The notes below the pieces were generated by a model, which did no database searches, had not been told where the DNA came from, and saw only the letters and a program-made list of their open reading frames with translations. A program made the translations under genes and the position numbers. This document shows, in pieces, positions 1-64,000 of a DNA stretch of 64,000 nt; positions within the stretch are counted from its first letter, which is position 1, and each line of letters starts with the position of its first letter. This DNA is from Arthrobacter sp. YN. Its GTDB lineage: Bacteria > Actinomycetota > Actinomycetes > Actinomycetales > Micrococcaceae. The stretch covers positions 1,984,001-2,048,000 of the forward strand of contig NZ_CP022436.1 in assembly GCF_002224285.1 (NCBI RefSeq). The letters are read 5' to 3'.

Positions 1-195
1 TTCTCCACCTTGTGCTGTTTCCGCTGTGAGCAGTCGGGGCCGCACTGGTCCTCGCGTCACGGACGCGCCGGTACATTTGCCTGCCGGCGCTGCTTTGCCA
101 CCTTCTCTGACGAAGAATCCACTGCCATGGCCGGGGGAGCTCCAGGCCCTGCTCTGGCGGCGACCGAAGAACTGCGTTTTTTCGAATCCAAGTAG
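1..195 (+). CDS. Possible small Cys-rich (zinc-ribbon-like) protein, possibly 5'-partial
   Basis: The frame is open from the first base of the window, so the gene may begin outside it; a TTG at 10 is the only internal early start. The peptide has two CxxC pairs (CFRC near the start and CRRC about 25 residues later) with a Trp and His between them, a spacing compatible with a zinc ribbon, followed by an Ala/Gly-rich tail. No family is recognised. A second CxxC mini-protein follows 69 bp downstream. An overlapping frame at 26-277 is less plausible because it lacks any motif. Confidence is low because of the edge and short length. Confidence 0.35.
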   Translation, partial: FSTLCCFRCEQSGPHWSSRHGRAGTFACRRCFATFSDEESTAMAGGAPGPALAATEELRFFESK

Positions 196-238
196 TCGCG
201 CTACCCGGCAGGCGAAAAAACGAGTACTCGCTACTCGT
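192..238. repeat. Two small dyads between Cys-rich mini-genes
   Basis: GTAG-N5-CTAC lies at 192-204 and a perfect ACGAGTA-N5-TACTCGT lies at 220-238, ending 26 bp before the ATG at 265. Both have a 5-nt spacer and odd-length symmetry, as expected for a dimeric repressor site. The sequence shows symmetry only; no regulator is identified. Confidence 0.4.
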
Positions 239-264
239 GTCTCCGCTGTTGCTGCGGGGGCAGC

Positions 265-408
265 ATGGTGGTTATGACAACGTATGTAATTGAACCAGCG
301 GCCCTGCTCCATCGCTGCCAGTGCTGCGGCGAAGAAACCGACCGGGTGTTCTGCACTGACTGCGCGGCACCGGACGTCCCAGGGCAGGCGCCCAGAACCC
401 AGCACTGA
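265..408 (+). CDS. 47-aa CxxC-CxxC zinc-ribbon mini-protein
   Basis: This 47-residue frame is short enough to be missed by length cut-offs. It encodes C18-x2-C21 and C30-x2-C33 (also C20), separated by eight residues, the classical layout of a zinc ribbon. The tail is short and Pro/Gln-rich. A G-run (256-260) four bases before the ATG is a possible ribosome-binding site; an alternative ATG is at 274. No membrane segment or signal peptide is visible. Function is unknown; the size and Cys pattern suggest a metal-binding accessory or nucleic-acid-binding protein. The small Cys-rich frame at 1-195 precedes it on the same strand. The Cys pattern argues that it is real. Confidence 0.5.
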   Translation: MVVMTTYVIEPAALLHRCQCCGEETDRVFCTDCAAPDVPGQAPRTQH

Positions 409-446
409 TCGCGTCGCCTCCGTGAGCGCCGCGGCTGGGTCTTGTT

Positions 447-475
447 GGGACACCAAGCTGCGCAGACGCTAAGTA
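447..475 (+). promoter_or_regulatory. Candidate promoter for the 524-874 gene
   Basis: GGGACA (447-452) is followed after 17 bp by TAAGTA (470-475). The 11-bp string GGACACCAAGC at 448-458 recurs exactly upstream of the RDD gene (2664-2674), where it lies at the same 22-nt distance from the -10 box. Confidence 0.45.
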
Positions 476-523
476 TCCTTATAGACTTCTTGTGTCACTG
501 TTCTCGAGGCAGAGGGAAAGTCC

Positions 524-874
524 ATGGAATACAACGGAAGTTCGACAGAGAAGACCGTCCTTGCCGGGGAGTTGGACCGGCGCCATGTGGGTCAGTCCGT
601 GAGCTTTCAGCCCAATGACTTCACTGTGGTTTTTGGAACCATCGCAGGCATTGCGCGAACCGAAGCGCTGGTCTACCTGTCGCTGGATGGAGTCGGCGGC
701 GGTACCCACCTGAAGGATGAATACGACCTCCCGATAGATCACAAGGTCTACCTTCAGCTTGATCCGCTCGGCAGCGCTGAAAAGGGTCTCTCGGAAGCGG
801 CTGGTTTCGTCAAGGAGAAGTTGGACGAGATCACCAGGAACATCCGCGAACGCGATCAGGATAAGACTGAGTAG
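524..874 (+). CDS. Conserved hypothetical protein, 116 aa
   Basis: This soluble, acidic 116-residue protein has no signal peptide or membrane segment. The first 80 residues look beta-rich (alternating hydrophobic residues, for example FTVVFGTIAGI and ALVYLSL), and the last 30 are a charged helix (EKLDEITRNIRERDQ). I do not recognise a characterised family. The ATG at 524 has a purine-rich Shine-Dalgarno (GAGGGAAAG) seven bases upstream, and a promoter candidate lies at 447-475. The gene ends just before a strong hairpin shared with the convergent glnA. Confidence 0.75.
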   Translation: MEYNGSSTEKTVLAGELDRRHVGQSVSFQPNDFTVVFGTIAGIARTEALVYLSLDGVGGGTHLKDEYDLPIDHKVYLQLDPLGSAEKGLSEAAGFVKEKLDEITRNIRERDQDKTE

Positions 875-890
875 ATAGTATTACTCGACC

Positions 891-933
891 AAAAGGCGAT
901 CCCCGGTCCATGTGGACCGGGGATCGCCTTTGT
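891..933. terminator. Bidirectional terminator between the 524 gene and glnA
   Basis: A perfect 17-bp stem (894-910 with 913-929) closes a 2-nt loop. A-tract and T-tract flanks make it a good intrinsic terminator for both convergent genes. Confidence 0.9.
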
Positions 934-951
934 TGGTGCTTTTAGTGGAGC

Positions 952-2376
952 TTAGACGCCGTAGTAGAGCTCGAACTCGTAAGGGTTCGGGCGCAGCGAC
1001 AGCGGGCGGATCTCATTCTCGTACTTGTAGTCGATCCAAGTATCGATGAGGTCCTGGGTGAAGACGCCGCCGGCCTGCAGGAACTCGTTGTCCTCGCGGA
1101 GGGCCTCAAGAGCTTCTTCCAGGGAACCCGGAGCCTTGGGGATGTCCTTGGCTTCCTCGGCCGGGAGCTCGTAGAGGTCCTTGTCGATGGGAGCCGGGGG
1201 TTCAATGCGGTTGCGGATACCGTCGATGCCGGCCATCAGCTGGGCAGCAAACGCCAGGTACGGGTTGGACGAGGGGTCCGGAGCGCGGAACTCGATGCGC
1301 TTGGCCTTTGGGTTGGTGCCCGTGATCGGGATACGGATACCGGCGGAGCGGTTGCCCTGCGAGTAGACCATATTCACGGGGGCTTCGAAGCCCTTGACCA
1401 GGCGGCGGTAGGAGTTGACCGTCGGGTTGGTGAAAGCCAGTACTGCGGAAGAGTGCTTCAGCAGGCCGCCGATGTACCAGCGAGCCATGTCGGAGAGGCC
1501 TGCGTAGCCCTTCTCGTCATAGAACAGCGGGTCGCCGTTGCTCCACAGCGACTGGTGGCAGTGCATGCCCGAGCCGTTGTCACCGAAGACAGGCTTCGGC
1601 ATGAAGGTGACGGACTTGCCCCAGGCATCGGCAGTGTTCTTGATGATGTACTTGAACTTCTGGAGGTCATCAGCAGCCGCGGTCAGCGTGGTGAACTTGT
1701 AGTTGATCTCAGCCTGGCCGGCGGATCCAACTTCGTGGTGGGAGCGCTCAACTTCAAGGCCGGCCTTGTCCAGTTCGATGCACATGGCGTCGCGAAGGTC
1801 GGCCTGCTTGTCGGTGGGGGAGACCGGGAAGTAACCGCCCTTGACGGGGGTCTTGTAACCGAGGTTGCCACCCTCTTCCTTACGGCCGGTGTTCCAGTGA
1901 GCTTCTTCAGAGTCGATCTTGTAGAAGCTGCCCTGCGGGGAGGACTCGTACTGGATGTTGTCGAAAACGAAGAACTCGGCTTCGGGAGCGAAGAATGCGG
2001 TGTCGGCGATGCCTGTGGAGGCCAGGTAGGCTTCAGCCTTCTCGGCTACGCCACGGGGGTCGCGGTGGTAGGGGTCACCGGTGCGGGGGTTCACGATGGA
2101 GAAGTTCAGCGCAAGCGTCTTCTCGATGCGGAACGTGTCGATAAAGGCCGAGGTCACATCCGGGATGAGCTGCATGTCGGACTCAGCGATGCCCTGGAAG
2201 CCGCGGATGGAAGAACCATCGAAGAGCTGGCCATTGACGAAGAAGTCAAGGTCAACGCTCTTGGCCGGCACATTGAAGTGCTGCTGGACACCAGGAAGGT
2301 CGGTGAAGCGGATATCGACGAATTTGACGTCTTCGTCTTTGATGAACTTGAGGACTTCGTCCGCAGTCTTGAACAT
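952..2376 (-). CDS. glnA: Glutamine synthetase, type I (GSI-beta)
   Basis: Catalyses ATP-dependent condensation of glutamate and ammonium to glutamine, the core of nitrogen assimilation, as a cytosolic dodecamer. Its 474 residues match full-length GSI. The N-terminal beta-grasp ([15 protein letters not shown]) is followed by the catalytic barrel with the metal- and glutamate-binding stretch [16 protein letters not shown] and the ATP-site segment NRSAGIRIP. Tyr402 in DLYELP is the expected adenylylation site, so activity is probably controlled by GlnE. The ATG is preceded by AAGGAGC. Convergent with the 524 gene and divergent from RDD; the upstream region has a small ACAGA-N4-TCTGT dyad (2542-2555) that could be a nitrogen-control site, unproven. 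Confidence 0.98.
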
Positions 2377-2697
2377 CTATGCTCCTTATGCATATCAAGT
2401 AACAGGCCCGGAAGGCCGCGTGGTGCAGCCCATGCCAAAGCTATGGGGACACAAAACATCCCTTGCAGTGGTGGCTGGCAACTCATACCACCATAGGGAG
2501 ATGGGATTTCCCGGGGGTGTCAGTATTGTTTCCGGCAGGTTACAGAATCATCTGTTGTGTAAACGGTAGTCGGCTTCCCGGTGTCCGGTCCACGTCGGTC
2601 CGGTGGGCGAACACTGCGGCCGCACAAACACCCTGGCCGCCCCATGCGGAGCTGTGCTGGGTCGGACACCAAGCATGCCAGCCGCTAGGCTTGAGGT
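2377..2697. other. Divergent glnA/RDD regulatory region (321 bp)
   Basis: No coding signal. It holds the glnA leader, an inverted repeat ACAGA-N4-TCTGT at 2542-2555, a minus-strand GGACACC at 2586-2580, and the plus-strand RDD promoter with GGACACCAAGC at 2664-2674. I could not match a GlnR or AmtR consensus convincingly. Confidence 0.6.
2663..2691 (+). promoter_or_regulatory. Leaderless promoter of the RDD gene
   Basis: CGGACA (2663-2668), 17-bp spacer, TAGGCT -10 box (2686-2691), then six bases to the GTG at 2698. There is no room for a Shine-Dalgarno, so the mRNA probably starts at or next to the start codon. Confidence 0.6.
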
Positions 2698-3135
2698 GTG
2701 GTTGATCGAAAAGACATTGGCTCCTGGTTGAGCGGTCCGGACACGTCCGGAATCTCCAAATATCCCGGCGAAAGACTCGGGCTGCCTGAGTCGGGTCCCG
2801 GCTCCACCGCGCGCGCCGGTCGCCGCATCCTGGGCATCGTTGTGGATTGGACCATCGCACTGGTCATCAGCAACTTTGCCTTCGGCGGCAACCAGTGGGC
2901 AACGCTGGCCATTTTCGCTGTTGAGCAGATTCTCTTGATTGGCACTTTGGGCTACAGCATCGGACACAGGGTGGTTGGTATCCATGTGGTTCGCCTGGGT
3001 GGTGGGCCGGCCGGTCCGGTGGCCGCAGTGGTACGGACGGTCCTCTTGTGCCTGGTTATTCCGGCCGTTGTCTTTGATCCCGACCAGCGGGGCCTGCACG
3101 ACAAAGCCATGAACACGATCCTCATACGGATGTAG
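2698..3135 (+). CDS. RDD family integral membrane protein
   Basis: A 145-aa RDD-domain protein. The R-D-D signature positions are visible as GRRILGIVVDW near residue 41 and D at the end of the domain (RGLHDKAMNT). Three hydrophobic segments (about 45-62, 68-88 and 105-122) are predicted to span the membrane. RDD proteins are proposed transporters or membrane-protein partners but mostly lack assigned function. The GTG start is fixed by the -10 box six bases upstream. Its place between glnA and DUF4191 is the usual actinobacterial order. It ends at a strong terminator. Confidence 0.88.
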   Translation: MVDRKDIGSWLSGPDTSGISKYPGERLGLPESGPGSTARAGRRILGIVVDWTIALVISNFAFGGNQWATLAIFAVEQILLIGTLGYSIGHRVVGIHVVRLGGGPAGPVAAVVRTVLLCLVIPAVVFDPDQRGLHDKAMNTILIRM

Positions 3136-3160
3136 GCATCCCTTCCCGCCAACGAATACA

Positions 3161-3201
3161 AAAAAACCGCTGCTCCCCGAATCGGGGAGCAGCGGTTTTT
3201 T
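3161..3201. terminator. Terminator between RDD gene and DUF4191 gene
   Basis: A 19-bp perfect stem (3161-3179 with 3183-3201) and 3-nt loop, with A6 on one side and T6 on the other, serve both convergent genes. Confidence 0.92.
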
Positions 3202-3216
3202 GTTGTACAAAGAGCG

Positions 3217-3978
3217 TCAGCGTCCGCGTGCCGCCTTGCGGTCCGGGCGCGCTTTGTAGGGATCGATGCCTTTGGGGATCGGCAAGCGGTTCCCCAAGGA
3301 GTTGATGCGTTTGCTGACAGCGTTTACTTCAATCTTGGTGAGCTCCTTGTTGAGCTTGCCCATGGTCTTTGCCAGCTTGTTCAGGGGGACTTGGCCTTCT
3401 CCGCGTCCGGATTCCAGAACGTGGATGGTGACGTTCGGGAGAATGCGGGCAAGCCGCTTGCGCTCTGCATCCACAAGGGGCTTAACACGGTGTGTGGGGC
3501 CTTCGCTGACCAGGACAACCCCGGGTCGGCCAATGGCCATGAAGACTGCGTCCTGCGTGCGTGGGTTGACCGCTACAGGCTGGTCCTGCGTCACCCAACC
3601 ACGGCGGAGGGTTCCCAAGGCGGCGCCAGAGGCGCCCGGCTGGTTCTCGATCTGGGCGAAGGCGGCCTTTTCGGCCCTTCGGGACAGGATGAACACCGCT
3701 GCCAGGAGACCAAGCGGAATACCAATGATCAGGCCGGTGACCCAGTTCTCCAGAAGGAAGCCGATCAGGAATGCGACAGCCACCACGGCAAGGAACGCCA
3801 GCACCATGATCCACACGACCTGGGGATCATTCCGCCGGGTCATTTTGAAGACTTCAGCGATTTGCTTCAGCTGGCCAGGCTTCTTTGCCTTGGCTTCCTT
3901 GGGCTTGCGCTTGAACAGCCCACGCTTGGGTGCGTCGGCCGAGGGGGTCGAGTTGCTGGAATCAGGGGAGTTCGCCAT
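3217..3978 (-). CDS. DUF4191 domain membrane protein
   Basis: This 253-aa protein has a Lys-rich cytosolic N-terminus (GLFKRKPKEAKAKKPGQ), two adjacent transmembrane helices (about residues 54-75 and 78-97, forming a hairpin), and a basic cytosolic C-terminal domain ending in KARPDRKAARGR. It matches DUF4191, found beside lipA in actinobacteria and without assigned function. A minus-strand TAGAAT at 3993-3988, nine bases before the ATG, is a possible near-leaderless promoter. Upstream the order departs from the usual one: a three-gene cassette separates it from lipA. Confidence 0.9.
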   Translation of the reverse strand: MANSPDSSNSTPSADAPKRGLFKRKPKEAKAKKPGQLKQIAEVFKMTRRNDPQVVWIMVLAFLAVVAVAFLIGFLLENWVTGLIIGIPLGLLAAVFILSRRAEKAAFAQIENQPGASGAALGTLRRGWVTQDQPVAVNPRTQDAVFMAIGRPGVVLVSEGPTHRVKPLVDAERKRLARILPNVTIHVLESGRGEGQVPLNKLAKTMGKLNKELTKIEVNAVSKRINSLGNRLPIPKGIDPYKARPDRKAARGR

Positions 3979-4100
3979 AGTGCCTTAATTCTACGTGATG
4001 TACGCCCAGACACCGGACGCCCTGTGGACCACAGGCGGGCCGCAGGCGATTCGTTTTTGATTTCTCCGTCATGAACCAGCCCGCTGTGTCACTTGGTTTA

Positions 4101-4127
4101 AGTGACTCCGAAGCTCCGGAGTGACTC
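4101..4127. repeat. Direct repeat AGTGACTC upstream of the cassette
   Basis: AGTGACTC occurs at 4101-4108 and 4120-4127, flanking the palindrome CTCCGGAG. It lies in the 191-bp divergent region that must hold the promoter of the three-gene cassette and may be an operator. There is no match to a known regulator. Confidence 0.3.
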
Positions 4128-4169
4128 GATACTGCGCATTCCCCACGTTCGACCCCCCATAGGAACCAC

Positions 4170-6194
4170 ATGCCCGATTTGCCGCCACTGCTCACCATCG
4201 TTCTTGAGGAAACCGGACAACTTGACCGCGAGTCAGCCATGTACCGGCGATTGATTGCTGCACGCCTGCGGCTTGAATCGCATTTCGCTGTCCTCCATAT
4301 TGCTGAGTCCTTGACGACTGCCGTCATTGCCAGGCTCTGCCGGCAGATCGACAGTAAGTACGTCATCTTCATGCGGACTTCACATCTCTTGTCTGCGAAC
4401 TACGTGGCCACCCTCTTCGAATACCTCAAGTCGCGCACCGTCTATCTTGCCGAGCCCTTCATGTACACAGGCCCCATCCCGAAGAACATAGCCGGAACCA
4501 AGCTCGACGACGCCTACCACTACGCCCGCGACACCGACGTCTTTGGCAGTGCCTTCAACACGAGGAGATTGTCCGACGCACTGGAGGCGCTCGGAGACGT
4601 GGATCGCACCGCCATCTACACCAGCTACCGGATGTATTGGTCCATAGCGAAGGTGCGGCCGCTCACCACAGGTTTCTCCATGGCATCGGATACCAAGGCC
4701 GCGATCGGCCTCAGGATTGCTGCAGAAGCCAACCGTCTGATGCCGGTGATGCCCGTTCACTCCAAAGAAATCAGGCTGCAGGTCCTGCGCTACGTTGCAC
4801 TGTTCCTCCGGGGGATCCGGGGGCAAAAGGCAACGTCCATTACCTTGAACCATCTTCGTGACTTGATCAGCGGCTTCGAGCTGATGGAGTTGCTGGCAAT
4901 GGTGGAGCCGCTGCAGCCTTTCGAAGCTGCCTGGATCCGCTGGCTGGATGACCCGGCAGACGGCAAACAGTTCTACAAGCAACTCAGCAACAAAGACGCC
5001 TACCTGGTTTTCCGGCGCAAATCGGATGCCGGCGCGGACGAGGTCCCACTGTATGAGTTGCTGTTCAACGAAGAAATCCTGACGATCGGAAAGTGCTATC
5101 TGGCACGCAACCTCAGGTCCGGCCATGCCAGGCCCGGCAGCTACAACTTCTATAACCGGCCGATCAGTTCTTCCTCGACGATCCTCTTCTTCGACCGGCC
5201 CCATCAAGCGGACGACAATGCCGAGCATTTGTACGAGTACTTCACGGCAAAGCATCCCGAATTTACCCATGCTTACTTCGCGATCAACCCCAAGTCGCCC
5301 GACTGGGCGCGCCTTGAGGCCAAGGGCTTCAACTTGATCTCTATTTTCACCAAGGAGTTCTACGAGAAGTTCCTCATATCAGACCTTGTCGTGTCCTCGC
5401 AGATCTACAGCATCAGATACCGGGGAAAGTCATTCGCCAACTCCCGATTCGTCTACCTCCAGCATGGAATCCAACTCAACGACATGTCCGATTGGGTGCT
5501 CTCCAAGTACTTTGACGTCTTTGTTGCCACGGGCAGGATCGAAGCGGACTACATGAGCAAATTGGCTCCTGTTGAGACCCTGAACAGCGGATTGCCGCGA
5601 TACGAGTCCTTGGCCCGTGACCTCCACGGACAACAACATCTTCTCTTCATGCCCACATGGCGCTTCAACCTGCACCAGTCCTCGACAGAGCACTTCGTGC
5701 AGTCGAGCTACTTCCATGCCATTGACACGTTGCTCTCAGACCCAAAGCTTTTGAGGTTCCTTGAGGACACAGACCGGATCATGCATGTGAAGCTTCACCC
5801 CAACGTAGAAAAGCGAGCCGGCCAGTTCAGGTTTACCGACCGCATCGTGAAGTCTGATTTGAGCTACCGGGATGCGATACGCGCCGCTGAACTCGTGGTG
5901 ACCGACTACAGTTCCGCGGCCCTTGATGCGGCCTTCGTGGGCACGCCAATTGCGTATTACCACTGGGACGCAGCCGACTTTTTCAAGGATCAGCCCTACG
6001 AGAGCCGCCTGGACTACAGCGACGACGGCCTGGGCCCTGTGTTCGGTGAACACTCTGAGCTGGTGAGCCACATCGTCCGGGAGGATTTCGCCGTGAGGGA
6101 TCCCAAGTACATCAGGCGTCGTGAGCGTTTCTTCGAGGGAGTGGATCCAGCACGCATCAACGAAAAGATCGTCGAAAGGATGTTGAGTCTCTGA
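4170..6194 (+). CDS. CDP-glycerol glycerophosphotransferase family (TagF-like) polymerase
   Basis: Predicted to transfer glycerol-phosphate or a related polyol-phosphate from a CDP-activated donor onto a growing wall or capsule polymer at the inner membrane face. The C-terminal half (about 335-674) has the family landmarks in order: YLQHG (429-433), SGLPRY (473-478), MPTWR (494-498), KLHPN (541-545) and VTDYSSAALD (577-586), the last typical of the donor site. The N-terminal 330 residues are a separate domain with faint glycosyltransferase-like pattern (YVIFMRTSH), unassigned. There is no signal peptide. A short AGGA lies upstream of the ATG. The stop overlaps the next start by one base, so translation is probably coupled. 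Substrate is unknown. Confidence 0.85.
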   Translation: MPDLPPLLTIVLEETGQLDRESAMYRRLIAARLRLESHFAVLHIAESLTTAVIARLCRQIDSKYVIFMRTSHLLSANYVATLFEYLKSRTVYLAEPFMYTGPIPKNIAGTKLDDAYHYARDTDVFGSAFNTRRLSDALEALGDVDRTAIYTSYRMYWSIAKVRPLTTGFSMASDTKAAIGLRIAAEANRLMPVMPVHSKEIRLQVLRYVALFLRGIRGQKATSITLNHLRDLISGFELMELLAMVEPLQPFEAAWIRWLDDPADGKQFYKQLSNKDAYLVFRRKSDAGADEVPLYELLFNEEILTIGKCYLARNLRSGHARPGSYNFYNRPISSSSTILFFDRPHQADDNAEHLYEYFTAKHPEFTHAYFAINPKSPDWARLEAKGFNLISIFTKEFYEKFLISDLVVSSQIYSIRYRGKSFANSRFVYLQHGIQLNDMSDWVLSKYFDVFVATGRIEADYMSKLAPVETLNSGLPRYESLARDLHGQQHLLFMPTWRFNLHQSSTEHFVQSSYFHAIDTLLSDPKLLRFLEDTDRIMHVKLHPNVEKRAGQFRFTDRIVKSDLSYRDAIRAAELVVTDYSSAALDAAFVGTPIAYYHWDAADFFKDQPYESRLDYSDDGLGPVFGEHSELVSHIVREDFAVRDPKYIRRRERFFEGVDPARINEKIVERMLSL

Positions 6195-8068
6195 TGGCGT
6201 TGATTCATGGTTTCAAGAGGAGCATCACCAAAGCGGGCCGGGCGGCTGCCTACTCGCCGGCCGGGCTGGAGGTCGCCAGGGCAGTCCTGGCATCCCGTGC
6301 TGATTCACCCGTGCGGCGCATCATCAAGGCCAAGGGCCTGGAGGGGAGGATCCGCCGTGTTGCCTCCGAAAGCCTCCCGCAAGGGCTCTACTTCGCGAAG
6401 CTGACCTTGGGTAATTGGGAAGCCTGGAAGGGGCAGCAGTTCCGGCTGCTCCAGGACGGGAACGTGGTCTATGGAAACGTGGTGGAACCACCGGCCCGGG
6501 GCTTTCCTCTTGAGTACCGCAACATCATGGTCACCTCGGACGATGTCTCCCGCTTCGCCGTCGATATCGAGGCGCCATATGAGTTAAAGATCGGGCGGGG
6601 AGCGTTCACTACGCGACAGCAGCTTGCGTACGATGAGCAGTATGGTGTGGAGCAACACGGGGACGTGTTCTACTCCTTGCGCGGGAACACAACAAACCCG
6701 AAAAAGATGCTCATCACCTTCCCCGGTTTTGGCCCCTCGACAACGCGGATTTCCTACGCAGTAAGTTACCTCAAGGACCTTACGGAGACGGACCTGCAGG
6801 ACACCCTGATGGTGTGTTTCCAAGACCGTTACTTGGTGGCCGGTTCCTACATGATGGTGGACAACGCAGGCAGGCCTCTGGAGAGCCGGGTGCGGGGAGC
6901 CATTGAAGGGCTGCGGAGCCGGTTCCACATCGACCGCAAAGAGATGCTCTTCTTTGGCGCCTCCAAGGGTGGTTCCATAGCCATCCACTACGCCAAGGAC
7001 TATCCTGACGCCGCCTTGCTGCTTGCAGTGCCGCAAATGAACCTGCCGTACTACTTCAACAAGCCGTTTTTCAAGGACAACCTCTTGCAGAACCGTGCCC
7101 TGCGCGACGTCGGGCAACCAGAGGACCGCCTCCGCCGGTATTTCGCGGAAGGACGCAAAATTGATTACTTCTATACGAACTCCGACGAACTGAGCAACCA
7201 TTCACTGATCGAGTTGGCCTCCGACATACCCAATCTCTCGAAGTACCGCATCAATGGCGGACACTCCGAGGTCGCCAGGGCCGCGCTGCCTGCCATGTTG
7301 TGCATCATCCGGAGATTTCTCAGCCACCGGGTGGAGGAACAATCCGCGTGCGAAGAGATGCGTACCTTCCGCCACGACCAGACCCTTCAGGTGCAGGTCC
7401 GGATCGATGCTGAAGCCTCCATGGTCACCGGGGCCAACTGGTTCATCGCCGGGAGCTCGGGGAGAACACGGTTCCTGCAGCTGATGACGGAGCACTCCTA
7501 TCACTTCGTCAAATACACCGCAGGTGAGCAGAGCCTTTTCCCCGCTTATGACCCCATCGACCAGCTCTCCCAGGTGATCGCCATGAAGGCCGATGGAACC
7601 ACGTGGACCGGCGCCCTGCCTGAGGCTGTGAAACCGGGGACGAAGATACCAAAGAAGAGCTTGAGCTCCCAGGCGTTGACGCTCGACACAGAAACCACGC
7701 AGGACTATGCAGTGCTCGACGGCGATACCTTCGCGCGTTTCCGCTATCGCTGCCGCACACTGGCCCCCGACGGTGACACGATGGAAATCCATTTCGTTTC
7801 GGACCCAGAAGCAGTCATTGCAGGCGTCGAGGACAGTGGTCCTCGGACAGCGTGCAGGGCCGCAGTCCAAGCCGTCGATGGCTGGGCCTTGGCGGACATC
7901 GCAGCTCTAAGGTTTGTCATCGCAGCCGGAGTCCAGCGCTTGCTGATTGTCGTCCATGGAGACACGGACGCCGAAGCAGCCGAGGTACTGTCCGCGGTCG
8001 ACTGGGAGGACACCAGCGTTGTGTTTGCGGACTCACGGGAGGTGTTGGCCGGTGTCGGACAACACTGA
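6194..8068 (+). CDS. Alpha/beta-hydrolase-fold surface polysaccharide protein (Asp2/XcbB-like)
   Basis: This 624-aa protein's middle domain shows alpha/beta-hydrolase features: an oxyanion-type loop FPGFGPST (176-183), nucleophile elbow GASKGG with Ser257, a candidate acid at Asp331 and a candidate His357 in NGGHSEV. The G-x-S-K-G elbow is the form I associate with Asp2-type O-acetyltransferases and XcbB/CpsF-type capsule proteins, so an acyl transfer or esterase role on a polymer is likely. The N-terminal 130 residues are beta-rich and the C-terminal 260 residues form another beta-rich region of unknown role. The one-base overlap with the TagF-like gene and a following acyltransferase support joint action. 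Exact reaction is not established. Confidence 0.7.
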   Translation: MALIHGFKRSITKAGRAAAYSPAGLEVARAVLASRADSPVRRIIKAKGLEGRIRRVASESLPQGLYFAKLTLGNWEAWKGQQFRLLQDGNVVYGNVVEPPARGFPLEYRNIMVTSDDVSRFAVDIEAPYELKIGRGAFTTRQQLAYDEQYGVEQHGDVFYSLRGNTTNPKKMLITFPGFGPSTTRISYAVSYLKDLTETDLQDTLMVCFQDRYLVAGSYMMVDNAGRPLESRVRGAIEGLRSRFHIDRKEMLFFGASKGGSIAIHYAKDYPDAALLLAVPQMNLPYYFNKPFFKDNLLQNRALRDVGQPEDRLRRYFAEGRKIDYFYTNSDELSNHSLIELASDIPNLSKYRINGGHSEVARAALPAMLCIIRRFLSHRVEEQSACEEMRTFRHDQTLQVQVRIDAEASMVTGANWFIAGSSGRTRFLQLMTEHSYHFVKYTAGEQSLFPAYDPIDQLSQVIAMKADGTTWTGALPEAVKPGTKIPKKSLSSQALTLDTETTQDYAVLDGDTFARFRYRCRTLAPDGDTMEIHFVSDPEAVIAGVEDSGPRTACRAAVQAVDGWALADIAALRFVIAAGVQRLLIVVHGDTDAEAAEVLSAVDWEDTSVVFADSREVLAGVGQH

Positions 8069-8909
8069 CTCAACCAGAGGTGGCCACGCCCCGAAGAACC
8101 AGATCATTCGCTCTTACGCGGACGTCGCCGCGATTCAAGACAACGTAGTACACCTCAAAGAAACGCCGGGTTCTGAATTCAGCTCATCCAGTGTGGAATT
8201 CGCGGGAACCGGAAACGTCCTGTTCATCGAGGACGGAACCAGGCTCCGCAACACAAGGCTCCGCTTCCTGGGGAACGACGCCGTGATCCATCTCCGGAAG
8301 TCCCACGGGTTCCTCAGGCTGATTGTGACGGTATTCGAAGAGTCCGTCTTCTATTTGGGGCCTGGTGCAACTTTCACGGCAGAAGCGCGTGTCCTTCCCA
8401 CTGAACGCAAGCACGTGATTGTGGGCAGCGATGCAATGTTCTCGTCGCGGGTCGCCTTCAGGACGGCCGACCCACACTTGATCTACTCAGTCGGGCACCA
8501 CCAGCGGGTCAATCCGAGCGAGTCCATTTGGGTGGGGGACCATGTGTGGCTGGGGGAAGACACGCTTCTTCTCAAGGGAGCCAGGGTCGGTTCCGGCAGC
8601 ATTCTTGCTGCCCGTGCCTTGATTACCAAGAACGTCCCGTCCAACGCTACTGCCGCAGGCGTGCCCGCAAGGATCGTGAGCAAAGGGATCTTCTGGACGC
8701 GACCATCCGTGCATGGGTACACGGTGGCCCAAACGGAAAAGAGCCTTGTTCATACGGGGGATGAGTTCATCTTCGTCCCCGACGAGCAGGTCATTGACGT
8801 CTCCACCTTGGAACGCGGATTGGACGCTGCTACCTCCGGCATCGGGAGGGCCGCCTGGTGTTTCCAGTTGGATCAGCTGGGCGCCAGGAACCGGTTCTAC
8901 GTGGGGTGA
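8052..8909 (+). CDS. Left-handed beta-helix (hexapeptide repeat) acyltransferase
   Basis: Probably transfers an acetyl group from acetyl-CoA to a sugar or polyol in the polymer built by the two upstream genes. The hexapeptide-repeat region is clear: SIWVGDHVWLGEDTLLLKGA, continuing VGSGSILAARALITKNVP and closing with the typical AAGVPARIV. A His in TADPHLIY is a candidate catalytic base. I place the start at the GTG at 8052, because GGGAGGTG lies seven bases upstream and the protein then begins just before the beta-helix region; this overlaps the preceding gene by 17 bp. The longer frame from 7947 would add low-quality residues. About 285 aa. A terminator follows. Confidence 0.82.
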   Translation: MSDNTDSTRGGHAPKNQIIRSYADVAAIQDNVVHLKETPGSEFSSSSVEFAGTGNVLFIEDGTRLRNTRLRFLGNDAVIHLRKSHGFLRLIVTVFEESVFYLGPGATFTAEARVLPTERKHVIVGSDAMFSSRVAFRTADPHLIYSVGHHQRVNPSESIWVGDHVWLGEDTLLLKGARVGSGSILAARALITKNVPSNATAAGVPARIVSKGIFWTRPSVHGYTVAQTEKSLVHTGDEFIFVPDEQVIDVSTLERGLDAATSGIGRAAWCFQLDQLGARNRFYVG

Positions 8910-8914
8910 AACAA

Positions 8915-8951
8915 CTCAGCCGCGCCGCCTGGTGTTGGCGACGCGGCTGAG
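8915..8951. terminator. Hairpin between the acyltransferase gene and lipA
   Basis: CTCAGCCGCG (8915-8924) pairs with CGCGGCTGAG (8942-8951) around a 17-nt loop, placed exactly between two convergent stop codons. The T-tract is poor, so it may be a factor-assisted or weak terminator. Confidence 0.6.
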
Positions 8952-8962
8952 GACGGGTTTGC

Positions 8963-9982
8963 TTAGCCGTGGGCGGCGAGGATGGTGGAGGCTTCTTGGC
9001 GGGTGGTGCCGGAGTCCTGGATGCCCTCGGCAATGTGGGCGAGGTGGGCGGGGATGTCCCGGCCCTTCTTCCGCATCGCGGTGGCCCACAAACGCCCTGC
9101 CCGGTAGGAGGAGCGCACCAACGGACCCGACATCACACCAAGGAAACCGATCTCTTCGGCCTCGTGCTGGAGATCCACGAACTCCTGCGGCTTGACCCAC
9201 CGGTCCACCGGCAAGTGCCGCTCGGACGGGCGCAGGTACTGGGTGATCGTGATCAAATCACACCCGGCCGCGTGCAGGTCCCGCAGCGCCTCGGAGATTT
9301 CCTCCCGGGTCTCGCCCATGCCCAGGATCAGGTTGGACTTGGTCACCATGCCCAAATCCCGGCCCTGCGTGATCACATCAAGGGACCGCTCGTACCGGAA
9401 CGCCGGACGGATCCGCTTGAAAATCCTCGGCACGGTCTCGACATTGTGCGCGAACACCTCGGGCTTGGAATCACAGATCGCCGCGATGTGCTCCGGCTTG
9501 CCGGAGAAATCGGGGATCAACAACTCCACCCCGGTGCCCGGGTTCAGCTCATGGATCTTCCGGACCGTTTCGGCGTACAACCACACACCCTCATCGGCCA
9601 GGTCATCACGGGCCACCCCGGTCACCGTCGCGTACCGCAGCTGCATGGCCTGCACCGAGCGGGCCACCTTGGTGGGCTCGAACATGTCCACCGGCGACGG
9701 TTTGCCGGTATCGATCTGGCAGAAATCACAGCGCCGGGTACACTCGGACCCGCCGATCAGGAACGTCGCTTCCTTGTCTTCCCAGCACTCAAAAATGTTC
9801 GGGCAGCCAGCCTCTTCACACACAGTGTGCAGGCCTTCCTTCTTCACCAGGTTCTTGAGCTGGACGAACTCCGGCCCCATCTGGACCTTGGCCTTGATCC
9901 ACTCGGGCTTACGTTCAACCGGGACCGCCGAGTTACGCTGCTCAACGCGCAGCAACTTACGGCCTTCAGGTGCCAGGGTCAC
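8963..9982 (-). CDS. lipA: Lipoyl synthase (radical SAM)
   Basis: Inserts two sulfurs into protein-bound octanoyl groups to make lipoate, using SAM and two 4Fe-4S clusters. Auxiliary cluster ligands C55, C60, C66 ([12 protein letters not shown]) and radical-SAM ligands C81, C85, C88 (CTRRCDFC) are all present. At 339 aa it is of usual length. The GTG start overlaps the lipB stop in a GTGA tetranucleotide (9979-9982), so the pair is translationally coupled. It supplies lipoate to the E2 subunit encoded nearby (sucB). Confidence 0.97.
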
Positions 9983-10647
9983 TGGAGTGCTCCTTCGTGG
10001 GTGGAAATGAGTGCTTCTTCATGCTTGCGGAATTCTTCCACGAAGCGGTCAACGATGTCGGCCGGGTTGATGGTCCGGCCGGCTTCCAGCGACATGGTGG
10101 TGACACTGGCGTCGGTAATTCCACAGGCAATGATCTGTGCGTAAGGCGCCAGGTCATTGCTGCAGTTGATGGCGACACCATGCATGGTGACGCCGTCCAG
10201 GACTCGGATACCGATAGCGGCAATTTTGCGGTCCGGACCTTTGTCATCGGCAAGCATCCAGACGCCGGCCCGGCCTTTCACGGTTACGGCGTTGATGCCG
10301 TAGTCCGACATCACAGCGATCATGATGGCCTCGAGCCGTTCCACATAGTCGCGGATACCGGCGCGGTTCTTGAGTTTGAGGATGGGATAGGCGATCAGCT
10401 GTCCGGGACCATGCCAGGTCAACTTCCCACCGCGGTCCACGGGAACAACGGGTGTCCCGTCAAAGGGTCGCTCGTGATCTTCCGTGAGTTTGCCGGCCGT
10501 ATAGACGGCAGCGTGCTCCAGGAGCAAAACGGTGCTGTTCTTCTCGCCCGCAACAACTTTGTTGTGGATCTCGCGCTGCAGGTCCCAGCCCTGCATGTAG
10601 TCAACGAAATCCGGGGCAAGACCCAGTTGTGAAAACTCAAGAGTCAT
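9979..10647 (-). CDS. lipB: Lipoyl(octanoyl) transferase
   Basis: Moves octanoyl from acyl carrier protein to lipoyl-domain lysines, the step before LipA. Family signature [14 protein letters not shown] (71-84), catalytic Lys141 (KIAAIGIR) and Cys162 (INCSND) with His156 are visible. I choose the ATG at 10647 (222 aa) instead of an in-frame start 63 bp further upstream: a TAAGCT -10 box sits seven bases before this ATG, the extra N-terminal residues look random, and the family is usually 210-230 aa. Operon with lipA. Confidence 0.95.
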
Positions 10648-10654
10648 GGGTTCA

Positions 10655-10660
10655 AGCTTA
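10655..10660 (-). promoter_or_regulatory. -10 box of leaderless lipB promoter
   Basis: TAAGCT on the minus strand, seven bases before the lipB ATG, with no Shine-Dalgarno between. It supports the 10647 start. Confidence 0.6.
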
Positions 10661-10796
10661 GACCCAGCGGGAGACTGGCCATGGTTTTGTGGCGAACCTC
10701 TCAGTCGCATCGCGTGCTGTTGGTACCAGGGAGCGACCTGGGTGCAACCTGTGGATAACTTCTGCGGAAAATCCGGTATTCCGGTAGATCTTGTCT

Positions 10797-12446
10797 ATGG
10801 AAACTCTGGATCCGCCCGCCGCCGTCACGCCGTCCGTCCCGGGCTATGAGACATCCCGCATCTTGGGCCAAGGCAGTACTTCTACTGTTTGGCTTGTCAC
10901 CAGGAGCAGCGACGGGGCGCGGTTTGCCATTAAATGCGCAAGCCCCAGCGCCCAGGAGGCGCAAGCCATGGTTCTTGAGGAAGCATCGCGAGAGGTCAAG
11001 GTCCTGTCCGGCCTGAAACACCAGCATCTGGTTCAGATTCACGACGTAGTTCCGCTTGAAGGCGATTCCGCGGGGACAGTGGGCATCGTCATGGATTACG
11101 CGGCGGGTGGCTCTCTGGCCAACCTGATGGCAGGGCGGGGAAGGCTGCAGGTAGGCGAAGCTGTCACCATTCTGACCCCTATTGCCCAGGCATTGGACTA
11201 CCTCCATGCCAATGGCACCGTGCATGGTGACGTGGCGCCCGGGAATATCCTGTTCACTGCCGAGGGGAAGCCACTGCTCGCGGACCTGGGCATTGCGTCC
11301 GTGGTTGGCGGTGGCCGGCCAAACCTTGAGGCTGGAACACCTGGCTTCACGTCTCCTGGCGGTGCAGTGGCCGGCAGCGGGGCTGAGGCATTGCAGGAAG
11401 TCCAGCCGGCGCGTGATGTCTATTCCCTTGCCGCCGTCGGGTGGTACTGCCTGACGGGGGCGGCCCCGGAGACCACTCAGCACCGGCCGCCGTTGTCCGT
11501 GGTGGTTCCGGATGTTCCGAGGTCCTTGGTGGCCGCATTGGAGGCTGCGCTGGATGTCGATCCGCTGGTGCGGCCAACGGCCAGGGAACTGGCCATGGCG
11601 ATCTTCAGGAGCGCGGCGCCGGAACCGGTGGACTTGTCCGGCGCCGTACATTCCTCCGTCATTCCTGAGCTGCTGACCCGCCGGCAGGCCTTGGGGCGTC
11701 CCACACGCCGCATGCCCCGATGGATTGGATCATGGCGGAGGTTCCTTCCGTTTGGACCGCAGCCTGGACTTCGCCCGGAGGGCCGACGGCCCCAACGTCG
11801 TGGCCGCTGGGTCAGGGGCAGGGTCAGTTCGGCCATACTGACCACCGGGTTGCTGCTCGGCATCGTGGCATGGACGCTGTGGCCGCAGAACCCGCAAGAA
11901 CAGAGCATGGAGCTATCTGCACAGCCGCAGCAAGCCGTGGCGGAAACCGGCAAACCTGCCCCCGGGCCAGGAACCACGGTGCCTGCCGATCTGCCGGAGG
12001 AACTGGCCGAAGGGCTCCACAGCGATGACCCGGCAGTGGCCGTTGCCACGCTGTCATCCGTGCGCGACATGGCACTGGGGCAGGGAAGGCTTGAGTTATT
12101 GGCCTTGGTCAATGCCTCTGGATCACCCGCGGAAGCCTCTGACCGGCTGTTGGCGGACCACCTGCGGAAAACCGGAACGATGTACGCCGGCTTCTCGACG
12201 ACGTTATCCGCGGTTGGCGTTTCCGGATCCGGGGAGGCCGGCGACGCAGTGGTCGCGGTGACTGTTGCGACATCCGGCTACGAAGAACACGATGCCTCAG
12301 GAGCCAAAGCCCGGCCGCAGCCTGCCCGCCCGCCGCAGGAGCTTCGCGTACACGTCATTCGCGCTGACGGGCGATGGTGGATTTCGGAAATCCTTGCCCC
12401 AATCGCTGGCCCGGAAAGACCGGAAGGCCCAGCGACCATCGGCTGA
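10797..12446 (+). CDS. Membrane-anchored Ser/Thr protein kinase, non-RD type
   Basis: A 549-aa Hanks-type kinase: glycine loop GQGSTSTV (24-31), Lys46 in FAIKCA, catalytic loop HGDVAPGN (143-150) and DLG (163-165). The usual HRD arginine is Gly, making it a non-RD kinase that may not need activation-loop phosphorylation, but catalytic Asp145, Asn150 and Asp163 remain, so activity is plausible. A basic juxtamembrane stretch precedes one TM helix (344-362). The extracellular part has a Pro/Ala linker and a domain ending HVIRADGRWWISEIL, resembling NTF2-like or SnoaL-like domains; PASTA repeats are absent. I chose ATG 10797 over TTG 10791; TAGATC lies six bases upstream. It is monocistronic and divergent from lipB. 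Confidence 0.85.
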   Translation: METLDPPAAVTPSVPGYETSRILGQGSTSTVWLVTRSSDGARFAIKCASPSAQEAQAMVLEEASREVKVLSGLKHQHLVQIHDVVPLEGDSAGTVGIVMDYAAGGSLANLMAGRGRLQVGEAVTILTPIAQALDYLHANGTVHGDVAPGNILFTAEGKPLLADLGIASVVGGGRPNLEAGTPGFTSPGGAVAGSGAEALQEVQPARDVYSLAAVGWYCLTGAAPETTQHRPPLSVVVPDVPRSLVAALEAALDVDPLVRPTARELAMAIFRSAAPEPVDLSGAVHSSVIPELLTRRQALGRPTRRMPRWIGSWRRFLPFGPQPGLRPEGRRPQRRGRWVRGRVSSAILTTGLLLGIVAWTLWPQNPQEQSMELSAQPQQAVAETGKPAPGPGTTVPADLPEELAEGLHSDDPAVAVATLSSVRDMALGQGRLELLALVNASGSPAEASDRLLADHLRKTGTMYAGFSTTLSAVGVSGSGEAGDAVVAVTVATSGYEEHDASGAKARPQPARPPQELRVHVIRADGRWWISEILAPIAGPERPEGPATIG

Positions 12447-12462
12447 CCAGCCAACCGCCCGG

Positions 12463-13362
12463 TCAGCGCGCTTTGTCTTTCGTCAACCAGGCCATGGCGT
12501 CTGATAGGGATGGGTGCTCCCACGTGAAACCAGCGTCCGACAGCCGGGCAGGTTCCATCCTCTGGTTGGCCAGAACCAGCTCATCGGCAAGCCGCCCCAG
12601 CACCAAGCGCAAAGCGGGACGGGGGACACGTAAGAAGGCTGGCCGGTGGAAGGCTTTGGCCAGGGCGGCGACGATCGTGTTGACGTCTGCGCTTTCCGGG
12701 GCGCAAACATTCACCGCGCCATCACTGTCGGTTGTCAGCAAATGCGTCAACGCAGCCACTTCATCGGCCAAGGTGATCCAAGGCCAGTACTGCCGTCCGT
12801 TTCCAAACGGCCCGCCCAGACCGATCTTCAGCAAGGGGAGGAGGGGTCCGAGCGCGCCCCCTGAGGTGCTGAGTACTACGCCGGTCCGCGGAGTCACTAC
12901 GCGCACACCAGGTGGTGCGGTCCGGGCTGTTCGTTCCCATTCAACGCATAAGCTTCCCAGCACGCCATGGCCAGGCCCCGAATCCTCCCGTAGAAGGCCC
13001 TCGCGTGAGGCACCGTAGTAACCGGAGGCGGATTGGCTGATGAAGGTGGCCGGTGGTGTGCCGAGTCTTCCCATGGCGTCGGTCAGTGTCCGGGTGGCTT
13101 CGAGCCGGGAATCCCTGAGTTCCTGGATGCGCTTTTTGGTCCATGGGCGGTCCCCGATTCCGGCTCCGGAGAGGTTGATGACGGCCTCTGCCGTGTCCAG
13201 GACGGCTTCGTCGAGGTGCCCCGCGGCCGGGTTCCATGTCCTTTCACCGGGGTCCTTGGCAGGCCTCCGCACCAACCGGATGACCTCATGGCCGTGGCCT
13301 GCCAGGTGCTCCGATAAAGCCGTTCCGATCATTCCTGACGCTCCGGACATCACGATTCTCAT
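12463..13362 (-). CDS. TIGR01777 family NAD(P)-dependent epimerase/dehydratase-like protein
   Basis: A short-chain-dehydrogenase-fold protein of the TIGR01777 (YfcH-like) family. The N-terminus has the Rossmann motif GASGMIGTAL (near residues 6-16), followed by the family mark NLSGAGIGDRPWT and SASGYYG, where the Tyr corresponds to the catalytic position. Substrate is unknown. I start at the Met leading directly into RIVMSGASG; a second in-frame ATG lies 15 bp upstream. The gene is convergent with the kinase gene (16 bp between stops) and divergent from the tricorn gene. Confidence 0.9.
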   Translation of the reverse strand: MRIVMSGASGMIGTALSEHLAGHGHEVIRLVRRPAKDPGERTWNPAAGHLDEAVLDTAEAVINLSGAGIGDRPWTKKRIQELRDSRLEATRTLTDAMGRLGTPPATFISQSASGYYGASREGLLREDSGPGHGVLGSLCVEWERTARTAPPGVRVVTPRTGVVLSTSGGALGPLLPLLKIGLGGPFGNGRQYWPWITLADEVAALTHLLTTDSDGAVNVCAPESADVNTIVAALAKAFHRPAFLRVPRPALRLVLGRLADELVLANQRMEPARLSDAGFTWEHPSLSDAMAWLTKDKAR

Positions 13363-13435
13363 GATCCATCTCACCATGGGAAACGTGTGTGGCGGAAACG
13401 CCTGTCGGTGCGGCTGAGGGTGGGCGCCTCTTGAC

Positions 13436-13441
13436 TATGAT
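13436..13441 (+). promoter_or_regulatory. -10 box of leaderless tricorn promoter
   Basis: TATGAT, six bases before the ATG at 13448; no Shine-Dalgarno is present between them. Confidence 0.6.
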
Positions 13442-13447
13442 CGAACA

Positions 13448-16400
13448 ATGACCTCCTCCAGCTACCTCCGTTTCCCGCATGTGTATGGCGATCTGGTCAC
13501 TTTCGTGGCCGAAGACGACATCTGGGTCGCCCCCCTTTCCGGCGGGCGTGCCTGGCGGGTTTCGTCCCAGCAACTGCCGGCAAGGAACCCCCGCTTCACT
13601 CCGGACGGAAAACGACTCGTGTGGACGGTGATTGTGGGCACGTCTCCGGAGGTTGTCGCGGCAAACGTCGACGGCGGCGGCTACCGGCAGTTGACGTACT
13701 TCGGCCACAGCACCACTAAAGTCAAAGGCTTCACACCGTCAGGAAATGTGGTGGTGACCAGCGCCTTCCAGCAGGCGGAAAGCCGCCACACGCATGCTTA
13801 CAGTGTCCCCCTTGACGGAGGTTCCGCCGTCGAACTTCCTTTTGGGCCCGTTGAGGCAGTTGCCTTCGGTCCCGAAATCGGTGACGAGAAGCCCGTGGTG
13901 TTGGCCAGTGTTCTGTCCAGGGAGCCTGCCTGGTGGAAGCGGTACCGGGGCGGCACGGCGGGCAAACTGTGGATCGACGCCGATGGTAATGGTGAGTTCG
14001 AGCGCCTGGTTCCGGAGATCGACGGGAATCTCACCGACCCCCTGTGGGTCAAGGGACGTATTGCCTTCCTTTCGGACCATGAGGGGTACGGCAACCTCTA
14101 CTCCGTCCTTCCGGACGGTTCGGGGCTGCGCCGCCACACCGATCACGAAGACTTCTACGTCCGGCATGCGAGCACGGACGGTGGCCGGGTGATCTTCGAA
14201 TCGGCCGGCGAGCTGTGGATGCTTCCTTCACTCGACGCCGACGCTGAGGCAAGCAAAGTGGATATCACCCTTGGTTCGGCCTCGCCGGCCCGTCGTCCCG
14301 CGCCCCTCAAAGTCGCTGCGCACCTCGGCGACGTCGTTCCCAACGTCTCGGGTACGGCCAGTGCCGTGGAGTCGCACGGCACGCTCCACTGGCTCCGGCA
14401 CAAGGACGGGCCCTCGCGTGTAGTGGAGGCGACGCCCGGGGTACGTGCCCGCCTGCCGCGTCCACTGACGGGCGGCCGGATTGCCTACGTCGCTGACCAT
14501 GAGGCCGTTGAAGCCTTGTACATCAAGCGCATCGCCACGCGGTTGTCGGCAGTCGTAGACGTACCCGACGCAGTCGTTCCGACGCCGATTCCGGTCCATG
14601 AAGCCGATCCATTGCCCAAACCGGTGTCCGCTTCCAATGTGTTGGGGAAGGCAAGTTCTGCGGCGCAAGCTACAGCCTCTGTCACGGCGCCGGCTGACAG
14701 GGCAACCGACGCTGCAACCGGCACGGTGGCCGAGCCGTCCGCTGACACTGTGAGTGCCACGGATGCGCCCCCAGTCGCTGAAACGGTGGAGGACGCGGTT
14801 GAGGTCCGGATTGATTTCCCGTCGCCCACGCGCACGAGTGCACTGGAGGCGAGCCCGGATGGACGATGGCTCGCAGTGGGAACCTCCTTCGGGACGTCTA
14901 TGTTGCTGATACCGCTCAGGGAACGTTGACCCTTGTTGTCAGTGTGGGTGAGGGCAGCATCGAACAACTGGCGTGGTCCGGGGACTCGCAGTGGCTGGCG
15001 TGGTCAGAGCCGGTCACATCCTTCGGTTCGCGGAGTAAGCTCCGCATCACCCGCCCGGGTGACGCCGAAGCCGGCATCATTGACGTCACTGACGGCCGTT
15101 TCTGCGACGAATCACCTCGGTTCACCCCTGATGGGAAGTTCCTCGCTTTCCTGTCGAACCGCAGCTTCGACCCCGTTTATGACGGCCACTCCTTCGACCT
15201 GTCCTTCCCGAGCCCCATCAAACCGTATCTGGTGGCCTTGGCCGCGGACACGCCTTCACCTTTTGGCCCGTCCGTTGACGCGCTTGAGGATGTTGCGACT
15301 GCCCCGGAAAAGTCCGACGACGGCGGCGCACCTGCCGTGCGCGTCGACCCGGAGGGCCTGGCCCATCGCGTCATCGCTGTGCCCGTACCGCAGGGGAATT
15401 ACTCACAGCTGGGTGTCGCCGACGGTGCCTTGCTGTGGCTCGACACTGAACTCTCCGGTGTGACGGGCGAAGGCAAGGGCACCCTCGCAGACAAGAAGAC
15501 CGCGCCGGCATTGGTTCGTTATGACCTCGCCAAGCGGAAGAAAACCACCTTGGTTGCGGCAGTAGACAGTTACAGGTTGTCGGGCGATCTCAAGAGGGTT
15601 GTGTACATCCTGGACCAGCAGGTGACCTCGGTGCCTTCCGACACCAAGGTGGACGAGGAATCCGGAGACCTGGTGAAGGTGGAACTGAACAGGATCCGGG
15701 TCATCCTCGACCCCGTCGCTGCCTGGGGACAGGCCTTTGAGGAAGCCTGGCGGCTTCAGCGGGACTTCTTCTGGACCGCGGACATGGCCGGCCAGGATTG
15801 GGACTCCGTCTACAAACGCTACCGCCCGATGGTGGACCGGCTGGGCTCGCATGACGACCTCGTGGACCTGTTGTGGGAGATCCACGGTGAGCTGGGAACA
15901 TCGCACGCCTACGTCAAGCCTGCCGCTGTCAGCGAGCCTGGGCGTAACGGCCAGGGTCGCTTGGGTGCTGAGCTTCACTTCGGCAGCAAAGGCTGGGAAA
16001 TCACACGGATCCTTGCGGGGGAGTCCTCGGACCCGCTGGCGACGTCGCCCTTGACGCGACCGGGTGCAGACGCCAAGGCCGGTGACGTCCTCCTGGCGAT
16101 TGACGGCGTCGAACTTTCAGCGGCGTTGACGCCCGCAATGCAGCTGGTGGGAGCAGCCGGCCGGACAGTGGAACTGACCCTGCTGAACGGCGAAGGACAC
16201 GGTGGGGCCGCCGGCGCCCAGCGTCGTGTGGCTGTTGTCCCTGTCCGTGATGAAGAAAGGCTCCGGTACCAGGATTGGGTCCGGGCCAACCGCCGCACTG
16301 TGCGCGAGGCCTCGGACGGCAAGTTCGGCTACCTGCACGTACCGGACATGATGGCCAACGGCTGGGCGCAGCTCCACCGCGATCTGGATACTGAAACCGC

Positions 16401-16958
16401 CCTGGACGGCCTGATTGTGGACGTACGGCGCAATCGTGGCGGGCACACCTCCCAGCTGGTCGCCGAACTCATCGGTCGGAAGGTCACTGGCTGGAGCATG
16501 CCGCGTGGGGAGAAGCCGCGGACATACCCGGATCATGCCCCCGCGGTCCTGTGATCATCCTCGCCGACGAATTTGCGGGATCCGATGGCGACATCATCAC
16601 CCAGGTCTCCAAGCTGAGGGGCATTGGCCCCGTGATCGGTACGCGGACGTGGGGAGGCGTGGTGGGCATCGACAACCGCTTCGCCCTGGCAGATGGCACC
16701 GGGGTGACCCAACCCCGATACGCCACGTGGTTCAGCGGCGGGATCGGCTGGGATGTTGAAAACCGCGGCGTGGAGCCGGACATCGAAGTACTGTTCCCGC
16801 CCCACGCCTATGCCGCCGGTACTGATCCGCAGTTGGAATACGGCATTGGTGCCCTCAAGGAAATGATCCAGGAACTGCCCACGGACCGGCCTCCCCTCCG
16901 CGAGGGCTACCGTAAGGTCCGTCCGGAACCGTTGCCCTCACGTCCGCAAAAGGGCTAA
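13448..16958 (+). CDS. Tricorn protease (S41 family), frame broken twice as sequenced
   Basis: Cytosolic peptidase that trims oligopeptides downstream of larger proteases. Three frames together give about 1170 aa, the usual tricorn length: 13448-14929, then 14866-16554, then 16551-16958. The N-terminal propeller (GNVVVTSAF, SDHEGYGNLYSV), second propeller, GTSHAYV (catalytic His), PDZ region and ADEFAGSDGD (nucleophile Ser) are all in order. Frame 1 to 2 is restored by one G in the run at 14891-14893 (TSFG then DVYVADTAQG); frame 2 to 3 by one C at 16538-16542 (PDHAP then RGPVIILADE). Both are homopolymer losses, probably sequencing errors. A roughly 80-residue Ala/Thr/Pro/Asp linker (about 375-455) is unusual. 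Confidence 0.88.
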
Positions 16959-16974
16959 GGGCAGAAGCACAATG

Positions 16975-17020
16975 AGAAGAGCCCCGCCGTTTCCGTGAAG
17001 GAAGCGGCGGGGCTCTTCTT
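16975..17020. terminator. Terminator between tricorn and osmC genes
   Basis: A long stem pairs AGAAGAGCCCCGCC with GGCGGGGCTCTTCT, extended by a near-perfect GTTTCC/GGAAGC. It lies between convergent genes with T-rich ends on both sides. Confidence 0.88.
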
Positions 17021-17054
17021 ATGGTTCAGGGGTGCTGTTCAGCACAAGGTGGAA

Positions 17055-17483
17055 CTAGACCGAAAGCGTGGCATCCAGGGTGATCTCGATGCTGGCCAGT
17101 GCACCAGAAACGGGGCAACCTGTCTTCGCGTCTTCGGAGATCCGGCGGAAGTCCTCTTCGGACAGGCCAGGCACCTTTGCGGTCATGGTCAGGTGGCTCC
17201 CGGTGATGCCGGTTCCGGGAACGAAGGTGACATCTGCCTTGGTGTTGACCTCCTCAGCGGTGAATCCTTCACCGGCGAGGGCGTGGCTGAAAGCCATGGA
17301 GAAGCATGCGGAGTGGGCAGCGGCGATCAGTTCTTCGGGGCTGGTCTTGCCGCCGGACTGCTCGGTACGTGCCTTCCAGGTGACATCGAACGTGCCCAGC
17401 CCTGAGCTGTCCAGCGTCGTGTTGCCGGCGCCTTCGATCAGGTTGCCGTTCCAAACCGTGTGTGCGGTGCGTGTTGCTGCCAT
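17055..17483 (-). CDS. OsmC/Ohr-family peroxiredoxin
   Basis: Thiol-dependent organic hydroperoxide reductase family, 142 aa. The two conserved Cys are in HSACFSMAF and TGCPVSGAL; the N-terminal half has the family pattern GKTSPEELIAAAH. The start at 17483 is fixed by AAGGAG six bases upstream; a longer frame would add 32 unrelated residues. The subfamily looks closer to OsmC than Ohr, but I cannot separate them firmly. Role: detoxifying organic peroxides in the cytosol. Confidence 0.92.
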   Translation of the reverse strand: MAATRTAHTVWNGNLIEGAGNTTLDSSGLGTFDVTWKARTEQSGGKTSPEELIAAAHSACFSMAFSHALAGEGFTAEEVNTKADVTFVPGTGITGSHLTMTAKVPGLSEEDFRRISEDAKTGCPVSGALASIEITLDATLSV

Positions 17484-17590
17484 GTCCACTCCTTGAAGTC
17501 GTTGTGAGTCGGCAACCAGCCTGAGGCAGGTGCCACCGGTTTCCATCCTAGGGATTTGCCCGTGGGACCGCACGGCCATTCCGCTGTCAG

Positions 17591-17780
17591 TGGATTGTGA
17601 CCCCTGGACTGGCGGACCTCCACGACGCCGACGCTGATGTTTTGCGGCGCAAGGCTGAGTTGCTGGGAGCTTCCTTCATGGAAGACCACAGCATTGGAGA
17701 CTTCCATTGGCATGTCATGCAAGACCCCGAAGGCAACGAATTCTGCATCGCCCAGGATGAGGTTCGGGTTCCACGGGCGG
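17591..17780 (+). pseudogene. C-terminal remnant of a VOC/glyoxalase-like gene
   Basis: In frame from 17591 the translation contains DVLRRKAELLGASF followed by DFHWHVMQDPEGNEFCIAQ, the characteristic end of glyoxalase-like (VOC) proteins. Only about 60 residues are present; the N-terminal beta-alpha-beta module is absent, and the 100 bp upstream do not encode it in any frame. After the motif the frame runs on into a terminator region. I read it as a decayed gene fragment. The intact VOC gene at 42517 is a different sequence. Confidence 0.6.
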
Positions 17781-17807
17781 ACTTTTGTCCCCTGTGCCCC
17801 AAAAAAA

Positions 17808-17849
17808 GCAACCGTCCCACTCCGCAGTGTTGCATAGTGGGACGGTTGC
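17808..17849 (-). terminator. Terminator of the 4-TM membrane protein gene
   Basis: A 14-bp perfect stem (17808-17821 with 17836-17849) is followed, reading the minus strand, by a T7 tract (17807-17801). Confidence 0.9.
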
Positions 17850-17871
17850 CTGGCGTCAGGAAGGTGCCGGA

Positions 17872-18225
17872 TCAGTTCCAGAGCGTGGCGATCGCAATGT
17901 TCACCAAGGCAAGGCCGCCAACACCATGAGCCAATCCGGTGGAGACAGGCTCGCCCTTCTTGACCTTGCGGGAGCCAATGACGGCAAGGACTGCCACTGC
18001 CACGCCAATGGCGAACTTAACCCCGAGCTTGAAGTAGTTGGGATCGGCATCAGGCAGCAAGGGGAACAAACCCATCATGGCGATGCCGGTCAGGAGCTGC
18101 AGGAAGGCGCCGTCGCGCTGGCGCGGGTGGATGGTTGGCTCCTTGACGGTGGCGATCCAGTAGCCCACAATCATGGCCGCGCCGACGATGTGCAAGAACA
18201 CCAGAATGCTGAAGAGAATACTCAT
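17872..18225 (-). CDS. Small four-helix integral membrane protein
   Basis: 117 residues with four hydrophobic segments (about 2-26, 41-57, 66-84 and 98-116) and almost no soluble domain. The first helix carries HIVGAAMIVG, reminiscent of DUF2269/CopD-like heme or copper membrane proteins, but the match is too weak to assign. The ATG at 18225 is supported by TAAGCT exactly six bases upstream (leaderless). A clear terminator follows, so it is a monocistronic gene. Confidence 0.75.
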   Translation of the reverse strand: MSILFSILVFLHIVGAAMIVGYWIATVKEPTIHPRQRDGAFLQLLTGIAMMGLFPLLPDADPNYFKLGVKFAIGVAVAVLAVIGSRKVKKGEPVSTGLAHGVGGLALVNIAIATLWN

Positions 18226-18231
18226 GGACCC

Positions 18232-18237
18232 AGCTTA
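18232..18237 (-). promoter_or_regulatory. -10 box of leaderless promoter (membrane protein gene)
   Basis: TAAGCT on the minus strand, six bases before the ATG at 18225. Confidence 0.6.
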
Positions 18238-18287
18238 TCGAGTCAGTTCTACGTCCCGTAGCAAAGCCACGCGGATGTGGATACAGC

Positions 18288-18329
18288 AAAGGGGCAGGTC
18301 ACCGGATTTCCCGGTGGCCTGCCCCTTTT
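18288..18329. terminator. Terminator downstream of sucB
   Basis: AAAGGGGCAGGTCACCGG pairs with CCGGTGGCCTGCCCCTTT (one G-T) around a 5-nt loop. Read on the minus strand it ends in a T-tract after sucB. Confidence 0.85.
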
Positions 18330-18360
18330 AGGTCACTGGCGGACTTTGTGGCGCTAAGCC

Positions 18361-20097
18361 CTAGAGGCCAAGGTCAGCTTCGAAAGCCCCTTCCTCAAGG
18401 CGGGCCTTGAGGGTCTGCAGGAAGCGGCCGGCGTCTGCGCCGTCCACCAAACGGTGGTCGTACGTCAGGGAGAGGTACATCATGGAGCGGATGGCAATCG
18501 AGTCGTCGCCATTTTCGTCGGCAACCACCACGGCACGCTTGACGATCGCGCCGGTCCCGAGGATACCCACCTGCGGCTGGTTGATGATCGGGGTGTCGAA
18601 CAGTGCGCCGACAGATCCGATGTTGGTGATGCTGAACGTACCGCCGGACAACTCGTCCGGACCGATCTTGCCGTCGCGGGTGCGGCCCGCGACATCGGCG
18701 ATCTTGCCGGCGAGGCCCGCAAGGTTCAGGTTGCCGGCGTCGGAGATGACCGGAACCAGAAGGCCCTTGTCAGTGTCGACGGCGATCGCCAGATGCTCGG
18801 CGTTGTGGTAGGTGATTTCCTGCTTGGATTCGTCGTAGGCAGCGTTCAGCTTGGGGTGCTGCTTCAGGGCTTCAGCGACAGCTTTGGCGATGAACGGCAG
18901 GAAGGTGAGCTTGACGCCATTCTGGGCCAGGAACTGGTTCTTGGCCTTGAGCCGGAGCTTGGCGATCTTGGTCATGTCGACCTCATGCACCTGCGTCAGC
19001 TGGGTGGAGACCTCAAGGGACTCGCGCATGCGGCGGGCGATGACCTGGCGGATACGCGGTGCCTTCTCCGTGGTGCCGCGCAGCGACGATGCTACTACCG
19101 GAGCAGCAGCCTTGGCAGCGGGAGCTGCGGCTGCGGGCGCTGATGCTGCGGGGGCAGCGGCGGCCTGCTTGGCTTCGGCAGCGGCCAGGACATCCTGCTT
19201 GCGGATACGGCCACCGACGCCGGTACCGGAGACGGAAGCGATATCAACACCGTGCTGGTTGGCAAGCTTGCGGACCAGGGGAGTGACGTAACCGGATTCC
19301 GAAGAACCTTCAGCCGCGGGAGCAGCGGAAGCCGCAGCGGGTGCAGCAGGTGTCGGCGTAGCAGCGGCAGGTGCGGGTGCTGCAGCCGGTGCGGGTGCAG
19401 CAGCGGGAGCGGCGGCCGGTGCGGGTGCTGCGGCAGGTGCCGCCGGTGCGGGAGCGGCGGCCGGTGCGGCTGCGCCGGAACCGATGACGGCAAGGACGGA
19501 GCCAACCTCAGCGGTCTCGTCCTCGTTGACGCGGATCTCCTGCAGGGTGCCTGCAACCGGCGACGGAATTTCGGTGTCGACCTTGTCGGTGGAAACCTCC
19601 AGGAGGGGCTCGTCCACCTCCACAGTGTCGCCTATGGCCTTGAGCCAGCGGGTGACGGTACCTTCGGTAACGCTCTCGCCCAACGCGGGGAGGGTGACTT
19701 CGTGACCTTCGCCGCCGGAAGCGGCGGGGGCCTCGGAAGCGGGTGCTTCCTCTGCTGCAGGTGCAGCCGGAGCTTCCTGGGCCGGTGCTGCCTGCTCTGC
19801 AGGAGCAGCAGGTGCTTCCTCGGCCGGTGCAGCCTCGGCCGCAGGAGCAGCCGAGCCGGAACCGTCGCCGATGCGGACCAAGGGGGCGCCAACTTCTGCC
19901 GTCTCGTCTTCAGCGACGAGGATTTCTTCGATGACGCCTGAGATCGGAGAAGGGATTTCGGTGTCTACTTTGTCGGTTGAAACCTCGAGCAACGGCTCGT
20001 CGATCTCCACCCGGTCACCAACCTGCTTGAGCCAGCGGGTGACGGTTCCTTCGGTGACACTCTCACCGAGGGCGGGCAAGTTAACGGATTCAGACAT
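18361..20097 (-). CDS. sucB: 2-oxo acid dehydrogenase E2: dihydrolipoamide acyltransferase
   Basis: Core acyltransferase of the 2-oxoglutarate (and in actinobacteria often also pyruvate) dehydrogenase complex. The 578 aa comprise two lipoyl domains with lipoylated Lys43 and Lys171 (both in [14 protein letters not shown]), a very Ala/Pro-rich swinging linker after each, a peripheral subunit-binding domain ([14 protein letters not shown]), and the catalytic domain ending in [14 protein letters not shown] with the HxxxDG active site. It is downstream of lpd on the same strand, 111 bp apart with a strong hairpin between. LipA and LipB encoded nearby supply its cofactor. Acyl specificity cannot be read from sequence. 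Confidence 0.95.
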
Positions 20098-20148
20098 GTC
20101 GTCCCCGTTCTCCTTATTGATCTTTGTGCGGATGAATTCTGCTGGTCC

Positions 20149-20191
20149 GGTTCAGGTGCATGCGGCATATTCCGCCGCATGCACCTGAACC
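20149..20191. other. Strong hairpin in the lpd-sucB spacer
   Basis: A perfect 18-bp stem (20149-20166 with 20174-20191) with a 7-nt loop. Neither side has a T-tract, so it is not a standard terminator for lpd. It could stabilise the upstream mRNA, mark a processing site, or attenuate sucB. Confidence 0.7.
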
Positions 20192-20208
20192 GTGGGTCTT
20201 GGTAAGAC

Positions 20209-21591
20209 TTAGCCGTGGAGAGCTTTGCCCGCGAGGGCAAGGTGGGCTTCGCCCAGGCTTTCGTTCTGGGTGGGGTGGGCGTGGACCAGCTGGGCCACGT
20301 CCTCCGGGTAGGCTTCCCAGTTCACGATCAGCTGGGCCTCACCGATCTGCTCGCCCATGCGGGAGCCAATCATGTGGATACCCACCACGGGGCCGTCCTT
20401 CTGACGTACGAGCTTGACGATGCCACCGGTGCCGAGGATTGAGCTCTTGCCGTTGCCGGCAAGGTTGTATTCCTGGGTCTGCACCTGGTCGTCGCCGAAC
20501 TTCTCCTTGGCGGCCTTTTCGGTGTAGCCGACCGTGGCGATTTCGGGCTCGCAGTAGGTGACCTTGGGGATGTTGATGTCCTCGACGATTGCCGGGTTCA
20601 GGCCGGCGATTTCCTCGGCGACGAAGATGCCCTGCTGGTAGCCGCGGTGTGCGAGCTGGACGCCAGGGACGATGTCGCCAACGGCGTAGATGTTGCCGAC
20701 GCCGGTGTGGAGACGTTCGTTGGTGATGACGAATCCACGGTCAATGGTGAGGCCGGCTTTTTCGTAGCCCAGGTTGGCGGTGACAGGGCCACGGCCAACG
20801 GCAACGAGCAGGAGGTCGGCTTCGAAGGTCTGGCCGTCAACCAACGTGACCTTGACGCCGTCGTCGTTCTGTTCGACGCCCTGGAAGAAGATGCCGGTGG
20901 TGAACTTGATGCCGCGCTTCTTGAAGGCACGCTCAAGGTTCTTGACGATCGAGGCGTCTTCGTTGGGAACCAAGGAGGGGAGGCCCTCGATGATGGTGAC
21001 GTCCACGCCGAACGACTTCCATACGGAAGCGAATTCGACGCCGATGACGCCGCCGCCGAGGACGATTGCGCTCTTGGGGATGTAGTCCATGGTCAACGCC
21101 TGGTCGGAGGTGATGACCTTGCCGCCGATTTCCAGGCCAGGCAGGGATCGTGAGTAGGAACCGGTCGCCAGGACAATGTTCTTGCCCGTGTAGGGGGTGC
21201 CGTTGACTACTACCGTGTTGTTGCCCTCGAGCTTGCCTTCACCCTCAATGACGGTGATGCCCTTGGACTTGATGAGCCCTTGGAGGCCCTTGTACTTACC
21301 GGCGATGATGCCGTCCTTGTAGGCGTTCACGGCCGGCATGTCGATGCTGTCCAGCGTGACGTTCACACCATACTTGGCGGAATCGCGTGCATGGTCAGCC
21401 AGTTCGGCCGAGTGCAGGAGTGCCTTGGTGGGGATACAACCATTGTGCAGGCAGGTTCCGCCGAGCTTTGCCTTTTCCACAAGGCCAACGGTGAACCCAA
21501 GCTGTACGGCCCGCAGGGCAGTGGCGTAGCCGCCGCTGCCGCCACCGAGTACCAGGATGTCGAATTCTTGCGCAGTTGCCTGATCGGCCAC
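20209..21591 (-). CDS. lpdA: Dihydrolipoyl dehydrogenase (E3)
   Basis: FAD-dependent reoxidation of dihydrolipoamide with NAD+, shared by 2-oxo acid dehydrogenase complexes. The 460 aa contain a Rossmann motif GGGSGG (16-21), redox pair C47 and C52 in GGTCLHNGCIPTK, a second nucleotide-binding motif GGGVIGVE, and C-terminal HAHPTQNE with the catalytic His. The GTG at 21591 has GAGGGAG about eight bases upstream; the longer frame from 21945 would add 118 nonsense residues. Transcribed towards sucB. Confidence 0.95.
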   Translation of the reverse strand: MADQATAQEFDILVLGGGSGGYATALRAVQLGFTVGLVEKAKLGGTCLHNGCIPTKALLHSAELADHARDSAKYGVNVTLDSIDMPAVNAYKDGIIAGKYKGLQGLIKSKGITVIEGEGKLEGNNTVVVNGTPYTGKNIVLATGSYSRSLPGLEIGGKVITSDQALTMDYIPKSAIVLGGGVIGVEFASVWKSFGVDVTIIEGLPSLVPNEDASIVKNLERAFKKRGIKFTTGIFFQGVEQNDDGVKVTLVDGQTFEADLLLVAVGRGPVTANLGYEKAGLTIDRGFVITNERLHTGVGNIYAVGDIVPGVQLAHRGYQQGIFVAEEIAGLNPAIVEDINIPKVTYCEPEIATVGYTEKAAKEKFGDDQVQTQEYNLAGNGKSSILGTGGIVKLVRQKDGPVVGIHMIGSRMGEQIGEAQLIVNWEAYPEDVAQLVHAHPTQNESLGEAHLALAGKALHG

Positions 21592-21819
21592 TAAAACGCT
21601 CCCTCGCGTGAATGATGACACGGGACTGCGTGCCATCTGGTCTTTGGAACTTGTTCTGCCGTGATTATGCCAGCACCTAAGTTCTCTTGCATTTGTGACT
21701 ATCGAGTTCACCTTAGCGAACCACCTACCCATGCTCCACCCTCTGTGGGCGTTTTGTGGAGCGCTTGTGTCGAGACTCACGTTCACTTGTGACACAGCGC
21801 TACACGCCGCATAATTCCG

Positions 21820-21866
21820 GGGCTGCGCGGCCCTTGCAGGGTGTCCGGCAAGGGCCGCCGCAGCCC
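21820..21866 (-). terminator. Hairpin downstream of pepA
   Basis: GCGGCCCTTGC pairs with GCAAGGGCCGC (21827-21837 and 21848-21858), with outer GGGCTGC/GCAGCCC pairing. It is very GC-rich, 22 bp after the pepA stop, without a clear T-tract. Confidence 0.55.
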
Positions 21867-21887
21867 GGGTGGGCGGGGGCGTGCCGC

Positions 21888-23411
21888 CTAGGCGGAAACT
21901 GCGAGGAGATCCTCGGCGTAGGCAACCAGGGTGCGTACGGTGCATCCGGTTCCCTGCTTGGGGGTGTAGCCATACGGGCTGCCGTTATTGAACGACGGAC
22001 CCGCAATGTCGACGTGTGCCCAAGGGATCTGCTGGCCGTCGCCGTTCTTGCCGACGAATTCCCGCAGGAAAACGGCTGCGGTCATCATGCCGCCGTTACG
22101 CTCACCAATGTTGGCAAGGTCCGCCACCTGGGAATCCAGGCTTGGGCGCAGTTCTTCCGGCAGCGGCATCGGCCAGACCAGCTCGCCTGCCCGGTCTGCC
22201 GCTGACTTCAAGGCAGCGGTGACGGAATCGGAACCCATGACGCCAGCCGTCCGCAGTCCAAGGGCGATGAGCTGGGCGCCGGTCAGCGTAGCGACGTCAA
22301 TGATGGCGTCCGGCTTTTCCAGGCTGGCAGCGACGAGGCCGTCGGCCATGACCAGGCGCCCTTCGGCATCGGTGTTGAGGACCTCGACGGTCTTCCCGCC
22401 GTAGATGGTAAAGACGTCGGCAGGCCGTGCCGCAGCACCCGAGGGCATGTTCTCCGCAATGCAGAGCCACGCGGTCGCCTTGATGTTCAGGCCAAGCGAA
22501 GCGATGGCCAGGACGGTATTAAGGACGACGGCGGCGCCCGCCATATCGCTCTTCATGTCGCCCATGCCGAGGGCCGGCTTGATGGAGATACCGCCGGTGT
22601 CGAATGTGATGCCCTTGCCCACGAGGGCAATCTTCTTGGTGGCTTTGGCCGGCGTGTATTCGACCTTCACCAGGCGTGGCTGGCGGGTTGAACCCTTGCC
22701 GACGCCAAGGATGCCGCCGAAGCCTTCCTTTTCCAGGCGCTTTTCATCCCAGACAGTGACCTTGACGGGCAGGCCCTTGGCGAGTTCCTTGGCGGACTCG
22801 GCAAAGGACTCCGGGTAGAGGTGGCTGGGAGGCTGGTTGACCAGGGTCCGGGTGGCGTTGACGGCGCGGGCCACAACAGCAGCACGGTCCAGTGCCGGTT
22901 GTGCGTCCTTGGGATCGACATCGGAGAAAATCAGGGCCTTGGCTACAGGGGCTTTCAGTCCGTCCTTGCTGGAACGGTGCTCCGTGTAGGAATAGGCGCC
23001 AAGGGCGGCACCTTCGGCGATGGCCGCGACATCGGCGACGCCGGTAGTGGGGAATGCCAAGGTTACTGACGTGACGCCGGCCAGTTGCCGGACGGCAGAG
23101 CCCGCGGCCCGACGCAGGGATTCTTCGGGGAGGCTGCCGGATTCCGACAATTTGCCCACGCCGGCGAGGACCAAAATTCCCGAGCCCGTCTCCGGCAAGC
23201 CCGGGAGCCGGTGTGCCTGATCGGCAGCGCCGGTGATCCCCAGCAGTTTGAGTGAGCCCGCAACGGACTCAGCTGCCTTTGCGCTCAACGGATTAGGGAG
23301 CAGCGCTGGCCCATCCGCGCCCTGCGCAACTCCAATCACAAGTGCGTCGCTGGGGGACTTTTTCAGGTCCTTGGCGATGATGCCCAGGATGATGTCAGTA
23401 GTCTTGACCAC
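21888..23411 (-). CDS. pepA: Leucyl aminopeptidase, M17 family
   Basis: Two-metal cytosolic aminopeptidase releasing N-terminal residues from peptides; 507 aa, full length. The signature NTDAEGRLVMADGL is present together with metal and catalytic residues in VGKGITFDTGGISIKP and KSDMAGA. The N-terminal macro-like domain (about 1-160) is more variable, as usual. GTG start at 23411. Order pepA-lpd-sucB is common in actinobacteria. It is divergent from the PAC2 gene. Confidence 0.95.
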   Translation of the reverse strand: MVKTTDIILGIIAKDLKKSPSDALVIGVAQGADGPALLPNPLSAKAAESVAGSLKLLGITGAADQAHRLPGLPETGSGILVLAGVGKLSESGSLPEESLRRAAGSAVRQLAGVTSVTLAFPTTGVADVAAIAEGAALGAYSYTEHRSSKDGLKAPVAKALIFSDVDPKDAQPALDRAAVVARAVNATRTLVNQPPSHLYPESFAESAKELAKGLPVKVTVWDEKRLEKEGFGGILGVGKGSTRQPRLVKVEYTPAKATKKIALVGKGITFDTGGISIKPALGMGDMKSDMAGAAVVLNTVLAIASLGLNIKATAWLCIAENMPSGAAARPADVFTIYGGKTVEVLNTDAEGRLVMADGLVAASLEKPDAIIDVATLTGAQLIALGLRTAGVMGSDSVTAALKSAADRAGELVWPMPLPEELRPSLDSQVADLANIGERNGGMMTAAVFLREFVGKNGDGQQIPWAHVDIAGPSFNNGSPYGYTPKQGTGCTVRTLVAYAEDLLAVSA

Positions 23412-23748
23412 GAGGATGTTGCCTCACTTCTCTCTGCATTGCATGGCTGGGCCGCATGTTTGGCGGCCTGCCCCGGTACGCGCCCGACGTCCTCTTCCGA
23501 CGGCGGCCTTGGTCTTCAGGGGCCAGTGTCGCAAGAGGATACCGGCCCGTTTCGATCGTAGTCTCTTGAGAGCTGCGGACAGCAATTAAATGAGAGCTGC
23601 GGCACATCCGGTGCAGGAATGCCCGCTGGAGGTGCAGCGTTGTAAGGATTAATGGAATCCCACCGCTACTCCCAAAGGCCCCGTTGGCGCCATGTGGCCG
23701 GCGCCTCCGGGACCTTCCCCTACTTTGTCATTGCGAAAGGAACACGCC
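23412..23748. other. Divergent pepA/PAC2 intergenic region (337 bp)
   Basis: No convincing gene. It contains an exact 12-bp direct repeat (23567-23578, 23591-23602) and the PAC2 ribosome-binding site near 23734-23740. A 20-codon frame at 23590 lacks support. Confidence 0.6.
23567..23602 (+). repeat. 12-bp direct repeat TGAGAGCTGCGG
   Basis: Two exact copies at 23567-23578 and 23591-23602, 24 bp apart start to start (a little over two helical turns). It is a candidate for tandem binding of a regulator of pepA or the PAC2 gene. Confidence 0.5.
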
Positions 23749-24687
23749 GTGTTTGAACGGATATCCGGCTCCCTCCTGGACCCTGAATCGCTGTACGCGC
23801 GCAACATCGAGACCTTCCACAGCCCCGAGCTCCGCGGGCTGAACATGGTCATGGGATTCACCGGCTTTGCCGACGCCGGCCAGGTGGTCCGGCAGATCAA
23901 CGCGGAACTGCTGGACGAGCTCGACGCCGAGGTAGTGGCCATGTTCGACGCCGACCAACTGATCGACTACCGTTCGCGCCGCCCCCACATCAGTTTCGTG
24001 GAGGATCACGTGCAGGACTACCAGGCCCCCAAGCTTGGTCTGTATAAGTTGACCGACGGCCTCGGTCAACCGTTCCTGTTGCTGGCCGGCTTCGAACCGG
24101 ACCTCCAGTGGGAGCGTTTCTCGCGGGCCGTCGTCGGGATTGTTGAAGAGCTGGACGTTAACCTGGTCACCTGGATCCACTCCATTCCCATGCCTGTCCC
24201 GCACACGCGGCCCGTGGGAGTCACCGTTCATGGCAACCGGCCGGATCTCATCGAAGGTATTTCCAGCTGGAAGCCCACTGTGGACGTTCCCGCTGCAATC
24301 GGCCACATCCTTGAACTCCGGCTGACGGAAGCGGAACGCAACGTGGCGGGCTATGTGATCCATGTTCCGCATTACTTGTCAGAAGCCGAATATCCTCCGG
24401 CGGCCGTAGCTGGCTTGGAGTACCTGGGAGCGGCAACATCGCTGATGTTGCCCACCGACCGGCTCCGTGAATCGGGCCGGGAAGTTGGTCGCCAGATCGC
24501 CGAACAGATTGAAGCCTCGGAAGAGGTCCAAGCGGTAGTCACCAATCTTGAGACCCGGTACGACGAGAAATCAGAGGGCGTAGTCCGTCGCTCGCTGCTG
24601 GCGGACGAGAACGATGAGCTGCCCAATGCCGAGGACATCGGAGCCGCCGTCGAGGCTTATTTGGCCCGTAAGGACTCGCCACAATAA
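23749..24687 (+). CDS. PAC2 family protein
   Basis: 312-aa PAC2 (proteasome assembly chaperone 2-like) family protein of actinobacteria. Core features: an early GFTGFADAGQVVRQ, the central FLLLAGFEPDLQWERF, and HYLSEAEYPPAAVAGLEYL. A role with the actinobacterial proteasome or pupylation system has been suggested for the family but is not shown here. GTG at 23749 with GAAAGGA upstream; the longer frame from 23692 adds an unlikely Pro-rich tail. It precedes an MFS gene by 35 bp, which has its own leaderless promoter. Confidence 0.9.
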   Translation: MFERISGSLLDPESLYARNIETFHSPELRGLNMVMGFTGFADAGQVVRQINAELLDELDAEVVAMFDADQLIDYRSRRPHISFVEDHVQDYQAPKLGLYKLTDGLGQPFLLLAGFEPDLQWERFSRAVVGIVEELDVNLVTWIHSIPMPVPHTRPVGVTVHGNRPDLIEGISSWKPTVDVPAAIGHILELRLTEAERNVAGYVIHVPHYLSEAEYPPAAVAGLEYLGAATSLMLPTDRLRESGREVGRQIAEQIEASEEVQAVVTNLETRYDEKSEGVVRRSLLADENDELPNAEDIGAAVEAYLARKDSPQ

Positions 24688-24710
24688 ATCATCTTTCAGG
24701 AGGTGACAGG

Positions 24711-24716
24711 CATAAT
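24711..24716 (+). promoter_or_regulatory. -10 box of leaderless MFS promoter
   Basis: CATAAT, six bases before the GTG at 24723. An AGGAGGTG at 24699-24706 is too far (16 nt) to act as the Shine-Dalgarno. Confidence 0.55.
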
Positions 24717-24722
24717 TGAGGG

Positions 24723-26078
24723 GTGAATGCACCCCGCGCCTGGCTTATCTGGACGATCGGCGTGTTCGCCTACCTGGTGGCGGTGGCGCAACGAACGTCC
24801 TTCGGCGTTGCTGGATTGGAAGCTACTGAGCGCTTCCATGCCAGTGCAGCTGCCATCTCCTTCTTCACCGTGCTTCAACTCCTTGTCTATGCAGGGCTGC
24901 AGATTCCGGTAGGGGTCCTGGTGGACAGGTTCGGTTCACGGGCCATGATCGCCGGGGGAGCAGCCCTGATGGGGCTGGGCCAAGTGCAGCTCGCGTTCGC
25001 GGACAGTGTGCCCGGGGGCGTCCTGGGCCGGGTCCTGGTGGGTGCCGGTGACGCCATGACCTTCATTTCGGTGATCCGTCTGGTGCCGTTGTGGTTCGCT
25101 CCCGCCAAGGTTCCCTTGGTCACCCAGCTCACCGGGATGTCCGGACAATTGGGGCAGCTCATCAGCGTGGTTCCGTTTGCCCTTCTCCTTCACACCTCAG
25201 GGTGGACCCCCGCGTTCCTCACCCTGGCCGCCATGTCAGTGCTGGCCGTGGTGCTGGTTCTCGCGATGCTGCGGGATGCTCCTCCCGGGCATCCGCCCAA
25301 GGAGTCCGGGCAAGGCCTGAGGGCCACGGGAGTCTCCCTGTCACGTGCTTGGAAACAGCCAGGGACCCGGCTGGGGTTGTGGAGCCACTTCACCGTCCAG
25401 TTCAGCGGAAACCTGTTTGCCATGACGTGGGGCTACCCGTTCCTGCTCTCGGCCCAGGGCCTTGATGCGGGGACAGTCTCCGCTTTGATGGCGCTGTTTG
25501 TGGCAACGGCCATCATTGCCGGTCCGGGCTTTGGCCGCTTCGTCTCCAAGCACCCCATGCGACGTTCAGCCATGGTCCTGATGATCACTTTGGCCACTGC
25601 TATGGCGTGGGCTGCCGTTCTCCTCCTTCCAGACCGCGCTCCGCTGTGGATGCTGGTGGTGCTGGTAGTGGTACTGGCGGTTGGAGGTCCGGGGTCCATG
25701 ATCGGTTTCGACTTTGCGCGGACCTTCAACCCTTCGCACCGGATCGGCACGGCAACCGGAATTGTGAACGTTGGTGGCTTCATTGCGGCACTTGTGGCGA
25801 TCTACCTCATCGGCCTGGTTCTGGACCTCCTGAATGCCAGCGGTTTCTCGGGCGGCGATTTGTACGGCCTGGCACCGTTCCGCATTGCACTCAGCGTGCA
25901 GTTCCTGCTCCTTGGCCTGGGAACGGTCCTTATCCTGGTGACCCGGCGTAAAGTCCGGCGGCAGATGGCCGCCCAGGGAATCCATGTACAGCCGTTGGTC
26001 GCGGCTCTGGCCAAGCAGCGCCGGGAGCGTATGGAAAGAAGGCGCGCTTCGCGTGCCACCGTGGCAAAGGATCAATAG
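24723..26078 (+). CDS. Major facilitator superfamily transporter
   Basis: 451 aa with about 12 transmembrane segments and a loop 2-3 motif VGVLVDRFGSRAM matching the MFS A-motif. The cytosolic C-terminus is basic (RRKVRRQMAAQG through KQRRERMERRRASR). Substrate cannot be predicted. The GTG start is the only in-frame choice after the TGA at 24717. A small hairpin overlaps the stop codon. Confidence 0.9.
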   Translation: MNAPRAWLIWTIGVFAYLVAVAQRTSFGVAGLEATERFHASAAAISFFTVLQLLVYAGLQIPVGVLVDRFGSRAMIAGGAALMGLGQVQLAFADSVPGGVLGRVLVGAGDAMTFISVIRLVPLWFAPAKVPLVTQLTGMSGQLGQLISVVPFALLLHTSGWTPAFLTLAAMSVLAVVLVLAMLRDAPPGHPPKESGQGLRATGVSLSRAWKQPGTRLGLWSHFTVQFSGNLFAMTWGYPFLLSAQGLDAGTVSALMALFVATAIIAGPGFGRFVSKHPMRRSAMVLMITLATAMAWAAVLLLPDRAPLWMLVVLVVVLAVGGPGSMIGFDFARTFNPSHRIGTATGIVNVGGFIAALVAIYLIGLVLDLLNASGFSGGDLYGLAPFRIALSVQFLLLGLGTVLILVTRRKVRRQMAAQGIHVQPLVAALAKQRRERMERRRASRATVAKDQ

Positions 26079-26093
26079 GGCGGCTGCCGCCCT
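26077..26093 (+). terminator. Short hairpin at the end of the MFS gene
   Basis: AGGGCGG-CTG-CCGCCCT overlaps the TAG stop; a T5 tract follows 13 bases later. A possible weak terminator. Confidence 0.4.
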
Positions 26094-26177
26094 TCACACG
26101 GCCTAATTTTTACCGGTTTTTCCACATAGGCAAGGTGTGGTCTGTTTCGGCTGGCAGGACTTACGCAGGCTGGATGC

Positions 26178-27434
26178 ATGACCACCAAGAGAACACTGAG
26201 CATCCACCGACCTGAAGACATTCTTGGCTATATCCCTCACCTGCTGGGCTATTGGCCCGAAGACAGCCTGGTTGCCATCACCGTGCAGGGGAAAATCCTG
26301 GGCGCGACGCTGCGTGTGGATCTTCCGTCCCGCCGGTCGGCCCGGGCACTTGCCGGTTTCGCTGAACAGATACGCCATTACCTGGTGGCGGACGAAGCCG
26401 CCAACGGTGTGTTGCTTGCTGTCTACACTGACGCCGGTTGGGCCGAAGGCACCGTCGTCGACCAGACGATGCCAATGATTGAAGCCTTGCAACTGTCCCT
26501 CGACGAGGTTGACTTGTCGGTGCGGGATGCCTGGCTGATCGGAACCCAATACTGGCGCAGTGCCTTCTGTTCGGACAAGGGCTGTTGCCCGGATCCAGGA
26601 CTTCCGGTGGCCCGCATCAAGGACAGCCAGCTGAGCGCTGAGCTCGTGTACCAAGGGAGTGCAGTCGGTCCGTCGCCGAGGAGCGGCACTGGACAACCTT
26701 CGCTCGCCAGATCAGGACCGCTGGATCCGTCCGTGAAGGAAGCGGAGTCCCGGTTCGGGGAGCGCATCCTCGGCATGTGGCGCAGTGAGCGGTGCCTGGA
26801 GTCCGTCCTTGCGGTCTGGCATCACGTCCTCGCCAGGGTTGAGCACGCACCTTTGCAGCCGGAGACTGATGCGCAACTCATCGGATTCCTCAGGACCACG
26901 CTGAAGGTGCCGGCTTGGCGGGATGCCGTGGTGGTCATGGCGGCCGCCGGCATGGACTCTGCAATATCCGGGGCTGCTGCTTTTGAACTCTTCAGCGGTG
27001 AAGAGTCATGCGCGCCGCCGTTTGATGTTGGCGAACTCGGCGTTACGGCATCCGCAGGCAACCCTCCGGCCTTTGCTCCGAGTGGTTCGAGTGGGCAAGG
27101 GGATGTCTTCACTTATGGCGATGTCCTGCTGGGAATGCGCCCCGATACGCCGTGCTGGGGCCGTGTTGATGCGTTGCACCGCGTTCTTGCCGGGCTGTGC
27201 GTGGAAGGGGAGTCGGGTGACGTGGCTGCTGCGGCGTTCACGCTCCAAGGGTGGATCTCATGGTGCAAGGGCAGCGGTTCAATCGCCCATGCATGCCTTG
27301 TCCGGGCTGAAACTGCCCGTCCTGGTTATCGATTGGCCGCACTGCTGATGGAAGTCCTGGGCAAGGGCGCCGTTTGTCGTTGGGCGGCCCGGCCCGCCTC
27401 GGCCTGGCGGGGATCCAGGCAAGCACAGGTATAG
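26178..27434 (+). CDS. DUF4192 family protein
   Basis: 418-aa soluble protein of DUF4192, recognised from the N-terminal RPEDILGYIPHLLGYWPEDS and the following beta-rich domain. Actinobacteria-specific; function unassigned. A Cys pair near DKGCCPDPG is typical of the family. CAGGCT six bases upstream of the ATG resembles the leaderless -10 boxes elsewhere in the window. It lies just upstream of sigA on the same strand. Confidence 0.88.
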   Translation: MTTKRTLSIHRPEDILGYIPHLLGYWPEDSLVAITVQGKILGATLRVDLPSRRSARALAGFAEQIRHYLVADEAANGVLLAVYTDAGWAEGTVVDQTMPMIEALQLSLDEVDLSVRDAWLIGTQYWRSAFCSDKGCCPDPGLPVARIKDSQLSAELVYQGSAVGPSPRSGTGQPSLARSGPLDPSVKEAESRFGERILGMWRSERCLESVLAVWHHVLARVEHAPLQPETDAQLIGFLRTTLKVPAWRDAVVVMAAAGMDSAISGAAAFELFSGEESCAPPFDVGELGVTASAGNPPAFAPSGSSGQGDVFTYGDVLLGMRPDTPCWGRVDALHRVLAGLCVEGESGDVAAAAFTLQGWISWCKGSGSIAHACLVRAETARPGYRLAALLMEVLGKGAVCRWAARPASAWRGSRQAQV

Positions 27435-27627
27435 GACGCCTGTATCCACGTGGTGGGACTTCAACAGGCATGGGTTTCGCAAAACCGTGAGACAATGGAT
27501 GCCGAGACCCGGTTGGGTCCGCGTTTGAATGCCTGCTTGAGCCCGGAAACGGGAACAAATCAGCGTTGTCGGGAGTTCTATCTACAGACTCTGCAGACGG
27601 CGATCGCATTTGAAATTGATCGCGGAC

Positions 27628-27633
27628 TTGACA
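27628..27633 (+). promoter_or_regulatory. Candidate -35 box upstream of sigA
   Basis: A perfect TTGACA, but the best TANNNT-like hexamer (TATGGT, 27655-27660) is 21 bp away, so the assignment is weak. Confidence 0.3.
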
Positions 27634-27692
27634 GGGTCATAGTGGTGTTGCCCGTATGGTGATTCCACAGACCGCCGCTAGAAAGGTTTTCT

Positions 27693-29003
27693 GTGACTCC
27701 GTCTTCCGTCGAGAAGGAACCCGCCGCCCAGGCTGAATTGACCGCCGAGGAAAAGAAGGCGGCCACGTCGGCAAAGCGCGCGGCGACACGCGCTGCCAAC
27801 AAGGCTTCAGAGGGTGACTCTGACAAGCCAGCACCCAAGAAGCGTGGGCCCAAGCCCGGCGCGAAGGCCGCCGCTGAGGCCGCGAACAAGTCTGGCTCCG
27901 ACTCCGAGGAAGCCACTGCCGAGGACGAAGACTTTGATCCCGCAGCAGCGGAGGAAGTCGAAGTCGGGGAAGATGACACCGAGGATGGTGCAGCTGCCGC
28001 CAAGGACAAGCCCGCCCCGTCCGGCTCGGGATTCGTCTATTCCGACGCCGACGACGACGACGCCCCCGTCCAGCAGGTCATGTCCGCGGGCGCAACCGCC
28101 GACCCCGTCAAGGACTACCTGAAGCAGATCGGCAAGGTCGCCCTGCTGAACGCAGAGCAGGAAGTGGACCTGGCACTTCGCATTGAAGCCGGCCTTTTTG
28201 CCGAGGAAAAGATCAACGCTGATGACGGATCCATGGATCCCAAACTCAAGCGTGAACTTGAGTTCGTCATTCACGACGGAAAGCGCGCCAAGAATCACCT
28301 GCTCGAGGCCAACCTGCGTCTCGTCGTTTCCTTGGCCAAGCGCTACACAGGCCGTGGCATGCTCTTCCTGGACCTGATCCAGGAAGGCAACCTTGGCCTT
28401 ATTCGTGCCGTGGAGAAGTTCGACTACACCAAGGGCTTCAAGTTCTCCACGTACGCCACGTGGTGGATTCGCCAGGCCATCACGCGCGCCATGGCTGACC
28501 AGGCCCGCACCATCCGTATTCCGGTGCACATGGTGGAAGTCATCAACAAGCTGGCACGTGTCCAGCGCCAGATGCTCCAGGACCTCGGCCGCGAACCAAC
28601 GCCGGAAGAGCTGGCACTGGAGCTGGATATGACCCCTGAGAAGGTAGTAGAGGTCCAGAAGTACGGACGCGAGCCGATCTCGCTCCACACCCCGCTCGGC
28701 GAGGATGGAGACTCCGAGTTTGGTGACCTGATTGAGGACTCGGAAGCTGTAGTTCCGGCCGACGCCGTCAGCTTCACCCTTCTGCAGGAGCAGCTCCACT
28801 CGGTGCTGGACACCCTGTCCGAGCGCGAAGCCGGCGTGGTGGCCATGCGGTTCGGCCTGACTGACGGCCAGCCGAAGACTTTAGACGAAATCGGCAAGGT
28901 CTACGGAGTGACGCGTGAGCGCATCCGCCAGATCGAATCGAAGACAATGTCCAAGCTGCGGCACCCGTCCCGCTCGCAGGTCCTCCGGGACTACCTGGAC
29001 TAA
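27693..29003 (+). CDS. sigA: Principal RNA polymerase sigma factor
   Basis: Housekeeping sigma-70 (RpoD/HrdB type) directing most promoters. The first 110 residues are Ala/Lys/Glu/Asp-rich and disordered, as in other actinobacteria; region 1.2 starts at [11 protein letters not shown]. Region 2 carries [19 protein letters not shown] and [13 protein letters not shown], region 3 follows, and region 4 has the helix-turn-helix [23 protein letters not shown] start with GAAAGG eight bases upstream. Neighbours DUF4192, DUF7455 and parE are the usual ones. Confidence 0.97.
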
Positions 29004-29018
29004 ATCTGTCCGCACTGC

Positions 29019-29056
29019 AAAAGCGGCCCAGTCGGATAACCGGCTGGGCCGCTTTT
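29019..29056 (+). terminator. sigA terminator
   Basis: AGCGGCCCAGTCGG pairs with CCGGCTGGGCCGCT (one G-T) around a 4-nt loop, followed by T5. Confidence 0.9.
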
Positions 29057-29102
29057 TGTTGATCGCCGCTTGTAAAGCACAACCCGGGTACATCCGGGAA
29101 GC

Positions 29103-29136
29103 AACGAGGCTCCTCCCTGGTGGGAGGAGCCTCGTT
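29103..29136 (-). terminator. Terminator downstream of the DUF7455 gene
   Basis: A perfect 15-bp stem (29103-29117 with 29122-29136) with a TGGT loop. It lies between convergent sigA and the DUF7455 gene. Confidence 0.75.
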
Positions 29137-29193
29137 ATCTGATCAACACAATACTTGCTGAATAAGGGAGTCCGGCTCTGCGGGCTGCCCTGC

Positions 29194-29421
29194 CTAGTCG
29201 ACGGGGACGGGCGCCTTCTCGTTGAGGCGCTCGGTCTCATCGTGCCAGTCCGAAGTCATGGGCCGGAGCGTAGCTTCAACTGCACGTGCGTGGTGGCCGC
29301 AGAAAAGCAGCTCACCACCGGAGGACTCGAGTACAACGCGGACATATGCTTGGGCTCCGCAACGATCGCACCGGTCAGCTGCGTTTAGCGTGCGGTCTGC
29401 AACTGCAACTGCTGTTGTCAT
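29194..29421 (-). CDS. DUF7455 zinc-ribbon protein
   Basis: 75-aa protein with C18-x2-C21 (DRCDRCGAQAYV) and C41-x-H43-H44 (LLFCGHH), a likely single zinc site. It matches the small DUF7455 family seen beside sigA in actinobacteria. Start at 29421 is fixed by AAGGAGG. Function unknown; its conservation next to the primary sigma gene invites a transcription-related guess, which is inference only. Confidence 0.85.
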   Translation of the reverse strand: MTTAVAVADRTLNAADRCDRCGAQAYVRVVLESSGGELLFCGHHARAVEATLRPMTSDWHDETERLNEKAPVPVD

Positions 29422-29554
29422 GTCGGCCTCCTTAGTAGTTCCGTACATCCATATAACCAGCATTCGACGCAGATCCATGGCAAGGATGGGTCACTTTCGC
29501 TGTCCGCGTATCACATGTGCGTAACGTAACCACGCAGCTTGGCCCGTACCGGGA

Positions 29555-29571
29555 GTGGCAACCAGTGCCAC
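29555..29571. repeat. Hairpin GTGGCA-N5-TGCCAC upstream of parE
   Basis: A 6-bp perfect inverted repeat in the DUF7455/parE divergent region, just upstream of the candidate parE -10 (TAGTAT, 29591-29596). Operator or chance. Confidence 0.3.
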
Positions 29572-29590
29572 CGGGCCGTCGGGGCTAGCC

Positions 29591-29596
29591 TAGTAT
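29591..29596 (+). promoter_or_regulatory. Candidate -10 box of parE
   Basis: TAGTAT, giving a leader of about 118 nt to the GTG. The leader contains four CAGCA motifs (29620, 29630, 29643, 29653). Confidence 0.35.
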
Positions 29597-29720
29597 GGGC
29601 AGTGTTTGCCCTGAGTTTCCAGCAATTACCAGCAGCTACTAACAGCAACGAACAGCAACTGGGCGGCTGGGAAGCACCCCAAGATTCACCTTGAGATATA
29701 CCCGAAGGAGCACACCGCGA

Positions 29721-31829
29721 GTGGCACCGAGTTCTGAATACAACGCCCGGCACCTGTCTGTCCTTGAAGGCCTGGAAGCCGTCCGCAAACGCCCGGGCAT
29801 GTACATCGGTTCCACCGACTCCCGTGGCCTCATGCACTGCCTGTGGGAAATCATCGACAACGCCGTTGATGAAGCCCTGGCGGGCTTCGGCCACGACATC
29901 AAGGTGATCCTCCACGCCGACAACTCAGTGGAAATCCATGACGACGGCCGTGGCATCCCGGTGGACGTTGAACCCAAGACCGGCCTGTCCGGCGTCGAGG
30001 TCGTCTTCACCAAACTGCATGCTGGTGGCAAGTTCGGCGGCGGTTCCTATACGGCATCCGGCGGTCTGCACGGCGTTGGCGCTTCCGTGGTCAATGCGCT
30101 GTCCAGCCGCCTGGACGTTCAGGTGGATCGCGGCAGCAAGACCTACCAGATGTCCTTCCGCCGGGGTGAGCCCGGCCGGTTCGTGGATTCGGGTTCGAAG
30201 CCTGGCCCCGAGGCTCCGTTTGAGCCGTTCGTTGAGAACTCCGTGCTGGACGTGGTGGGCAAGGCGAAGCGCGGCGTGACGGGAACCCGGGTCCGCTACT
30301 GGGCGGACCGGCAGATTTTCACGCCTGATGCGAAGTTCTCCTACGATGACCTCGCCGCGAGGGCCCGCCAGACCTCCTTCCTTGTGCCCGGGTTGAAGAT
30401 TACGGTCCGCGATGAACGCAAGCTCGCCGGAACTCCGGGGGAGAACGGTGCGCATGAGGAAGTGTTCCATCATGACGGCGGCATCTCGGAATTCGTTGAG
30501 TTCCTGGCTGCAGATGCCGGGGTGACGGATGTTTGGCGACTCCACGGCTCCGGCAAGTTCAAGGAAACCGTCCCGGTGCTGGACGATAAGGGGCACAGCA
30601 AGATCGCGGAAGTCGAACGCGATTGTGAGGTCGATATTGCCCTGCGTTGGGGAATCGGCTACGAAACCACCATGCGCAGCTTCGTGAACATCATCGCCAC
30701 TCCCAAGGGCGGCACCCACCAGTCGGGCTTCGAGGCGGCGCTGCTGAAGACCTTCCGCAAAGCTGTGGAAACGAATGCCCGCAAGCTCAAGGCCGGCAAC
30801 GACAAAATCGAGAAGGATGACATTCTCGCCGGGCTTACTGCTGTTTTGACTGTCCGGCTTGCGGAGCCGCAGTTCGAGGGGCAGACCAAGGAGATCCTGG
30901 GCACGTCGGCGGTACGGGCCATTGTGGCCAAGGTGGTGGAAAAGGAGATCACTGGCCGGTTGAACTCAGCCAACCGCAACGACAAGGCGCAGTCCGCGCT
31001 CCTTCTGGAAAAGATGGTCAGCGAGATGAAGTCGCGCATCTCGGCACGGGTTCATAAGGAAACGCAGCGTCGCAAGAATGCGTTGGAAACCTCCTCGATG
31101 CCCACCAAGCTGGCCGATTGCCGCACGGACGATGTTGCCCGTTCAGAGTTGTTCATCGTTGAGGGTGACTCGGCCCTGGGTACAGCCAAGCTCGCCAGAT
31201 CTTCCGATTTCCAGGCCCTGCTGCCCATCCGCGGAAAAATCCTGAACGTCCAAAAGGCTTCCGTGGGCGACATGCTCTCCAACGCCGAGTGCGCGGCGCT
31301 TATTCAGGTAGTAGGGGCCGGCTCGGGTCGCAGCTTCGATATTGAGGCAGCCCGTTACGGCAAGGTCATCCTCATGACTGACGCCGACGTGGACGGCGCG
31401 CATATCCGGACCTTGCTGCTGACCCTGTTCTTCCGCTACATGCGCCCCATGGTGGAAGCGGGCCGCGTGTTTGCAGCAGTTCCGCCCCTTCACCGGGTGG
31501 AAGTGATCAATCCCGGCCAGAAGGCCAACGAGATGATCTACACCTACTCTGAGGCGGAGCTTCATGTCCTCCTGGCCAACCTCGCCAAGGAAGGCAAGCG
31601 CTACAAAGAGCCCATTCAACGGTACAAAGGCCTGGGCGAAATGGATGCGCAGCAACTGGCAGAGACCACCATGGATCCGCGGCACCGGACCTTGCGGAAA
31701 GTTGGCATCGATAGCGCCCAGCGCGCTGAAGAGGTCTTTGACCTTCTGATGGGCTCAGATGTAGCGCCCCGCAAGGAGTTCATTATTGCCGGTGCGGCCA
31801 CACTGGACCGGGAACGCATCGACGCTTAG
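29721..31829 (+). CDS. parE: Type IIA topoisomerase B subunit (topoisomerase IV ParE)
   Basis: ATPase subunit of DNA topoisomerase IV, which decatenates sister chromosomes. GHKL ATPase motifs: EIIDNAVDEALAG, DDGRGIPV and GGLHGVGASVVNALS. The C-terminal TOPRIM has EGDSALGTAK, LPIRGKILNV and the metal DxD in DADVDGAHIR. 702 aa. I call it ParE instead of GyrB from its position beside sigA and its partner parC 11 kb away, matching other actinobacteria. The GTG at 29721 has GAAGGAG ten bases upstream. It converges on an MFS gene with stop codons overlapping by four bases. Confidence 0.9.
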   Translation: MAPSSEYNARHLSVLEGLEAVRKRPGMYIGSTDSRGLMHCLWEIIDNAVDEALAGFGHDIKVILHADNSVEIHDDGRGIPVDVEPKTGLSGVEVVFTKLHAGGKFGGGSYTASGGLHGVGASVVNALSSRLDVQVDRGSKTYQMSFRRGEPGRFVDSGSKPGPEAPFEPFVENSVLDVVGKAKRGVTGTRVRYWADRQIFTPDAKFSYDDLAARARQTSFLVPGLKITVRDERKLAGTPGENGAHEEVFHHDGGISEFVEFLAADAGVTDVWRLHGSGKFKETVPVLDDKGHSKIAEVERDCEVDIALRWGIGYETTMRSFVNIIATPKGGTHQSGFEAALLKTFRKAVETNARKLKAGNDKIEKDDILAGLTAVLTVRLAEPQFEGQTKEILGTSAVRAIVAKVVEKEITGRLNSANRNDKAQSALLLEKMVSEMKSRISARVHKETQRRKNALETSSMPTKLADCRTDDVARSELFIVEGDSALGTAKLARSSDFQALLPIRGKILNVQKASVGDMLSNAECAALIQVVGAGSGRSFDIEAARYGKVILMTDADVDGAHIRTLLLTLFFRYMRPMVEAGRVFAAVPPLHRVEVINPGQKANEMIYTYSEAELHVLLANLAKEGKRYKEPIQRYKGLGEMDAQQLAETTMDPRHRTLRKVGIDSAQRAEEVFDLLMGSDVAPRKEFIIAGAATLDRERIDA

Positions 31830-33019
31830 CGGGCGGTGGGCGGAGCCGTTGTTTCCTTGGTTCCGGGCGTGGCGAATGCCGTCAGCCCCACCAGCAGTGC
31901 CAAGGCTCCCAATCCCCAGGGAAGTCCGACTGCCACGGCGATGCCGCCCACCAGCAACGGACCACCGGCATCGCCGAGTTCGCGTCCCAGCTCGGCTGAA
32001 CCCATGGTTCTGCCCAGCCGTTCGGAGGGGGTCGAGTCTGCCAGGTGCGAAAAAGCCAAGGGGGTGGAAATACCTATTCCTGCGCCGATCAGGACGGCAG
32101 CAAAGTAGATCCAGGCCGCGCCGGGGAGGAGCCCTGCCATCAGTGTGCCACCCGCGATGCAGAGCAAGCCTGCCACCATGCCTGGCTTGTCGGCGAGGAG
32201 GCCTTGGTCCCGCAGTCTGCCGATACGTGGTTGTATCAGCGACGACGCCAGAGCCAATACCGTGACAACTGCCACGCTTCCTGCCGTGCCAAGACCTTCG
32301 CGTGCCGCCATGGCAGGAAGGAAGCCGACGGCTGCGCCCAAGGATCCGGTGGCTGCAGCCAGGACCAGTGTGGGGCCCAGGAATGATCTCCCGGTGCTCT
32401 GGCGCCAAACATCCACAATGGTGTACCGGGGGCGGGGCAGTGGTGCCAGACGCGGCACCGCAACCGCAGCCCACACTGTTACAATGAGGCCCAGGGCGGA
32501 CAGGACGCCGAAGAGGAGCGGGAAACCGCCGCTGATGATGGATACAGCTCCCAGTAGCGGTCCTACCGCGTAGCCGAGCCCCTTCCACGAACCGTATCGT
32601 CCGAAATACCGTCCGGTGTTCTTTCCCGCGAGGCGTGCCACGCTGGCTGATGATGCCGGTGAGAAAGCCGAAGCCGCCATGCCTTGCCCCAGTCGTGCCG
32701 CGGCGAGCATGGCAGGTTGGTCGGCCCACAACCCGATCAGTGAAGCCGCGGAGAAGGCCAGGAGCCCACCTACGATGACCGGTTTTGGCCCGATGCGGTC
32801 ACTGAGGGCGCCAAACACCGGCTTCAGGAACACTTCGGCGATGTCGTACAAGGCCAACAGGGTACCCAAGGCCAACAGGCTCAATCCAATGTCCGCGCTT
32901 TCGGCCCCCAGGCCGGCAGCGACAGCATGCGCGCCGAAGGCGGTGGTGAATCCCGCAGCGTAAAGCGGCCAACGCTGGGTAGCTGGGACGGGGAGGGTTG
33001 CGGTGTTTGGGGGATTCAC
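31826..33019 (-). CDS. Major facilitator superfamily transporter
   Basis: 397 aa with about 12 transmembrane helices and a good A-motif after helix 2 (KPVFGALSDRIGPKP). It looks like a drug/proton antiporter-type MFS, substrate unknown. The GTG start follows a minus-strand TACATT by seven bases. Stop codon overlaps that of parE on the other strand. Confidence 0.9.
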   Translation of the reverse strand: MNPPNTATLPVPATQRWPLYAAGFTTAFGAHAVAAGLGAESADIGLSLLALGTLLALYDIAEVFLKPVFGALSDRIGPKPVIVGGLLAFSAASLIGLWADQPAMLAAARLGQGMAASAFSPASSASVARLAGKNTGRYFGRYGSWKGLGYAVGPLLGAVSIISGGFPLLFGVLSALGLIVTVWAAVAVPRLAPLPRPRYTIVDVWRQSTGRSFLGPTLVLAAATGSLGAAVGFLPAMAAREGLGTAGSVAVVTVLALASSLIQPRIGRLRDQGLLADKPGMVAGLLCIAGGTLMAGLLPGAAWIYFAAVLIGAGIGISTPLAFSHLADSTPSERLGRTMGSAELGRELGDAGGPLLVGGIAVAVGLPWGLGALALLVGLTAFATPGTKETTAPPTAR

Positions 33020-33026
33020 GCTTCAC

Positions 33027-33032
33027 AATGTA
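33027..33032 (-). promoter_or_regulatory. -10 box of leaderless MFS promoter
   Basis: TACATT on the minus strand, seven bases before the GTG at 33019. Confidence 0.5.
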
Positions 33033-33081
33033 CCCGGGCCTTTGTGGACGCTGCGCCGCGCGCCTGACCCGTCACTACCGT

Positions 33082-34068
33082 TCAGCCCAAGAGTCCCGGG
33101 ACGATCAACAGCGCGGTCGGCACCGCCAGCAGCAAGGCCGATACCACCAGGACAAGGATGCGCAAGCTCTTGGTGAGTGGCGGCTGGGGTGAGAGGAGGC
33201 GGCTGACGCGTGACGCCGTCGTGCGTGGCGAGTCCGCTCCCCCGGTGGCACTGACGGCATTGCTTTCCACCACGGCCCCACCGGCGTTGAGGGCCCCGGT
33301 TCCGAGGGCGGGTTGGGAGGTTCCGCTGGCGACGATCGCGATGGCCTTGATCAGGGTGCCTTTGCTTTCGGTCCGCAAAGCGACGTCATCGGCCAGCATC
33401 TCGATCAGGGAGTTCACCGCCGTCTGGGCCAGCCGCGTGGTGGGGAACCACGGCAGGGCTTGGCGCCAGGCGGCGAAGGCCCACAGCAGGAGGTCGTGGC
33501 GCTGGGACAGGTGTGCGTTCTCGTGGATGAGGACGGCCCTGAGCTCAGCCGGCTCCAGGGCTGCCATGAGGCCGTCCGACAACACCGTGACGGATCGGGC
33601 GCCGCCGGGGAGGCAGTACGCCACGGGGGAGTCGTGGTTGATGACTACGGTGCCGGGGCCGTCGTCGGACGGTGAGGCGAGCAAGGCCAGCAGCTCGCGA
33701 TGCCGGCGCCGCTGGCGCTCAATCTTGTAATAGGTCAGCAGCAGGGTGAAAACCAGGTGCGCGGTCAACAGTGCCGCCGCAGACAGTGCGAAGAGGTGCC
33801 AAAAGCCCAATGCTGTGGTGGGTTCGTTGTTGAAGACCATGCCGGCCAGGCTCTTGAGCCCGGCTATGAGGTTGTCTCCGATGGGCTCCAGTCCGTAGAC
33901 CAGCATGGCGCCGATCATGGAGAGCCCACCAGCGAGGGCGATCGCCTGCCACAGGACCATGGCCGTGAACGGCGAGCGCGCCGGCCACTGGGCGCGGGAC
34001 AGCAGGACGGGTACCGGCCACGCCAAAATCAATGCCAGGACCGCAAGCAGGTATGAGGTCCAGAACAT
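33082..34068 (-). CDS. M56 family membrane metalloprotease (BlaR1-like, no sensor domain)
   Basis: 328 aa with membrane helices at about 5-23, 37-58, 89-112 and 300-323, and a cytosolic zinc protease domain: IHENAHLSQRHD gives H182-E183-x2-H186, with third ligand candidate E223 (EMLADD). In BlaR1/MecR1 this domain inactivates the paired BlaI/MecI repressor. Here the protein ends after the last helix, so the extracellular penicillin-binding sensor of BlaR1 is missing and the inducing signal must differ. It starts five bases after the blaI stop, clearly one operon. Actinobacterial BlaI/M56 pairs of this short form are common, but their signals are mostly unknown. Confidence 0.9.
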   Translation of the reverse strand: MFWTSYLLAVLALILAWPVPVLLSRAQWPARSPFTAMVLWQAIALAGGLSMIGAMLVYGLEPIGDNLIAGLKSLAGMVFNNEPTTALGFWHLFALSAAALLTAHLVFTLLLTYYKIERQRRRHRELLALLASPSDDGPGTVVINHDSPVAYCLPGGARSVTVLSDGLMAALEPAELRAVLIHENAHLSQRHDLLLWAFAAWRQALPWFPTTRLAQTAVNSLIEMLADDVALRTESKGTLIKAIAIVASGTSQPALGTGALNAGGAVVESNAVSATGGADSPRTTASRVSRLLSPQPPLTKSLRILVLVVSALLLAVPTALLIVPGLLG

Positions 34069-34073
34069 AGTGG

Positions 34074-34460
34074 CTAATTGTAGCCGAGCAGTTTGCGCAG
34101 GGTAGCGGCTTCACTTTCGGTGACGGAACCAATGAAGCGGGCCAGAACGGCCTCGCGGTCCGGAGCGGAGCCCAGGACTTCATGCATCAGTTCGGCGGTG
34201 TGGTCGGCACGGCTGGAAACAGCTTGGTAGCGGTGCGGACGCGTACCGCGCTCACGCTCCACCAGCCCCTTCTTTTCCAGGCGTGACAGCACGGTAAGCA
34301 CCGTGGTCACGGCCAGATCCTTGCCTTGATGTCCCGCAGTGCCGTCTCCGGCCTCGGAATCCTGCGCCAGGAGATCGCGCAGGGTATTGGCAGTTGCAGC
34401 CTCCTGGCCTGCCCAGAGCAGATCCATGACTGCCCGTTCCAGTTCCCCAAGACTTGCCAT
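34074..34460 (-). CDS. blaI: BlaI/MecI/CopY family transcriptional repressor
   Basis: 128-aa winged-helix repressor: the N-terminal LGELERAVMDLLWAG leads into a DNA-binding module with AVTTVLTVLSRLEKKGLVERE (recognition helix and wing) and a C-terminal dimerisation helix. In the family, cleavage by the partner M56 protease relieves repression. Three matching dyads lie in the region upstream between this gene and cydA. A minus-strand TAGATT (34540-34535) would place the first dyad over its -35 position, predicting autoregulation. The gene sits in one operon with the M56 gene. Confidence 0.93.
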   Translation of the reverse strand: MASLGELERAVMDLLWAGQEAATANTLRDLLAQDSEAGDGTAGHQGKDLAVTTVLTVLSRLEKKGLVERERGTRPHRYQAVSSRADHTAELMHEVLGSAPDREAVLARFIGSVTESEAATLRKLLGYN

Positions 34461-34534
34461 CTATACGTCCCTACCTTCCGCTTCCCGGTGCAGGGTTACT
34501 GCTGCCGGGAGCGATGATCCAACATTCCACCATA

Positions 34535-34540
34535 AATCTA
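34535..34540 (-). promoter_or_regulatory. Candidate -10 box of the blaI-M56 operon
   Basis: Minus-strand TAGATT. With a 17-bp spacer the -35 would fall at 34563-34558, overlapping dyad 1. Confidence 0.35.
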
Positions 34541-34558
34541 CCGCTTTTCAGCTCTTCA

Positions 34559-34575
34559 TTCTACGTGAGGTAGAA
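34559..34575. promoter_or_regulatory. BlaI-type operator, dyad 1
   Basis: TTCTAC-GTGAG-GTAGAA, a perfect 6+6 inverted repeat with 5-nt centre, 99 bp upstream of the blaI ATG. It is one of three copies. Confidence 0.75.
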
Positions 34576-34657
34576 CTATCGGCGCGCCGCGGCCGCCGGG
34601 GAGCCCTTGCGCGTGGGTTACGCCACTTGAAGAATGGGTTTCGTCGCCCGCCATTTG

Positions 34658-34674
34658 TTCTACACTGTGTAGAA
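34658..34674. promoter_or_regulatory. BlaI-type operator, dyad 2 (cydA side)
   Basis: TTCTAC-ACTGT-GTAGAA, identical arms to dyad 1, 66 bp upstream of the cydA ATG. Confidence 0.75.
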
Positions 34675-34681
34675 GAGAAGT

Positions 34682-34698
34682 TTCTACGCAACGTAGAA
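34682..34698. promoter_or_regulatory. BlaI-type operator, dyad 3 (cydA side)
   Basis: TTCTAC-GCAAC-GTAGAA, 24 bp centre-to-centre from dyad 2 and 42 bp upstream of the cydA ATG. The tandem spacing favours cooperative binding. Confidence 0.75.
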
Positions 34699-34739
34699 GT
34701 AACGTCATCGTACTTCGGTCCGCCGCACAAAGGACAGCC

Positions 34740-36332
34740 ATGGACGCCTTGGAAATCGCACGCTGGCAATTCGGTATCACTACCGTGTACCACTTCATGA
34801 TGGTGCCCCTCACTATCGGTCTGGGACTGGTTGTGGCCATTATGCAGACCATCTGGTACCGCACGGGCAAGCCCGAATACCTGCGGATGACCAAGTTCTG
34901 GGGAAAGCTCTTCCTCATCAACTTCATCATGGGCGTGGCCACGGGCATCGTGCAGGAATTCCAGTTCGGTATGGCGTGGAGCGAGTACAGCCGGTTCGTG
35001 GGTGACGTGTTCGGCGCGCCGCTGGCACTCGAGGCCCTGCTGGCCTTCTTTGTTGAATCAACGTTCCTGGGGCTGTGGATCTTCGGGTGGAAGCAACTCA
35101 AGCGCGGCGTGCACCTGGCTTGCCTGTGGATCGCCGTGATTGGTTCCGTCTTCTCCGCCTACTTCATCATCGTGGCGAACTCCTGGATGCAGCACCCTGT
35201 AGGGGTGGAGATGGTGGATGGACGGCCCGTGATGACCGACGCCTGGGCCGTCTTCACCAACAACACCGCCTTGGTGGCTGTACCCCACACGCTGTTCGGT
35301 GCACTCGCAGTCGCCGGCGCATTCCTCCTGGGCATCGCCTGGTACCACTTGTGGCGTCGCCGGCATGACGGCATTGACGTGGTGGGCAAGGACGGCAAGC
35401 TGGTTCCCGGCGAAGCTGCGATCCCGGGCCGGGACACGTCCGACTACACCGTGTGGATGAAGAGCCTCCGGATCGGTGCCGTTGTTGCCATGATTTCCTT
35501 CGCCGGCACCGCCATCACGGGCGACCTGCAGGGCAAGCTGATGTTTGAACAACAGCCCATGAAAATGGCTGCCGCAGAAGCCGCCTGCCACGATGGCACG
35601 GGCTTCTCGGTCCTGAGTGTTGGCAACCTCGGCGCCACCAACTGCGATGACATTGTTGCCGTGATCGAAGTGCCCGGCATCCTCTCCTTCCTGGCCAAGG
35701 GGGACTTCACCACCGAAGTGAAGGGTGTCAACAGCCTGCTGGGCGAGTACAAGGAAAAGTACGGAACCCACCTCCCGGACAACCCGCTGTACGGCGACCG
35801 TGCCGGGCAGGAAATCCAGTACGTGCCCGTGATGGAAGTGACCTACTGGGGCTTCCGCATGATGATCGGCTTCGGCGGGATCGCAGCCTTTGCCGCACTG
35901 CTGGCTCTCTGGGTGACCCGCAAGGGCGTAGTACCGCAATCGAAGTGGCTCATGCGCCTCGCCGTCTTCGGCATCCTGGCACCCTTCGGCGCCAACGCCG
36001 CTGGCTGGATCTTCACTGAAATGGGCAGGCAACCGTTCGTGGTGGCGCCCAACCCGGACATGAACGGCATCGACCAAGTGTTTATGTTTACTGCTGCCGC
36101 CGTGTCACCGGGGGTCAGTGCCGGGGAGCTCCTGACCTCGCTGGTGGTCCTTACCGCCATCTACGCCGTCTTGCTGGTGGTCGAAGTGAAACTCCTGGTC
36201 AAGTACATCCGCGGCGGCGTGGCCTCCGCGATGCCGGAGCTGGCCCACCCGGCCAAGGACAGGGACGACGACGACAAGAACGACGCCGGCCAGGACAAGT
36301 CCGGCGACGACGTCCTGGCATTCGCCTACTAG
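34740..36332 (+). CDS. cydA: Cytochrome bd ubiquinol/menaquinol oxidase subunit I
   Basis: Heme-bearing subunit of the high-affinity terminal oxidase, oxidising menaquinol and reducing oxygen without proton pumping. 530 aa, about nine transmembrane helices. Heme ligand His18 is in TTVYHFMMVP, the conserved acidic helix is EALLAFFVESTFLGLW, and a second heme-ligand region is VPHTLFGA. The C-terminus is a charged tail (KDRDDDDKNDAGQDKSGDD). AAAGGA precedes the ATG. First gene of cydA-cydB-cydDC; two BlaI-type dyads lie directly upstream. Confidence 0.97.
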   Translation: MDALEIARWQFGITTVYHFMMVPLTIGLGLVVAIMQTIWYRTGKPEYLRMTKFWGKLFLINFIMGVATGIVQEFQFGMAWSEYSRFVGDVFGAPLALEALLAFFVESTFLGLWIFGWKQLKRGVHLACLWIAVIGSVFSAYFIIVANSWMQHPVGVEMVDGRPVMTDAWAVFTNNTALVAVPHTLFGALAVAGAFLLGIAWYHLWRRRHDGIDVVGKDGKLVPGEAAIPGRDTSDYTVWMKSLRIGAVVAMISFAGTAITGDLQGKLMFEQQPMKMAAAEAACHDGTGFSVLSVGNLGATNCDDIVAVIEVPGILSFLAKGDFTTEVKGVNSLLGEYKEKYGTHLPDNPLYGDRAGQEIQYVPVMEVTYWGFRMMIGFGGIAAFAALLALWVTRKGVVPQSKWLMRLAVFGILAPFGANAAGWIFTEMGRQPFVVAPNPDMNGIDQVFMFTAAAVSPGVSAGELLTSLVVLTAIYAVLLVVEVKLLVKYIRGGVASAMPELAHPAKDRDDDDKNDAGQDKSGDDVLAFAY

Positions 36333-36350
36333 AAACAGGGGAAACTGACA

Positions 36351-37430
36351 TTGGAACTGTTGCCAACCATCTGGTTTGTGGCCATCGCGGTGCTGTGGAC
36401 GGGTTACCTCTTCCTGGAGGGCTTTGACCTTGGCGTCGGCATGCTCATGAAGCTCTTTGCCCGCAACAACACGGACCGCCGTGTGCTGCTCAACACCATC
36501 GGCCCCGTGTGGGACGGCAACGAGGTATGGCTGCTCACTGCGGCCGGAGCCACTTTCGCGGCCTTCCCGCTCTGGTACGCCTCGCTGTTTTCAGCCCTCT
36601 ACCTCCCGCTCCTGGCAGTCCTGGCCGCGCTGATCTTCCGGGCTGTCGCCTTCGAATACCGCGGCAAAGTGGACTCGGAGCGCTGGCGGAACCGCTGGGA
36701 CTGGGCGATCGCCGTTGGATCCTTCGTCGCAGCCTTCGGCATCGGTGCCGCCCTGGCGCTGACCACCACCGGTCTTCCGTTGAACGCCAACGGAGACCGC
36801 AGCGGCGGCCCCATGTCCTGGTTCAGTGGCTATGCGCTGCTGGGCGGTTTCGGTGTGGTGGCGTTCGCTCTGGTTCACGCCCTTGCCTTCCTGGCCCTGA
36901 AGACCGACGGCGATGTGCGGCACCGTGCACGCCGCTGGTTTGTGCGTTTGGTGCCGTTCGCGGTGTTGCCGATGTTCGGCTGGATGGTGTCCGTACAATT
37001 CCTCAGCGGTAAGCCGTGGACCTGGGCCCTGGTGGCGGCCGGAGTCGTGGCTGTCGTCCTGGCCTGGACGTTGGCCAGGGCAGGGGCAGAAGGACGGGCC
37101 TTCGGTGCCCTGGGCGGGTTCATTGTGTGCGCCACCGCTTCGATCTTCGGGGCAGCCTTCCCCGTGGTGATTCCTTCCACCCTTGATCCAGCGTTCAACC
37201 TGACCATTTCCAATGCCTCATCCTCGGACTACACACTGGGACTGATGAGCATTGTGGCCGCCGTAGGACTGCCCTTGGTGATCGCGTACCAGTCGTGGAC
37301 CTACTGGGTATTCCGCCGGCGCGTCAGCGCCGCGCATATCCCCGAAGCGCACGGTTTCCTTCCCGCGATTGCTGCCAAGGTCCTGATCCCCAAGGACAGC
37401 CAGCCAACCGCCGGCACCAAGGAAGGCTAA
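36351..37430 (+). CDS. cydB: Cytochrome bd oxidase subunit II
   Basis: 359-aa partner of CydA, membrane-embedded with about nine helices. The family start EGFDLGVGML and GPVWDGNEVWLL are clear. The start appears to be TTG at 36351, 18 bp after the cydA stop, with AGGGGA upstream. Translationally downstream of cydA in a single operon. Confidence 0.96.
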   Translation: MELLPTIWFVAIAVLWTGYLFLEGFDLGVGMLMKLFARNNTDRRVLLNTIGPVWDGNEVWLLTAAGATFAAFPLWYASLFSALYLPLLAVLAALIFRAVAFEYRGKVDSERWRNRWDWAIAVGSFVAAFGIGAALALTTTGLPLNANGDRSGGPMSWFSGYALLGGFGVVAFALVHALAFLALKTDGDVRHRARRWFVRLVPFAVLPMFGWMVSVQFLSGKPWTWALVAAGVVAVVLAWTLARAGAEGRAFGALGGFIVCATASIFGAAFPVVIPSTLDPAFNLTISNASSSDYTLGLMSIVAAVGLPLVIAYQSWTYWVFRRRVSAAHIPEAHGFLPAIAAKVLIPKDSQPTAGTKEG

Positions 37431-37437
37431 CGGCCCC

Positions 37438-40400
37438 ATGAAGCCCGTGTTCCCCTCCGGCCCGGCCACCCGATCCGCGCTGTACCTCATTGGGCTCCTG
37501 TCCGCCCTCAAGGCGCTGTCCCTGGTGCTCATGGCCCAGGCCGTGGCGGGGATGCTGGCAGGGCTCGCCTCCGGAACGGGGGACTGGAGCAGCGGACTTG
37601 TCTGGGGTGCTGTGGGAGCAGTCCTGAGGTCACTCACGGTCTGGGGCCAGGGCATCGCCTCCAGGCGGGCGGCACTTGGCGTCAAGGAGGAGTTGCGGGC
37701 GCAGCTGCTGCGGCGCTCACTGGCCGACCGTGCTTCATCCCCGGTAGAAGGAATGAACGACGGCGGCCTGGCGATCCTGGCGACGCGTGGCCTGGACGCG
37801 CTGGACGACTACTACACCCAGTACCTGCCCGCCTTGGTCAATTGCGCCACGGTACCGCTGTTGATCGGGGCCAGGATTCTCTTTGCCGACTGGGTCAGCG
37901 CGGTAGTGATCGTCCTGACGGTTCCGCTGGTGCCGTTGTTCATGGTCCTGATTGGCCGGCATACGGAGGACAACGTCAGGGACGCCCAGACAAGCCTCCG
38001 GAAACTCTCCGGCCACATCCTGGAACTGGCCAAGGGCCTTCCGGTGCTGGTGGGCCTGGGCCGCGCCACCGAACAACGCGCAGCCTTGGAAGACATTTCG
38101 GAGCAGTACCGGAGCCGGACCATGGGAACCCTCCGAACAGCCTTCCTGTCAGCGTTGGCGCTCGAACTCATTGCCACGATCTCCGTTGCCGTTGTAGCTG
38201 TGTTCATCGGCGTCAGGCTTGTGGGCGGCGACATGGCCCTGGAAGCCGGACTCCTGGCCCTTATCCTTGCCCCGGACTGCTACTTGCCGCTGCGGGAGCT
38301 GGGTACTGCCCACCACGCCAGCGACGACGGCAGGGCCGCCTTGGAAACCACCAATGCCGTGCTGGATGCCCCCGCGCACCAGGCCCTGCCTGACAAAGAA
38401 TCCTCCAACAGCATGCCGTCCGGCGTTGTGGTGGACGGGTTGTCGGTGACCTATCGCGGGAGGTCCACGGCCGCCGTCGGGCCCCTCAGCTTTACCGCCC
38501 CGCAAGGCAGCATTACAGCCCTCGACGGCGACAGCGGCGCCGGGAAGAGCACCGTCCTCGGTGTCCTTGCCGGACTGATCGGACCAGGGCCGGGAGCAGG
38601 CGTGACGGGAACCGTCACTGGAGCCGGGAAGGGTGCCGTGGCATGGGTGCCGCAACACCCCGCCATGGCAACAGGGACCGTCCAGGAAGAAGTGTCCCTG
38701 TATCTTGACGGATACAACGGAGATGCTGCCCAAGCCGTCACACGTGTTTTGTCGAAAGCAAGGGCTGCGCACCTGGCTGGGAAGAACCCGGCCGAACTGA
38801 GCCCCGGTGAACTGCGCCGTGTTGCGCTCGCCCGCGGACTGGCACGGGTGGAAGCAGGCGCCACCGTCCTGCTGCTCGACGAGCCCACCGCGCACTTGGA
38901 CCCCTACTCAGCCAGCGTGGTCCGCCACGCCATCGAGTCTCTGCGAGGCAACGTTACGGTCATCCTGGTGGCCCACGACGCCGCAACCCGTGCGCTCGCG
39001 GACCACGTGGTGCCCGTGGGAAACAAACGCTTCCATAATGCGCCCATGGTTCCGTCCGTGACCACAGGTGACACCCGGGAGACTGCCGCCGGCGAACAGC
39101 GCCAAACATCCATGACCGATGGTTTTACCCAGCGCACCCCACAGGCCGGCAATCTGAAGCGCCTGGTGCGGATCCTCCAACCCGTGCAGTGGAAGTTCGT
39201 CGCCGCCGGCACCGTGGCGGTCCTGGCTGCCCTGTTCGCGGTGGCATTGTCCGGTTTGTCCGGGTGGCTGATCATCAGGGCCAGCGAACAACCGCCCATC
39301 CTCTACTTGCTGGGCGCGATTGTCGGCGTCAGATTCTTCGGAATCGGCAGGGCAGTCCTGCGCTACTGTGAGCGGCTCCTGACCCACGACGCCGTATTCG
39401 CCGCCATGACCCGCCTCCGCGGAGCACTGTGGGGGACACTGAGCCGCAGGGCACTGTCATTGAGGCGCCTTCTCCAGGGCGGCAACGTGCTTGGCGCAAT
39501 CGTGGACGACGTCGATACCCTCCGGGACCTCCTGCCACGGGTTGCGCTGCCACCCGTCACCGCAGTGGGGGTGGGAGCTGCGGCGATCGCAGCCACAGCC
39601 ATCGTCCTGCCCGCCGCCCTGCCCGCTGTGGTGCTGGCTTCCGTGGTGGGACTTGCAATCGCCCCGCTCATTGCCGTCCTGGCCGACCGGAACGCTGCCA
39701 AGGGCGAACAGCACATGCGCTCCGTGGTACTTCACGGCGTGGCCTCAGCCCTGGACGCCCGGGCAGAACTGACGGCCAACGCAGTAGCCGGGCCGATCCT
39801 CAAGGATCTGCGAACCAAAGACCGCGCCGCCACCGTCTCTGCCCAGCGCTCGGCATGGGCTGAAGGCCTCGGCCAAGCCGTGATCGTCCTGGCATGCTCG
39901 CTGGCAGCCTTGTGGGCAGGTGTCCTCAGCGCTCCTTCGGTTGTCTCCGGTACGGTCCCACCCGAACTTGTGGCTGTCATCGTCCTGATGCAGCTGGCCT
40001 TGGTGGATGCCTTCAGCGGCATCGTTTCCGCGGTGCGCCAGGCTCCGGCGCTCGCGGCCGTGCTGGGCCGGGTTGCTGCGTCCGGGGCTTTGGACGTTTC
40101 TGGCGCCGATCTTTCCGAGGCAACCCGAACAGAGCTCGACGGCGGCCCGCGGCCACTCCCGGACCGCGACGGCGCAGCGGGGCTTGAATTGAAGGGTGCG
40201 GCGGCTGCCTGGCCCGGGGGTCCCGATGCCTTCGCCGGGATCACCGCTGAAGCCGGACCCGGCCGCTGGCTCGCGGTGACAGGGCCCTCGGGCGCGGGAA
40301 AGACCACGCTGCTGTCCGTGCTGCTGGGCTTCCTGCCGCTCACCCGGGGAACAGCGAAGCTGACGGGTACTGCCGCCTGGTGCCCCCAGGAAGCGCACCT

Positions 40401-40848
40401 GTTCGACTCCACCATCCGTGGGAACCTCCTGCTCAGCCGTCCAGCCGCGGCGAAGCCAAGCGAGGCCGAGATGTACAAGGCACTGGCGGACGTCGGACTT
40501 GATGTGGTGGTGGACGCCTTGCCGGACGGACTCGATGCCAGGATCGGGCCCGGCGGCTCGTTCCTCAGCGGAGGCGAACGGCAGCGGCTGGCGATGGCCA
40601 GGACCCTTCTGACCGGAGCGTCGGTACTTCTGCTCGACGAGCCCACTGCCCATCTGGACGCCGGTTCTGCACGGGAAATGATGGCCATTCTTCGCGAAGG
40701 CCTCAAGGACGTCACTGTTGTTCTGGTGACCCACAATCCCGACGACATTGATCCGGGGGATGCCCGGCTCGAACTGTCCGCAGCCCAGCCTGCGACGAAA
40801 CAAAGCATGGGCGCGCCGGAACTGGTGGGAAAGCGTACCCCTCAGTAA
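37438..40848 (+). CDS. cydDC: Fused CydD-CydC thiol-reductant ABC exporter
   Basis: Single 1136-aa chain combining CydD and CydC, which export glutathione/cysteine-type thiols and are needed for cytochrome bd assembly. First half: six TM helices, Walker A GDSGAGKST, signature LSPGELRRVAL and Walker B VLLLDEPTAHLD. Second half (from about residue 560): six TM helices, Walker A GPSGAGKTT, signature LSGGERQRLAM and Walker B VLLLDEPTAHLD. The linker near 545-565 is short. It starts seven bases after cydB, completing the operon. Fusion is seen in several actinobacteria and fixes a 1:1 stoichiometry. Confidence 0.95.
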   Translation: MKPVFPSGPATRSALYLIGLLSALKALSLVLMAQAVAGMLAGLASGTGDWSSGLVWGAVGAVLRSLTVWGQGIASRRAALGVKEELRAQLLRRSLADRASSPVEGMNDGGLAILATRGLDALDDYYTQYLPALVNCATVPLLIGARILFADWVSAVVIVLTVPLVPLFMVLIGRHTEDNVRDAQTSLRKLSGHILELAKGLPVLVGLGRATEQRAALEDISEQYRSRTMGTLRTAFLSALALELIATISVAVVAVFIGVRLVGGDMALEAGLLALILAPDCYLPLRELGTAHHASDDGRAALETTNAVLDAPAHQALPDKESSNSMPSGVVVDGLSVTYRGRSTAAVGPLSFTAPQGSITALDGDSGAGKSTVLGVLAGLIGPGPGAGVTGTVTGAGKGAVAWVPQHPAMATGTVQEEVSLYLDGYNGDAAQAVTRVLSKARAAHLAGKNPAELSPGELRRVALARGLARVEAGATVLLLDEPTAHLDPYSASVVRHAIESLRGNVTVILVAHDAATRALADHVVPVGNKRFHNAPMVPSVTTGDTRETAAGEQRQTSMTDGFTQRTPQAGNLKRLVRILQPVQWKFVAAGTVAVLAALFAVALSGLSGWLIIRASEQPPILYLLGAIVGVRFFGIGRAVLRYCERLLTHDAVFAAMTRLRGALWGTLSRRALSLRRLLQGGNVLGAIVDDVDTLRDLLPRVALPPVTAVGVGAAAIAATAIVLPAALPAVVLASVVGLAIAPLIAVLADRNAAKGEQHMRSVVLHGVASALDARAELTANAVAGPILKDLRTKDRAATVSAQRSAWAEGLGQAVIVLACSLAALWAGVLSAPSVVSGTVPPELVAVIVLMQLALVDAFSGIVSAVRQAPALAAVLGRVAASGALDVSGADLSEATRTELDGGPRPLPDRDGAAGLELKGAAAAWPGGPDAFAGITAEAGPGRWLAVTGPSGAGKTTLLSVLLGFLPLTRGTAKLTGTAAWCPQEAHLFDSTIRGNLLLSRPAAAKPSEAEMYKALADVGLDVVVDALPDGLDARIGPGGSFLSGGERQRLAMARTLLTGASVLLLDEPTAHLDAGSAREMMAILREGLKDVTVVLVTHNPDDIDPGDARLELSAAQPATKQSMGAPELVGKRTPQ

Positions 40849-40851
40849 CCT
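40846..40851 (+). promoter_or_regulatory. -10 box of leaderless promoter (tandem GNAT)
   Basis: TAACCT spans the cydDC stop codon and lies six bases before the ATG at 40858. Confidence 0.5.
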
Positions 40852-40857
40852 GTTGGC

Positions 40858-41867
40858 ATGCCTTTCAACGCCGCAAGCCCTGCCGTGCCCGATGCCGACA
40901 TCACCGGCCTGCAATGGCGGCCCGCCACCCTGGAGGACCTCGATAACTGGGCGGCCCTGATAGCCCGGACGGCCGCCGTCGAACATCCCGTCTGGTACGA
41001 AAAGCGCGGGGACTTGGCCCACATCCTGGAGTCCAGCAAGAACCCGCCGCAGACGAGCACCCTGCTGGGTCTGGACGCCGACGGCGCAGCACGCGCCTAC
41101 GGACGAATTTCAAAGAACCCGGAGGGCGACAAAGCCACCGGGGCGGCGTGCGTTGATCCCGACTGGCAGCAACGCGGGATTGGCTCCGCAGTTCTGGTGT
41201 GGCAGGAAGAGCAGGCTCGCAGGCGGTTCGCCGCTGATCAGGCTGCCGGGCACACCGACGCGCCGCCGCGGCTCCGCATCCAGACAGAAGAACAGCACGA
41301 GCACCAGGCCACTCTCCTGAGGGGGCATGGGTATGCTGCCGTGCGCTGGTTCAATGAGATGCACCGGCCTCTTTCCCACGAACTGCCCCAAGTACCACTG
41401 GGTGCTGGCCTGGAACTCAGGACCCTGGATCCGACGCTCTTTGAACCCGTGCGCCAAGCGCACAACGATGCATTCAGGGACCACTGGGGAGCGAACCCAG
41501 GGACGAAGAGTCCTGGCGCTTCACCATCGAGGAACCCACGGCGCGGCATGATCTCAGCGCAGTGGTTCTTGATTCACGGACGGGGGACGTGGCTGGATAC
41601 CAGCTGAGCAGCTTCGATCCCGATTCGGCAGCCGACCGCGGTTTCACAGAGGGCTATACGGAGCTCCTGGGCGTACGGCGAGCCTATAGGGGCCGTGGCA
41701 TAGCACAACTGCTGCTGGCGGATGCCATGCGCCGGTACACCGATGCCGGAATGGAGGTGGCGTCACTGGACGTGGACTCAGCCAATCCCACCGGGGCGCT
41801 GGAACTCTACCTGGGCATGGGCTACACGCCGGTGAACCGCAGTATGACGTGGGAGAAGATGCTCTAG
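40858..41867 (+). CDS. Tandem GNAT acetyltransferase, frameshifted as sequenced
   Basis: Two GNAT domains in one protein of about 337 aa, similar in layout to mycothiol synthase (MshD) but not assignable to it. N-terminal domain: acetyl-CoA loop QQRGIG; C-terminal domain: RAYRGRGIAQLLL and ANPTGALELYLGMGY. The first frame runs 40858-41607, the second covers the end to 41867. They join at 41496-41502, where one extra C or G in CCCAGGG would give HWGANP followed by DEESWRFTIEEP. The loss of one base fits the homopolymer pattern in this window. Converges on the DinB-like gene. Confidence 0.8.
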
Positions 41868-41871
41868 TGTC

Positions 41872-42389
41872 CTAGCCGTCCACATCATGGAGGTGGTGGA
41901 CAACATCGTGGAGGAAGTATTGGGAGAACGTCAGTACGGTAAATACGGATCCATTGCTTCGCGTTCCGGTGCGTTGCCAGTCATCCTCGGTGACCCGGGC
42001 GAAAGACCCGGCGATTTCCTTGCCCTCCGCCTCAAGTTCGTCGGCCACCGTCCGCGGATCAGCAGAACCGTACTCGCCATCGATCGCGGCCTGGTCCTGG
42101 TCCCAATTTGCGAACCGGGCGTCATCCTCCGAGAGCATCAGGTTCAGGCGCTGGTCGAACAGGCTGAAGACGTCGCGGACATGGCATGCGTACTCAAGGT
42201 TGGACCACGTGTGGTCATTCGGACGGGCGGCCACGTCCTCCCGACGCAGCACGGACCGCCACCGGGGAGCATGTTCAGGACGGTGCCCGGCACCGTGGAC
42301 GGAGTCACCGTGGCGGGGTCGAAACCGCATTCGGGGCAGGGCTCTGAGAGCACCCAGGTCCAGTCTTTTTCATCAGGGATGATCGGCAT
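41872..42389 (-). CDS. DinB-superfamily protein, frameshifted as sequenced
   Basis: About 172 aa when the frame is repaired. The N-terminal frame (from 42389) begins MPIIPDEKDWTWVLSEPCPE; the C-terminal frame (to 41872) holds the DinB-like four-helix bundle: NLEYACHVRDVFSLFDQRLN, and HDVVHHLHDV with His residues for a metal site. They join at the G4 run 42264-42267 (plus strand); a fifth G gives NMLPRWRSVLRRED. Such proteins bind a divalent metal and often act as thiol-dependent transferases; the reaction here is unknown. TAGACT six bases upstream supports the 42389 start. Confidence 0.75.
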
Positions 42390-42395
42390 GCGGCC

Positions 42396-42401
42396 AGTCT
42401 A
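42396..42401 (-). promoter_or_regulatory. -10 box of leaderless promoter (DinB-like gene)
   Basis: Minus-strand TAGACT, six bases before the ATG at 42389. Confidence 0.55.
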
Positions 42402-42516
42402 AGCCGATGAGGCCCGGACCCTGTGCAGCCCGGGAAATATGGTGTCTTTTTCCACTGACGCACGGACCATCCCAAGAGTAAAGTTCGTTCCGGGGGAGAG
42501 CCGGAAAGAGAAAACA

Positions 42517-42900
42517 ATGCTCAAGGATCAGCAGGTTGGTGCCGTCCTACCGGCACAGGACATAGCCCGGGCACGCGCGTACTACAGCGAAAAACTCGGA
42601 CTGGAACCCGAAAATCCGGATGACGACGACAACCTTCAGTACAGGTGCGGCGATGGAACGGGATTCTTCGTTTACCAGACATCCAATGCCGGGTCTGCGA
42701 AGAACACCCAGATGGGCTGGACGGTCGATGACGTCAAGGCCACCGTGCAGGAACTGCGCGGCAAGGGTGTCACGTTTGAGGACTACGACTTTCCTGGATT
42801 GAAAACTGAGGACGGCATCGCCACGATGCCTGACGGCAGCGCTGCGGCATGGTTCCTGGACAGCGAGGGAAACATCCTCAGCATCAACCAAACCGGTTAG
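42517..42900 (+). CDS. VOC family (glyoxalase-like) protein
   Basis: 127-aa single VOC protein: an early VLPAQDIARARAYYSEKLGL, a middle strand GTGFFVYQT, and the ending AAWFLDSEGNILSINQT. It could be a metal-dependent lyase, dioxygenase or binding protein; no substrate can be assigned. The ATG at 42517 has GGAAAGAG about eight bases upstream; the longer frame from 42439 is unlikely. Ends at a terminator shared with parC. Confidence 0.88.
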   Translation: MLKDQQVGAVLPAQDIARARAYYSEKLGLEPENPDDDDNLQYRCGDGTGFFVYQTSNAGSAKNTQMGWTVDDVKATVQELRGKGVTFEDYDFPGLKTEDGIATMPDGSAAAWFLDSEGNILSINQTG

Positions 42901-42930
42901 CCCGCGCGGTGGCCTCAGGCCACGGCATCA

Positions 42931-42962
42931 CAAAGGCCGGAGGTCGATACCCCCGGCCTTTG
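42931..42962. terminator. Terminator between VOC gene and parC
   Basis: CAAAGGCCGG pairs with CCGGCCTTTG around a 12-nt loop, between convergent genes. A smaller hairpin GTGGCC-TCA-GGCCAC lies just before (42909-42923). Confidence 0.75.
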
Positions 42963-42999
42963 CCGTGTCTGGCGGCTGTGCTGTTCGGCGCTGGTGCGG

Positions 43000-45516
43000 C
43001 TATTCTGCCGCTTCAACCCACGCCATGCTCGGTCCGATCGCCTCAACAGGCTGCGACAACGGCACGCCGGAACCATCCCTGCGGCCATGCTCGTGGGGGA
43101 GGGCCCGCGCCACGCCGGCTGCCGAGGATGCCTTGGCGGGGCCATGTCCCGCCCAGGCCAGCAGCAGGGTGTCTTCGCCCTTGAGGAAGCGGTGGACCCG
43201 GACGCCACCGGTAGCCCGGCCCTTGGCAGGATACTCCTCGAAAGCTGTCACTTTCGCGGTGCCGGGGGCCGTCCCGGGCAGGGCGCCGTTGGTACCGGCA
43301 ATGGTGACGACGACGGCGGCGGGATCGTTGGCGCGTACGGTTCCGAAGTGGATCACTTCATCACCGGCGGCCAGCTTGATGCCGGCCATACCGCCCGCCG
43401 TGCGGCCCTGCGGCCGGACGTTGGAGGCACTGAACCGGAGCAATTGTGCCTGCCTCGTGACGAAGACGAGATCGACGTCGTCCTCCTGTGCCGCTTCCAC
43501 AGCGAGGACCGAATCCTTGTCCTTCAGCGCGATGATTTCCCAGTCCTCACGGTTCAACGGATAGTCCGGTTGAACCCGTTTGACGATGCCCTGGACGGTG
43601 CCGATAGCGAGGATGGCGTCCAAGGGAACGAACGCCACCAGCGTCTCGCCCTTGACCAAGGTGATGAAGTCCTTCGCAGGGACGCCGCCGGCAAGGTTGG
43701 GAAGACCGGACATCGGAGGGAGGACGGGCATGTCCATGACCTGCAGGCGCAGCATGCGGCCTTTCGATGTCACCGCGCCAATCTCTCCCCGGGCAGTGGT
43801 CTTGACCACCGAGCGGAAGACATCGTGCTTGGCCCGGGGTCCCGCTTCGGCCAGCGGCTCCTGGTTGGACGTCCTGGCGATCTGGCCTGAGACGCTGAGC
43901 AGGGCCCAGCAGGGGTCATCAGGAATCTCCAGGGGCAGGGCCGCGGCCTTGCCCTTGGGGCCGGGAGTGGAGGCTGCGAGGGCTGCAGCGACGGTGGGGG
44001 AGACGGCCTCGGATTCCAACAAAACCGTGCGCCGGGGTGTGCCATACTTCTCCGCGACTACAGCCAACTCGCCGGAGACGAGGTCGCGGAGCAACTCATC
44101 GGAGGCCAGGATGGCCTCAAGTGCCTCGATTTCGCGGCGGAGCTCGTCCTGTTCCTTTTCCAGTTCGAGCCGGGAATACTTGGTCAGCTGCCGCAGGCGC
44201 AGTTCCAGGATGTAATTGGCCTGGATTTCGGTGAGGTCATAGATGGACATCAACCGCTCGCGGGCGGCAGACGCTTCGTCGGAGGAACGGATGATCTGGA
44301 TGACCTCGTCGATGTCAACGATTGCGATCAGCAGGCCCTCCACCAAGTGGAGGCGGTCCTTCTTCTTGCCCAGGCGGAAGGACGTACGGCGGCGCACCAC
44401 AGTCAGCCGGTGCTCAACGTACACCTGCAACAACTGCAGGAGCCCCAGCGTCTGCGGCTGCCCGTCCACCAACGTGACGTTGTTGATCCCGAAGGAATCT
44501 TCCATGGGTGAGTAGCGGTACAGCTGCTGGAGAACGGCGTTGGGGTTGAAGCCGTTCTTGAGCTCGATGACCAGGCGCAAGCCGTGGTTGCGGTCCGTCA
44601 GATCCACGACATCGCTGATGCCTGTCAGCTTCTTGGCGTTGACGGCATCCTTGATCTTCTCGATCACCTTTTCCGGGCCCACCATGTAGGGGAGCTCAGT
44701 GACCACCAGACCGGTCCGGCGGGCTGACAACTGTTCCACCTCGACCTTGGCGCGGGTTTTGAAGGAACCGCGGCCGGTGGCGTAGGCGTCACGGATTCCG
44801 TCCAGCCCAACGATCCGGCCGCCTGTGGGAAGGTCGGGACCCGGGATGAACCTCATAATGTCATCCAGCGTGGCGCCGGGGTTGGCGATCAGGTGGCGTG
44901 CAGCGGCGATGACCTCGACGAGGTTGTGTGGAGGCATGTTCGTTGCCATGCCCACCGCGATGCCCGTCGTGCCATTAACAAGCAGGTTGGGGAAAGCTGC
45001 CGGGAGGACATCCGGCTGGGTCAGTTGGTTGTCGTAGTTGGGGACGAAGTCAACTACGTCTTCGTCCAAGTGGTCCGTCATGGTCAGTGCGGCGGCGGCC
45101 AAGCGTGCCTCGGTGTACCGCGGTGCTGCCGGTCCGTCGTCGAGCGATCCGAAGTTCCCGTGGCCATCAATCAGTGGCAGGCGGAGGGAAAAGTCCTGCG
45201 CCATGCGCACCATGGCGTCATAGATCGCGGTGTCGCCGTGGGGGTGGAGCTTGCCCATGACTTCGCCCACCACGCGGGCGCTCTTGACGTGTCCGCGATC
45301 CGGGCGGAGGCCCATATCGGACATCATGTAAAGGATGCGCCGTTGAACGGGCTTCAGTCCGTCGCGGGCGTCCGGGAGCGCACGCGAATAAATCACTGAG
45401 TAGGCGTACTCCAGGAAGGAGCCTTCCATCTCCGAAGTGACGTCGATGTCCACGATGTTCTCGGTGAAATCGCCGAGGGGTTCGGCTGTCCGTGCTGATT
45501 TTTGGCTGCGGGCCAT
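43000..45516 (-). CDS. parC: Type IIA topoisomerase A subunit (topoisomerase IV ParC)
   Basis: DNA-cleaving subunit partnering ParE. 838 aa. N-terminal breakage-reunion domain with [36 protein letters not shown] and catalytic Tyr in APRYTEARL; coiled-coil gate ([20 protein letters not shown]); C-terminal beta-pinwheel. The GyrA-box found in true gyrase is not evident, and its location opposite parE supports ParC. ATG at 45516; divergent from the GNAT/ACS gene, 53 bp apart. Confidence 0.9.
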
Positions 45517-45557
45517 GGGGTCGGTGAATCCTTGAGGTTGTACTGCGGATGTTTAGC

Positions 45558-45570
45558 TAGGCTAAGCCTA
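45558..45570. promoter_or_regulatory. Palindrome over leaderless promoter of the GNAT/ACS gene
   Basis: TAGGCT-A-AGCCTA is a perfect 13-bp palindrome. Its first half is the -10 box, six bases before the ATG, and its last base is the A of the ATG. The surrounding 19 bp match 13 positions of the DtxR/IdeR iron-box consensus. Confidence 0.5.
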
Positions 45571-48257
45571 TGGTGGATCAGCCCGGCGTCGGCATTTATC
45601 CGGAATATTGGGAGGCTGATGTCGTCCTGCGCGACGGCGGAACCGCCCACCTTCGCCCTATCCGGCCCGAGGACGCCGATGCCCTGCAGGCCTTCCATGC
45701 GGGCCAATCGCAGGCGTCCATCTACATGCGGTTCTTTTCCTTCAAACCCCGGCTCTCCGGCAAGGAAGTGCGGCGGTTCACCGAAGTGGACCACATCAAC
45801 CGGGTGGCCTTCGTCATTACCATTGGCGGCGAGATCATGGGCATCGGCCGCTACGACCGCCTGGATGACCCCGACGAAGCCGAAGTGGCGTTTAATATTT
45901 CGGACGCCCATCAGGGCCGCGGGATCGGCTCCATCCTCCTGGAGCACCTGGCCGTTGCTGCCCGCGAAAACGGCATCCGGCGTTTCACGGCCGAGGTCCT
46001 GCCGGACAACCGGAAGATGCTGATGGTCTTTGCCGACGCCGGCTACGACCTCACCCGGCAATTCGACGACGGCGTCGTGAGCGTTGAGTTCAACATCGAC
46101 CCCACGGAGAAGTCCCGTGCCGTCATGGAATCCCGTGAGCACCGCGCTGAGGCCCGCAGCGTGCGCGACTTGTTGTCGCCGTCGTCGGTGGCTGTTATTG
46201 GTGCCAGCCGCAAGTGGGGGACCGTTGGCTACCAATTGCTCGAACACATCATAGAAGGAGGGTTCAAGGGCCCGGTCTACGCCGTGAACCCTGAAGCTTT
46301 TGAACTTGCCGGCATGGTGTCCTTCGGGAAGTTGTCCGAGATTCCAGGGCCGGTCCAGTTGGCCATCATCGCTGTTCCGTATGAAGAAGTACCCAAGGTG
46401 GTGGACGACTGCGCTGCTGCGGGCGTCAAGGGGATCGTGGTGGCCACGGCCGGATTTGCCGACGACGGCGAGCGGGGCCTGGCACGCCAGCACGAACTGG
46501 TGCGTCGTGCAAGGGCCAACGGGATGCGGGTGATCGGCCCGGAGTCCCTCGGAATACTGAACACCCACCCGGCCGTATCCCTCAACGCCTCCATGGCGCC
46601 CACCATGCCGCCCAGGGGAAGTTTGGGCTTGTTCAGCCAATCTGCTGCTGTGGGTGTTGCCGTCTATGCCGCCGCCAGCCGCCGCAGGCTCGGGTTGTCC
46701 TCCTTCCTCTCGGCGGGAAACCGTGCCGATGTTTCCGGCAACGATGCCATGCAGTACTGGGAGGACGACGCCGATACTTCCGCAGTGGGCCTGTATTTGG
46801 AATCCATCGGCAATCCCCGCAAGTTCTCCCGCCTGGCCCGCCGGTTGTCGCGGAGCAAGCCGGTGATCGTTGCAAAGTCCGATGTGACGGGCCTGAGCCT
46901 GCCGCCAGGACACGAAGTGCGGACCACGCAGGCCCCCGCTGCCGCAGTGGACGCCATGATGCGCCAAGCCGGCGTCATCCGCGTGGAAACCATTGAGCAG
47001 CTCATGGACATCGCCCAGATCGTGTCATCCCAGGCGCTGCCACAAGGCCCCGGCGTTGCCGTCTATTCCAATTCCGTGGCCCTGGGCAAAGTGGTGTCCG
47101 ACACCGCGGGTCCGCTCGGACTGGAGGTGAACCGGCTGGTCACGGACGTTGACCTCGACGCCGGTATGTCGCTCGCGCTCCCGGCACTGCGGACCAGCCT
47201 CATGGAGAGTTTGGCCGACCACTCAGTCCACGCTGTGATTGCCGCTCTTCTTCCTGCGAGGGGACTCACGGTGGAGGCGTTGGCCGGTGTCCTGGCGGAA
47301 TGTGCTGCGGAGGCCGGGAAGCCCGTTGTTGCCGCGTTCACGGGAATTCTGGACCCCTCGGTCCACGTGGAGGGCATGGTGGGTTCGGCAGGGAGGCCTG
47401 TGCTTCCGTGCTTTTCCAATGCGGGCGCTGCGGTGGCTGCCTTGGCGGCCATTGTTGGCTATGCGCAATGGCGCGACAGGGACCAGGGCTTGTTCGTTGA
47501 ACCGGACGGCTGCGACGTTGAGGGCACCCGGGAAACGCTGACGGCGATGCTGGCCGGTGTTACCGGCGAGAAACTCAGGAAGCTCGACGCCGGGGCTGCC
47601 GCGGCGCTGCTTGCCGGCTACGGAATCGAAGTGGTGCCAACGCTTGGATTCGGTACACCGGACGAAGCCGTGCAGGCGGCTGACGCGGTGGGTTGGCCTG
47701 TGGTCTTGAAGACCACGGACCCAGCCCTCCGGCACCGGCTGGACCTGGGCGGCGTGCGGCTGGACATCCAGGACGCGGAATCGCTGCGCCTGAACGTTGC
47801 ACAGATGCGCCGGGCTTTGGAACCGTATGGATCGCCGTCCCTTGAGGTCCAGGCCATGGCTCCGGTGGGACAGGCTTGCACTTTCCGGGCCATTGAGGAT
47901 CCGTTGCTGGGGCCCGTGCTCTCCTTTGGGTTGGCGGGCGATGCCGTGAACCTGTTGGACGACTGGGCCCACCGGGTGCCGCCGCTCTCGGCTGCGGATC
48001 TGCATGACGTCATCCGCTCTCCGCGCGCTTCAAGGAAACTCTTTGGTTATCAGGGACTGCCTGCGGTGGATGTGGCTTCCCTGGAGGACATAGCGGCCAG
48101 GCTTGCCAGGCTGAAGGACGATCACCCGGGAATTGCGCTGGTGGAATTCAACCCCGTCCTGGCCGGCCCCTCGGGAGCCACGATCCTGGGTGCCGACGTC
48201 TGGATTGGCAACGCCGCACAGCGGACTGACAGCGCGCGGCGCGCGATGCGAAGTTAG
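45570..48257 (+). CDS. GNAT acetyltransferase fused to NDP-forming acyl-CoA-synthetase-like domains
   Basis: 895 aa. Residues about 1-190 are GNAT with HQGRGIGSILLEHLA; then CoA-binding (SVAVIGASRKWGTVGYQLL), succinyl-CoA-ligase-like and ATP-grasp domains (GYGIEVVPTLGFG, WPVVLKTTDPALRHRLD). The organisation matches Pat/PatA-like protein lysine acetyltransferases that regulate acetyl-CoA synthetase. The ACS part seems degenerate: the SHTG-type phosphorylated His of active NDP-forming synthetases is replaced around HEVRTTQAPAAAVDAMMRQA. Leaderless start. Stand-alone gene between parC and the DUF5998 gene. Confidence 0.88.
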   Translation: MVDQPGVGIYPEYWEADVVLRDGGTAHLRPIRPEDADALQAFHAGQSQASIYMRFFSFKPRLSGKEVRRFTEVDHINRVAFVITIGGEIMGIGRYDRLDDPDEAEVAFNISDAHQGRGIGSILLEHLAVAARENGIRRFTAEVLPDNRKMLMVFADAGYDLTRQFDDGVVSVEFNIDPTEKSRAVMESREHRAEARSVRDLLSPSSVAVIGASRKWGTVGYQLLEHIIEGGFKGPVYAVNPEAFELAGMVSFGKLSEIPGPVQLAIIAVPYEEVPKVVDDCAAAGVKGIVVATAGFADDGERGLARQHELVRRARANGMRVIGPESLGILNTHPAVSLNASMAPTMPPRGSLGLFSQSAAVGVAVYAAASRRRLGLSSFLSAGNRADVSGNDAMQYWEDDADTSAVGLYLESIGNPRKFSRLARRLSRSKPVIVAKSDVTGLSLPPGHEVRTTQAPAAAVDAMMRQAGVIRVETIEQLMDIAQIVSSQALPQGPGVAVYSNSVALGKVVSDTAGPLGLEVNRLVTDVDLDAGMSLALPALRTSLMESLADHSVHAVIAALLPARGLTVEALAGVLAECAAEAGKPVVAAFTGILDPSVHVEGMVGSAGRPVLPCFSNAGAAVAALAAIVGYAQWRDRDQGLFVEPDGCDVEGTRETLTAMLAGVTGEKLRKLDAGAAAALLAGYGIEVVPTLGFGTPDEAVQAADAVGWPVVLKTTDPALRHRLDLGGVRLDIQDAESLRLNVAQMRRALEPYGSPSLEVQAMAPVGQACTFRAIEDPLLGPVLSFGLAGDAVNLLDDWAHRVPPLSAADLHDVIRSPRASRKLFGYQGLPAVDVASLEDIAARLARLKDDHPGIALVEFNPVLAGPSGATILGADVWIGNAAQRTDSARRAMRS

Positions 48258-48313
48258 CCACAGGGCGGACCGCGCGGTTAGGAAGTCACCAAGCGATCTG
48301 TGAAAATGGGGGA

Positions 48314-49039
48314 ATGAGCACCCAGTCTCCGACGCCTCAATCACGCCCGTCCAACACCGGGCACCACACCGCGCATAACCACAGCTCGCAGGGGCAGAGC
48401 CTGGACCAGGCGCTGCAGCAGGCCGGGTTTTATCCGCGGCTGGTGGCCGACGTCGTCGATGACGCCCTGGACGGCCGGGAGTGCCTGTCCCATTTGGTGC
48501 ACTTGGAGACGCACTTTGACCGCGCCGAGGTCCGCAGGCACATCACTGTACTGGTGCTCACCGAAGACATGTTGGTGATCACCCATGTTGACGACCAGCA
48601 GCTTGATGAAGCCGGCGAGCAAATTGTTGCGCAGATCTCCACGGAATCCGTCCCAGTGGCCCAAATCCGCTCGGTGGTGCTGAGCTACATGTATTCCCAG
48701 CCCCAGGACTACAAGCCCTCCGATCCTGTACGGGAGCTCACCGTCTCCATTGCCTGGTCCGGAGGCCAGCGTTTGGACATGGGCCCGGCGAGCTGCGGAG
48801 ACCCCCAGTGCGAGGCAGATCACGGGTACAGCGGAACCATTGCCCAGGAAGACATTGTGCTGCGCATCAGCGCCGAAGCCGACGGTCTGCAGGCCGTCCA
48901 GGATGCCAAGCTCTTTGCCCGCGCCCTGCGAGCCGTTAACACAGGAAATCCGACTCCCGTCCAGCACACGGGCATCCCGGCTCCACGGCCGCGTTCGGGT
49001 GTCTTCAGCAACCGCTTGAGCCGCGGACACCAGCGTTGA
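48314..49039 (+). CDS. DUF5998 family protein
   Basis: 241-aa soluble actinobacterial protein. Core residues from about 30-200 (LQQAGFYPRLVADVVDDALD, HLVHLETHFDRAEVRRH) match DUF5998, function unknown. The His/Gln-rich N-terminus and basic C-terminal tail look disordered. GAAAAT sits six bases upstream of the ATG, a weak leaderless match. Its TGA stop overlaps the TTG start of the next gene by four bases. Confidence 0.85.
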   Translation: MSTQSPTPQSRPSNTGHHTAHNHSSQGQSLDQALQQAGFYPRLVADVVDDALDGRECLSHLVHLETHFDRAEVRRHITVLVLTEDMLVITHVDDQQLDEAGEQIVAQISTESVPVAQIRSVVLSYMYSQPQDYKPSDPVRELTVSIAWSGGQRLDMGPASCGDPQCEADHGYSGTIAQEDIVLRISAEADGLQAVQDAKLFARALRAVNTGNPTPVQHTGIPAPRPRSGVFSNRLSRGHQR

Positions 49040-50256
49040 GGGACGCCGCACAGACCTCGTCTCCGGTGACCCACGACGCAGCCGATCTTCCCTCCGCCCC
49101 GCTGTTCGGGAGCAAATCGATCGCGGAAGTCTTCACGAGTTCTGCAGCTGCCCTCGGAGTGCCCGGGTTCACCAACCACTTGCAGGTGCCGGCATCCCAG
49201 CGTGTCTGCGTTGTCCTCGCAGATGGCTTGGGCCGCAACCTGCTCAAACAGAAGGCTTCCCACACGCCCTTCCTCCGCTCAGTCCTGGCCGAAGGGCAGG
49301 GCAACGTCCCGCAGTGGATCGACTCAGCATTCCCCAGCACCACGGCAGCCTCCCTGGCGAGCCTGGGCACCGGCTTGCCCGCCGGACAACATGGCATGGT
49401 GGGATACGACGTCCTGGATCCAGCGCAGGACAAGGTGGTGAATCTCCTGGGCAACTGGGATTCACAGGTGGATCCGGTGGAGTGGCAGCCCCACGCCACC
49501 GTCTTTGAACGACTGGCCGGGGAACTGGACGTGGTGACAGTCAGCCTGCCTCAATTCGGCAATTCGCCCATGACGCAGGCCGCACTGCGGGGGAGCCGGT
49601 TTGTTGGCGGCACTACGCTGCATGCGCGGACGGCCGCGGCCGCGGAAGCAATGTCCGGTGGAGGACGTTCCTTGATGTACTTCTACCTCAATGAGCTGGA
49701 CAAAGCCGGCCACCGCTATGGCTGCCAGTCGGACCGTTGGGAGCATCAACTCGAAGAGCTGGATTCCGCGGTCAAACGGCTCTCCGCAACGCTCCCGGCA
49801 GGTACCACCATTCTGTTGACCGGTGACCACGGCATGGTGGACGTTCCCGAATCCCAGAGACTCGACTACTCCGCCGATGAATCCTTGGTGGCCGGAGTCA
49901 GGCACACTGCAGGGGAACCGCGCATGGTGCACCTGTACCTTGAACCGGACGCCACAGTGGAGCATCGCGATGCCCTGCTCGCAGCCTGGCGGCATCGCTT
50001 CGGTGAGCGGATCTGGGCATTCACACGGAACCAGGCCATGGACGCCGGATTGTTCGGTGCTGTCCGCCCCGAGGTTGCGCCGCGCATCGGCGACGTCATG
50101 ATCGCAGCCCGCGACACCCTGGCACTGTATGACACCCGCCGTGCCCGCCCCGCTTCCCTGGAGGTAGTAGGCCAGCACGGTTCGCTGACCAAAGCCGAGC
50201 GCGAAGTTCCCCTGGTGTGCTTCGCTGCGGCCGGCAAGAAGGGCAAACGTGGCTGA
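49036..50256 (+). CDS. Alkaline phosphatase superfamily / nucleotide pyrophosphatase-like phosphodiesterase
   Basis: 406 aa. Metal-site and nucleophile motifs of the superfamily are visible: VVLADGLG with Asp63, FPSTTAASLASLGTG with nucleophile Thr102/103, GQHGMVGYD, LNELDKAGH and TGDHGMVDV. Such proteins hydrolyse phosphodi- or monoesters; no signal peptide is seen, so it probably acts inside the cell. TTG start at 49036 overlaps the DUF5998 stop (TTGA). Overlaps tdk by eight bases, so DUF5998-phosphatase-tdk is one operon. Confidence 0.88.
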   Translation: MRDAAQTSSPVTHDAADLPSAPLFGSKSIAEVFTSSAAALGVPGFTNHLQVPASQRVCVVLADGLGRNLLKQKASHTPFLRSVLAEGQGNVPQWIDSAFPSTTAASLASLGTGLPAGQHGMVGYDVLDPAQDKVVNLLGNWDSQVDPVEWQPHATVFERLAGELDVVTVSLPQFGNSPMTQAALRGSRFVGGTTLHARTAAAAEAMSGGGRSLMYFYLNELDKAGHRYGCQSDRWEHQLEELDSAVKRLSATLPAGTTILLTGDHGMVDVPESQRLDYSADESLVAGVRHTAGEPRMVHLYLEPDATVEHRDALLAAWRHRFGERIWAFTRNQAMDAGLFGAVRPEVAPRIGDVMIAARDTLALYDTRRARPASLEVVGQHGSLTKAEREVPLVCFAAAGKKGKRG

Positions 50257-51004
50257 ACTGGTCTTCTTCTCAGGCACCATGGACTGTGGCAAGTCCACCC
50301 TTGCCCTCCAAATGGACCACAACCACCGCGCGAGGGGCCGCGGAGGTGTTCGCTTCAGCTGCAACGACCGCGCCGGATACTCCACCATCTCCAGCAGGTT
50401 GGGACTCCACATCGACGCCGTGGAAGTTGAGGGTGGCACCGACTTCTGGGACGAAGTGGTGGTCCGCCGCACCAGCGGACTTCGCGTGGACTACCTTATT
50501 TGCGATGAAGCGCAGTTCTACACACCCGCGCAAGTGGAGCAGTTGGCACGTGTGGTGGATGAGATGGAGGTGGACGTCTTCGCCTTTGGCATCACGTCAG
50601 ACTTCCGCACCCGGCTGTTCCCTGGCTCGCAGCGCCTCATTGAGCTGGCCGATAAGGTCCAAGTGCTGCAAGTGGAAGCATTGTGCTGGTGTGGGCGCCG
50701 GGCAACCCAGAATGCCCGGACGGTTAACGGCATCATGGTGGTGGAGGGCGAGCAGGTGATGGTGGGTGACGTGGCACCCTCCACCGGAGGCGACAACACA
50801 GCAGGCAGGAGCGCCGAGGGAAATCCGGAGGCCGGCGTTGTGGACCGTGAGGCTGTGGTGGGTTACGAGACATTATGCCGCCGCCACTACATGCGGCGCG
50901 TCACGGTGCACGGTGCCAACCTGATGGCAGGGGCGGACCAGCCGCTCCCTTTCGACATTGACGCATGCCTCTGGCCGGGCGCAGGGGAGCTCCACCGCAG
51001 CTAG
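50249..51004 (+). CDS. tdk: Thymidine kinase
   Basis: ATP-dependent phosphorylation of thymidine in the salvage pathway. Walker A SGTMDCGKST (8-17), catalytic DEAQF, and a zinc site from CWCGRR plus the later LCRRH. 251 aa; an insertion of about 25 residues (STGGDNTAGRSAEGNPEAG region) between zinc ligands makes it longer than the usual 190-220. GTG start overlapping the upstream stop. It pairs functionally with dut nearby in dTMP supply. Confidence 0.94.
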   Translation: MAELVFFSGTMDCGKSTLALQMDHNHRARGRGGVRFSCNDRAGYSTISSRLGLHIDAVEVEGGTDFWDEVVVRRTSGLRVDYLICDEAQFYTPAQVEQLARVVDEMEVDVFAFGITSDFRTRLFPGSQRLIELADKVQVLQVEALCWCGRRATQNARTVNGIMVVEGEQVMVGDVAPSTGGDNTAGRSAEGNPEAGVVDREAVVGYETLCRRHYMRRVTVHGANLMAGADQPLPFDIDACLWPGAGELHRS

Positions 51005-51013
51005 TTTGTGGAA

Positions 51014-52354
51014 CTAATCTCCGCGTGCTCCGAAGACGATCTCGTCCCAGCTGGGAATGCTGGACCGCTTTGGCCGTGACGGCTGGCGTTCTGCGGGGGC
51101 ATCGGCGTCCTTGCGGACCTCGGAGTCCTCGGGGCCCTTGGAATCATCGGCTGCGGTTTCGCTGTCCCGGTGATCGTCAGGAGATTCCTCCCGCGGAGAG
51201 TCCGTGGTGCGGACAGCGCTGTTGCCACCCAGGAGTTCGTCAAGCCCGGCGGGTTTTCGCCCCGTGAGGGAAGTGACGGGACGCAGCGGGCCGGCTACCA
51301 CCGTGATCTCCCGCGTTTCCGTACTGACGCCCTGGTGTAGCTTCAGCGAATCGTCTTTGTCTTCGTCGTGGGGTTCGAAGTGCCGCGGTGCCAGGCTCAG
51401 CCGCGAGAGCATGGAGGGGCGGCCGTCTTTGCGTGCAGGTTCCTCCGTGACAGCCGAAGCCGGTTCGGGCTCTGCAGCGTCGTTTTCTTCGAGGTCTTCG
51501 TGCTCGCTCCCGGGCCGCGGGTGGGCTGCGGGAACGTTGCTCAGCAGCACGGCCAAGGCGTCGTCTCCGTCTTCGTCCACTCCCAGGCGCTGACCCCGCC
51601 GTGAACGGAGCATTTCCAGGAGGCTGTCCGATTCCTTGGCAGACGCGCGGGCGGCTGTCTCAGCATCGGTTTCGAAGTCGAAGGGCCGGTCTGATACGGC
51701 CGCGAGCCTGCGTGCCGGGACGGGTCCATCCAGTGGTTCGAGCTCGCTGAGTTGTTGGGCCCAGCGGTTGGCGTTCTGAAGGGACTTGCGCTGCGGGCTG
51801 AAGGTCCACATGGCAGGAGGTTCCTCGCCGATGCTGCCGTGGGTGCCCGGTACCGTTTCGAAGCGTGCGACGACGGTCCAGGCACCGTCCGTACGGCGCC
51901 ACGAGTCCCATTCCACCGTGGCGGAATCGATGCCATGGGCAGCGAGCCTGTGGTCTACCATTTCACCCAGCGTGGCCGGGTTGTCGCCGAAGGCCGAACG
52001 ATAGGCGTCGTGGCCGGGAGCAGGGGCAGCAACCTCGATGTTGCGTGCCTGCCTGGCTACGTACTCACGCTCTGCGAGGACGGGTCCTTCGTAGCGTTGG
52101 ACGTTGGCGAGGGGCAGCCCGGACAACTCGGCCACTTCGGCGGCGGTGGCCCCACTGCGGATCCTGGATTGGATGTCGCGCGGGGACATGGCAATGGCTG
52201 TATTGGCGGCGCGGGCCGCCACTTGGGCAGGGGTCCGGCTCGCCGCTGCCCTCAAGGCTTCGTCGATCGGAAGCTGGAACATCGCACCGCCGGGGCCGCT
52301 CAAAAGCAGATGCCCGCCGTCGTCGTGGACGCCTACCAGTCGTAGATCCTGCAT
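51014..52354 (-). CDS. sepH: Septation protein SepH
   Basis: 446 aa. N-terminal DUF3071 with helix-turn-helix (SRIRSGATAAEVAELSGLP) and a long acidic, disordered C-terminal part ending in a basic motif (RPKRSSIPSWDEIVFGARGD). In Streptomyces SepH binds FtsZ and promotes Z-ring assembly. Start at 52354 is chosen because GGAGGG lies five bases upstream and the domain begins there; the frame continues 198 bp upstream without sense. Convergent with tdk, nine bases between stops. Confidence 0.9.
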   Translation of the reverse strand: MQDLRLVGVHDDGGHLLLSGPGGAMFQLPIDEALRAAASRTPAQVAARAANTAIAMSPRDIQSRIRSGATAAEVAELSGLPLANVQRYEGPVLAEREYVARQARNIEVAAPAPGHDAYRSAFGDNPATLGEMVDHRLAAHGIDSATVEWDSWRRTDGAWTVVARFETVPGTHGSIGEEPPAMWTFSPQRKSLQNANRWAQQLSELEPLDGPVPARRLAAVSDRPFDFETDAETAARASAKESDSLLEMLRSRRGQRLGVDEDGDDALAVLLSNVPAAHPRPGSEHEDLEENDAAEPEPASAVTEEPARKDGRPSMLSRLSLAPRHFEPHDEDKDDSLKLHQGVSTETREITVVAGPLRPVTSLTGRKPAGLDELLGGNSAVRTTDSPREESPDDHRDSETAADDSKGPEDSEVRKDADAPAERQPSRPKRSSIPSWDEIVFGARGD

Positions 52355-52648
52355 AACACCCTCCACCACATGGCATAACTGACATTCGAAACTCTGCCAC
52401 CCGCCGGGGTCTTTTCCTACTAGGAGCGAGGGCGTGCCGTGATATTCCGGTGAAACCGGCCGTGCAAGGAGTTTTTCGGTGCTTGGTGGCAAGGATTGGG
52501 GGCTATGGACTTTCGTGGGGCGGAAGAGGACAATCTGGCCGATATCGGGCACAAATCCGAGGCGTGCGGCGTTGCACCCTTACCCCGGCGGCGATGGCCG
52601 CCGGACCGGCGAGAACCCACTGCAAGGCAGGGAGGACTAGGAAGGACC
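52355..52648. other. sepH/DUF4193 divergent region (294 bp)
   Basis: Contains the two ribosome-binding sites and, presumably, both promoters. I see no gene, strong hairpin or repeat. Confidence 0.5.
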
Positions 52649-52948
52649 ATGGCCACCGATTACGATGCCCCTCGAAAGACCGAGGAAGACGTCAGCGAGG
52701 ATTCCCTGGAAGAACTCAAGACGCACCAGTCGGGGAAGCAATCTTCCGCCGTGGACGTCGATGAGACGGACCTGGCCGACGGCTTCGAGTTGCCGGGTGC
52801 TGATTTGTCCGGCGAAGAACTCCTGATACAGGTCATGCCACCCCAACCGGACGAGTTCACCTGTTTCAATTGCTTCCTGGTGAAGCACAAGTCCCAAATC
52901 GCCACGGAGCGTGGCGGACATTTGTACTGCACGGAATGCGAAGGCTAG
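52649..52948 (+). CDS. DUF4193 zinc-ribbon protein
   Basis: 99-aa acidic protein (DYDAPRKTEEDVSEDSLEEL) ending in a zinc ribbon FTCFNCFLVKHKSQI and YCTECEG (CxxC...CxxC). It matches DUF4193, an actinobacteria-specific family without assigned function. The ATG at 52649 has GGAAGGA directly upstream; the longer frame is rejected. Confidence 0.92.
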   Translation: MATDYDAPRKTEEDVSEDSLEELKTHQSGKQSSAVDVDETDLADGFELPGADLSGEELLIQVMPPQPDEFTCFNCFLVKHKSQIATERGGHLYCTECEG

Positions 52949-52973
52949 GAACACCAGCGTGCCGGGTGTTCCT
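52947..52973. terminator. Hairpin between DUF4193 and DUF3093 genes
   Basis: AGGAACACC pairs with GGTGTTCCT around a 9-nt loop, starting inside the DUF4193 stop codon. No T-tract; weak terminator for the convergent pair. Confidence 0.5.
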
Positions 52974-52984
52974 GCAGGGACTTG

Positions 52985-53482
52985 TCAGTCCCGCGGGGTG
53001 GTGAGCGCCGAGACCAGTTCGTCAGGCCTGCGGGAAGAGGCAAGCCAGTACGGAGTCCGGTCCGCGGGGTCCGTGATCTCAATCTTGACCACGGGGTCGA
53101 TCCAGCCTCGGAAGCACATGTAGGCGAGTCCGTTGAGCCGGGGACCCCGCTCGGCGGTGGCTTCGCCCTTGGTGAAGGCCTGGACGGATCCCACGAACTT
53201 CCGGTCGATGCTGGCCCTGCCTACCCGGACCGTGGTGGGGGTGACCGTAATAGTGGGTGTTGAGAGCACCAGCATGATGGTCATGATGGCCAGCAGGACC
53301 AAAGCCGCGATGATGCCCGTTGCGGCACTGATGGGGCCGAACATCAGGATGCCGGCGCCGGACAGGCCCACCACGACAACCCAGATCCACACTGACGGCC
53401 ACAGTTTCTCGGTGTAGAGGACTTCCGATGACGTCGGGGTGTTCCGGGCAGGCACGGGGGAGGACTGGTCAGGCGTAGGCAT
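52985..53482 (-). CDS. DUF3093 membrane protein
   Basis: 165 aa with a two-helix membrane hairpin (about 30-50 and 55-74) and a C-terminal beta-rich domain ending YWLASSRRPDELVSAL, the family signature. Found beside dut in most actinobacteria; role unknown. TAAGCT lies exactly six bases upstream of the ATG (leaderless). Divergent from dut. Confidence 0.9.
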   Translation of the reverse strand: MPTPDQSSPVPARNTPTSSEVLYTEKLWPSVWIWVVVVGLSGAGILMFGPISAATGIIAALVLLAIMTIMLVLSTPTITVTPTTVRVGRASIDRKFVGSVQAFTKGEATAERGPRLNGLAYMCFRGWIDPVVKIEITDPADRTPYWLASSRRPDELVSALTTPRD

Positions 53483-53488
53483 GCTTCC

Positions 53489-53494
53489 AGCTTA
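53489..53494 (-). promoter_or_regulatory. -10 box of leaderless DUF3093 promoter
   Basis: Minus-strand TAAGCT, six bases before the ATG. Confidence 0.6.
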
Positions 53495-53573
53495 TCCGGC
53501 GATGCGCTGCTGCTGTGTCCACCATCAGGGGGTGCAGTGGCCGCAGGCCGGGTGCGCAGGTTCCTGCTCCCAG

Positions 53574-53579
53574 TAGAAT
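53574..53579 (+). promoter_or_regulatory. -10 box of dut promoter
   Basis: TAGAAT, eight bases before the GTG at 53588. It supports this start over the one at 53537, which would lie upstream of the transcript. Confidence 0.55.
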
Positions 53580-53587
53580 GGACCACT

Positions 53588-54139
53588 GTGAGCAATGAGA
53601 CCGCAGTATTCAGCACAGACACCGCCCCCGGAACCGCCAACGGCAGTGAGACCCCCGCGGCCTACGGAGCCCCCACCTTGGAAGTCCAGCTGAAAATGCT
53701 CGACGCCGGGTTGGAAGCGCCGTCCTACGCCCACCCGGGAGATGCCGGAGCCGACCTCCGGGCCCGCGAGGACGTACACCTCGCCCCCGGTGAGCGGAAG
53801 CTTGTTCCCACGGGCGTTTCGATCGCGCTGCCGAATGGATTCGTGGCTCTGATCCACCCGCGGTCGGGACTCGCCACCAAGCATGGACTGACCGTCGTCA
53901 ACGCTCCAGGCACTGTGGACGCAGGCTACCGGGGCGAGATCGCGGTGACGCTCCTGAACACCGACAAAGACCACGCCATCAACCTCAAGCGCGGCGATAG
54001 AATTGCACAAATGGTGATTCAGCGCGTTGAGTACGCGCGGTTCGTGGCCGTTGACCAACTGTCCGATTCCGTTCGTGGAACCGGCGGTTTCGGTTCCACG
54101 GGCGGCTTCAACGCACCGAATCCCGCAGCAAACCACTGA
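53588..54139 (+). CDS. dut: dUTP diphosphatase
   Basis: Hydrolyses dUTP to dUMP and pyrophosphate as a homotrimer, protecting DNA from uracil. All five motifs are present: PGDAGADLRA, PRSGLATKHGL, GTVDAGYRGEI, GDRIAQMVI and RGTGGFGSTGG. 183 aa, with an extra N-terminal stretch of about 25 residues over the minimal enzyme. GTG start chosen from the -10 box. First gene of the rightward conserved block. Confidence 0.95.
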   Translation: MSNETAVFSTDTAPGTANGSETPAAYGAPTLEVQLKMLDAGLEAPSYAHPGDAGADLRAREDVHLAPGERKLVPTGVSIALPNGFVALIHPRSGLATKHGLTVVNAPGTVDAGYRGEIAVTLLNTDKDHAINLKRGDRIAQMVIQRVEYARFVAVDQLSDSVRGTGGFGSTGGFNAPNPAANH

Positions 54140-54236
54140 CCTTCCTACGTCGGAGGCATCGCCTTGGCGTGGTTTTACATGGTTCAACGTGGGTGCGGTT
54201 TACTTGGGGATGGACCACTACTAAGGAGAAAACCCA

Positions 54237-54980
54237 ATGCTTTTTGGGCGCGGCAAGAAGTCCAAGGACGAGCGGTCGGACACCGCCGGCACCGTCGAGG
54301 AATCCGGTGCTGAGGCACAAAGTCCTGAATCAGGCCAGCTTGGCACCCCCGGTGATTTCCGGCTTGCCAAGGGACCCTTGGATATAGACGAGATCGAGGA
54401 CCGTGACGGCTACGTGGACCTCGGTGCGCTCCTGATCGCTCCTGCCGAAGGTCTGCAGTTGAGGCTTGAGGTTGAAGAAGCCACCCAGCGCGTGGTTGCC
54501 GTGACCATGGACCTGAACGGTTCCAGTCTGCAGCTTCAGGCGTTTGCGGCTCCGCGTTCAGAAGGTTTGTGGGACGAGATCCGGGAACAGATCACCCAGT
54601 CAGTGGCCAGCCAGGGCGGGGAAACCGAAGAGGTTTCCGGAGCCTTTGGTACCGAGCTGGTAGCCAAGTTGCCCGCCGAAGCGGCCGATGGCAGCCGCGG
54701 TTTCCGTGCCGCGCGCTTCATGGGCGTGGATGGGCCGCGCTGGTTCCTCCGCGGAGTCCTTGGTGGGCAGGCTGCCTTGGAGCGTGACGCTGCAGCGGGG
54801 CTGGAAGAACTTTTCCGCCGGGTAGTGGTGGTGCGCGGCGACAACCCGATGCCTCCGCGCGAACTGCTGCAGCTGCGCCTGCCCAAGGACGCTGCCGTGC
54901 CGGGACAGGCGGGCGCTCCGCAGGCTGCCCCGGCCATGGAACAGCCCGAACGAGGGCCGGAGATCACCCAGATTGGCTGA
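54237..54980 (+). CDS. DUF3710 family protein
   Basis: 247-aa soluble protein of DUF3710. A disordered charged N-terminus leads to the conserved core DRDGYVDLGALLIAP and GPRWFLRGVLGG. Unknown function, constantly found after dut in actinobacteria. AAGGAG precedes the ATG by eight bases. The next gene starts inside its last codons (8-bp overlap). Confidence 0.9.
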   Translation: MLFGRGKKSKDERSDTAGTVEESGAEAQSPESGQLGTPGDFRLAKGPLDIDEIEDRDGYVDLGALLIAPAEGLQLRLEVEEATQRVVAVTMDLNGSSLQLQAFAAPRSEGLWDEIREQITQSVASQGGETEEVSGAFGTELVAKLPAEAADGSRGFRAARFMGVDGPRWFLRGVLGGQAALERDAAAGLEELFRRVVVVRGDNPMPPRELLQLRLPKDAAVPGQAGAPQAAPAMEQPERGPEITQIG

Positions 54981-55350
54981 CACTTCGGGCAGGGGAGGGA
55001 TGGCCGGCCAGCGTCCCCGGACGCAGGGAGTCCGTGATCTTCCCGCACGGGGAAGGGCGGTGTGCACCGGCTTCATCGAGTCGGTGACGCATCAGCCGCC
55101 CAGCGATCAACCATTTTTCTCCGCTGTTGTCGTCGATGCCCTGGGTCCCGGACCCCATCAGGCCATCAGCGCAGGCGGAGTCCGGAAGCCCTACGACCGT
55201 CTTCGCGTCATTTGGCTCGGCAGGACACGCGTCCCCGGTATCGAGGCTGGTGTGCAGCTTCGCCTGAACGGCATGGTGACCCAGCTTGACGGTTTGCCGG
55301 CCATGTTCAATCCACGCTACGAAATACTTTCCCGTCAGGAGCATCTATGA
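54973..55350 (+). CDS. OB-fold nucleic-acid-binding domain protein
   Basis: 125 aa; the segment from GRAVCTGFIESVTHQ to RLRVIWLGRTRVPGIEAG resembles an OB-fold of the type found next to DUF3710/DUF3159 genes. It may bind DNA or RNA; no partner is known. TTG start overlapping the upstream stop by eight bases; its own TGA overlaps the next ATG. A tightly coupled three-gene operon. Confidence 0.82.
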   Translation: MADTSGRGGMAGQRPRTQGVRDLPARGRAVCTGFIESVTHQPPSDQPFFSAVVVDALGPGPHQAISAGGVRKPYDRLRVIWLGRTRVPGIEAGVQLRLNGMVTQLDGLPAMFNPRYEILSRQEHL

Positions 55351-56129
55351 CCGTGTCCAACGGATCAGAACCCAAGGACACCGGAGGCGCTGTTCCCGAT
55401 CAGCGGACGTCACCGCCGGATGATTCCGTCAAGCCGTCGGCGGACGCCCCCAGTGTGTCCGATCTCGCTGCCGGCTACGCCGAAAAGGCCGGCCTTCACC
55501 GGAACAGTGCCGGGCATGTGGACATGCTGAAGTCCGCCGGTGGGTGGCAGGGAATCGCTGAGAGCATTCTTCCGGGACTGGTTTTCCTGGTGGTTTTCAC
55601 CGTGACCCGTGATCTAACCCCCGCGTTGGTGGCGGCTTTGGCTGCCGCCGCGGTTTTCACCGTGGTCCGGTTGATCCAACGGCGTCCCCTGACCCAGGCA
55701 TTGGCCGGAGTGGTGGGTGTCGGGATTTCCGCGTGGTTGGCCAATACCACGGGCAAGGCAGAGGACTTCTACGTCCTGGGCTTCTTCACCAACATCGCCT
55801 ACATCGCCGCCATGGTGCTCTCCATTGTCCTCAAATGGCCGGTGGCGGGCCTGCTTTTTGGTTTCGTCCGCAATGAGGGACTTGAATGGCGGAAGGATCC
55901 TGAACGGCTCAGGGCGTACAAACTGGGGACGTGGGTTGTGGTGGCAGTTCTTGCACTGCGCCTGGTGGTGCAGGTGCCGTTGTACTTCATGGGTGAGGCC
56001 GGCCTGACAGCGTTGGCGACCACCAGGCTCCTGATGGGCGCCCCGCTGTACATCCTGGGTCTCTGGGTTGCCTGGTTGCTCACCAAGCCTGCACTTCAGC
56101 CGTCGAAGCCGTCGTCCTCAGAGGACTGA
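55347..56129 (+). CDS. DUF3159 membrane protein
   Basis: 260 aa. About 75 residues of charged N-terminus, then five to six membrane helices (GLVFLVVFTVTRDLTPALVA onward) with the family motif LFGFVRNEGLEWRKDP. Unknown function; the location next to Trk/Kim-type potassium genes is constant. ATG overlaps the upstream stop (ATGA) and CAGGAG is the ribosome-binding site. Its C-terminal 34 bp overlap the convergent trkA-like gene. Confidence 0.9.
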   Translation: MTVSNGSEPKDTGGAVPDQRTSPPDDSVKPSADAPSVSDLAAGYAEKAGLHRNSAGHVDMLKSAGGWQGIAESILPGLVFLVVFTVTRDLTPALVAALAAAAVFTVVRLIQRRPLTQALAGVVGVGISAWLANTTGKAEDFYVLGFFTNIAYIAAMVLSIVLKWPVAGLLFGFVRNEGLEWRKDPERLRAYKLGTWVVVAVLALRLVVQVPLYFMGEAGLTALATTRLLMGAPLYILGLWVAWLLTKPALQPSKPSSSED

Positions 56130-56833
56130 TCCGCGGCTGACGACGTTTCCTCACGTGGTTCGCCCCCGTCGTCGGAACCTGGCGACAAAAGCGACCGGAG
56201 GCCGTCTTCGGCTGCGATGGTGGTGACGAAGAACAGCTCGTCGCCGCCATCCAGGACATCGTCCCGGGTAGGCGTTATCGGTGCTTGGTCGCGCAGGATG
56301 GCTACCAGTGTGGCGTCTTCCGGCCAGTCGATCCCGCCCACAGTGCTGCCGATGACATGGGAGTCATGCGGGACGGTGAATTCGACGATCGAGGCCACAC
56401 CGGTCTGGAGCGTCAGGAGGCGGACAATGTCGCCGATTTCCACGGCCTCTTCCACCAATGCCGTCATCAGCTGCGGGGTGTTGACCGCGACGTCGACGCC
56501 CCAGGAATCATTGAACATCCAGTCGTTCTTGGGGTTGTTCACACGGCCCACGGTGCGTCCCACGCCAAACTCGGTCTTGGCCAGCAGAGACACCACAAGG
56601 TTGACTTTGTCGTCCCCCGTGGCTGAAACCACGACGTCGGCATCCTCGAGTTTTGCGTCCTGCAGGGTGCTGAGTTCGCAGGCGTCTCCCACCAACCAGC
56701 GGGCGCCCCGCAGCCCGCTGCGGCCAATGACCTCGGGCTTGAGGTCGATCAGCAGTATCTGGTGCTTATGGGCCAGAAGTTCGCGCGCAATGGACGAGCC
56801 GACGCTTCCTGCGCCAACAATGACAACTTTCAC
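56096..56833 (-). CDS. TrkA/RCK-type potassium regulatory protein (second)
   Basis: 245 aa with TrkA-N Rossmann motif VIVGAGSVGSSIARELL, acidic ribose-binding D in ILLIDLKPE, and a TrkA-C (RCK_C) domain to about residue 215, then an acidic tail. It should bind NAD(H) and gate a potassium system. The start codon overlaps the stop of the upstream trkA copy by one base, so the two are produced together, probably as a heteromer (CeoB/CeoC style). Confidence 0.92.
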   Translation of the reverse strand: MKVVIVGAGSVGSSIARELLAHKHQILLIDLKPEVIGRSGLRGARWLVGDACELSTLQDAKLEDADVVVSATGDDKVNLVVSLLAKTEFGVGRTVGRVNNPKNDWMFNDSWGVDVAVNTPQLMTALVEEAVEIGDIVRLLTLQTGVASIVEFTVPHDSHVIGSTVGGIDWPEDATLVAILRDQAPITPTRDDVLDGGDELFFVTTIAAEDGLRSLLSPGSDDGGEPREETSSAADQSSEDDGFDG

Positions 56834-57507
56834 TAAGACTCCTTGGCGGGTGCTTTGGCGAGGATCCGGCTGATCTCGGACGTTTTGTCCAGGCTCAGCA
56901 TCGCGTGGACCGTATCACCTTCCTGGTATGCCGTTCCGGCCTGGGGGAGCACGCCCTCACCAAACCGGGTGAGGAAGGCAATGCGGATTCCCGAGGCGGC
57001 CTCGATCGAAGCGAGGCTGTGGCCAATCCACTCCTCGTGCAGGTCCACTTCGGCCAGCACGAGCCGGCCTGAGGGCTCACGGTAATCTCCGGCCAAATGC
57101 TGCTCCGGAAGAATGCGGCGCAGGACTTGGTCGGCGCTCCATCGGACGGCTGCCACCGTGGGGATGCCCAGCCGTTGGTAGATTTCGGCGCGGCCGGGAT
57201 CGTAGATCCGTGCCACGACGTGGGCAACGTGGAAGGTCTCGCGGGCCACGCGGGTGGCCAGGATGTTCGAGTTGTCGCCGCTGGAGACGGCGGCGAAGGC
57301 GTAGGCCTCTTCCACACCGGCCTGCTTGAGCGTGTCCCTGTCGAAACCCACCCCCGTGACCTTGCGGCCGGTAAAGGTGTTGCGCAGCCGGCGGAAGGCC
57401 CGCTCGTCCTGGTCGATGATGGCGACCGAATGGCCGGCATCCTCCAAAGTGTGTGCCAGGGTTGCGCCAACACGGCCGCAACCCATGATCACGAAGTGAG
57501 CCACCAT
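56833..57507 (-). CDS. TrkA/RCK-type potassium regulatory protein (first)
   Basis: 224 aa; VIMGCGRVGATLAHTLEDAG then AIIDQDERAF define the NAD-binding TrkA-N domain, with TrkA-C after residue 140 (LAEVDLHEEWIGHSLA). ATG at 57507 has AAAGGAG four bases upstream; the longer frame from 57630 would overlap the permease gene. Coupled to the second copy. No Trk/Ktr membrane subunit is visible; the adjacent KimA-like permease may be the partner. Confidence 0.92.
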   Translation of the reverse strand: MVAHFVIMGCGRVGATLAHTLEDAGHSVAIIDQDERAFRRLRNTFTGRKVTGVGFDRDTLKQAGVEEAYAFAAVSSGDNSNILATRVARETFHVAHVVARIYDPGRAEIYQRLGIPTVAAVRWSADQVLRRILPEQHLAGDYREPSGRLVLAEVDLHEEWIGHSLASIEAASGIRIAFLTRFGEGVLPQAGTAYQEGDTVHAMLSLDKTSEISRILAKAPAKES

Positions 57508-57585
57508 GTCTCCTTTATCTGTGCTGTCCGTCCCGCTCGTTATGACTTTACCGGTGCGGCGTGGGTGCGCCTGCGAACAACCGTC

Positions 57586-57614
57586 ATGACATCGATGGGG
57601 ATTCAGAGTAGCTT
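57586..57614 (+). promoter_or_regulatory. Leaderless promoter of the KimA-like permease gene
   Basis: ATGACA (-35, one mismatch), 17-bp spacer, TAGCTT (-10, 57609-57614), then six bases to the GTG at 57621. It is the most complete of the leaderless promoters. Confidence 0.7.
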
Positions 57615-57620
57615 TGCGGA

Positions 57621-59594
57621 GTGCTGACAATTTTGAATGCCGCGAAGCGGGTATTGGTGGGCCGGCCAGTCAGGAATGACCGGCTGTCCCACACCTTGTT
57701 GCCCAAACGCATTGCTTTGCCGATCTTCGCCTCGGATGCGCTGTCTTCGGTAGCCTATGCCCCTGACGAGATCCTGCTGACACTCGCCTTGGCGGGAGTC
57801 AGTGCCGTGGCCTTCTCCCCACTTGTCGGCCTCGCGGTCATGGTGGTCTTGCTCACAGTGGTGGCGTCCTACCGGCAAAACGTCCACGCCTACCCGTCCG
57901 GTGGCGGCGACTATGAGATCGCCAGCGTCAACCTGGGCAAATACGCCGGGCTCACGGTCGCATCCGCCCTTTTGGTGGACTACGTGCTGACGGTGGCGGT
58001 GTCCATGTCCTCGGCCGCAACCTACCTCACTACGGCCATTCCGTCGCTGCACGGCCAGCAGGCACTCATCGCCACCATCGGCGTGGTCGTCCTGGCGCTG
58101 GTCAACCTCCGCGGGGTCAGGGAAGCCGGGACGCTCTTCGCCGTCCCCACCTACATCTTCATGGCGTCCATCCTCGGCATGACCGCGGTTGGCATCTTCC
58201 AAGCAGCGACCGGGACACTGGGTGAGGCGCCCTCCGCCAACTTCACCATCGTCCCGGAGCCAGGCTTCGACGAGGGGTTGGTGGGCCTTGCCGGAGCTTT
58301 CCTGCTGCTGCGGGCCTTTTCCTCCGGGGCCGCGGCGCTCACAGGTGTTGAGGCCATCAGCAACGGCGTCCCCAATTTCAGGAAGCCAAAGAGCAAGAAC
58401 GCGGCCAGCACCCTGCTGCTGTTGGGCGTCATAGCGGCCTCCATGCTGGCCGGAATCCTTTACCTTGCCAACGCCACCAAGGTGCACATTGTCCTTGACC
58501 CCGCGCGCGAGTTCCTGGTGGACGGCAAACCACTGCCGGAGGGCTACATCCAGACGCCTGCCATCAGCCAGATCGCGGACACCATCTTCGGCTCGGGCTC
58601 CATCCTTTTCTATGTCGTGGTGGCTGCCACGGGTGTGATCCTGGTATTCGCCTCCAACACTGCCTTCAACGGCTTTCCCGTGCTTGGCTCCATCCTGGCC
58701 CAGGACGGTTACCTTCCCCGCCAGCTCCGTACCAGGGGCGACCGCCTTGCCTTCAGCAACGGTGTCCTTGCCCTGGCGGCCGGCGCGCTGGTCCTGATCC
58801 TCGCGTTCAATGCCGATGTCACCAAGCTGATCCAGCTGTATATTGTGGGCGTCTTCATCTCGTTCACGGCCAGCCAGCTCGGCATGATCCGCCACTGGGG
58901 CCGCGAGCTGAAGCTTGCCAGGGACAAGGCTGTCCGCCGACGCATCTTCAAGTCGCGCACCATTAACATGCTGGGCTTCGGCATGACCGCATTGGTCTTG
59001 GTGATCGTCCTGATCACCAAGTTCGAGCAAGGCGCCTGGATCGCTTTGCTTGCCATGTTCATCCTGTTCCTGATCATGTGGAGCATCCGTGCCCACTATG
59101 ACAACGTGGCCAGGGAACTGGCCGTGGACGAGGACTCGTCCCCGCGCGCCTTGCCCACCCGTGTCCACGCGGTGCTGCTTGTCTCGCACGTCCGCAAGCC
59201 CGTCCTGAGGGCGCTGGCCTACGCCAGGGCGTCCAGGCCTTCACGCCTTGACGCAATTACCGTGGACATCAACACCGAGGAGACCGAGCACACCGTCCGG
59301 GATTGGGAGAAGCTGGAAATTCCGGTTCCCCTGACAGTCCTGGCCAGCCCCTACCGCGAGACCGTGACACCCATCATGGACTACATCAAGAACATGCGCC
59401 GTGACTCGCCGCGGGACCTGATCGTGGTTTACATCCCCGAATATGTCGTGGGCAAATGGTGGGAACAACTGGTCCATAACCAGACAGCACTCAGAATCAA
59501 GACGAGGCTCCACTTTGAACCTGGAGTCATGGTTGCCAGTGTTCCGTGGCAGCTGAAATCCTCCGAAGAAGCAAAGGCACTGCAGGATACCTAA
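57621..59594 (+). CDS. APC-superfamily permease, KimA-like (potassium or amino acid)
   Basis: 657 aa, about 12 membrane helices (to residue 500) followed by a cytosolic UspA-like domain (AVLLVSHVRKPVLRALAY, IVVYIPEYVVGKWWEQL). The first helix region carries FASDALSSVAYAPDEIL and SYRQNVHAYPSGGGDYEIA, which I associate with KimA-type potassium importers instead of classical amino acid permeases. Divergent TrkA-type regulators next door support potassium transport, but substrate is inferred. Leaderless GTG start. One base separates its stop from the next ATG. Confidence 0.85.
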   Translation: MLTILNAAKRVLVGRPVRNDRLSHTLLPKRIALPIFASDALSSVAYAPDEILLTLALAGVSAVAFSPLVGLAVMVVLLTVVASYRQNVHAYPSGGGDYEIASVNLGKYAGLTVASALLVDYVLTVAVSMSSAATYLTTAIPSLHGQQALIATIGVVVLALVNLRGVREAGTLFAVPTYIFMASILGMTAVGIFQAATGTLGEAPSANFTIVPEPGFDEGLVGLAGAFLLLRAFSSGAAALTGVEAISNGVPNFRKPKSKNAASTLLLLGVIAASMLAGILYLANATKVHIVLDPAREFLVDGKPLPEGYIQTPAISQIADTIFGSGSILFYVVVAATGVILVFASNTAFNGFPVLGSILAQDGYLPRQLRTRGDRLAFSNGVLALAAGALVLILAFNADVTKLIQLYIVGVFISFTASQLGMIRHWGRELKLARDKAVRRRIFKSRTINMLGFGMTALVLVIVLITKFEQGAWIALLAMFILFLIMWSIRAHYDNVARELAVDEDSSPRALPTRVHAVLLVSHVRKPVLRALAYARASRPSRLDAITVDINTEETEHTVRDWEKLEIPVPLTVLASPYRETVTPIMDYIKNMRRDSPRDLIVVYIPEYVVGKWWEQLVHNQTALRIKTRLHFEPGVMVASVPWQLKSSEEAKALQDT

Positions 59595-60968
59595 ATGACC
59601 TCCCACAGCAATTCCCCCCACGCCGATCACCCCGTCAATGACCACCAAGGAGCGTCCGGCACTGAACTTGTCGTTGACATTGGCCCCATCGCACACGGAG
59701 GACACTTCGTCGCGCGGCACGAAGGGCGCGTCATCTTCGTCCGGCACGCCATCCCGGGGGAGAAGGTCCGTATCCGGTTGACTGACTCCGGTGACTCGTC
59801 GCGCTTCTGGCGGGCCGACGTCGTCGAAGTCCTTGAAGCCTCGCCCCACCGGGTCCCGCACTTCTGGAAGGCGGCGGATTCGCAGGCCTCCTGGCGTCGT
59901 GGCGGGCCGCCGGTTGGCGGCGCCGAGCTCGGACATATTTCGCTGGAGCGCCAGCGTGCCCTGAAAGCCGAGGTGCTGGCTGAACAACTCAAACGGCTTG
60001 CCGGGCTGGACCTCGCCACCGAGGTGGAAGCCGTGGGGGACCATCACGACGGCGGCCTCGGCTGGCGCACGCGCGCAGGCTTTGCGGTGACCTCCAAGGG
60101 GCGGTTGGGCATGCATGCCCACCGCTCGGACGTGGTGCTTCCCATCAAGGAGATGCCGTTGGCGCTCCCGGGACTGAACGACCTGAAGCTGTGGGACCTT
60201 GATCTCTCGGGCATCGCCAGGGTCGAGGTTGCCGTCCCGGCCAATGGTTCCAGGCCCCTGATTCTGCTGGCGCCGGAGGAGGGGACGAGCCCCAAGAGGG
60301 TGCACAGCATTTTGTCGCAGTTGCCGCATGACGTGTCCGTCGCCAGCTTCGACCCCAGCAAGGGGGAAGTCCTGCAGCTGCGGGGGAGGACCTGGGTGCA
60401 GGAGACCGCAGCCGGCCATGAATACCGGGTCACCGGCGAGGGGTTCTGGCAGATCCACAAAGACGCACCGGAAACGCTGGTGGGCGCTGTGACGGACTAT
60501 CTTTCGCGTGGCGGGTACTTGCAGCCTGGAGCCGCAGTTGCTGATCTCTACGCCGGTGCCGGGCTGTTCACGGCACCGCTTGCCGACGCGGCGGGTGTCA
60601 CTGGCTCGGTGTTGTCGGTGGAGGGTGCCCCCGGCGCTAGCCGCGACGCGCGCAAGAACCTGCACGGCGAACCGCAGGTGGAAATCGTCCAAGGGCGCGT
60701 GGAACGCGTGCTGCACCAGAGTGCCCGGAGCTTCGATTCCGTGGTTCTGGATCCGCCGCGGGCCGGAGCCGGAAAGGCTGTGGTCAAGCAATTGATGGCC
60801 ACCGGTCCCCGCGCAATCGCCTATGTGTCCTGCGATCCTGCTTCCTTTGCGCGTGATCTGGGTTACTTCCATCAGGGAGGTTGGCGCCTGGAGTCACTGC
60901 GGGCCTTCGATCTTTACCCCCATACCCACCACCTCGAAACAGTGGGCCTGATCGTCCCTTCCGCATAG
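59595..60968 (+). CDS. TRAM-domain class I SAM-dependent RNA methyltransferase
   Basis: 457 aa of the TrmA/RlmD family (5-methyluridine in RNA). N-terminal TRAM domain (ELVVDIGPIAHGGHFVARHE), then SAM-binding DLYAGAGLFT, VLDPPRAGAGK and catalytic Cys in YVSCDPASFARDL. The iron-sulfur Cys cluster usual in this family (CxxxxxCxxC near residue 80-100) is absent: PHFWKAADSQASW and GGAELGHI occupy that place. tRNA or rRNA target not determined. Directly follows the permease gene. Confidence 0.9.
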   Translation: MTSHSNSPHADHPVNDHQGASGTELVVDIGPIAHGGHFVARHEGRVIFVRHAIPGEKVRIRLTDSGDSSRFWRADVVEVLEASPHRVPHFWKAADSQASWRRGGPPVGGAELGHISLERQRALKAEVLAEQLKRLAGLDLATEVEAVGDHHDGGLGWRTRAGFAVTSKGRLGMHAHRSDVVLPIKEMPLALPGLNDLKLWDLDLSGIARVEVAVPANGSRPLILLAPEEGTSPKRVHSILSQLPHDVSVASFDPSKGEVLQLRGRTWVQETAAGHEYRVTGEGFWQIHKDAPETLVGAVTDYLSRGGYLQPGAAVADLYAGAGLFTAPLADAAGVTGSVLSVEGAPGASRDARKNLHGEPQVEIVQGRVERVLHQSARSFDSVVLDPPRAGAGKAVVKQLMATGPRAIAYVSCDPASFARDLGYFHQGGWRLESLRAFDLYPHTHHLETVGLIVPSA

Positions 60969-60981
60969 CCGGAGTGTCGCC

Positions 60982-61004
60982 CGCCCGCCGGAGTGCGGCG
61001 GGCG
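60982..61004. other. GC-rich hairpin between the methyltransferase gene and acnA
   Basis: CGCCCGCCG-GAGTG-CGGCGGGCG, a perfect 9-bp stem, no T-tract. A possible weak terminator. Confidence 0.4.
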
Positions 61005-61125
61005 GCGCCGGGTTTGGGCGGCGGCATGCCACTCTTGGGACGGATGCCACTACGATGGGCGTAGTAGCCCCGCTTCGCTGGAATCATCGCCGCGGACCGG
61101 GGTGACCACGAGAGATGCCGCCCGG

Positions 61126-61144
61126 CTAAGTAAGGTGCGCCTAA
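61126..61144. promoter_or_regulatory. DtxR-like imperfect dyad upstream of acnA
   Basis: Matches 12 of 19 positions of the DtxR/IdeR consensus; inner arms AAGG/CCTAA are symmetrical. Located 57 bp before the ATG. A weak candidate for iron control of an iron-sulfur enzyme. Confidence 0.3.
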
Positions 61145-61200
61145 CTGGCTAGCGGCCAACCACGCGACAAAGATGAAACTGTTGCGAGAGGAGTCCTGCC

Positions 61201-64000
61201 ATGAGCACTGTGGACAGCTTCGGTTCCAAAGGCGTACTGAATGTAGCCGGCACCGATTATGAAATTTTCCGGTTGAACTCCGTAGAGGGCGCAGACAGCC
61301 TTCCGTTCAGCCTTAAGGTATTGCTTGAAAACCTCCTGCGGACTGAGGATGGCGCCAATATTACGGCGGACCATGTCCGCGCCCTGGCCGGTTGGGATCC
61401 CAATGCGGAGCCCGACACGGAAATCCAGTTCACCCCGGCCCGCGTCATCATGCAGGACTTCACCGGCGTTCCCTGCGTTGTTGACCTCGCCACCATGCGC
61501 GAAGCCGTCAAGGAACTTGGCGGCGATCCCAAGCGCGTCAACCCCTTGGCGCCTGCAGAAATGGTCATCGACCACTCCGTCCAGATCGACGCCTTCGGTA
61601 ACTCCGGCGCACTGGAGCGCAACATGGAGATCGAATACCAGCGCAATGGTGAGCGCTACCAGTTCCTTCGCTGGGGCCAGACCGCGTTCGACGACTTCAA
61701 GGTTGTCCCCCCGGGAACCGGCATCGTCCACCAGGTCAACATCGAGTACCTGGCACGCACCGTCATGACCCGCGAGGTAGACGGCGTTCTTCGTGCCTAC
61801 CCCGATACCTGTGTGGGCACTGACTCGCACACCACCATGGTCAACGGCCTGGGCATCCTGGGCTGGGGCGTCGGCGGCATCGAAGCCGAGGCAGCAATGC
61901 TTGGCCAGCCCGTCTCCATGCTGATTCCCCGTGTTGTGGGCTTCAAGCTCAAGGGCAGCATCCCGGCCGGCGCTACCGCCACCGACGTCGTCCTGACCAT
62001 CACTGAAATGCTGCGCAAGCACGGTGTTGTAGGCAAGTTCGTTGAGTTCTACGGCGAAGGCGTTGCCGCTGTGCCGTTGGCCAACCGCGCCACCATCGGC
62101 AACATGAGCCCGGAATTCGGTTCCACGGCTGCCATGTTCCCCATCGACGACGTCACCTTGGAGTACCTGCGCCTGACCGGTCGTTCCGAAGCGAACGTCG
62201 CCCTCGTGGAGGCGTACAGCAAGGAACAGGGCCTCTGGCACGATCCCTCCCGCGAACTGCGCTTCTCCGAGTTCCTCGAGCTGGACCTGTCCACGGTTGT
62301 TCCTTCCATCTCCGGCCCCAAGCGTCCCCAGGACCGCATTGAGCTCACCGATGCCAAGGAGCAGTTCCGCAAGGACATCCACAACTACGTCGCCATCGAA
62401 GACGGCAGCGTGGACGAGTCACTGGACGAATCGTTCCCGGCTTCGGATGCACCGTCCTTCACCCATGCTGATTCGCACACCACGGAGACGGAGCGCGTTT
62501 ACTCCGCCGCCAATGGTGCCCACGGCCGCCCGTCGTCGCCGGTCAAGGTCAAGACTGCCGACGGCCGCGAGTTCGAGCTGGACCACGGTGCAGTGTCGAT
62601 CGCGTCGATCACGTCCTGCACCAACACGTCCAATCCGTCCGTCATGCTTGCTGCTGCCCTTCTGGCACGCAACGCCGTGGACAAGGGCCTGACGTCCAAG
62701 CCGTGGGTCAAGACCTCTGTTGCCCCGGCTCGAAGGTGGTCACTGACTACTACGAGAAGTCCGGCCTCACCCCGTACCTCGAGAAGCTTGGCTTCTACAT
62801 TGTGGGTTACGGCTGCGCCACCTGCATCGGCAACTCCGGCCCGCTGGAGCCGGAAATCTCCGAGGCAATCCAGGCCAACGACCTCTCCGTCACTGCAGTC
62901 CTCTCCGGTAACCGCAACTTCGAAGGCCGCATCAACCCGGACGTGAAGATGAACTACCTGGCCTCGCCGCCGTTGGTCATCGCTTACGCACTGGCTGGTT
63001 CCATGGACTTCGACTTCGAGACCGATGCCCTGGGCACCGACTCTGAAGGCAACGAGGTCTTCCTGAAGGACATCTGGCCGAACCCCACCGAGGTGCAGGA
63101 AGTCATTGACTCCTCCATCGACGAGGCAATGTTCGCCAAGGGTTACGAGGGCGTCTTCGACGGCGACGACCGTTGGAAGGCGCTGGATACCCCGGCCGGT
63201 GACACCTTCGCCTGGGCCGAGGATTCCACCTACGTGCGGAAGCCCCCATACTTCGAAGGCATGAAGGCCCAGCCGGATCCCGTCCAGGACATCTCCGGTG
63301 CCCGCGTGCTCCTGAAGCTTGGCGATTCCGTCACCACGGACCACATCTCCCCGGCCGGTTCGTTCAAGTCGGACACCCCGGCAGGCCAGTACCTCCTGGC
63401 CAACGGTGTGGAGCGCAAGGACTTCAACTCCTACGGTTCACGCCGTGGCAACCACGAAGTCATGATCCGTGGCACCTTCGCCAACATCCGCATCAAGAAC
63501 CAGCTCCTGGACGGCGTTGAGGGTGGCTTCACCCGCGACTTCAGCCAGGAAGGTGCACCGCAGGCCTACGTCTACGATGCCGCTCAGAACTACCAGGCTG
63601 CGGGAACACCGCTGGTGGTCCTGGCAGGCAAGGAATACGGCTCCGGTTCATCACGTGACTGGGCAGCAAAGGGCACAGCGCTCCTGGGCGTCAAGGCTGT
63701 CGTGGCTGAAAGCTACGAGCGCATCCACCGCTCCAACCTGATCGGCATGGGCGTTCTTCCGCTGCAGTACCCGGCCGGAGAGTCCGCAGCAACGCTGGGC
63801 CTGACCGGTACGGAAACCTTCGCAGTGGAGGGTGTGACCGAGCTGAACAACGGCACCACGCCGAAGACGCTGAAGGTCACAGCCACGGCTGAGGATGGCA
63901 CCAGCAAGTCCTTCGACGCCGTCCTGCGTATCGATACCCCGGGTGAAGCGGACTACTACCGCAACGGTGGCATCCTGCAGTACGTTCTGCGCCAAATCAC
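61201..64000 (+). CDS. acnA: Aconitate hydratase, frameshifted as sequenced, 3'-partial
   Basis: TCA-cycle isomerisation of citrate to isocitrate through a 4Fe-4S cluster. The first frame (61201-62946) gives the N-terminal domains ([33 protein letters not shown] with the first cluster Cys). At 62727-62728 one G is missing: restoring it gives [17 protein letters not shown] and then [17 protein letters not shown] with the other two Cys, continuing to the edge ([16 protein letters not shown]). About 933 codons are present, so only the last residue or few lie outside. GAGAGGAG precedes the ATG. The gene is essential for a complete cycle, which makes a true loss unlikely. Confidence 0.93.

Follow-up and report, generated by a model that had tools for sequence, protein, structure and literature searches.

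The analysed stretch of DNA (the window) covers 64,000 nucleotides of the Arthrobacter sp. YN genome. It encodes a BlaI-family repressor and, after a spacer of 5 bases, a BlaR1-like membrane protein, both divergent from the genes for cytochrome bd oxidase. The gap between blaI and cydA holds three predicted operators:

33082..34068, minus strand: M56 (BlaR1-like) membrane metalloprotease, 328 aa, without C-terminal sensor domain
34074..34460, minus strand: blaI, winged-helix repressor, 128 aa (PF03965, E 1.7e-20)
34559..34575, no strand: dyad 1, blaI side, TTCTAC-GTGAG-GTAGAA, exact match, predicted operator
34658..34674, no strand: dyad 2, cydA side, TTCTAC-ACTGT-GTAGAA, exact match, predicted operator
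34682..34698, no strand: dyad 3, TTCTAC-GCAAC-GTAGAA, exact match, predicted operator
34740..36332, plus strand: cydA, cytochrome bd subunit I (PF01654, E 2.1e-151)
36351..37430, plus strand: cydB, cytochrome bd subunit II (PF02322, E 8.1e-102; TIGR00203)
37438..40848, plus strand: cydDC, CydD-CydC exporter fusion, 1136 aa (TIGR02857 at residues 12-525, TIGR02868 at residues 574-1101)

The initial annotation had described a divergent gap of 279 bp with three exact copies of TTCTAC-N5-GTAGAA. Both the gap (34461-34739) and all three dyads are present where it had placed them. Dyad 3 begins 24 bases after the start of dyad 2 and is separated from cydA by 41 bases. The identities of cydA and cydB are confirmed, and CydD and CydC form one fused ORF. 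The candidate -35 element placed under the blaI-side dyad is not borne out: a strict sigma-70 scan of 34400-34800, which spans the blaI/cydA gap, detected no promoter-like site.

The assignment of the repressor to the BlaI family is secure (PF03965, 73.9 bits against a cut-off of 22.6, covering residues 4-125 of 128), and blaI is the sole PF03965 match in the 5.06-Mb genome. The closest solved structure is 2g9w (E 1.1e-27), which we take to be M. tuberculosis BlaI, Rv1846c. Sequence similarity to MecI and to a penicillinase repressor is remote (E 1e-5 and 1.6e-4). The protein belongs to the same superfamily as the copper repressors CopY/TcrY, and copper sensing was considered as a possible function. 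We rejected it, because the TIGR02698 score (26.9 bits) is far under the cut-off (121.95 bits) and the window BlaI has no cysteine, hence no CopY-type metal site, which is a cysteine motif.

Dyad conservation and co-occurrence with BlaI

The three gap dyads are not a product of chance. Allowing up to two mismatches, the window contains seven dyad matches against 0.45 expected (100 shuffles, largest value 2), and exact copies number seven in the whole genome against one for a reversed control pattern. The genome-wide excess is limited to exact matches, since at up to two mismatches the dyad (93 occurrences) falls below the control (220), and near-matches are thus not enriched.

Alignment of the gap from 75 named relatives and the window revealed arms that are 94.5% conserved, centres that are 62.4% conserved and a remaining gap at 40.4%. 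Dyad 3 is the most strongly preserved (arms 99.6-100%, centre 56%), followed by dyad 2 (98-99% and 77%) and dyad 1 (85-86% and 55%). The initial annotation had made its reading depend on the dyads being kept where blaI and cyd adjoin; cydA is divergent from blaI in 75 of 80 named loci, and all 75 carry two or three exact dyads. The other five have a dyad immediately before blaI.

The presence of dyads follows the presence of BlaI closely. Among 295 genomes of the family (Micrococcaceae), 248 have both, 41 have neither and only six are discordant (one with BlaI and no dyad, five with dyads and no BlaI). The same holds within a single genus (g20), where dyads occur in all nine genomes with BlaI and in none of the 14 without it. 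Where blaI is not linked to cyd, dyads are found at both (L096/L099, L125/L118/L123 and G588). Outside the family, in a sample of the class families with BlaI, CydA is encoded at 33 of the 46 BlaI loci examined, with a dyad between the genes in 27 of these 33; 11 of the 46 have no cyd or cytochrome genes in the stretch examined. Taken together, dyad conservation, co-occurrence with BlaI and the paired dyads at unlinked blaI and cyd strongly support the view that BlaI controls both its own gene and cydABDC, as far as genome comparison can indicate.

Some class relatives carry a TACTAC form of the dyad, which is not found at cyd in four f19/g57 genomes. The arm type agrees with BlaI residue 55 in 52 of 52 rows (Leu or His with TTCTAC-type arms in 44, Met with TACTAC-type arms in eight), arm type being decided in several rows by the majority among imperfect sites, and rows without a scorable dyad being dropped (L145 and L297; in the tree version L297, L275 and L274, with L145 not included). 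We considered this co-variation of operator and repressor as independent support and discarded it, because it amounts to one change only on the tree.

The M56 protein

The adjacent membrane protein passes the PF05569 (M56) threshold narrowly (31.4 bits, cut-off 31) and scores slightly higher to M48 (37.5 bits). Its predicted fold, consisting of membrane helices and a metalloprotease, has BlaR1 as the best match. The identification as an M56 protease made in the initial annotation is upheld by both the Pfam score, if narrowly, and the fold prediction. The alignment to BlaR1 covers only residues 3-292 of the latter, and the protein ends at residue 328, within the last helix (300-327). The C-terminal extracellular penicillin-binding sensor domain is absent, and Pfam detected no transpeptidase domain. 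Two histidines 13 residues apart on one helix, His91 (nearly invariant in the family alignment) and His104 (invariant), resemble a haem-b helix. Haem sensing through them was set aside, as they are kept in only 33% and 20% of 49 class-wide M56 proteins, respectively.

It might be argued that BlaI represses its targets and yet the M56 protein is not the inducing protease: it could have another membrane job, with BlaI being released by a ligand or turned over independently of M56. The marginal Pfam score and the missing sensor domain leave room for this, as does the fact that both the cleavage step and the signal are our deductions. However, an M56 gene adjoins blaI in all 80 named loci and an M56 match lies near BlaI in all 46 class-wide loci, the catalytic residues (H182, E183 and H186 of the HEXXH motif, with E223 and D227 further downstream) are kept in 69 of 69 proteins, and BlaI Phe109, invariant in 20 sequences, aligns with MecI Phe102, part of the MecI cleavage site (N101-F102). 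We therefore regard this alternative as improbable, though it is the most serious of those considered, and favour relief of repression by M56 cleavage.

Predicted regulon

The seven exact dyads of the genome form five clusters. Three dyads are at blaI/cyd, and one each precedes hmp (between an Rrf2/NsrR-type gene and hmp), hemQ-hemH-hemC, a cytochrome c maturation operon (His-phosphatase/TlpA-CcdA-ResB) and a gene for a small membrane protein. In eight other genomes of the genus, 36 of 40 fetched clusters are at the same five target sets and the remaining four are at one additional 144-aa protein. A census across 15 genera placed 43 of 55 clusters at recurring targets; the other 12 are off assigned promoters (11 at unassigned or other genes and one within hemY). 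The hemY case is the L146 dyad, about 0.37 kb before hemQ, which was not counted as a hemQ site. In one genome with 23 dyads (G273), the genes at 12 of 22 clusters are unknown or lie outside these targets. The predicted regulon thus appears wider than cyd, taking in haem synthesis, cytochrome c maturation, flavohaemoglobin and, in some genera, the bc1-aa3 branch. Control at the haem operon may be partial, because repressing haem synthesis seems costly.

There are also ten one-mismatch dyads in the genome, one of which lies in the window at 18247. Among the nine others, which were fetched, three are within long ORFs, two have a recurring target (qcrC and an ABC ATPase) and four are ambiguous. 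As near-matches are not enriched, one-mismatch targets are weak; qcrC and the ABC transporter are perhaps also targets.

These targets bear on a second alternative, namely that the pair serves a beta-lactam or cell-wall stress response and acts on respiration genes only secondarily, in the manner of M. tuberculosis, whose most familiar BlaI target is blaC. Both the BlaI and the M56/BlaR1 family take their names from beta-lactam systems, and M. tuberculosis BlaI is stated to control blaC and to bind the promoters of cytochrome bd and ATP synthase (PMC5473688, citing Sala 2009). However, the M56 protein has no penicillin-binding sensor domain, the Pfam scans of dyad neighbours list no beta-lactamase or transpeptidase family, and the five exact-dyad clusters are respiratory, haem, NO-related or unknown in character, which makes such a primary role quite unlikely. 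Least plausible of all, with very little probability left to it, is that another regulator (e.g. NsrR, Rex or a copper/oxygen sensor) uses the dyads and happens to act at these promoters: an Rrf2/NsrR-type gene flanks the hmp dyad and cyd is described as being under Rex, SenX3/RegX3 or sigma-C in other actinobacteria (PMC4172946, PMC7719681, PMC7337898), but the dyads follow BlaI over 295 genomes and within genus g20, and precede blaI even where cyd is unlinked.

Proposed switch and related systems

The dyads, their conservation, the common target set, the co-occurrence with BlaI, the linkage and the intact protease site are properties of the genomes themselves. From these we infer DNA binding by BlaI, the direction of repression, M56 cleavage and the signal. 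BlaI dimers would bind TTCTAC-N5-GTAGAA at the cydABDC promoter and at their own promoter and repress both, and would likewise repress hmp, hemQ-hemH-hemC, the His-phosphatase/TlpA-CcdA-ResB operon and the small membrane protein. The M56 protein, encoded in the same operon as blaI, would act as a membrane metalloprotease responding to a membrane or respiratory-chain cue, for which low oxygen, NO, an over-reduced quinone pool and failure of the bc1-aa3 branch are candidates. It would then cleave BlaI, probably at the conserved Phe109, so that the haem, cytochrome, bd-oxidase and NO-detoxification genes are released together. We consider this proposal as a whole probable, and the BlaI/M56 pair is likely a respiration switch in this soil bacterium and many of its relatives.

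The nearest known system is M. tuberculosis BlaI (Rv1846c)/BlaR (Rv1845c), which supplies the closest solved BlaI structure (2g9w) and shares a link to cytochrome bd with the present one; here too, there are predicted BlaI-type sites at the cytochrome bd promoter, in the form of two conserved dyads before cydA. Mycobacterial BlaR is likewise said to be without the beta-lactam sensor domain (PMC5473688). The differences are in arrangement and targets. Here blaI-M56 is divergent from cydA and the three dyads are common to both, and the predicted regulon consists of haem synthesis, cytochrome c maturation, hmp and bd oxidase, with no beta-lactamase among the scanned dyad neighbours. In addition, 2g9w has Met at residue 55, and class relatives with Met55 carry TACTAC, not TTCTAC, arms. 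The S. aureus pairs BlaI/BlaR1 and MecI/MecR1 differ from the present one, which has no penicillin-binding sensor domain and has respiratory targets. In Corynebacterium glutamicum, HrrSA and sigma-C are described as coupling haem synthesis genes (hemA, hemE, hemQ, hemH) to the two branches of terminal oxidases, including cydABDC (PMC7337898). However, HrrSA is a two-component system and sigma-C an ECF sigma factor; both are unrelated to BlaI and represent a functional analogue only. The BlaI-cytochrome bd link is already reported for M. tuberculosis, whereas the regulon, the linkage and the conserved operator are new. Among the literature matches listed, which cover few subscription papers and no preprints, none describes haem and cytochrome genes as a BlaI regulon outside Mycobacterium.

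A broader possibility, which we put forward tentatively as somewhat short of an even chance, is that BlaI-M56 is an ancestral respiration controller of Actinomycetes: a sensorless membrane protease would read the respiratory chain or membrane, cut BlaI and free the haem-cytochrome-oxidase regulon, and beta-lactam systems would be a later reuse to which a penicillin sensor was added.

The choice that actinobacteria make between the bc1-aa3 branch and cytochrome bd has been explained only in part, and for C. glutamicum little is stated to be known of it (PMC7337898). With repressor, operator and predicted regulon laid out in soil bacteria, both the branch choice and the cue for sensorless BlaR become directly testable. 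If the proposal is true, haem supply, cytochrome assembly, NO defence and bd oxidase would be tied to a single protease-relieved repressor, and the BlaI family would be a regulator of respiration as much as of antibiotic resistance.

The blaI-M56/cyd locus and its operators

The genome containing the window, a single contig of 5,063,552 bases, codes for one PF03965 protein, BlaI itself. Among the matches listed, the nearest named blaI genes are those of Paenarthrobacter nitroguajacolicus, P. nicotinovorans and Arthrobacter strains, with a 100% identical protein. The locus comprises:

33082-34068, minus strand: M56 (BlaR1-like metalloprotease) gene, forming a unit with blaI, 5 bases between
34074-34460, minus strand: blaI
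34740-40848, plus strand: cydA-cydB-cydDC, divergent from the blaI-M56 unit

The 279-bp gap between blaI and cydA holds the three exact TTCTAC-N5-GTAGAA dyads described in the initial annotation (34559-34575, 34658-34674 and 34682-34698). Their conservation was analyzed in the best 80 of 571 confirmed named loci, which include Paenarthrobacter, Arthrobacter, Pseudarthrobacter, Sinomonas, Specibacter, Acaricomes and Renibacterium. M56 adjoins blaI in all 80, and 75 have a cydA gene divergent from it (one gap being 3.8 kb). The expectation that the dyads are kept where the two genes diverge is borne out by 75/75 of these loci (three exact dyads in 60, two in 15); the first two counted from cydA are mostly spaced 23-26 bases apart. 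At the remaining five loci, a dyad lies 77-136 bases before blaI. In an alignment of the 75 gaps and the window, built without regard to the dyad pattern, conservation averaged 94.5% over the 36 positions in the arms, 62.4% over the 15 in the centres and 40.4% over the 223 others. The arms of the two cydA-side dyads are 98-100% conserved and those of the blaI-side dyad 85-86%. The same 76-row alignment revealed a second conserved block, AAATCTACCGC (34534-34545), between the blaI-side dyad and blaI, which is possibly the blaI -10 region.

With up to two mismatches, the window contains 7 dyad matches versus 0.45 expected. Genome-wide, near-matches are not in excess (93 versus 220 for the reversed control pattern), and therefore the argument is based on exact dyads. 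These number 7 versus 1 control match in the window's genome and 6-9 versus 0-3 in each of 24 other genomes of the genus; the exact dyad is absent from all 14 compared genomes of other families in the order. Genus g26 has 3-23 exact dyads per genome compared with 5-9 in the window's genus. A one-mismatch dyad, TTCTACGTCCCGTAGCA (18247-18263), is situated just past the point where a sucB-like gene ends (18361-20097, minus strand) and has no clear target.

Co-occurrence of BlaI and the dyad

Exact dyad counts were compared with BlaI matches (E <= 0.001) in 295 Micrococcaceae genomes, which are related to one another and so do not represent 295 independent events. Both are present in 248 genomes and neither in 41 (19, 14 and 8 from genera g17, g20 and g28, respectively); one has BlaI without an exact dyad and five the dyad without BlaI (26 of the 46 BlaI-less genomes were identified by elimination). 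Within g20, 1-2 dyads were counted in each of the nine BlaI-bearing genomes and none in any of the 14 that lack BlaI. In the nine genomes of g20, g28 and g25 examined, every dyad lies in the blaI-cydA gap or, for g25 with its weak BlaI match, before cydA. No reference gene was found near three examined dyads, of five, in g17. Two genomes with many dyads, G273 and G182, have blaI unlinked to cyd and dyads at both. In G182 (fetched stretches L118, L123, L125) a pair of dyads accompanies each of two cyd operons, and a further dyad belongs to the blaI-M56 unit, which is not linked to them.

BlaI (E <= 1e-10) was detected in 241 of 394 Actinomycetes genomes. We analyzed 46 from outside the family, a non-random set of best-scoring loci and hand-picked ones from different families, covering some of the families with BlaI but not, for example, f34. 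An M56 match lies near BlaI in all 46; CydA is in the fetched stretch in 33, in 32 of them divergent, and a CTAC-N5-GTAG dyad separates BlaI and CydA in 27 of the 33. Of the 13 loci without CydA, two have CtaG genes or genes for cytochrome c maturation in the fetched stretch and 11 have neither. Some families use the variant TACTAC-N5-GTAGTA (0-4 copies per genome in 10 chosen genomes). It occurs at cydA in G444 and G588, though the best BlaI of both genomes lies at another locus; in G588 this unlinked blaI is preceded by the variant as well. G694 has it at blaI/cyd and between histidine phosphatase and TlpA-CcdA, the same operon as the one in the genome of the window. In the four genomes of genus g57 (family f19) that have the variant, it is found at other genes and never at cyd, which counts against a dyad-based cyd link for g57. 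Residue 55 of BlaI is Met in 8/8 TACTAC-type rows; in the TTCTAC-type rows it is Leu or His (44/44). This match amounts to one single change on the tree.

In family f33 (L300-L310), BlaI is located 0.6-0.9 kb from a CydA that is only ~30% identical to that of the window, and an exact TTCTAC-N5-GTAGAA dyad lies close to this cydA at 10 of 11 loci. In f33 a divergent bd-type oxidase would be under the same operator.

The predicted regulon

Elsewhere in the window's genome, the four other exact dyads precede the flavohaemoglobin gene hmp, which adjoins an Rrf2/NsrR-type gene; hemQ-hemH-hemC; the histidine phosphatase-TlpA-CcdA-ResB operon for cytochrome c maturation; and a gene for a 114-aa membrane-protein-like product without a Pfam family (the names hmp, NsrR and hemQ derive from the families Globin/FAD/NAD, Rrf2 and chlorite dismutase). 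Six target classes cover all 40 exact-dyad regions fetched from eight further genomes of the genus: blaI/cyd (7), hmp (7), hemQ (8), the cytochrome c operon (7), the small membrane protein (7) and a 144-aa protein (4). This count includes 2 of the 5 clusters of G023; G008 has no dyad at hmp. One-mismatch dyads in the window's genome may add qcrC, directly behind a gene for subunit III of cytochrome oxidase, and an ABC ATPase, which has exact dyads in other genera.

The 114-aa putative membrane protein (L008:3514-3858, minus strand; dyad at L008:3900) is preceded by a dyad in the window's genome, in seven of the eight other genomes (part of the eighth having been fetched) and in 4 of the 15 genera. 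It has 514 homologues, and the best 120 are for the most part annotated as hypothetical in Arthrobacter and kin. It is possibly an unrecognised respiratory accessory protein. The 144-aa protein, assigned to a Pyridox_ox_2 type by scanning one of four genus sequences, repeatedly lies directly behind a dyad (L041:2039-2473, minus strand; L051, L061, L065, L160, L177, L183).

Across the family (15 genera, one genome each), 72 exact dyads form 55 clusters, with targets assigned by homology and Pfam. Recognised target genes follow 43 clusters: blaI with cyd (14), blaI alone (1), hemQ (6), hemA/hemE (1), hmp (7), the small membrane protein (4), Pyridox_ox_2-type (3), cytochrome c maturation (3), CopC (3) and ABC ATPase (1). 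One cluster is inside hemY, 0.37 kb before hemQ, and 11 are elsewhere or at unassigned genes (e.g. VTT, Usp, a succinyl-CoA ligase-like gene and several that belong to no family). Three genomes were chosen for their many dyads. The nine clusters of G182 all have targets of the regulon type: two each at cyd and TlpA-CcdA, and one each at blaI, hemQ, CtaG/CopD, the small membrane protein and qcrC. G046 extends the targets to hemA/hemE and subunit II of cytochrome oxidase. G273, which belongs to genus g26, has 23 dyads in 22 clusters. Ten of these are near regulon-type genes, some at less certain distances, including UbiA, SURF1 and a membrane subunit of succinate dehydrogenase; 12 are near other or unidentified genes, for instance a class II tRNA synthetase, an aldolase and a P-type ATPase. 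The enlarged G273 set (L089-L109) includes universal stress proteins, the aldolase and the P-type ATPase. Among the 134 of 183 sites assigned by script (homologue start within 260 bases), the dyad lies 51-82 bases before hemQ (17 sites), 48-73 before histidine phosphatase (8), 59-99 before hmp (14) and 20-184 before cydA (71).

Relation to known systems and proposed mechanism

This kind of control is already described for one genus, Mycobacterium: BlaI of M. tuberculosis is reported to bind the promoters of cytochrome bd and ATP synthase (PMC5473688, citing work from 2009), and other papers add to the ATP synthase link (PMC5874750, PMC12565901, PMC7924339). BlaI does not appear in the text of a 2020 review on mycobacterial oxidases (PMC7719681). 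A similar gene set in Corynebacterium is under HrrSA and sigma-C (PMC7337898). Among the literature matches listed, we found no account of direct blaI-cyd linkage, the conserved operator or a haem/cytochrome regulon.

At the level of sequence, the operators, their conservation, the common targets, the linkage and the intact protease are established. BlaI dimers would repress from the dyads, and M56 would cleave BlaI upon a membrane or respiratory cue. Candidate cues that fit the targets best are over-reduction of the quinone pool, a main oxidase limited by oxygen or NO, and failed bc1-aa3 assembly. Cytochrome bd oxidase, haem supply, cytochrome assembly and NO defence would then go up together.
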